Position numbers and translations under genes: made by a program. Below, one piece after another: positions 1 through 25,256 of a DNA stretch of 25,256 bases. The DNA is taken from IMG/VR virus record IMGVR_UViG_3300047994_000591, positions 1 to 25,256 of that record; one strand, given 5' to 3'. This DNA is from a virus. The first letter of the stretch is position 1. The number at the start of each line of letters is the position of its first letter. Under the pieces are notes generated by a model. The model searched no databases, had not been told where the DNA came from, and saw only the letters and a list, made by a program, of their open reading frames with translations.

Positions 1-876
1 ATGGCAGGAGAGTCAGAGCAGCAGCTGCGGGCGTACGTCGAGTACTTCCGTGACCTTGGCATCCATGAGTTCTATCGCCGCGGTGAGCCGCTGGCTGCGT
101 TGGAGCCGGTGGTTGCGGAGCGGGTTGCGTTGAGCGCTCCTGTGGTCGCTGATAGCTCTCATGCTGTGGCTTCCGGTGTTGCGGTGCCGACTATTTCGAT
201 ACCTTCTGTTTCGACTGGTCCTACGCCTTTGTCTCCTTCTTCCAAGTTGATCGGTTTCGATGATCTGGCTCCGTTGCCGGAGGTTCGGGTCGCGCCTGAG
301 GGCCGGGGTGCGGCGTTGCAGTTGATCCAGGAGGAGATTGGGGATTGCACGCGGTGTCCGCTGGCGTATGCGGGGCGGCATACGATTGTGTTTGGGGATG
401 GGGATCCGGGGGCTCGGTTGATGTTTGTGGGGGAGGGGCCGGGGGCGGATGAGGATGCGTCGGGGGTTCCGTTTGTGGGGAAGGCGGGGCAGCTGCTGAA
501 CAACATGATCCAGGCGATGGGGCTGAAGCGGGAGCAGGTTTACATTGCGAATGTGGTGAAGTGCAGGCCGCCTGCGAACCGTGCTCCAGAGCCGGTGGAG
601 GCGAATACCTGCGACCAGTTTTTGCTGCGTCAGCTGGATGTGGTGCAGCCGGAGGTGGTGGTGGCGCTGGGGGCTACGGCGGCGATGTATCTGCTTGGCG
701 TGAAGCAGCCGCTGACGGCGCTGCGGGGGCGGTGGCATAGCTGCCGGGGGGCGAAGCTGGCGGTGACGTACCATCCGGCGTTCCTGTTGCGGGATCCGCG
801 GATGAAGGGCGAGGCGTGGAAGGATCTGCAGATGGTGATGGCGGAGCTGGGGTTGAAGGCTCCGGCGAAGGGGTAA
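1..876 (+). CDS. Family 4 uracil-DNA glycosylase (Fe-S type)
   Basis: Removes uracil from DNA, the first step of base excision repair, in the cytoplasm. The 291-residue protein has an N-terminal helix-like stretch and a Ser/Pro/Val-rich linker (about residues 1-95) before the catalytic domain. Four cysteines at 116, 119, 188 and 204 fit the iron-sulfur cluster pattern of family 4 enzymes. The active-site motif GEGPGADEDASGVPFVGKAG and the later VTYHPAFLLRDP motif (catalytic His loop) are present. The domain ends at about residue 285, so the gene is complete. The ATG lies at the first base of the window, so its promoter and ribosome site are not visible. It is a host gene outside the prophage. 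Family assignment is secure from motifs; the exact substrate range is inferred. Confidence 0.92.
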   Translation: MAGESEQQLRAYVEYFRDLGIHEFYRRGEPLAALEPVVAERVALSAPVVADSSHAVASGVAVPTISIPSVSTGPTPLSPSSKLIGFDDLAPLPEVRVAPEGRGAALQLIQEEIGDCTRCPLAYAGRHTIVFGDGDPGARLMFVGEGPGADEDASGVPFVGKAGQLLNNMIQAMGLKREQVYIANVVKCRPPANRAPEPVEANTCDQFLLRQLDVVQPEVVVALGATAAMYLLGVKQPLTALRGRWHSCRGAKLAVTYHPAFLLRDPRMKGEAWKDLQMVMAELGLKAPAKG

Positions 877-895
877 TCCCCTCTCCCCCCCTAGT

Positions 896-938
896 TAAGT
901 CCTAAAGTCTTCGAACGATTGGGGTTAGGTCCGGACTT
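896..938. repeat. Imperfect inverted repeat downstream of the glycosylase gene
   Basis: AAGTCCTAA at 897-905 is answered by TTAGG at 925-929 and GGACTT at 933-938, giving an imperfect dyad of about 42 bp in host intergenic DNA. I think similar short elements recur in Terriglobia intergenic regions, but I cannot verify that here. The rest of 877-1109 holds only the terminator listed next and no gene. Confidence 0.3.
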
Positions 939-1028
939 CCGGTGCTCGGATGGCTGGAGGTATTGATTTTTCTGGGGCGATGGGTGCAAAGTACTCATTC
1001 CTTGATGGTTGTGGGATTCGTTTAAGGG

Positions 1029-1057
1029 AACAGCCCGGCTTATGGCCGGGCTGTTTT
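1029..1057 (+). terminator. Rho-independent terminator of the glycosylase transcript
   Basis: An 11 bp stem (1029-1039 with 1045-1055, core ACAGCCCGGC / GCCGGGCTGT) with a 5-base loop is followed by a short T run at 1054-1057. It lies about 150 bp after the glycosylase stop and about 50 bp before the prophage left end, in host DNA. Confidence 0.8.
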
Positions 1058-1104
1058 AGGTGCTGATTTAATTGTAGCGGATGGAGGGGAGTGAATCGGC
1101 GGTT

Positions 1105-1109
1105 TTTAT
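1105..1109. repeat. Target site duplication, left copy (TTTAT)
   Basis: TTTAT directly abuts the TGTG left end of the element and is repeated exactly after the right end at 23165-23169. Mu-family transposases generate 5 bp duplications. Confidence 0.8.
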
Positions 1110-1177
1110 TGTGGCTGCCGGAATTGTTCTGGAGTAGTGCAGACGCTTTTCTGGAGTACTCCAGAATAATTCCTGTA
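1110..1177. repeat. Left end with transposase-binding-type repeats
   Basis: Site L1 occupies 1110-1135: TGTG, six bases, then GGAATTGTTCTGGAGT. A second site of the same family lies at 1158-1177 in the opposite orientation (ACTCCAGAATAATTCCTGTA). It matches the right-end copy at 23139-23158 in 18 of 20 positions. Between them TTCTGGAGTACTCCAGAA (1149-1166) is a perfect 18 bp palindrome that overlaps the second site. Multiple sites per end is the organisation expected for MuA-type transposases; binding itself is inferred. Confidence 0.72.
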
Positions 1178-1225
1178 TTTTGAACGCCTGGTTGGGGGCG
1201 TTTTGGGTGGTTTGGGTGGGGTGGG

Positions 1226-3766
1226 TCATGGGGTCACCGGGAGGATGGAGCTACCCCAATTCACGGAGTTTACGGACTCGTCGCTGGGCAGGTTTCCGGC
1301 TGCGAAGGTACACATGAAATAGCGGTTGCCCGAGTCGTTGCCCCAGCCCATCTCGAAGGGGTAGGTTCCGGCAGTTGGGAAGTTCACGACGACGTAGTCG
1401 GTGGGTTCGACGGGAAGGCCGCGATTCATCCGTCCTGCGAGTGGTGCGCCGAGGCCGGACTTCGAGGCGATGCCCGAGATCGAGGCCGAGCTGCCGTTCG
1501 CGGTGTTGATTCCGGCAGCCACCAATGTGGCTCCATTTCCGAGCCACAACACCCACGAATCATCCACGCGGAAGTAGAGGGTATAGACGCCTGCTGCGGG
1601 CACCGTAAAGCTGCCCTGGAAGTTGGTGTCGGTCTGGTTGCCGTTGCCTGGAAACAGGATGCTTCCGGTGTAGGTTCCGGTGTTGTCCTGCTGCAGTGCC
1701 TGGGCTGGGCTGAGGTTCCATGCCTGCAGCGAATTCCCCTCCCACCCTTTGATGGGCAGGTCGTTGAAGATCTGGTTGACGATGAGGCTGTTGGAGATGA
1801 TCGACGTACCGATGGGAGCGCCGGTGCCGGTGTAGTTCTGGCCGCCTTGCGTGCAGGTAATCGTCACCGGCGTCGCCAGCAGCGAGTTGGCGTTGAAGCT
1901 CCGCGCCAGCACCGGATAGCGGCCTGCGGGGTTGTTGACCAGCGGCAGCGTACCAGGCTGAAAGCCGAAGGTCGCGCCGACGCCATTGCCAGCCGGATCA
2001 TCGACATACAAGACATAGGGAGCGCCGGGAGTGAGACCGCTCCAGCTCGACGTGGGATACAGCGTCGGTGTGGGTTGACCCATGATCTGGATGGAGAGAT
2101 CGGGGATCTTGACGGTGAGCAGCTGTGAGCCGGGGTTGGTGGTGACGGATGGCGTCTCTTCGAGCACCCACGCAGCGTTGAAGACGGGAAAGGTCCCGAA
2201 CGGCATATCGGTGCTGGGAACGGTGGCGTAAGCATCGCCTGGACTATCGCTGATGTCGGTGTAGGCGGTCGGATAGTACTGCTTGATGCTCAGCTCGATC
2301 TGGCCGAGGTTGCCGTCGTATGGTGGCGTCACGGTGCGGTCAGTCACCACGTAATCGCCGGGAAATTCGGACGTCACCCAATCGTCGAGGGTGATGATGT
2401 CATGCGCCTGCACATCGATGAGCGCTTTGCCGTTGACGTCGATGGCTTCGAGCCATCCGCTGATTGTGCCTGTGATCGGCGCGGTCCAACTGGCTCCGGT
2501 ATCCGGCCCGAGGCTGCTATCGCGCTCGAACTTCATCAGCCGATTGGCCTGGTCGAAGGTGATGTTGCCGCAGTCGTATTCGACGGGCGTGACGCGGGGT
2601 TGCGCGGCGAGTCCAGGAGCCTGCAGTGCCACCATCTTCTGGTGAGAGCGATGCACCACGTTGGTCGGCGCACGCTCGGAAAAACGGGCGTTATTGGTGC
2701 CGACGTAGCCTCCGGTGGTCTGCGAGAGCGAGTTCGCGGAGCCAGCGGCAGGCCCGGTGCAACGCACCTGGTTGGGCTGGTCGGTGACGCCGTTGACGTT
2801 CGTGAAGGGCGGAACAACGTGGTAGACGCCGTTGAAGGAAGGGTCGGTCGCGCCGCCATAGCAGAGCAGATCGCCGCCCACGAACGGGCTGAGCGTCTTC
2901 AGCGTGAAGAGCGTATACGGAACCGGGCCGGTGAGCGAGGCGATGAGGTTCTGCGCGGTCAGCACCTCGGAGACGGCTGGGACGTCAACGTCGCGATAGC
3001 GCGGAACGAAGACATTGCCGGACTTTGCAACGTTCTTCTTCGCCAGCTTGATGGTGCCGGGGATGTAGTTGTTCGCGCCCATCGTGAAGATAGAGGCGCG
3101 AGGGTCGTCGCCGATCAGTTGGATCTGGCCGTTGGAGACGCGCTGATAGCTGCGGCTGACGCGGAGAATCGTCTCCAGAATGTTGGTGAGCGTGGCGTCG
3201 GAGGCGAAGATGTAACTGCCTGCGAAGCGCGGTCTGCCGTTGGGCAGGAGGAAGTCGTTGCGGGCTGCGGTCGCGGTGATAGAACCCCAGTCAAAACAAG
3301 CCTTCTCGGCGTTGGTGAGGCCAGCCAGCGCGGGCTGCTGCGGCTTGATCTTATAGCGGAGGATGGCTTCGACGAAGTGCCACGCGGGGTTTGTGGTGAA
3401 GCCGTATCCGGTGACGTTGCCATTCGCGTCGAAGATGCGGCAGCGCGTGGTGCGCCACACGGCCATCGGCGAGAGCGGAAAGGAAGTGAGGGTGCGAACG
3501 TTGCCGCCCGCGCCCTGAGTGGTGGTGTACGGGTTGCCGACGATGACATACGCCATCCCGCTGTAGGACTGCGGCGGCGTGACGCTGGGGAAGTTCGAAA
3601 ACCACTGGTCGTAGAGCTGGTCGCCGCCCGTCGAGGTGAGCGCGTTGCCGATGCCCTTCGGCGTCCAGCTGCCGCCGTGGAAGTGGACATACTGCGTGAT
3701 TCCGGCGTAGTACTGCGCCTCGGTGAGTGCGCCGATGTAGCCGTTCTCCAGCTGCGACTGTCCTGC
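1226..3766 (-). CDS. J-like phage tail tip protein, 5'-truncated
   Basis: Tail tip or host-specificity protein of a long-tailed phage. The open frame begins after a stop at 3806-3808. Recognisable protein starts near 3763 (QSQLENGYIGALTEAQYY), with the first usable ATG at 3556. The module from about 3450 to 3090 has the NPAW...DW...RFAGSYIF...ILETILR...GQIQLI layout of the central J-type tail domain. The C-terminal ~150 residues (GTYTGSILFPGNG, VYTLYFRVDDSWVLWLGNG) look like a PA14-type beta-sandwich that may bind sugars. The N-terminal part expected of such proteins is missing and the frame abuts a tail tube gene read in another frame, so this looks like the right side of a deletion join. 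It ends 116 bp from the left end of the element. J-like assignment is moderate; the C-terminal domain call is tentative. Confidence 0.6.
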   Translation of the reverse strand, partial: AGQSQLENGYIGALTEAQYYAGITQYVHFHGGSWTPKGIGNALTSTGGDQLYDQWFSNFPSVTPPQSYSGMAYVIVGNPYTTTQGAGGNVRTLTSFPLSPMAVWRTTRCRIFDANGNVTGYGFTTNPAWHFVEAILRYKIKPQQPALAGLTNAEKACFDWGSITATAARNDFLLPNGRPRFAGSYIFASDATLTNILETILRVSRSYQRVSNGQIQLIGDDPRASIFTMGANNYIPGTIKLAKKNVAKSGNVFVPRYRDVDVPAVSEVLTAQNLIASLTGPVPYTLFTLKTLSPFVGGDLLCYGGATDPSFNGVYHVVPPFTNVNGVTDQPNQVRCTGPAAGSANSLSQTTGGYVGTNNARFSERAPTNVVHRSHQKMVALQAPGLAAQPRVTPVEYDCGNITFDQANRLMKFERDSSLGPDTGASWTAPITGTISGWLEAIDVNGKALIDVQAHDIITLDDWVTSEFPGDYVVTDRTVTPPYDGNLGQIELSIKQYYPTAYTDISDSPGDAYATVPSTDMPFGTFPVFNAAWVLEETPSVTTNPGSQLLTVKIPDLSIQIMGQPTPTLYPTSSWSGLTPGAPYVLYVDDPAGNGVGATFGFQPGTLPLVNNPAGRYPVLARSFNANSLLATPVTITCTQGGQNYTGTGAPIGTSIISNSLIVNQIFNDLPIKGWEGNSLQAWNLSPAQALQQDNTGTYTGSILFPGNGNQTDTNFQGSFTVPAAGVYTLYFRVDDSWVLWLGNGATLVAAGINTANGSSASISGIASKSGLGAPLAGRMNRGLPVEPTDYVVVNFPTAGTYPFEMGWGNDSGNRYFMCTFAAGNLPSDESVNSVNWGSSILPVTP

Positions 3767-4515
3767 GCGGCGACGGAGAAGGAGATGGCGATCTTCGCCA
3801 TGCCGCTAGCCACGCTGCCCGCCGTCAGGCCATCGCCCGAGGCTTTGAAGGGCGTCGCGGCGCGGTCGAGCTTGATGGAGAGGCTCTTCTGCCGACCGGA
3901 GAACGGCACCGCCGCACCCGCTGCCGGAGCGATGGAGATGGTGAAGTCGGAGCCGAGCAGATAGTTCGCGGCGACCAGCACGGGGAGCGGCGCGGTCATT
4001 GCGCCTGGTACCCAGCGGCCCGTGCCCACGGCATCCGCCGAGGCGGTGATGGCACCCCGCTCCGGCACGTCGAGCGAGAAGCTGGTGAGCGCGAGATCCG
4101 GCACCTTGAACTTCACATCGTTGGTGTCCTCGACGTAGACGGTGGTGCAAGGCATCGTCGCGGAGATGTTGGGCACGGTGAAGGTGTGGGTGTACGGCGC
4201 GGCGTTGCCGGTGACGCTCTCCTGCCCGAAGACGAAGGCCAGCATCCAGCCGAGCAGCTGGGAGTCCGCCTCGCTCTTGATGGTGGCCTTGATGTCCCAC
4301 GCGGTGAGCTGGTCGTTGGTCGCCCACTCGGAGCCTTTGCCGACCGTGGAGTAGTCGGTGCGGCGGGTGGGCGTCTTCTCGAAGACGGTGGTCGCATCGA
4401 AGCGCTGACGGATGGTGAGATTGATCTCGGCGAGGATTCCGCCGTAGGCGATCTGTGCGTTTGGACTCAGCACCAGGTTCCGTGCGCTCTGTTTTTGCAT
4501 TGAAAAAGCTGGCAT
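3115..4515 (-). CDS. Phage tail tube protein, frame broken near 3775
   Basis: The first ~245 residues (4515 to about 3775) look like a siphovirus tail tube protein: AYGGILAEINLTIRQRF near the start, then the GKGSEWATNDQLTAWDIKA and LLGWMLAFVFGQESV segments and PYTHTF. After KIAISFSVAAQ the translation becomes Arg/Ser-rich nonsense to the stop at 3115, because the DNA there is the tail tip gene read in the wrong frame. The tip frame is offset by -1 and no slippery heptamer is visible, so programmed frameshifting is unlikely. The ATG at 4515 directly follows the TAA of the upstream gene and has GGAG nine bases upstream. The protein would normally polymerise into the tail tube; here the C-terminus is replaced. 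The intact-part call is fairly secure. Confidence 0.6.
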   Translation of the reverse strand: MPAFSMQKQSARNLVLSPNAQIAYGGILAEINLTIRQRFDATTVFEKTPTRRTDYSTVGKGSEWATNDQLTAWDIKATIKSEADSQLLGWMLAFVFGQESVTGNAAPYTHTFTVPNISATMPCTTVYVEDTNDVKFKVPDLALTSFSLDVPERGAITASADAVGTGRWVPGAMTAPLPVLVAANYLLGSDFTISIAPAAGAAVPFSGRQKSLSIKLDRAATPFKASGDGLTAGSVASGMAKIAISFSVAAQDSRSWRTATSAHSPRRSTTPESRSMSTSTAAAGRRRASATRSPRRAATSSTTSGFRTSPASRRRSPTAGWRMSSSATRTPPLRARAATFAPSLPFRSRRWPCGAPRAAASSTRMATSPDTASPQTPRGTSSKPSSAIRSSRSSPRWLASPTPRRLVLTGVLSPRPQPATTSSCPTADRASQAVTSSPPTPRSPTFWRRFSASAAAISASPTARSN

Positions 4516-4962
4516 TTATTTTTTCTCCTCTGCGACGACTGCGGACTCGACTGCGGCTGCGCGGGCTGCGTTGGCGACGGCGGCGGGAACTACGGGCGGG
4601 GCCAGCTCGAACAGCTTCCTGCCATCCGGTGCGACCTGACGGCTGAGCATAAACGCGTCCTTCTTGTACTGACTGGATAGCCCGTCGAACGTGGCGCTGG
4701 AGACGGAGGTAAGGCCACGGAGATATTGCGCCGAGTCTCCAGCAGGGAGATCCAGACGGAAGCCGAGGCTGAGATCCGCGTCGTCGTCGAAGTGCGATCG
4801 CATTCTGGAGGTGGTCGCAATCGGCACTGTCTTGCCGGTCTTGCGATGCACCTCCTTCACGATCTGCGCCCGCCCCAGCATGTTCGCTGCGGCGAGATGC
4901 TTCGCCAGCAGATCCCCGAGGCGGAGCTGCACGTTCGCGCTACGTTGGACGCGCTGGAACAC
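4516..4962 (-). CDS. Head-morphogenesis (Mu F-like) N-terminal fragment fused to another tail
   Basis: 148 residues if started at the GTG at 4962, which shares one base with the TAG stop of the preceding zinc-ribbon gene (TAGTG). An upstream reading to 5031 exists but only overlaps that gene. Residues 10-110 (LLAKHLAAANMLGRAQIVKEV, then AQYLRGLTSVSSATFDGLSSQYKKDAF) resemble the N-terminal half of Mu F / gp30-type head morphogenesis proteins, which usually run past 300 residues and follow the portal gene as here. The last ~40 residues (APPVVPAAVANAARAAAVESA) are Ala/Val-rich and do not fit that family. An in-frame deletion joining the F gene to the gene before the tail tube would explain both the fusion and the missing capsid genes. 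This is inference from remembered family patterns. Confidence 0.45.
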   Translation of the reverse strand: MFQRVQRSANVQLRLGDLLAKHLAAANMLGRAQIVKEVHRKTGKTVPIATTSRMRSHFDDDADLSLGFRLDLPAGDSAQYLRGLTSVSSATFDGLSSQYKKDAFMLSRQVAPDGRKLFELAPPVVPAAVANAARAAAVESAVVAEEKK

Positions 4963-5144
4963 TAGATCTGCACCCACACTTCCCGTTTGCAGGTTGGGCA
5001 ATTCACCTTGAGATAGTCCTCGTTGCGGCACGTCGATTCAAACTTCGCTTCGCCGCGTGTGAACTCCATCTCGCATCGGCAGTAGCCGCACTGCGCCTGG
5101 TAGATCTGGGTCTCAGGCAGTTGACCAGGTTTGAGGACTTTCAT
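4962..5144 (-). CDS. Small zinc-ribbon phage protein
   Basis: 60 residues with two CxxC pairs (CGYC near residue 19 and CPTC near residue 51) separated by a short beta-rich stretch, the layout of a treble-clef or zinc-ribbon fold. The ATG at 5144 overlaps the portal TGA by four bases (ATGA) and its stop overlaps the next GTG, so it is translationally coupled in the late operon. Mu Com is another ~60-residue zinc protein, but the sequence is not clearly Com. Function unknown. Confidence 0.65.
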   Translation of the reverse strand: MKVLKPGQLPETQIYQAQCGYCRCEMEFTRGEAKFESTCRNEDYLKVNCPTCKREVWVQI

Positions 5145-6586
5145 CGTGTCACTCCTGGCTTCAGCGCGTCCGCGACCTCGGTGATGCGGGTGCGGAAGAG
5201 GCCGATGGAGTCGTCGCGCAGCTCCTGGGCGAGCTGATCGAACTGAGCCATGTCGGATAGCGCCTGCTGCTCGTGCGCGTTCTCCGTGAAGTTCTCCCTG
5301 GTCGTTTCGTTGATGGTGGGCTGCGCAGCGTTCGTGTTCGGCACCGCGATGACCTCGTCCGCTGCTGGCACCGGCACGTCGTACCGCTGCTGCAGATAGC
5401 TGACGGGGATCGGTACGCCCATCCGTTGCATGCCCTGGTCGATTCCAAGACGCGCCGTTAGATCCTCCGGCTCCTCGATGTCGTACTTCCACTTCGGCAT
5501 CGGTGCCGTTGGGCCGAAGTTCCAGAGCACGAGTGGACGGATAAGCTGGCGGTTAAGCACCGATTGCGTGGCCTTGCAGAGACGGATGGCCTTGGTGTCC
5601 TTCGTCTGCGAGTGGACGTTGCCGAGCGCCTGCGTGCCCTTGCCGCCCTCGCTACCGAAGCTGGTGAGCGTCTCGCCCAGGATGCGGCGCACGATGTCCA
5701 GCTGCATCGCGCTGTAGAACTTCTCATACACCGCAGGGTCCATCGCACGAGCGATGGTGAGCAGCTCCTTGTCGTACTCGAAGCCTTGCGGAACCCCGAG
5801 CGCCACCTGCTCGATCAGCGCCTGGGCGATGTCGGCGGCCTGTTGCTTCTGCGCTGGGTTGTCAGAGTCCTGGTAGCGCACCACGGCGGTGCCTGGTCCC
5901 TTCTCCGCATACTGCACCCATAGCCGCTGCATGTTGCGCTTGAACCAGCTCGACCAGAAGACGCTCCGCAGCAGAGGCCGCCCCATGCGATTACGCGAAC
6001 GTGGGCGATAGCTGAAGATGAGGAACTTGTCCTCCGGCACCTCCTTGCCCGAGGACGCATAGGGTGAGTCCAGGAACTGCATGGGCCCGATCTGCGGCTG
6101 GTAGCGATTGCCGAACAGGAACAGCTCCTGCGGGCAGTCCTTGATGTCTTCGAGGTTCGCCTGTCCCATGCTCACATCGAACATCATCTCGGCCACGCTG
6201 AAGCCGTAGCTGGAGGCGTCCAGCATGTTGTCCAGCGTCACGTCCAGGTTGGAGACGTTGTCGAGCTGCTGCTGGATGAACTCGGCCACGTCTGCGGCCT
6301 GCGAGGAATCGTCGGCTGGCTGGATGGTGTAGTCGCGCTCCAGCACGGCCTCCTTCAGCGAGTCGAGCGCGTTGGCGACGTCGGTGTCCTTCTCCTCCAG
6401 CTCGCGGTAGTAGAGGATTGCCGAGCCGTCGTCGCGCAGCATCGAGGACCAGATGTCGGACGGGTTGCGGGAGCCACCGAAGGCCAGCGTGTTGCGATAG
6501 AGAGCAATCTGCGTGCTGTAGAGCGCAGCCGTGCTGACGATCTCGCCAGCCGGTGGAAGTGGAGGAGTTGCGTTCACATCATCCAT
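5141..6586 (-). CDS. Phage portal protein, Mu gp29 / DUF935 type
   Basis: Forms the dodecameric ring at the capsid vertex through which DNA enters. The 481-residue protein is close to the usual family length (Mu gp29 is about 510) and looks intact. Visible family segments are SSMLRDDGSAILYYRELEEKD, LDNMLDASSYGFSVAEMMFD, PEDKFLIFSYRPRSRNRMGRPLLR cut across the middle, SSWFKRNMQRLWVQYAEKG and RRILGETLTSFG. The ATG at 6586 shares bases with the TAA of the terminase fragment (TAATG). It is the best-preserved structural gene in the element; its former neighbours, the terminase before it and the head genes after it, are truncated or missing. Confidence 0.9.
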   Translation of the reverse strand: MDDVNATPPLPPAGEIVSTAALYSTQIALYRNTLAFGGSRNPSDIWSSMLRDDGSAILYYRELEEKDTDVANALDSLKEAVLERDYTIQPADDSSQAADVAEFIQQQLDNVSNLDVTLDNMLDASSYGFSVAEMMFDVSMGQANLEDIKDCPQELFLFGNRYQPQIGPMQFLDSPYASSGKEVPEDKFLIFSYRPRSRNRMGRPLLRSVFWSSWFKRNMQRLWVQYAEKGPGTAVVRYQDSDNPAQKQQAADIAQALIEQVALGVPQGFEYDKELLTIARAMDPAVYEKFYSAMQLDIVRRILGETLTSFGSEGGKGTQALGNVHSQTKDTKAIRLCKATQSVLNRQLIRPLVLWNFGPTAPMPKWKYDIEEPEDLTARLGIDQGMQRMGVPIPVSYLQQRYDVPVPAADEVIAVPNTNAAQPTINETTRENFTENAHEQQALSDMAQFDQLAQELRDDSIGLFRTRITEVADALKPGVTR

Positions 6587-6912
6587 TACATGAATCCTTT
6601 GGTCTGCGAGTAGGAGCTTTTCATCTGGCTTGGAGTCATGCCGAGTTCAACCCTCTTTCCATCGGCGGCGAGGAGCGCCAGCGCCAGCGCCCAGAACTCA
6701 TCGGCGTGCCCAGCCTCGCTGCGCTCCGCATCGAAGCGGAAGTGGCCAGCGGCGGTCGGGATGCGGCGGATCGCATGGATCGCCGAGCGGAGGTTTCGAT
6801 CTTCGGGAGTGCGGATTGTCGTCTGCTCAAAGTGGCGACGGGTCCGCACCGCCATGTCTTCTTTCACCGCCATCGTGAAGCCGACCTCTTCCACGCGGCT
6901 GGTAACTACCCC
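6586..6912 (-). pseudogene. Terminase large subunit, C-terminal remnant (Mu gp28-like)
   Basis: About 105 residues remain of a protein that is normally near 550. The segment VVTSRVEEVGFTMAVKEDMA, then RRHFEQTTIRTPEDRNLR and RFDAERSEAGHADEFWALAL, is the end of the nuclease half of Mu gp28-type terminases. The Walker ATPase and most of the nuclease domain are absent. Family similarity begins at about 6912, where the LuxR-type gene upstream ends (stop 6906-6908) in another frame, so the 5' part appears deleted. A GTG at 6894 could start translation but a functional product is not expected. Its stop overlaps the portal ATG as in the ancestral operon. Confidence 0.78.
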
Positions 6913-7337
6913 CCAAACGCACCTGGGGCCTGTGGGGCGTTTTTGAGCCGTTCGCCCTCAATGCTCCGCTGGATGACCTCCAGCGCCTTCTTCTCGAACC
7001 GCTGCATCGCCCTCCCATGCAGCACCCGCAACTCCTGTTTCAGCTCCATAACAGCCTCGTTTGTGACCGTCCCAAACCCCGGCGTGGAATACCTCCGGTG
7101 AAGGATGGAAGCCACCAGCTCCTGCCTGTTGCCCACGCCGATCTTGTCGTAGCACTGGCCGAGGTACGTCTTCACCGTCTCCACCGCGATGCCCATCGCA
7201 TCCGCGATCTCGTGATTGGTCATCCCTTCGCAGAGCAGGTCGCCAACCTGCCGCTCCCGCAAGGTGAGTTCTCTGGACTGCGCTCCTTTCAAACCCCTCG
7301 GCGGCTTTCCCAACGGTCTACTCCCGGTGCAGTGCAA
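6906..7337 (-). CDS. LuxR-type (GerE) HTH regulator
   Basis: 143 residues if begun at the TTG at 7337; a TTG at 7313 or 7292 is possible and the start is uncertain. Residues 22-80 form a clear LuxR C-terminal helix-turn-helix: SRELTLRERQVGDLLCEGMT, NHEIADAMGIAVETVKTYLG and a final helix NRQELVASI. There is no sensor or receiver domain. The C-terminal 60 residues are helical and charged (MELKQELRVLHGRAMQRFEK) and could be a dimerisation helix or a piece of a neighbouring gene retained after a deletion. It sits just upstream of the terminase-portal genes, where it could activate late transcription as the unrelated Mor/C proteins do in Mu; that role is inferred. Confidence 0.75.
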   Translation of the reverse strand: MHCTGSRPLGKPPRGLKGAQSRELTLRERQVGDLLCEGMTNHEIADAMGIAVETVKTYLGQCYDKIGVGNRQELVASILHRRYSTPGFGTVTNEAVMELKQELRVLHGRAMQRFEKKALEVIQRSIEGERLKNAPQAPGAFGG

Positions 7338-7548
7338 TGGAACGGTTGGCCGTCATCCGCGCATCGCGGATCTGGCGGCAGGCAAACGTGCGATCCGCGC
7401 TTGGCGGGCAGCACATCATCACGACGGTCTCGAAGTTCTTCGCAGCAGCGTTGATGGCTGCGTAGCGTTCGATCTGCTCCGGCGTGGGCGTCTTGTAGCC
7501 GTAGGCATGGTCGATCTCGGCAATCTCTTCGTGCGTTAGTTCTCTCAC
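7318..7548 (-). CDS. Acb2/Tad1-family hairpin protein, probable anti-CBASS/anti-Thoeris sponge
   Basis: 76 residues from the GTG at 7548, which has AGGGAG six bases upstream; the TTG at 7563 has no such site. The body TPTPEQIERYAAINAAAKNF, then CPPSADRTFACRQIRDARMT and ANRSIALH, follows the pattern I associate with the Acb2/Tad1 hairpin family: P-x-Q-x-[ER]-Y-x-A-I, a middle C-P-x-S-x-[DE]-R, and a closing M-x-A-N-x-[SA]-I-A helix. Known members bind cyclic dinucleotides, trinucleotides or gcADPR and so block CBASS or Thoeris signalling. The gene overlaps the LuxR-type gene start and lies between it and the lysis genes. An 8 bp hairpin (7569-7576 with 7584-7591) sits just before its ribosome site. 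Family membership is judged by eye; ligand specificity is unknown. Confidence 0.65.
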   Translation of the reverse strand: MRELTHEEIAEIDHAYGYKTPTPEQIERYAAINAAAKNFETVVMMCCPPSADRTFACRQIRDARMTANRSIALHRE

Positions 7549-7726
7549 TGCTGTCTCCCTCAAACTCTGGGAGCGGTGACGGGCCGCTCCCCCTCATCTG
7601 CCAGCCTGTACTCCGATGTGGATTGGCTCTCCTCGCATACCGCGCTGCCGTCAGACAGATTGCGATTCAAGCTCCCAGCCCACTGGCTCTGTGTTGGTCG
7701 CGTTGGGGGTTGTATGTTTTCTCCGG

Positions 7727-8158
7727 CTAGGCTGCTGCCTGAGCGGTGGATGCAGCGGCGGGGATGGCCTGAACGTTCAGGATCGCCACCACGGCATTCA
7801 CCAGATTCGAGATGTAGTCCGCGTTGACCGTGATACCGGCTGCAGCCAACTCCTTAGTGACGGTCGCATCCGAGAGCATGGTCGTCACAGCGGCCTGGGC
7901 CACGGTGAGCGCGGTCGCCAGCTTCTGCGCTCCGGTGCCGCTCTGCTTTCCGGCTGCGGCGTACTTCTGCTCGGCTAAGGCGACGGTGTTTTGCAGCAGG
8001 TCGGCCACGTCGATGGAGACCTGCAGGGGTGCGACCGCAGGCGGGAAGAGGTACTTGGCCATCTGCTCGGCCAGGGGCAGATACTTCACTGCATCGGTCA
8101 GCACGACTTCAAAGTCGTGGCCGATGGCTTCGAGGACGCTAACAAACTTGTTCGACAT
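7727..8158 (-). CDS. Small phage protein of the lysis region, function unknown
   Basis: 143 residues, ATG at 8158 with AAGGAGAGA just upstream. The N-terminal ~45 residues (VLEAIGHDFEVVLTDAVKYL) are amphipathic, followed by helical repeats rich in Ala and a C-terminus ending in Ala-rich residues. The part TVAQAAVTTML...GITVNADYISNLVNAVVAIL recalls the C-terminal region of LLH-type holins, and the position after an endolysin would fit. No convincing transmembrane helix is visible, so holin is only a possibility. The 178 bp between this gene and the Acb2/Tad1-like gene hold the hairpin mentioned there and no gene that I can support. Confidence 0.5.
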   Translation of the reverse strand: MSNKFVSVLEAIGHDFEVVLTDAVKYLPLAEQMAKYLFPPAVAPLQVSIDVADLLQNTVALAEQKYAAAGKQSGTGAQKLATALTVAQAAVTTMLSDATVTKELAAAGITVNADYISNLVNAVVAILNVQAIPAAASTAQAAA

Positions 8159-8211
8159 GCTCTCTCTCCTTCGCTGCCTCCGGTTGAGCCGGAGCAGGGT
8201 GATTCAAAAAC

Positions 8212-8457
8212 TCAGTTGACAGAGGCCGCAGAGAGTTCCAGCCACTGGACCAGCTTGGCCTCGCAGTAGTTCATGGTGAACATGAACGGCTTCTTCACGA
8301 CCTGCGCCTTGAACGTCACACCGTCGTACTGGTAGGTGGCCGTGAAGCCGCTCTTGCTCAGCGTTCCGCTGCTTCCGGTCATCGTCAGACCCTGCTGCGC
8401 GAACAACCTGTCACCCGCCGCGTCGTACTCCGCAGGGGTCATCTTCACCTCGATCAT
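8212..8457 (-). CDS. Small conserved-looking phage protein, function unknown
   Basis: 81 residues. Its ATG at 8457 overlaps the endolysin stop as ATGA, so it is co-translated with the endolysin. The sequence reads as a short helix (MTPAEYDAAGDRLFAQQG) followed by beta strands (TLSKSGFTATYQYDGVTFKA) and another helix near the end. No signal peptide, membrane helix or catalytic motif is seen. The position suggests an accessory in lysis or virion release, which is inference. Confidence 0.55.
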   Translation of the reverse strand: MIEVKMTPAEYDAAGDRLFAQQGLTMTGSSGTLSKSGFTATYQYDGVTFKAQVVKKPFMFTMNYCEAKLVQWLELSAASVN

Positions 8458-8960
8458 GCTGCCTCCTTCGCCGCTGGCGCATCGGGACTGTCCGGCGGCG
8501 TGATGTCGTATTTGTTCAGCTCGTAGTACTCGACCAGGTCGACGAGCTGAAGGGCGTAGGCCGGGTTCGTCGAGTACCCTGCAACCTTGATCGCCGCCGC
8601 GAAGGCCGCGTAGTCGCCGGTGTGGCGCATCGCATCCGCATAGCGCGGCAGGGTGGCCAGCAACTTGCCGTGGGCGCTGAAGCTCTCAATCGCGGAGGGA
8701 TACCGGGCGAAGCGCGCCAGCTCCGCGACGTTGCGGCCCTCGACGACCTCGACCGTGGGAAGCTCGACGTAATCCTGCCCCTGGATGGCCTTGACGCCGA
8801 AGTAGTTATTGCAACGCCGCGCCAGTTGCGACTGGCCCCAGCCCGATTCGAGGATGCACTGCGCCAGCGTGATCGACGCCGGGACGCGCCACAGACGCTG
8901 GCTGAGCTGCGCCGGTGCGACCATCGTCTGAAGCCATGCGAGTTGAAGCTTGGTTGCCAT
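8454..8960 (-). CDS. GH73-type glucosaminidase endolysin (FlgJ-like)
   Basis: Peptidoglycan hydrolase that cleaves the glycan strand at the end of infection. The 168 residues from the ATG at 8960 match the mannosyl-glycoprotein endo-beta-N-acetylglucosaminidase / FlgJ domain: ITLAQCILESGWGQSQLA contains the catalytic Glu38, followed by NNYFGVKA, the FARYPS motif and a closing Y-x-x-N-x-x-Y-A segment (GYSTNPAYALQLVDLV). A longer reading from a TTG at 9017 has AGGAGG immediately against it, which is poor spacing. There is no signal peptide, so export would need a holin or similar. It is the first gene of the leftward lysis-to-structure cluster. Confidence 0.85.
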   Translation of the reverse strand: MATKLQLAWLQTMVAPAQLSQRLWRVPASITLAQCILESGWGQSQLARRCNNYFGVKAIQGQDYVELPTVEVVEGRNVAELARFARYPSAIESFSAHGKLLATLPRYADAMRHTGDYAAFAAAIKVAGYSTNPAYALQLVDLVEYYELNKYDITPPDSPDAPAAKEAA

Positions 8961-9218
8961 CTGCGCCGAATCCCTCTCCGTAGATAGGGGCGCGGCTGGG
9001 GTGCTCTCCAGCCGCAACCTCCTGCTCTGGGTCCACCCACTTTCCTTTCGGGGAAGTTGTGGGTTGCCGACCGTACAGGTCTGACTGGAGAGTATTTCGA
9101 TGCTATCTAATAGCTGATCGAGGGTGGCTTAGGCCGTGCGCTTGCGCTGGAGCAACCCTTTCTACGGAGTGCGAATCGCAACTTGTGTACGTCCCCACCA
9201 AGGCGACACGAGACTGAC

Positions 9219-9248
9219 GAGGCCCGCAACGTCGCGGGCCTCTTTTTT
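9219..9248 (+). terminator. Rho-independent terminator pointing right, without a rightward gene
   Basis: A perfect 9 bp stem (GAGGCCCGC 9219-9227, GCGGGCCTC 9234-9242) with a 6-base loop is followed by six T on the plus strand. The only genes nearby are on the minus strand, where no T run follows the hairpin. The stretch 8961-9246 upstream has no credible gene and could hold a leader for the lysis operon and a short rightward RNA ending here. Confidence 0.65.
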
Positions 9249-10053
9249 ATGCCGCCTGCTTCAGGCTTCGATTCGAGATAAGAACCTCCGCTGCCTTGCT
9301 CCGCTTGTCCGCGACTCCGGTCAGGGTGTACGCCACCTCGACCCCACGCACCTTCATGCCGTGGCGCTTCGCCAGGGAGCGAACCTCGGCACAGTCGTCG
9401 AAGCTCATCAGGAAGCTGCCCTTGAGATCAGCGAGGGTGGCGAAGAGTTGCACCCGCTGCTCCTCCGTCAACGGAGAGTACCTGCCATTAGGCTGGAACT
9501 TGACATACGGCGGATCGAGATAGAACCACGTCTGTGCGGAGTCATACCGTTCGAGGATCTGCTCAAAGCTGCGCTGCTCGATCAGCACGTTGCGGAGACG
9601 CTGCGACGTGTCGTCCAGCAATTCGCGCACACGCTCCAGGGAGCGCTTCATCTTCGCCGACTTCGTATCGAGCTTGCCCTTGGCGTTGGAACTGGCGAAG
9701 TGCTCCCCCTTAGCACCGAAGCTGTACCAGGCGAGATAGGCGAAGCGGTGCGCCCGTTGCAGCTCATCGTCCGGCTGGGGCTGCCCGCGCAGCTCACGAA
9801 AGCGCTCGGCATGCACCACCTCATGATCGAAGAGTTCCGCCAGCGCGGCGGGACGGTGCTTGGCGACGCGGAAGAAGTTCGTCACTTCCCCGTTCAAATC
9901 GTTCATCACTTCACAGCGGGACTGAGGTTTCGCAAAGAGGAGCTTCGCAGATCGGGCGAATACCTCCACATACACGTCGTGCTCGGGAATCAAGGACAAC
10001 AGCGTCTTCTTCAGGTAGCGCTTACCACCTGGCCATGCAAATGGGGAGTTCAT
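9247..10053 (-). CDS. Dam-family (D12 class) DNA adenine-N6 methyltransferase
   Basis: Transfers a methyl group from S-adenosylmethionine to adenine in a short DNA site, typically to protect phage DNA from restriction. 268 residues from the ATG at 10053; a TTG at 10089 is less likely. Family marks are FAWPGGKRYLKK at the start (cofactor motif I of this circularly ordered class), then MNDLNGEVTNFFRVAK, AYLAWYSFGAKGEHFA in the middle, and the catalytic DPPY in WFYLDPPYV, followed by a FLMSFDDC strand. No restriction endonuclease lies beside it, so it is an orphan methylase of the prophage. Recognition sequence cannot be read from the protein. It is oriented with the repressor arm. Confidence 0.85.
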   Translation of the reverse strand: MNSPFAWPGGKRYLKKTLLSLIPEHDVYVEVFARSAKLLFAKPQSRCEVMNDLNGEVTNFFRVAKHRPAALAELFDHEVVHAERFRELRGQPQPDDELQRAHRFAYLAWYSFGAKGEHFASSNAKGKLDTKSAKMKRSLERVRELLDDTSQRLRNVLIEQRSFEQILERYDSAQTWFYLDPPYVKFQPNGRYSPLTEEQRVQLFATLADLKGSFLMSFDDCAEVRSLAKRHGMKVRGVEVAYTLTGVADKRSKAAEVLISNRSLKQAA

Positions 10054-10117
10054 GTTCGGCAGCGTAGCTCGACAGAGAGTAAACGACAATCACCGCTTCG
10101 GAGGGGATGGGACGAGA

Positions 10118-10498
10118 CTAGCGGCCATCGAGGTGCAGCATGATCTGCTCCGCGACACGGGCCTGCATGCGGAACCAACTGGCGATCAGTGTGCCGACGC
10201 CTATTCCAAGTCCCAGCCCAACCGCCGCACAGACGAGCTGGGTCTCGGAGCCTGCCTGGCTACTGACCTGGTAGCCGGTCACAGCTCCGATGATTGCGAA
10301 GATGAGCAGCGGGAACGCGGACAGGTTCACCACGTTCCTGATGCTCAGCATGAGTTTCATCCGAGATGCTCCTATGCGCTGTTCCTTTCTCGCTGCCCGC
10401 ACCGACTCGGGGGTCGCACCCGCCGCCACTGCCGACGCGCACTCAGGATGCCTGCTTTGAATACCGGCTGTGCCACCGCAAATATCACAGTTCGCCAT
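10118..10498 (-). CDS. Zinc-knuckle plus two-helix membrane protein
   Basis: 126 residues from the ATG at 10498, preceded by a purine-rich GAGGAAGTGAGGA stretch. The N-terminus has CDICGG and HPEC, a likely single zinc site, then a basic linker. Two hydrophobic helices follow at about residues 55-76 (LSAFPLLIFAIIGAVTGY) and 88-108 (LVCAAVGLGLGIGVGTLIAS). Location in the inner membrane is expected. Being next to the repressor, it may be made in the lysogen; superinfection exclusion or a holin-like role are both possible and neither is shown. Confidence 0.6.
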   Translation of the reverse strand: MANCDICGGTAGIQSRHPECASAVAAGATPESVRAARKEQRIGASRMKLMLSIRNVVNLSAFPLLIFAIIGAVTGYQVSSQAGSETQLVCAAVGLGLGIGVGTLIASWFRMQARVAEQIMLHLDGR

Positions 10499-10552
10499 CT
10501 CGTTTGTCCTCACTTCCTCTGGCTAGGTGGGATTCGTTCCACGGATCTGGTA

Positions 10553-11329
10553 CTAGGCGGACTTGCGGGGGCGTGATCGGATGCGCGGCTGCGCCTCGTT
10601 CCCCTTCGATTCGCTCGTCGGTTGCGGCTCTGCATCGCAGATCCACTTCACGACTTGGCCAACGATGCTGTTCTCGCCGTGCAGCTTCAGGATGCGCGGT
10701 GACTGGTTGCTCCCGTCTTTCAACGGGTTGAGGATGTAGGTGGAATCGAGCTTACGGAGTCGGCTGAGCCGCACGCCTTCCCCGGTCTGAATAGCCACGA
10801 TCCGGTCGACCATCCGGTCGGGGTCGCGGCGGCTGATATCAACGAGGACGATAATCTCGCCCTCGGCCAACGGAGACACGGCACTATCTTCAATTCGGAT
10901 CGCCCGGATCATGCCACCGCCGGGAAACCAAGACGCAGGGAGAGACAAATTCTGCTCAATATCAGCAGAATGAACGGAGCCTAGACTACTCAGCATCGAA
11001 GCATCCTTCAAAAGGGGAATCGTAGTTACTCTGTAGTCAATAGTAACTGACCAATTTGAACCCTTCGTTTGCACCTCCGACCCTGTTAAATCAGCTGCTT
11101 GGTCCCTCCACCATTGGCGTTCTTCTGTCGGTGCGATATCCGACATACGCAGAATTGCCACCCGCGCAGGCACATACTTTCCCGTTTCCCATTGCGAAAC
11201 AATAGCTTGCGACACACCGACGAGCGCGGCGAACCCCTTCTGGTCGGCACGCAGGCTCTTCCTCAGCTCCTTGATGCGGGACGCAAGGGGGCGATCTGAT
11301 TGGTTACCAATATTTTTCTTGACACTCAT
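10553..11329 (-). CDS. Prophage repressor: XRE HTH plus S24 (LexA/CI-like) domain
   Basis: 258 residues. Residues 17-55 form a CI-type helix-turn-helix (SRIKELRKSLRADQKGFAAL, VSQAIVSQWETGK). Residues ~100-235 have the beta-rich S24 peptidase fold (IRAIRIEDSAVSPLAEGEII, then VDRIVAIQTGEGVRL). At the place of the catalytic Ser of the usual DSMxP motif there seems to be Ala (DSAVSP at 148-153). Where Lys is expected after the GEGV turn there is Arg (residue 187). Autocleavage may therefore be lost, so induction would not follow the LexA/CI route; this alignment is by eye. It is divergent from the Ner-like gene with only 26 bp between starts, and palindromic operators lie on both sides of its ATG. 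The C-terminal 30 residues are a basic tail. Confidence 0.85.
   Translation of the reverse strand: MSVKKNIGNQSDRPLASRIKELRKSLRADQKGFAALVGVSQAIVSQWETGKYVPARVAILRMSDIAPTEERQWWRDQAADLTGSEVQTKGSNWSVTIDYRVTTIPLLKDASMLSSLGSVHSADIEQNLSLPASWFPGGGMIRAIRIEDSAVSPLAEGEIIVLVDISRRDPDRMVDRIVAIQTGEGVRLSRLRKLDSTYILNPLKDGSNQSPRILKLHGENSIVGQVVKWICDAEPQPTSESKGNEAQPRIRSRPRKSA
11299..11311. promoter_or_regulatory. Operator O1, ATTGGTTACCAAT
   Basis: A 13 bp near-perfect palindrome inside codons 7-10 of the repressor gene. A sister copy differing by one base lies at 11331-11343. Binding here would let the repressor or the Ner-like protein control the repressor's own transcription. Confidence 0.65.
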
Positions 11330-11348
11330 TATTGGCTACCAATACAGT
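11319..11348 (+). promoter_or_regulatory. Rightward early promoter
   Basis: A consensus TTGACA at 11319-11324 is followed after 18 bases by TACAGT at 11343-11348 (four of six against TATAAT). Operator O2 fills the spacer. Transcription would start near 11355, practically on the GTG of the Ner-like gene. Confidence 0.6.
11331..11343. promoter_or_regulatory. Operator O2, ATTGGCTACCAAT
   Basis: Second copy of the 13 bp palindrome, 32 bp (about three helical turns) from the first and placed between the -35 and -10 of the rightward promoter, where a bound repressor would block polymerase. Confidence 0.7.
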
Positions 11349-11355
11349 TTAGTTT

Positions 11356-11586
11356 GTGCCGAAGCATAAATCATCCCGTCATCTTATCCCACTGAGGGAA
11401 GACGCCAAGAGGTCCTCGCGTTGGCATGGCATGTATACGCTGATTGCCCGCAAATTGGATTTGTCTCCCGCGCATGTTCGCAACGTCGCCCTGGGCCTAC
11501 GGTCCTCTCGCAGGGTCGAGGCTGAGCTGGAAGCCGAGGTCCGCCGCCGCGAGCGGCGGAGCTTGAATAGTGAGCGTGCGGCATGA
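11356..11586 (+). CDS. Ner-like small HTH protein
   Basis: 76 residues, basic, with one helix-turn-helix around residues 27-48 (YTLIARKLDLSPAHVRNVAL). Its place as the first rightward gene, back to back with the repressor and ahead of the transposase, is that of Mu Ner, which turns down early transcription. The GTG at 11356 has no ribosome site and lies at the predicted transcription start, so either the message is leaderless or the ATG at 11431 is used and the protein is 51 residues. Its stop overlaps the next ATG as ATGA. Confidence 0.7.
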   Translation: MPKHKSSRHLIPLREDAKRSSRWHGMYTLIARKLDLSPAHVRNVALGLRSSRRVEAELEAEVRRRERRSLNSERAA

Positions 11587-12077
11587 GTTCTTCACGTACT
11601 CAGTCTCACGCCCACCGCTCTGCGCCGTCACCGGCTAACTGTGTGCAAAATTTTGCCTCATCGGAGCAGGAATCGCTGTCGTTCGACTCCGACGTCGTCC
11701 CTTCCGGCAGCCTGGATGACTCTTCCGTTATCAGGGGAGTGCTGATCCAGTCGATCAAGCGCAGCGTCAAAACCCGCGCCGCCATTGCAGAACAGATGGA
11801 ATATCTGTTGGCGAGAACGATAACGGAAAAGATGCTCAACGCGTTCACCGCTGAATCCCGCGATGACCGCCGCTGGCCTGCCGAGTTCGACCGCGCCTTC
11901 TGCAAAGCGACCGGCGACAACACCTTGCTGGCCTGCCGCGCCGAGATGGCTGGCCTGCACGTCATCACCGACGAAGAGAAGATGTTGCTCGAACTTGGAC
12001 GCCAATTCCTGCTCCGCAACCAGGCCGACGAGCAGATTGCGTTGCTCCAGCGCCGCCTGCATGGGAGGGCGCTATGA
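11583..12077 (+). CDS. Conserved pre-transposase phage protein
   Basis: 164 residues. The first ~45 are Ser-rich and look disordered. The rest is one helical domain with VLIQSIKRSVKTRAAIAEQM, an internal AFTAESRDDRRWPAEFDRAF motif, GDNTLLACRAEMAGLHV and a final leucine-rich helix. I associate this type with the gene just before the transposase in Mu-like phages of deltaproteobacteria and Acidobacteria. The first helices could form a DNA-binding HTH. It is coupled on both sides by ATGA overlaps, so it is made with the transposase. Role unknown; a transposition accessory or early regulator is inferred. Confidence 0.65.
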   Translation: MSSSRTQSHAHRSAPSPANCVQNFASSEQESLSFDSDVVPSGSLDDSSVIRGVLIQSIKRSVKTRAAIAEQMEYLLARTITEKMLNAFTAESRDDRRWPAEFDRAFCKATGDNTLLACRAEMAGLHVITDEEKMLLELGRQFLLRNQADEQIALLQRRLHGRAL

Positions 12078-13843
12078 GCTACTCCGCCGCTTGGATCGGC
12101 AAGGATCAGGTCTGCCTGCTCACCGGATGGACCCCGCGCAGCGTCGAGCGCAAGGTCATCGCGGGGGAGTTGGAGGTCCGCGACTGCGACGAGCGCACCC
12201 GCAACGGTCGCATCGTGAAAGAGTATGCGGTGGCCTCGTTGCCTGAAGCCGTCCGCGCCAAGCTGGTGAGCCAGAGACGCACCCCTGAGACCGCATACGC
12301 CGCTTTGGACAGTGGCGTCGCGGCCAGCCAAGTAGAAGGACCGCTGTTCGCCTCCGCAGCAGCCCCTTCGTCTCTCGCTCCCCAGACTCGCATCGCCCTC
12401 ACGCCCGAGGGTGAGCGTCAGGCCGAGGAGCGGCTGGCCATCCTGCAGCCGCTCCTCGACTACATCCACAACCCCGGTGGCCGCGCTCGCTTCGCCCAGC
12501 TCCGCCTCGCCGATGGCCGCCGCGTCACCAGCTCCGACCTGCTGGCGATGTACCTCGCGGAGACACACTCCCAGACCGGACTCCGGATCAGCCGCGCCAC
12601 CCTCTGGAGCTGGAAGAAGGCGTACACCGAGGGAGGCTTCAACGCGCTGGCTCCCAAGGTCCGCAGCGACAAGGGAACCTCCCGCTGGTTCGCCCAGAAC
12701 CCCGACGCCGCGAAGCTGGTGGCCTCGGTCTACCTCAAGCCATACCAGACGGTGCAGACGGCCTACAACGCGCTCCTGCGGGAGCACGAGATGCTGGGAG
12801 TCAGCGCTGCCGAGCTGCCCAGCTACGAGACCGTCCGGAGCTTCCTCGACACCCTCCCCAAGCCCATTAGCGTCCTCGCCCGCGAAGGCGAACGCGCCCA
12901 CTCTGAACGCATGAGCCTGTACCTGCAGCGTGGATACGACGACGTCGCCGCCAACCAGATCTGGGTGAGCGACCACATGATCCATGACGTCTTCGTGTGG
13001 AACGATTGCTTCCCGTCCGAGACCGAGGGCAGGCAGATGCGGCTCCGGCTGACCATGATCCTGGACATGCGGACGCGCAAGCCGGTCGGTTACTCCTGGA
13101 CGCCGGAGGGCAGCAGCAACTCCATCAAGAGTGCGCTGCGCCGCGCCGTGATGGCTTACGGCCCCTGCGAGTCCTTCTATTGCGATAACGGGAGGGACTT
13201 CCAGAAGGTGGCGCGGGGCGGTTCGCTGCTCGGCATCACCGACCAGGACGCGCAGCTGCTGGACGCGGAGCTGGCCGAGATCGACCGGCGTGGCGTCCTC
13301 ACCCGACTCGGCATCCCCACCCAGCATTGCCTGAAGTACCATCCGCAGTCCAAGCACGTCGAGCGCTTCTTCCGCACCCTCCATCTGCAGTTCGATGCGA
13401 AGTTCAACGCCTACACCACCGGCAATGCCTACACCCGCACCGACGCCGCCAACGTCCTCTCCATCCAGCACCGCAAGCTGCAGAAGCTCGGCCTGCATCA
13501 GGAGTCGAAGCTGATGCCCGCAAGCGTCTTCATCCAGATGTGCGCCATGTGGCTGGAGGAGGTCTATTCCAACCAGCCGCATCGTGGAAAGGGAATGGAC
13601 GGCCTCACCCCCAACGAGGCTTTCGAGGCTGGCTATCCGGTGGCTCAGCGCCGCAGCATCGCGCCAGAGGCCCTGGAGGAGCTGCTCTGGGAGAACAAGC
13701 TGGTGCGGGTGCCATCCGCGACAGCCTCGACGAATACGAGCGCGCCGAAGCCCAGCGCATGCTCGATGTACGCGATGCCGCCCAGGAGGAGTTCCTCCGC
13801 GCCATCTCCGGCCATCCTTCCGCCTTGGCGAATCGCGCCGTAA
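12074..13843 (+). CDS. MuA-type DDE transposase, C-terminal frame broken near 13705
   Basis: Catalyses strand transfer of the prophage ends. Residues 1-65 are a MuA-like N-terminal HTH (IGKDQVCLLTGWTPRSVERK). A further HTH region follows at about 160-240. The RNase H-like core carries Asp300 (WVSDHMIHD), Asp371 (FYCDNGRDF) and Glu430 (SKHVERFFRTL), with spacing close to MuA. After EELLWENKLVRV the frame turns into low-complexity sequence to the stop at 13843. In the -1 frame a normal-looking helical C-terminus (IRDSLDEYERAEAQRMLDV to the TAG at 13855-13857) follows, and that TAG overlaps the next gene's GTG. The usual C-terminal beta-barrel is not seen, so a deletion or frameshift joined these pieces. 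No MuB gene follows. Activity is doubtful though the core is intact. Confidence 0.88.
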   Translation: MSYSAAWIGKDQVCLLTGWTPRSVERKVIAGELEVRDCDERTRNGRIVKEYAVASLPEAVRAKLVSQRRTPETAYAALDSGVAASQVEGPLFASAAAPSSLAPQTRIALTPEGERQAEERLAILQPLLDYIHNPGGRARFAQLRLADGRRVTSSDLLAMYLAETHSQTGLRISRATLWSWKKAYTEGGFNALAPKVRSDKGTSRWFAQNPDAAKLVASVYLKPYQTVQTAYNALLREHEMLGVSAAELPSYETVRSFLDTLPKPISVLAREGERAHSERMSLYLQRGYDDVAANQIWVSDHMIHDVFVWNDCFPSETEGRQMRLRLTMILDMRTRKPVGYSWTPEGSSNSIKSALRRAVMAYGPCESFYCDNGRDFQKVARGGSLLGITDQDAQLLDAELAEIDRRGVLTRLGIPTQHCLKYHPQSKHVERFFRTLHLQFDAKFNAYTTGNAYTRTDAANVLSIQHRKLQKLGLHQESKLMPASVFIQMCAMWLEEVYSNQPHRGKGMDGLTPNEAFEAGYPVAQRRSIAPEALEELLWENKLVRVPSATASTNTSAPKPSACSMYAMPPRRSSSAPSPAILPPWRIAP

Positions 13844-13856
13844 AGGGGGTGCTCTA

Positions 13857-14090
13857 GTGACGAACAAAGAACTCGTCCTCGCCCACGCCCGGTATGCACG
13901 CCTCGACTACTACGAATCCCTGCGGAACAGCGGACGCCCCTGCTGGTTCATCCGCGACGGGATGCAGGGTGGCGCCTACTCCGACATCCACCGCTCCGCG
14001 AAGGCTGCGTGGAAGGACGCGGCCAACAGCCTTCGTGCCTACCTCGCCCGCAAAGCAAAGGCTGCGGCCAGAAAGCAGCGTGCCGCATGA
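13857..14090 (+). CDS. Small early phage protein, function unknown
   Basis: 77 residues from the GTG at 13857, which shares a base with the TAG of the displaced transposase C-terminus (TAGTG) and has AAGGGGG upstream. The first half (HARYARLDYYESLRNSGRPC) is helical with aromatic residues, the second half is a basic helix with many Ala and Lys. It could bind nucleic acid; nothing identifies it. Confidence 0.6.
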   Translation: MTNKELVLAHARYARLDYYESLRNSGRPCWFIRDGMQGGAYSDIHRSAKAAWKDAANSLRAYLARKAKAAARKQRAA

Positions 14091-14377
14091 GCAAGCCTAC
14101 CCTCCCACCCGACACCATCCTCGCCGTCGTCCACGACGGCCATAACATGCACTGCCTCACCGAGGGCGACCTGGACGAGTGGTTCCGTTCGCTCTCCACC
14201 GACCGCAAGGCCGCGCTCTACCAAGCGGAGCTGGAGGGTGCTCTCGACGATCCGCTCTACCGTCCGCACCCCGAGGCCAAGAGTCTGGAGGAGCATGCCG
14301 CCCGCTTCCTCCGCGACCTCGACCAGACCATGAAGGCCCCGTTCCTGGGCTTTGGCGAAAGGAGCAGTCATGCGTAA
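14087..14377 (+). CDS. Small acidic early phage protein, function unknown
   Basis: 96 residues from the ATG at 14087, overlapping the previous stop as ATGA. It is acidic and mainly helical (DLDEWFRSLSTDRKAALYQA) with a beta hairpin at the start (TILAVVHDGHNMHCL). No known motif. It is part of the coupled early operon. Confidence 0.55.
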   Translation: MSKPTLPPDTILAVVHDGHNMHCLTEGDLDEWFRSLSTDRKAALYQAELEGALDDPLYRPHPEAKSLEEHAARFLRDLDQTMKAPFLGFGERSSHA

Positions 14378-14570
14378 GTGTGACCTCACCAACGATTCAC
14401 TCGAAGCCCTGGTCCGCAGCCTCCAGTCCATCGCCAGGGCATCGGTCCTCGGCCCGAAGATGCGGGCCGCCCAGTTCGCCGCCGCACTCGCCATCGAGGA
14501 GCTGATCGATCGTCGCCGCTCCGACCCCGCCCACATCCTCTCCAGCGTTCCGTCCAGGGGGCAGGTATGA
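14370..14570 (+). CDS. Small early phage protein, function unknown
   Basis: 66 residues from the ATG at 14370, with GAAAGGAG seven bases upstream, overlapping the previous gene by eight bases. It is a single helical unit (SLEALVRSLQSIARAS, then AAQFAAALAIEELIDRR) with no recognisable domain. Confidence 0.55.
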   Translation: MRKCDLTNDSLEALVRSLQSIARASVLGPKMRAAQFAAALAIEELIDRRRSDPAHILSSVPSRGQV

Positions 14571-14698
14571 GGCTCGCCGCCGCCCTCACCGGAATCCTGT
14601 TGGCGATTCCGCTCATGCACCGCTCCGCACCCAAACCTATCCCCGTTCCTCCCCGCCACACTGTTACGGCAAGCGCCACACCAGGAGAAGCCCGATGA
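14567..14698 (+). CDS. 43-residue peptide with an N-terminal hydrophobic segment
   Basis: A short gene held between ATGA overlaps on both sides (ATG 14567, TGA 14696-14698). The first 17 residues (MRLAAALTGILLAIPLM) form a hydrophobic helix, followed by a Pro-rich basic tail. It would sit in the inner membrane or be secreted. Overlaps and a clear hydrophobic segment support it; function is unknown. Confidence 0.5.
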   Translation: MRLAAALTGILLAIPLMHRSAPKPIPVPPRHTVTASATPGEAR

Positions 14699-14976
14699 CC
14701 GGAAAGACATGCAAATGCGGCTGCGGATACGTCCTCAGCTCCGATTCCACGAAGGACTACAAGTGGGGGCACACCCCCAAGGCTACCGCTTCGCCCAACA
14801 CTGCGCTCGCCCTGCCTGAGGGGCCGCTCGAGATCGTCGCGCCTGCCAGTGAGTACATCGACTGTCAGTTACACATCTCGCAGGTCGACCGTATCTACCG
14901 TCTTCTCTCGCCCGAGGCGCGGGTGGTCGCTGCCCTCAACGGCCTCAACCACGACATCGATTCCGATACCGAATAG
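14695..14976 (+). CDS. Cys-rich small early phage protein
   Basis: 93 residues, ATG at 14695 overlapping the previous stop (ATGA). The N-terminus carries CKCGCGYVL followed by KDYKWGHTPK, which could hold a zinc ion with the histidine. The C-terminal half is a helical segment (HISQVDRIYRLLSPEARVV). No family recognised. Confidence 0.55.
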   Translation: MTGKTCKCGCGYVLSSDSTKDYKWGHTPKATASPNTALALPEGPLEIVAPASEYIDCQLHISQVDRIYRLLSPEARVVAALNGLNHDIDSDTE

Positions 14977-14999
14977 CCCGTTTCACTCCGGAGCCATGC

Positions 15000-15452
15000 A
15001 TGCCGAGCCACCCACAAGACGACCTGTTCACCACCTTCGCGGAGCGCGTAATGCGCCGCGCCGAAGAGGTCGACGCCAACCTGCACTGCAAGTGGCCAAT
15101 CAGCGAGGATCAGCGCACCCTGCTGCGACTCCTGAAGCCACGGCAGGGCAGGGACAGAGCCATCGCGCTCGGCGACCTGTGTGAACGGATGCGGGTCACT
15201 CCCCGCATCGTCAAGGATCTCGTGCAGGATCTCCGGCTCAACTTCGGCGTCCAGATCGGCGCGTCCAGAGACTCGCAGGCGGGCGGTTACTACCTCATCG
15301 CCACTGAGGCCGAGTCGGTCGAATCCACCACCCAGATGCTGCACCAGGCCATCACCATGCTCGAAGTCGTCCGCGTCATGCGCGGCCACGCGACGGTCCT
15401 GGAGATGCTCGGGCAAGCCAGCCTCAACCTCGAAGAAGGGAGCCACTCATGA
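15000..15452 (+). CDS. Winged-helix-like early phage protein
   Basis: 150 residues; GGAG six bases before the ATG at 15000. Residues 38-100 have a winged-helix pattern: a first helix (EDQRTLLRLLKPRQGRDRAI), ALGDLCERMRVTPRIVKDLV as the helix-turn-helix, and a wing (GVQIGASRDSQAGGYYLI). The last 50 residues are a long helix (TTQMLHQAITMLEVVRVM) suited to dimerisation. This resembles phage wHTH proteins used in replication or regulation. DNA binding is likely; the target is unknown. Confidence 0.6.
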   Translation: MPSHPQDDLFTTFAERVMRRAEEVDANLHCKWPISEDQRTLLRLLKPRQGRDRAIALGDLCERMRVTPRIVKDLVQDLRLNFGVQIGASRDSQAGGYYLIATEAESVESTTQMLHQAITMLEVVRVMRGHATVLEMLGQASLNLEEGSHS

Positions 15453-15685
15453 AGTGCGCCTACTGCAAACAATCTACCCGCAGCAGCTCCGCCTATGTCT
15501 GCGACGAATGCCAGCTCCGCGTCCAGGCAACCAATGACGCCATCGAAGCTCGCGCCCGCGCCGTGGCCTACACCGACTGTCCGGCCCAGCCAGGGCAACC
15601 TTGCCTCACCGGATCGGGCACACCACGCGGCATCGCCCACGCCGTCCGCGTCAAGCTCGGCAGCAAGGAGGCCAGCCGTGGCTAG
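15449..15685 (+). CDS. Double zinc-finger small phage protein
   Basis: 78 residues, coupled by ATGA at 15449. The first finger is CAYC...CDEC (residues 3-21). The second part, CPAQPGQPCLTGSGTPR followed by HAVRV, matches the short C-x5-C-x-T-x-S-G-x-P...H module common in phages of high-GC hosts. Nucleic-acid binding is likely; role unknown. Confidence 0.6.
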   Translation: MKCAYCKQSTRSSSAYVCDECQLRVQATNDAIEARARAVAYTDCPAQPGQPCLTGSGTPRGIAHAVRVKLGSKEASRG

Positions 15686-15812
15686 ACCCAGCGATGCACC
15701 CACCATGCTCGGCACCGTCCTCATCTTCCTCATCGCTATCGGCATGCTCTTCCTTCCGGTGGTCGTGTACTTCGCCCTCACCCTGGTCTACGCCGTTCGG
15801 AGCGCCCGATGA
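15678..15812 (+). CDS. Single-pass small membrane protein
   Basis: 44 residues from the GTG at 15678, with AAGGAGG six bases upstream, overlapping the previous gene by eight bases and the next by ATGA. A long hydrophobic stretch (LGTVLIFLIAIGMLFLPVVV plus a second aromatic part) crosses the membrane once or as a hairpin, and a short basic C-terminus follows. The ideal ribosome site supports a real gene despite its size. Confidence 0.6.
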   Translation: MARPSDAPTMLGTVLIFLIAIGMLFLPVVVYFALTLVYAVRSAR

Positions 15813-16249
15813 GCGGACATATCAAAACCAAATACGAGATGCTCCGTGCGGGATACAAGTTCCTCAGCCACGCCGAGTGCAAGGGCTGCGGCGCGAAGAT
15901 TGAGTGGTGGCGGACGAACAAGGGAAACAAGATCCCCTTCAATCTGCTGCCAGAGCACGAGCACGAGCGCACGACGCCGCACTGGGCCACCTGCCCGAAG
16001 CGCGACGACTTCCGTAGGCGCGATCAGCCCGCACCCGCCCCGGCTCCCGCAGCTCGGATCATCGATCACGCCGCTGCGACCAACCAACTCCTGGACAGCA
16101 CCGGCGCACGCATCGTCATCGCAGTCTACGACGGGGGCTACGCCGCCTCCGTTCGCCACGGCATCCCCGCCGAGGACGTGCGACACGAACTCATCACCAC
16201 CGCCAACCAGCTCCGCAACGCGATGGCGGCGAAGGAGGAGGCGCGATGA
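15809..16249 (+). CDS. Zinc-binding early phage protein
   Basis: 146 residues, ATGA-coupled at 15809. Residues 23-62 hold CKGCGAKIEWWRTNKGNKIP and then HWATCPKRDDFR, a CxxC...H..C arrangement seen in many small phage proteins. A Pro/Ala linker leads to a second domain with alternating strands and helices (ARIVIAVYDGGYAASVRHGI). Function unknown. Confidence 0.6.
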   Translation: MSGHIKTKYEMLRAGYKFLSHAECKGCGAKIEWWRTNKGNKIPFNLLPEHEHERTTPHWATCPKRDDFRRRDQPAPAPAPAARIIDHAAATNQLLDSTGARIVIAVYDGGYAASVRHGIPAEDVRHELITTANQLRNAMAAKEEAR

Positions 16250-16554
16250 TCGGCATCGGCCCCGTCGAGAAGTGGGAGCATGATCTCAGAAAGCTGGACC
16301 GGGCCGCTTTAGTTCATGTGGCGCAGGAACTCCACTTCCATCTCAGGATCTACCGGAGAGCCCACTTCTACGAGCCTGACTTCGACATCGACATGTTGAT
16401 TCATCGGGCGCGGATTTATGGGCGACACGACAATGTGCTCGCTCGGACAGAGCGTTATCAGGCCGACCCTGAGAAGTATCTCGACCAGATGGCACGCCGA
16501 ACCAAATCCGCGAAAGCTGCCGCTCGTCGCAGGAAAAAACGGGGGAAGGCATGA
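16246..16554 (+). CDS. Small basic early phage protein, function unknown
   Basis: 102 residues, ATGA-coupled at 16246. The helical body (DLRKLDRAALVHVAQELHFH, FDIDMLIHRARIYGRHDNVL) ends in a lysine/arginine-rich tail (SAKAAARRRKKRGKA) likely to contact nucleic acid. No family recognised. Confidence 0.55.
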   Translation: MIGIGPVEKWEHDLRKLDRAALVHVAQELHFHLRIYRRAHFYEPDFDIDMLIHRARIYGRHDNVLARTERYQADPEKYLDQMARRTKSAKAAARRRKKRGKA

Positions 16555-16871
16555 ACTCTATCCGCGAGACGAACCTCAGCAGCACCGCCGCCGACCGCAC
16601 GCTCCGCAGCCTCATCGACGAGGCCTCCGCGAACCTTCGGGCACGCGGCATCGAGGAGCCGGTGCCGCCGCCGCCCGCGGAGCTCCCGATCACGGAGCCG
16701 GAGTTCCTCGGAAAGTCCTGCGCAGACTGCCAGCGCCGGTTCACCACGCCATCGGAGTACGCCAACTGCACCCTCTGTCCGGCGACCGTCTGCCGCGCCG
16801 GTGGTTGCGCCAGTCTTCACCGGGCCGTCCACCGCCTTCAGTTTCTAAAGCAGTCCCAGGAGCAAGCATGA
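16551..16871 (+). CDS. Cys-rich early phage protein
   Basis: 106 residues, ATGA-coupled at 16551. A helical N-terminus with a Pro-rich linker is followed by a cluster of six cysteines (CADC, CTLC, C-R-A-G-G-C) and two histidines, enough for two zinc sites in a RING- or B-box-like order. Function unknown. Confidence 0.55.
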   Translation: MNSIRETNLSSTAADRTLRSLIDEASANLRARGIEEPVPPPPAELPITEPEFLGKSCADCQRRFTTPSEYANCTLCPATVCRAGGCASLHRAVHRLQFLKQSQEQA

Positions 16872-17527
16872 AGACACTCCAGCAGATCGGCATCGACATC
16901 GGTGCTCTCGTCACCCAGAAGAACGCGGCCTACGGCGACTCCTTCCGTCAGGCAGGCAACGCGCTGCGGCTGCTCTACCCGGACGGCATCGCGCCCGAGC
17001 AACTGGACGATGCCTTGCTCATCGCCCGTATCTGGGACAAGCTCAAACGCATCGCCACCGACCGCGACGCGCTGGGCGAGTCACCCTACCAGGACATCGC
17101 AGGCTATGGCATCCTCGGTGTCCATCTGCACAGCACCACGAACCACAGAGCGGAGAAGAACGATCCATGCCCAGGCAGTGCCAGCGACCAGATTGCAGAA
17201 AAAACGTCAAAGGCAACGCCCGATTCTGCGGCTCTGAGCACAAGCGCGAAGACTACAACGAACGCAAGCGTGAGGCTCGCGCTCGATCCATCGCCGAGGC
17301 CCGTAAGCTCCTCCGTTCGGTGCAGGGTTGTGCCTGTCCCAACTGCGGAGGGGAGTGCCAACGCAAACGTGGCCGTCCACGTAAGAAAGACGCGTAACGG
17401 AATCTTCCTCTGCGCCAATCCCAACTGCATGATGCGGCTCGATACTCCCGTCTTCGTCTTCGCCAGCGGACTCAAGTATTGCCAGCAGCTCTGCGCCGAC
17501 ACCGATCTCATGGAGGCGCTGGTATGA
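16868..17527 (+). CDS. Nmad1-like (DUF1599-type) protein with extended C-terminus
   Basis: Residues 1-88 (NAAYGDSFRQAGNALRLLYP, DDALLIARIWDKLKRIATDR, GESPYQDIAGYGILG) match the pattern of the nucleotide-modification-associated domain 1 family, found in phages with modified DNA; such proteins usually end soon after that last motif. Here the frame stays open for another 130 residues. The middle, 17130-17370, is low-complexity and overlaps a better-looking gene in another frame. The end (NGIFLCANPNCMMRLDTPVF...CADTDL) again looks like real Cys-bearing protein and could be its own 52-residue gene from a GTG at 17369. Its stop overlaps the next ATG. Probably an ancestral stop near 17160 was lost, merging two small genes. 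Confidence 0.5.
   Translation: MKTLQQIGIDIGALVTQKNAAYGDSFRQAGNALRLLYPDGIAPEQLDDALLIARIWDKLKRIATDRDALGESPYQDIAGYGILGVHLHSTTNHRAEKNDPCPGSASDQIAEKTSKATPDSAALSTSAKTTTNASVRLALDPSPRPVSSSVRCRVVPVPTAEGSANANVAVHVRKTRNGIFLCANPNCMMRLDTPVFVFASGLKYCQQLCADTDLMEALV
17167..17397 (+). CDS. Zinc-knuckle small protein nested in the previous frame
   Basis: 76 residues. CQRPDCRKNVKGNARFCGSE and a later CPNCGGEC form two zinc sites, a central basic helix (KREDYNERKREARARSIAEA) links them, and KRGRPRKK at the end is an AT-hook-like tail. The sequence is far more protein-like than the overlapping frame. Nucleic-acid binding is likely. No strong ribosome site is visible before the ATG at 17167. Confidence 0.55.
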   Translation: MPRQCQRPDCRKNVKGNARFCGSEHKREDYNERKREARARSIAEARKLLRSVQGCACPNCGGECQRKRGRPRKKDA

Positions 17528-18042
17528 ACATCACCACGCCCCAGCTCCGCCGCCTCCAGGTGCTCTACAAGCAGTACGAGGCGCACTCGCTCGACACCGG
17601 CACCACCCGCGAGGATCGTCTCGCCTGGGCCACCGCCCGCATCGGTCGCCCTGCAGGTCAGCAGCTTCGCAGCTTCTCCGATCTCACCATCGACGAGGGC
17701 AAGCGGCTGATCGACGGCCTCCAGTCCGCGCTCGGCGTCAAGCTCCCGTCGAAGACGCCACGCCGCCGAAAGGATCGCCGCGAGGGCCAGAAGGCTGGCA
17801 CCGAAGGACGCCACGACCAGATCCACCAGGAGACCACGCTGGCGGGCGACACAGACCTCCGCCGCATCCAGCGGGAGATGGGCCGCCTCGGCTGGGACCA
17901 GAGCCGCCTGGACGCCTTTCTGGCCTCGCCACGCGGCCCCAACGGTCGCAGCACAGCCATCCGCACCCTCGGCGAAGCGAACCGCGTCTATTGGGCGCTC
18001 AAGCGGCTGGCCAACTATCAGGAGAAGCAGCAGGCAAGCTAA
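17524..18042 (+). CDS. GemA-like early regulatory protein
   Basis: 172 residues, ATGA-coupled at 17524. Residues 3-75 (ITTPQLRRLQVLYKQYEAHS, REDRLAWATARIGRPA, SFSDLTIDEGKRLIDGLQSA) follow the order of Mu GemA / DUF1018-type proteins: a helical start, a middle reading R-x-W-x-x-x-x-x-G, then a closing helix after L-T-x-x-E. A basic linker and a second helical part follow (LRRIQREMGRLGWDQSRLDA) that recurs in phage proteins of this class. GemA affects host gene expression and DNA topology in Mu. The assignment rests on pattern and position and is moderate. Confidence 0.5.
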   Translation: MNITTPQLRRLQVLYKQYEAHSLDTGTTREDRLAWATARIGRPAGQQLRSFSDLTIDEGKRLIDGLQSALGVKLPSKTPRRRKDRREGQKAGTEGRHDQIHQETTLAGDTDLRRIQREMGRLGWDQSRLDAFLASPRGPNGRSTAIRTLGEANRVYWALKRLANYQEKQQAS

Positions 18043-18045
18043 CCC

Positions 18046-18612
18046 ATGAATACCCCGACTCAATTCGAACTCTTTGAAGGCTTCGAGCCGCAGGCCGCGA
18101 AAGCGCCTGGCCTCGCGCTGCCGTTTCAGAAGTCGAGTGAGATTGACGTCGACCGCGCCTGCAAGATCCTCGGCGTCACCGAGAAGACGCTTCGCCGCAT
18201 GCTGGAGCGCCAGCTCATCCGTGGCTACCGTCACACCGGCGTCCGCGCTCCCTGGCATATCGAGTACGAGTCCGTCGTCGAGTACTGCGACCAGCTCCGC
18301 GTCCTGCACTGCATCTCCGATCAGCGCGGCGGACTCAGCGGCAACCGCAAACGCTACCGCGACCACGAGCTGCTGCCGTTCCCACTCGCCGAGACCATCT
18401 CCATCGCCGACGTCCGCAAGCGCCTCGACTGCTCCCAGGACTCCGTACTCCATCTCATCCAGAGCGGCAGCCTCGTCGGCTATCAGGTTCTCTTCGAGCA
18501 GACCGGCTGTCCCTGGCGCATCTGGGCACCGTCGCTGGAGCGTTACATCGAGTCCCTGCACGTCATGGCGGGCAAGCGGACGACCTCGCGGCCTTCAGCA
18601 CCTTCACGGTAG
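18046..18612 (+). CDS. Tandem excisionase-type HTH protein
   Basis: 188 residues with two MerR/excisionase-like winged helix units: residues ~31-85 (IDVDRACKILGVTEKTLRRM, LIRGYRHTGV) and ~118-172 (ISIADVRKRLDCSQDSVLHL, SLVGYQVLFE). Each has the start helix, turn, recognition helix and a GY-containing wing. It is the last gene of the early operon, AGG upstream of the ATG at 18046. It may regulate the transition to late transcription or bind the iterons near the right end; that is speculation. Confidence 0.65.
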   Translation: MNTPTQFELFEGFEPQAAKAPGLALPFQKSSEIDVDRACKILGVTEKTLRRMLERQLIRGYRHTGVRAPWHIEYESVVEYCDQLRVLHCISDQRGGLSGNRKRYRDHELLPFPLAETISIADVRKRLDCSQDSVLHLIQSGSLVGYQVLFEQTGCPWRIWAPSLERYIESLHVMAGKRTTSRPSAPSR

Positions 18613-18642
18613 ATTTCCTGCCAGTCGCCCCAGACTGTCACC

Positions 18643-21600
18643 ATGCGATTGCTCCGCCGTGTCCTGGTCTCCGGCCTCATGCTTCTCGGTTTCACCGCCT
18701 CCGCCCTCCCCGCGTTCGCACAGAACACCAGCACCACGATCACCCTTTCTCACCTCATCGCCAACGGTGCCGTCGTTCCGTATGCGCGGGTCTGCGCCAG
18801 CCCCGCCGACTCCAACGGCAATGAGATCTCCGTCTCCGCCAGCGGCTGGGGCCTCGCACTCAAGAGTCACCCGTTTTGCGCGGAGGCCGTCAACGGTGCG
18901 CTGCCCTCCGGCCTCCCAGTCCCGGACTCATCGCACACGACTGCCGCAGCGCCCATCCGCTACAACATCACCATCCAAGTGCATAACGCGAACGGCATCC
19001 CCACCGGCGCTCCCATCATCCTCACCGCCGTGCCCAATATCAACGGCCCCACCTACGCCCTCGATAGTTACACCCCAACCGTCAGCTCCAGCCTTCCCCC
19101 TGGCGGCCTCGTCTACACCACCGGCGTTCCCGCCACCTGCACCAGTCCCTCTATCGTCATCGACCAGACGGTCCCCGCCGCGTACATGTGCAACTCGGGC
19201 ACGCTGACGCCTCTCGCCGTCGCCACAACCGCAACGTATGCCGCCACCGCTGGCTCCGCGTCCTCCGCGAACACGGCGAACTCCGCAACGACGGCCAACT
19301 ATGCGACCACCGCTGGCTCCGCGACGACGGCCACCACGGCCACGAACGCAAGCCACGCCTCTCTCGCCGACACTGCGACCGCTGCCACGAACGCCACCTA
19401 TGCCACCTCCGCTGGCTCTGCGGCCTCGGCCTCCACCGCTGCAGCCCTCGCAACCGCGCCATCCAACTGCGGCTCGCTCGCTGCGACCGGCATTAACGCG
19501 GATGGCAGCCCTGTCAACTGCATCGCGGCCTCGGGTGGGGGCGCGACAGCAGCCGGAAGCCCGCTGCAGATTCAGATCAAGGCCGCGAGCGGCACTGGTC
19601 TCGATGCCACCAACTGGCAGACCGATTCGACGAAGACCTCGCTCCTCGGCGTCAACGCCTTCACCGTGCAATCCGTCGACTCCTCCAACACCCTCCTCCC
19701 AATCGGCAGCACCACCGGAAGAGCAATCTCCGTACGCAACTTCGTCCAGCGCAACAGCAGCGGAACTATCCTCAACGGCGAATACCCCGCGCACGTTCCG
19801 TTCAACTACACCTACACCACCGACCAGCGCTACGGCCCCTCCGATGGCATCGGCCCCTTCTCCTTCAGCGCCTTCATCAACTCGGGTTTCGATAACACCA
19901 ACACCGAGCCGATGAACGCGGGCGGCGTCGCCGTCGAGGTTAGCTCCCATACGCCGATCCAGCTCGGCAGCGGTGCATGGACAAGCAACGTCATCAGCCG
20001 CAGCCCCGGCGATAGCCTCGGCCAGGTCAACTACCTGCAGGGCATGGGAACCTCTCGCGGCGAGGACGAAGGCAACGAGACGCACCGCAACTTCGCCGCG
20101 CTCTACAACGGCTGGTTCGGCGGCAACGTCGCCCTCGGCACTCCCACCACCGAAGGTGCCCAGCCTATGACGCTGTCGAACTCCAGCGCCCTCGGTTACA
20201 CGATGGAGGCTTCGGAACGCGACTTCATGGTCGACGTCACGAAGAAGGTCGTCGTCGGCAACCAGGTCTCCTCGAACATCTACGCCAGCGACAACCGCAT
20301 GTGGTCCGTCACTACCGATGCCTCGCTCGGCCTCGGCACTTCGACCATGACCAGCCTCACCAACGCCGTCGATGGAACCATGTACTCCGGCTCCTGCGGC
20401 TCACAAACCGCCGTTGGAACCTATCCCAGCGGCGACGGCGCAATCACTAACTGGCAGGGCGTCGGCACCGCTGCCCAGAACTTCAACTACAACAGCTCCG
20501 GCGCACTCACCGGATACTGTGTCAACGTCGCCAGCACCGCTGGCCTTTCCGCTGGCATGCTCGTCACCATCTCCGGCCAAGACTTCGACTTCGAATACAC
20601 CACGGCCATCGCCGTCGTCGACGCAACGCACTTCACCGCTTTCCTCCGTCAGCCGCATCCAGTCGGCGACATCGTAACCTGGGGCGGCGGCGTCGGCTGG
20701 GGCTACAGCCTCGCCGACGATACGCGCCCCGCACACCAGATGGACCAGATCCTCAGCGAACAGACCGCCATCGTGCGGAAGGCGCACCCGATCCTCGCAA
20801 CTCTCGCTGGCAACGTCACCCTCATCTACTCCGACGCCAGCACCGAACTGGCCAGCCACGCGCCCTTCGGCAATACCCCCACCATCCCGCTCACCATTAC
20901 CAATCCCGTTGTCACAGGAGGCGTGCTCACCGGCATCACCGCCAACGACAACGCAGCTGTTGGTTTCAACAACTACACCGTCTCGAACTACGCGAACGGC
21001 GATCCCGCAGCGCCGAGGTTCCTCAAGCCTCCGGTCGTCACCGTCAGCGGCTGCACCGTGGCTCCTGTCATCGGGTTCAAGGTCATCAACGCTCCGTATG
21101 GTCTAGGCGTCAATGGCGTCATCTATTCGCCTTATATCGCCTCCGGAGGCTCTGGCTGCCCGTCGAACCCAACCTTCTACATCCCCACGACTCAGCCCAT
21201 CGAAGCCGACATCTACCCGATGGCGATGGTCTATCGTTCCGAGGATCAAACCAACAGAGAGACCGACACCGGCAACTTCCTTACCTACCCAATCCTCACC
21301 TCGGCGGTCTCCACCGGCGACGAGTGGGGCGAGTCCCTCTGGTGGATTGGTCGCGGCGTCACCGCGCAGGAGTCGTGGCTCGGCGATCCCTACCCCTTCA
21401 CCTCCGCGCTCACCGGACCCCAGCGCGTCGAGTACTCGCGTGGCCAATTCACAGGCGCGCTGAAGATGCTTGTCAACACGACCCCCACACCCTTCTACCT
21501 CGGCAGCTACGCCAACAACTACGTTCCCAACAATCCCGGCGAGGCACTCGCCCCCGCGCCCATCGTCCACAGCTTCGTCGGCCAGCTCGGCGGCTGGCTT

Positions 21601-22812
21601 GCTGGCAATGCCCCTCCCCTCGTCGGCGGCGTCGGCCCACTTCTAGGCGGCAACATCCTCAACGTCTATTGCGCCAACGATGCCCACTTCAACGGCGGCG
21701 ACTACCCCTGCCAGCATGGCATCTTCAGGCGCTATAACTGGCTCTCCGACACCGAGGGAACTACCAGCATCCCCAGCAATCTCTGGGTCGATCCCACCAC
21801 CGGCAATGGAGGCTGGGGCGGCATCGACTACGACAGCCATACTTCTCCAGGCGCAAGCAATCCCTCCGGCGCATGGCAGTCCACGAAGTTTTACGGCTTC
21901 ATCAATGCGGGTGGAAGCCAGAATGTCTACAACATGAAGGCTGGCTTCTATAACAAGAAAGGTCCGTGCCTGAAAGCCTCCATCGACGACGCCGCAACCC
22001 TCGAAGGCACAGCAGTGGCAACCTTCTGCGGCGCTCTCACCTACGGCTCGCAGGGCGGCTACGAAGCCCGCATCGACGTGCCCTCAGAACAACTCATTGG
22101 CGGTGCCGATAGCGGCCTTCTGCTCTCCAGTGACTTCGGGTTCGTCATCGGCGTCCAGACCACCTTCAGCGGCGTCAACACCTCCGGCGTAACTAAGGTG
22201 ATGACGATTGACACCAACGGGCACCCTGGCACCGCCTTCGATCCCACCGTTGCCCAGATCGCAAGCGGCAATATCTCCGGCGCTGCAATCAGCAACTCGA
22301 CCATCAACTTGACCAACGAGGAGCCGTTCTGGAACATTACCGGCGACATCGTCAAATTCGGTCGCGGCGGCCCTGCCGGATACACCGGGTTGCATCGCAA
22401 CACCGGCAGCATGTTCATGGTCTCCGACAACGCCCTGAATCAGACCATCGAAGCGACCGGATATAAGGGTTCCATCGACGGCTCGACCACCGGCGTCACC
22501 CAGTCTCCAGGCGATAACAGCACCAAGCTGGCCACCACTCAATACGTCGCCACAGCCGTCGCCGCAGCCTCCTACACCCCCACTCACACTCCGCTCCGCT
22601 ATGTCGGAACGGTCACCTTTACCGGCACCGATGGAGGCGTCGAAAACCTCTCCATCAGCGGCCTCACCACCGCGAATCACTGCACCTATTCGGTCACCAA
22701 TACCAGCACCGGAACCATCCACAATATCGCGGTCTCGACTGGCAACCTGGCCTTCAACACCGGCTCCACTTCCACCGGACTGACGGTCGACGGTTTCTGC
22801 GATCTGCCCTGA
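18643..22812 (+). CDS. Giant tail-fibre-like protein with a Sec signal peptide
   Basis: 1389 residues. Residues 1-26 are a textbook signal peptide (basic start, hydrophobic core, ALPAFA before Q27). A beta-rich domain leads to an Ala/Thr/Ser/Asn-rich region at about residues 190-275 with three YAxxAGSA repeats, typical of coiled fibre shafts. The centre (about 290-1280) is Gly/Asn/Ser-rich and beta-like with no catalytic motif that I recognise. Near residue 1291 GDNSTKLATTQYVATAV is the repeat found at the ends of phage tail fibres, followed by a small C-terminal beta domain. It lies where fibre genes lie in Mu-like phages, just inside the right end. Virion proteins normally lack signal peptides, so it may be exported and displayed by the lysogen instead. 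No ribosome site is clear before the ATG at 18643. Confidence 0.65.
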   Translation: MRLLRRVLVSGLMLLGFTASALPAFAQNTSTTITLSHLIANGAVVPYARVCASPADSNGNEISVSASGWGLALKSHPFCAEAVNGALPSGLPVPDSSHTTAAAPIRYNITIQVHNANGIPTGAPIILTAVPNINGPTYALDSYTPTVSSSLPPGGLVYTTGVPATCTSPSIVIDQTVPAAYMCNSGTLTPLAVATTATYAATAGSASSANTANSATTANYATTAGSATTATTATNASHASLADTATAATNATYATSAGSAASASTAAALATAPSNCGSLAATGINADGSPVNCIAASGGGATAAGSPLQIQIKAASGTGLDATNWQTDSTKTSLLGVNAFTVQSVDSSNTLLPIGSTTGRAISVRNFVQRNSSGTILNGEYPAHVPFNYTYTTDQRYGPSDGIGPFSFSAFINSGFDNTNTEPMNAGGVAVEVSSHTPIQLGSGAWTSNVISRSPGDSLGQVNYLQGMGTSRGEDEGNETHRNFAALYNGWFGGNVALGTPTTEGAQPMTLSNSSALGYTMEASERDFMVDVTKKVVVGNQVSSNIYASDNRMWSVTTDASLGLGTSTMTSLTNAVDGTMYSGSCGSQTAVGTYPSGDGAITNWQGVGTAAQNFNYNSSGALTGYCVNVASTAGLSAGMLVTISGQDFDFEYTTAIAVVDATHFTAFLRQPHPVGDIVTWGGGVGWGYSLADDTRPAHQMDQILSEQTAIVRKAHPILATLAGNVTLIYSDASTELASHAPFGNTPTIPLTITNPVVTGGVLTGITANDNAAVGFNNYTVSNYANGDPAAPRFLKPPVVTVSGCTVAPVIGFKVINAPYGLGVNGVIYSPYIASGGSGCPSNPTFYIPTTQPIEADIYPMAMVYRSEDQTNRETDTGNFLTYPILTSAVSTGDEWGESLWWIGRGVTAQESWLGDPYPFTSALTGPQRVEYSRGQFTGALKMLVNTTPTPFYLGSYANNYVPNNPGEALAPAPIVHSFVGQLGGWLAGNAPPLVGGVGPLLGGNILNVYCANDAHFNGGDYPCQHGIFRRYNWLSDTEGTTSIPSNLWVDPTTGNGGWGGIDYDSHTSPGASNPSGAWQSTKFYGFINAGGSQNVYNMKAGFYNKKGPCLKASIDDAATLEGTAVATFCGALTYGSQGGYEARIDVPSEQLIGGADSGLLLSSDFGFVIGVQTTFSGVNTSGVTKVMTIDTNGHPGTAFDPTVAQIASGNISGAAISNSTINLTNEEPFWNITGDIVKFGRGGPAGYTGLHRNTGSMFMVSDNALNQTIEATGYKGSIDGSTTGVTQSPGDNSTKLATTQYVATAVAAASYTPTHTPLRYVGTVTFTGTDGGVENLSISGLTTANHCTYSVTNTSTGTIHNIAVSTGNLAFNTGSTSTGLTVDGFCDLP

Positions 22813-22820
22813 TTCCGGCG

Positions 22821-23023
22821 TGTCGCTTGGATGCAACTCGTTTCACCCTCAATCCGGCCATGTCGCTTGGATTGGGAGTTGGCCCAGAGCCACAAAACAC
22901 GCGGTCTTTGACAATTTGCCCCCGCTCCTCCAACCCCCGCTACCCCCCATGTCGCTTGGATCGGGAAATGTCGCTTGGATTTCTACGCAGATTCAATCAC
23001 TTAGGCCAGCCGTCCAAGCGACA
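22821..23023. repeat. Iteron cluster: five copies of TGTCGCTTGGA
   Basis: Identical 11-mers lie at 22821-22831, 22861-22871, 22950-22960 and 22969-22979 on the plus strand, and at 23013-23023 inverted. Copies 1 and 2 are exactly 40 bp apart and both follow a TCCGGC; copies 3 and 4 are 19 bp apart. Copy 4 and the inverted copy pair over 12 bp around a 33-base loop. They fill the gene-free stretch between the fibre gene and the right end (22813-23138), which otherwise holds an isolated TTGACA at 22909 and nothing I can name. They are not copies of the end repeat. A protein-binding array is likely; which protein is unknown. Confidence 0.75.
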
Positions 23024-23138
23024 TACCGCCCCGTACTCCAAAACAGCGACCACCCGCCGCCGACCCTCAAAACCGCCGCGCCCTTCACAAAACCCACGCC
23101 AATCCCGCGCTATCCCGCCGCCGCCCGTCCTATCCCCC

Positions 23139-23164
23139 ACTCCAGACTACTTCCTGTACTCACA
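23139..23164. repeat. Right end of the transposable prophage
   Basis: Read inward from 23164 on the minus strand the end is TGTG, six bases, then GGAAGTAGTCTGGAGT, matching L1 at 1110-1135 in 19 of 26 positions. The part 23139-23158 matches the second left site in 18 of 20. A weak further site may begin at 23035 (ACTCCA). Confidence 0.75.
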
Positions 23165-23169
23165 TTTAT
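23165..23169. repeat. Target site duplication, right copy (TTTAT)
   Basis: Exact repeat of 1105-1109, directly after the terminal CACA. From here to 23393 is host DNA upstream of the permease, with a possible -35 (TTGACA, 23206-23211) but no convincing -10 and no gene. Confidence 0.8.
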
Positions 23170-23393
23170 CGCCTTTGATTTGAGTGAGTTGGTCTATTTT
23201 GGGGCTTGACAGCACTTCGCGGTGGGTCGAGGTGGGCTTTTACGGCGTTCCGCTTTTCTTGTCTGGATTGTTCTTTCACTGCTTCTCTACGGATTCTTTA
23301 CAGCTCCTTTACTTGCCTGGAAGCTAGACTCCTTTTGGTGCCGGGACGGTTTGCGGAGCAGGTGGCCTGCGGATCCGGCGGATGGAGCCTGGT

Positions 23394-25256
23394 ATGTCTT
23401 TTTTCGATGTAGTGATCGGTAAGCCTCTGGCGACGACGGAGGAGCGAGCGGAGCATATCGGGCCGATCGCAGGAATTCCTGTGTTTGGGCTGGATGCGTT
23501 GAGCTCGGCCGCGTATGGTCCGGAGGCGGCGCTGACGTTGCTGATTCCGCTGGGTGCGGCGGGGATTGCCCATATTGTTCCGATCAGCCTGGCGATTATT
23601 GCGTTGTTGGCGGTGGTGTACTTTTCGTACCTGCAGACGATTGATGCGTATCCGCATGGGGGTGGGAGCTACACGGTTGCGTCGGAGAACCTGGGCGAGT
23701 CGGCGGGGCTGCTGGCGGCTGCTGCGCTGATGATCGACTACGTGCTGAACGCGGCGGTGGGGATCTCGGCGGGTGTGGGTGCGCTGGTGTCGGCGTTTCC
23801 GCGGCTGCAGCCGCATACGCTGGCGCTGTGCCTGGGAATCCTGGCGGTGCTGACGCTGATCAACATGCGGGGGGTGCGGGATACGGGGTCGGCGTTCCTG
23901 CTGCCGACGTATCTGTTCCTGGGGACGCTGCTGCTGGTGCTGATTGTGGGCGGAGTGAGGGCGGTGATGGCGGGTGGGCATCCGGCGGCGGTGGTGGCGC
24001 CACCGGTGCTGCCGGCGGGTACGTCGATGCTGACGCTGTGGCTGCTGCTGAAGGTGTTTGCGAGCGGATGCACGGCGATGACGGGCGTGGAGGCGGTGAG
24101 TAATGGGGTGATGGCGTTTCGCGAGCCGACGCAGAGGAATGCGAAGCGCACGCTGACGATCATCATCGTGCTGCTGATGGTGTTTCTGGCCGGGATTGCG
24201 CTGCTGTGCCGGGCGTATGGGATTGGGGCGACGGATCCGACGGGAGCGGGGTACCAGAGTATTCTGTCGCAGCTGACGTCGGCGGTGATGGGGCGAGGGT
24301 GGTTTTACTACCTGACGATCGGGTCGATCCTGGCGGTGCTGGCGCTCTCGGCGAATACGTCGTATGCAGATTTTCCGCGGCTGACGCGGGCGATTGCGCA
24401 GCGGGATTATCTGCCGCATGTGTTCAAGATTCGGGGGCGGCGGTTGCTGTACTCGCATGGTATCTATGCGCTGGTAGGGTTCACGGGGTTTCTGCTGATT
24501 GTGTTTGGCGGGGTGACGGACCGACTGATTCCGCTGTTTGCGATTGGTGCGTTCCTGGCGTTTACGCTGTCGCAGGCTGGCATGGTGGTGCACTGGAGGC
24601 GGGAGGGAGGCGCGGGTTCGGGGCGCCGGATGTTTGTGAATGGCGTGGGTGCGGTGGCTACGGGCGTGACGCTGATGGTGGTGCTGGTGGCGAAGTTCAC
24701 GGAGGGTGCGTGGATTACGGCGATCCTGGTACCGGCGCTGATTCTGGTGATGAGCCGGGTGAAGCGACACTATGACCGGGTGAATCGGGAGATGGCGGCA
24801 GACCGGCCGATGCGGCTGGATAATCTGCAGGAGCCGCTGGTGATTGTTCCGCTGGAGCGATGGACGCGGATTACGGAGAAGGGGCTGCGGTTTGCACTGA
24901 AGCTGAGCGACCATGTGCAGGCGGTGCATGTGGACGCGGAGGAGTGCAGCGATGAGGTGCAGCAGATGTGGCAGCGGAATGTGGAAGAGCCGATTCGGAA
25001 GGCGGGGAGGATGGTACCGGAGCTGGTGCTGGTGAAATCACCGTACCGGTTCGTGATTGTGCCGTTGGTGGACTACATCCTGAAGGTGGAGCATGATCAT
25101 CCAGACCGGCAGATTGCGGTGCTGGTTCCGGAGCTGGTGGTGAAGCACTGGTGGGAGGCTCTGCTGCATAACCAGCGGGCGCAGCTGCTGAAGCTGCTGC
25201 TGCTGGTGCGGGGGAATCACCGAATTATGGTGATTAATATTCCCTGGTACCTGTAG
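23394..25256 (+). CDS. APC-superfamily permease, KimA/YdaO-like (probable potassium uptake)
   Basis: Inner-membrane transporter of 620 residues. The N-terminus PVFGLDALSSAAYGPEAALT and the segment YPHGGGSYTVASENLGESAG are typical of the KimA (YdaO) branch of the APC superfamily, which in Bacillus imports K+ with protons and is controlled by cyclic di-AMP. About twelve hydrophobic helices span residues 25-460, followed by a ~160-residue cytosolic domain with an alternating strand/helix pattern (PLVIVPLERWTRITEKGLRF...HVQAVHVDAEE) like a universal-stress-type fold. The ATG at 23394 is chosen because GGAG lies six bases upstream; the ATG at 23382 is the alternative. The stop is the last codon of the window, so the gene is complete. 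Amino-acid transport cannot be excluded. Confidence 0.75.
   Translation: MSFFDVVIGKPLATTEERAEHIGPIAGIPVFGLDALSSAAYGPEAALTLLIPLGAAGIAHIVPISLAIIALLAVVYFSYLQTIDAYPHGGGSYTVASENLGESAGLLAAAALMIDYVLNAAVGISAGVGALVSAFPRLQPHTLALCLGILAVLTLINMRGVRDTGSAFLLPTYLFLGTLLLVLIVGGVRAVMAGGHPAAVVAPPVLPAGTSMLTLWLLLKVFASGCTAMTGVEAVSNGVMAFREPTQRNAKRTLTIIIVLLMVFLAGIALLCRAYGIGATDPTGAGYQSILSQLTSAVMGRGWFYYLTIGSILAVLALSANTSYADFPRLTRAIAQRDYLPHVFKIRGRRLLYSHGIYALVGFTGFLLIVFGGVTDRLIPLFAIGAFLAFTLSQAGMVVHWRREGGAGSGRRMFVNGVGAVATGVTLMVVLVAKFTEGAWITAILVPALILVMSRVKRHYDRVNREMAADRPMRLDNLQEPLVIVPLERWTRITEKGLRFALKLSDHVQAVHVDAEECSDEVQQMWQRNVEEPIRKAGRMVPELVLVKSPYRFVIVPLVDYILKVEHDHPDRQIAVLVPELVVKHWWEALLHNQRAQLLKLLLLVRGNHRIMVINIPWYL

Follow-up and report, generated by a model that had tools for sequence, protein, structure and literature searches.

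Does a 76-codon gene in a Mu-like prophage, probably of a soil acidobacterium, encode a sponge for bacterial defence signals, and if so, for which signal? The Acb2/Tad1 family consists of described phage proteins that soak up the nucleotides with which bacteria raise the alarm in anti-phage defence. The gene lies in a virus record of 25,256 bases that was analysed whole and is referred to here as the window. An original prediction had identified its product as of the Acb2/Tad1 type, and the family match and predicted fold reported below support that identity. From these data we consider a signal sponge of the Acb2 type to be the probable product of the gene.

The gene and its candidate ribosome-binding site are located as follows:

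7318..7548, minus strand: Acb2/Tad1-hairpin family protein, 76 aa, stop included in the coordinates, GTG start (PF24729, phrog_1454, AlphaFold/Foldseek, low dN against high dS)
7555..7560, minus strand: Shine-Dalgarno-like AGGGAG, 6 nt ahead of the GTG, read from the sequence

The 76 codons and the stop fill the interval exactly, with GTG at 7548 and the stop at 7318, and the plus-strand frame across 7318-7548 is not open. The coordinates originally proposed were therefore exact, and the strand, which had not been given, is now fixed as minus. All three stretches quoted at that time (PEQIERYAAI, CPPSADRT and ARMTANRSIA) are present in the ORF, and the ribosome site that had been claimed is found at 7560-7555, ahead of a start whose position the homologues share. 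The gene is short and is overlapped by long antisense ORFs in a GC-rich window, as a chance ORF or a spurious motif match might be; that explanation is hardly credible and is refuted by selection and homology. Four homologues of 71-74% identity differ from the window gene at 35-42 third positions and at 9-19 first and second positions, with dN at ∼0.21-0.24 and dS, in the three computable pairs, at ∼1.3-1.6. This third-position excess, together with low dN against high dS, shows that the gene is a real protein-coding sequence under purifying selection. Moreover, tblastn matches (E 1e-4) were found in 109 loci, most of them gathered by similarity, and the domain score is far over its cut-off.

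The profile search suggested with the original prediction gave a clear match. PF24729, the Acb2/Tad1 hairpin domain of Pfam, scored 44.6 bits (cut-off 27 bits; E 1.6e-11) and aligned residues 17-72 of the window protein with positions 1-57 of a 58-position profile; T4-type Acb2 scores 71.3 bits with the same model. PHROG 1454 (phrog_1454) matched with an E-value of 4.6e-12. NCBIfam and PADLOC returned no match for the sponge protein, which means only that these libraries hold no model for such a protein. A single-sequence search of the PDB gave a chance hit only, profile searches of the PDB were weak or empty and did not reach the solved Acb2/Tad1 chains significantly, and hhalign gave the window branch and T4-type Acb2 a probability of 5%.

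An AlphaFold monomer model, built from a 63-row alignment of viral relatives, is all helical (mean pLDDT 96) and consists of one short N-terminal helix (residues 6-16) followed by two long antiparallel helices (23-46 and 51-72) that form a hairpin. The first six rows of a Foldseek search against the PDB were taken by 7uq2 (T4 Vs.4/Acb2 with cGAMP) and by 8h2x and 8h2j (Pseudomonas-phage Acb2), with probabilities of 0.69-0.99 and E-values of 0.25-2. VIA-align placed 7uq2 at rank 1 with Z 7.0 over 66 residues, with unrelated helical hairpins at 6-7, and most leading matches in BFVD, including the top rows, were named Acb2/Tad1 hairpin domain proteins. The window protein is thus predicted to have the fold of an Acb2 protomer. 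The fold alone would not identify the protein, since the Foldseek E-values against the PDB exceed 0.1 and the VIA Z values lie among those of unrelated helical hairpins; the family assignment is carried by Pfam. Either the lack of a family match or a fold other than the hairpin had been named as grounds for dropping the prediction, and what we found was a PF24729 match and the predicted layout of an Acb2 protomer. The novelty of the assignment is low, as the hairpin domain is already in Pfam and UniProt already names such proteins.

Among the characterized members, the window protein resembles Acb2 (T4 Vs.4, 7uq2; Pseudomonas phage, 8h2x/8h2j) in its Pfam domain, in its short helix and two-helix hairpin without a beta domain, and in keeping the hexamer-interface positions and the stacking tyrosine. 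It differs from T4-type Acb2 in being only 30% identical in the alignment and in lacking the T4-type loop insertion. In common with Tad1 (Thoeris anti-defence 1, 7uaw) it has the PF24729 hairpin domain, as Pfam defines it, and the two long helices, over which VIA-align aligns 7uaw (Z 3.9). However, in Tad1 an N-terminal antiparallel beta-sheet domain precedes these helices, whereas the window protein is all helical and only 76 aa long; membership in Tad1 was set aside because the beta domain is absent from the AlphaFold model. Uncharacterized soil-phage proteins (Tunturi_1 gp101, Phabba and ScoobyDoobyDoo gp210) belong to the hairpin family by Pfam or by UniProt name and are 37-43% identical to the window protein, although their phage backgrounds are unrelated to that of the window.

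Longer proteins with a hairpin domain were also observed. Two contigs of 235-275 kb (L051:5992-6897 and L054:5992-6897) hold a 302-aa ORF in which an N-terminal Acb2/Tad1 hairpin is followed by two head-protein-like segments (phrog_544 and phrog_2522); the AlphaFold model of this fusion (pLDDT 35) was too poor for use. The joining of a sponge domain to capsid-like repeats is odd, given that Thoeris is reported to sense the major head protein (PMC12043709). At L050:5995-6579, a 195-aa protein combines an N-terminal hairpin domain with a long C-terminal tail without a family match.

The original prediction had regarded the protein as a possible divergent branch on the basis of MTAN in place of MWAN and a doubled cysteine. 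This part did not hold. Isolated phages carry MWAC (T4-type), MWAN (Sitara), FWAN (Jenst), MFAN (UBSmoodge) and MTAN (Tunturi_1 and ScoobyDoobyDoo) at this position, so that divergence on the ground of MTAN was rejected; the 237 viral relatives that we found with MTAN-bearing search patterns are not a valid count of MTAN frequency. As for the cysteines, C47 is common in the family, and of the two only C46 has no counterpart in the other aligned sequences. Like MTAN, the C-P motif is no evidence of an unusual branch.

More can be learned from residues with a demonstrated role. In T4 Vs.4, Y8 and F82 stack on cGAMP, and Y8, H11, K23 and R79 bond to it; mutants show that the hexamer depends on L29, A66, A73 and A77, and stacking on Y8 (PMC10097602). 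We mapped these residues onto the window protein with a MAFFT alignment, and hhalign gives the same register with low probability. The hexamer positions L29, A66, A73 and A77 correspond to F39 (a conservative change), A56, A63 and A67, and among the 63 relatives aligned A67 is invariant, small residues nearly always occupy the A56 and A63 positions, and 58 relatives have F or L at the F39 position. To judge from the alignment, the T4 hexamer signature is kept. The dinucleotide pocket, read from the same alignment, differs from that of T4: Y8 and R79 are retained as Y18 and R69, whereas H11, K23 and F82 are replaced by P21, N33 and A72. Across the 63 relatives Y18, P21 and A72 are invariant, so that none has F82 or H11 of T4, and the K23 position is R or N. 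Since F82 and H11 are replaced in all 63 relatives, the ligand is not readable from the sequence.

The changed pocket, with F82 and H11 lost from 63/63 relatives, raises the possibility that the same sponge architecture belongs to a branch tuned to a ligand outside the dinucleotide set of T4 Acb2. This would refine the sponge reading without contradicting it, and we hold it as possible rather than probable. Candidate ligands would be cyclic trinucleotides bound at the trimer interface, as Acb2 and Tad1 possess separate trinucleotide sites (PMC12043709), or ADP-ribose signals made by TIR proteins. Loss of F82 is no mark of a special ligand, however, since Sitara, a member of the MWAN type, also lacks it, as do Jenst and UBSmoodge; furthermore, the beta domain of Tad1 is absent.

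The possible sources of a signal were sought in the host, whose family can be placed from the genes that flank the element:

1-876: uracil-DNA glycosylase family protein (PF03167), host-like flanking gene
23382-25256: amino acid permease (PF13520), host-like flanking gene

Among genomes of the family to which Acidobacteriales bacterium 59-55 belongs, the best match to the permease gene is 77% identical, which would make the host a soil acidobacterium, placed at family level only. Three loci were inspected for an empty insertion site, and none showed one. We surveyed 200 genomes of this family, to which the acidobacterium with the closest chromosomal homologue of the sponge (L017, in genome G001, which is bacterium 59-55 itself) belongs. 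Over cut-off in these were CD-NTase (PF18144) in 12, ThsB TIR (PF08937) in 31 and PF24729 in 7. Possible makers of a ligand, CD-NTase and ThsB TIR, are thus present in the host family, and the co-occurrence of the hairpin family with CD-NTase in the host genomes was not significant (2/8 versus 12/192, Fisher p 0.10).

Bacterium 59-55 carries, besides its sponge-bearing Mu-like prophage (L017), a Thoeris-like cluster on contig C5 (L135:7077-13827) with six ThsB/TIR genes, a SLOG-patatin phospholipase protein and a further SLOG protein, adjoining MazG_C and Nmad2 genes; no SMODS match was found in this genome. That the nearest chromosomal homologue occurs in a genome with such a cluster is suggestive of a TIR-made signal, and counts for a ligand outside the T4 set, yet one genome with a TIR cluster is close to the base rate of 31/200. 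A more specific version would be that in the hairpin-only sponges of this branch, which are common in soil phages, the remodelled pocket sequesters a signal that T4-type Acb2 does not, from a TIR/SLOG pathway or another cyclic nucleotide as yet uncharted; a protein of Acb2 shape would then act in the manner of Tad1 in Acidobacteria. We regard this as rather unlikely.

The setting of the gene bears on whether a sponge is the right reading at all. Between the host-like flanks, where a repressor-like HTH protein is also encoded, the following features were identified:

12074..13843, plus strand: Mu-type transposase (phrog_310, E 1.1e-72)
9247..10089, minus strand: Dam-type adenine methyltransferase (PF02086, E 1.9e-18; phrog_56)
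8454..9017, minus strand: endolysin, glucosaminidase (PF01832, E 5.5e-30; phrog_3513)
8212..8457, minus strand: 81-aa protein, next after the endolysin in relatives (synteny), no family match in Pfam or PHROG
7727..8158, minus strand: 143-aa protein directly upstream of the sponge gene, no family match in Pfam or PHROG
6906..7337, minus strand: LuxR/GerE-type HTH ORF (PF00196, 55.8 bits), overlapping the sponge gene by 20 bp with the first TTG as its start
6586..6894, minus strand: last ∼100 aa of the large terminase (TerL), the N-terminal ATPase part missing; 82% identity with the end of the TerL of relative L119, which is intact at 448 aa
5141..6586, minus strand: Mu-type portal protein (PF06074, E 3.7e-71)

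The Mu portal and the phrog_310 transposase in the same element bear out the transposable prophage that had been predicted. In Mu-like relatives the order of genes is broadly kept, with odd genes missing: transposase, regulator, repressor, methyltransferase, endolysin, small lysis-region genes, sponge, terminase genes and portal. The placing of the sponge gene between lysis genes and a LuxR-type regulator, also part of the original prediction, is correct for the window, but the LuxR neighbor is incidental. No LuxR-type ORF was found beside the sponge gene in other loci, with a distant homologue elsewhere in L119, and the LuxR ORF as a conserved partner was rejected. Homologues of the 143-aa protein lie just upstream of the sponge in L001 and in the more distant phages L008 and L031. 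They were also seen in L120 and L132, two loci that yielded no sponge.

A position in the lysis region of Mu-like phages, together with the fusions of hairpin domains to head-protein-like segments in large phages, could mean that the hairpin is a small helical protein of general use in phages, with a part in structure or lysis, and that only some PF24729 members act as sponges. We consider this improbable. The stacking tyrosine is invariant, and no function is common to the neighbors of the family: across 79 neighbors of family members in diverse phages there was no recurring partner gene, and of the 49 PHROG families represented nearly every one was matched by a single neighbor. The absence of a recurring neighbor favors a stand-alone gene. 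Nor is the gene a fixed part of the region. When relatives were sampled through the portal, and not the sponge, to avoid bias, six distinct relatives with the slot covered were obtained (L123, a contig already found through the sponge, was left out), and most lack the gene: PF24729 occurs in the slot in 1/6 (L119) and is absent in 5/6 (L120, L126, L128, L132 and L134). This agrees with the accessory slot that had been proposed, here a variable position in the lysis region.

The closest phage relative by portal (80%) is L119, in which the PF24729 gene at L119:6347-6700 occupies the same slot; it scores 49.6 bits to PF24729 and is ∼22% identical to the window's gene (BLASTP). Two upstream features concern this comparison and the regulation of the gene:

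7600..7687, minus strand: non-coding block ahead of the sponge gene; 76% identity with its counterpart ahead of the very different L119 sponge gene
7569..7591, minus strand: 8-bp GC-rich inverted repeat with a 7-nt loop and no T run, upstream of the sponge gene (z -0.5 against shuffles)

The shared block measures 89 bp and lies just upstream of the sponge gene, and the presence of so different a gene in the same slot behind conserved non-coding sequence suggests exchange of sponge genes at an accessory slot. The upstream hairpin that had been pointed out does exist, but shuffled versions of the stretch that holds it fold just as well. A search for promoter- and terminator-like sites gave none upstream of the sponge gene, and a role of the hairpin as terminator or regulator is unsupported.

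The prophage itself appears to be defective, with packaging and head genes lost, a point that the original prediction does not raise. In relatives ∼2.4-3.4 kb separate the sponge from the matching end of TerL, an interval that holds small membrane proteins, terminase small-subunit-like genes and most of TerL. In the window it holds the LuxR ORF only and then the TerL end; the N-terminal ∼350 aa of TerL and the preceding genes are missing. Likewise, a head gene (gpG, so called here) and the tail-tube-like p466 are ∼5.6-6.4 kb apart in L125, L126, L128 and L134, with head genes in between, and touch in the window (4515-4516). The losses represent either two internal deletions or an assembly join. 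Because the prophage looks defective, the sponge gene may have no present use in it.

On the sponge reading, the protein would be made during induction or infection and, as in its family, would assemble into a compact hexamer. The hexamer would bind a cyclic or TIR-derived nucleotide made by CBASS, Thoeris or a similar system upon sensing of the phage, and would hold it uncleaved, so that the suicide effector stays off.

In conclusion, hundreds of hairpin-only relatives have the hexamer signature in common and the T4 pocket absent, so that their ligand range is not assignable by homology. If the sponge reading is correct, the gene places a Mu-like phage lineage of Acidobacteria among the known carriers of signal sponges, and would imply that the little-studied soil Acidobacteria use a nucleotide-signalling defence that their phages must silence.
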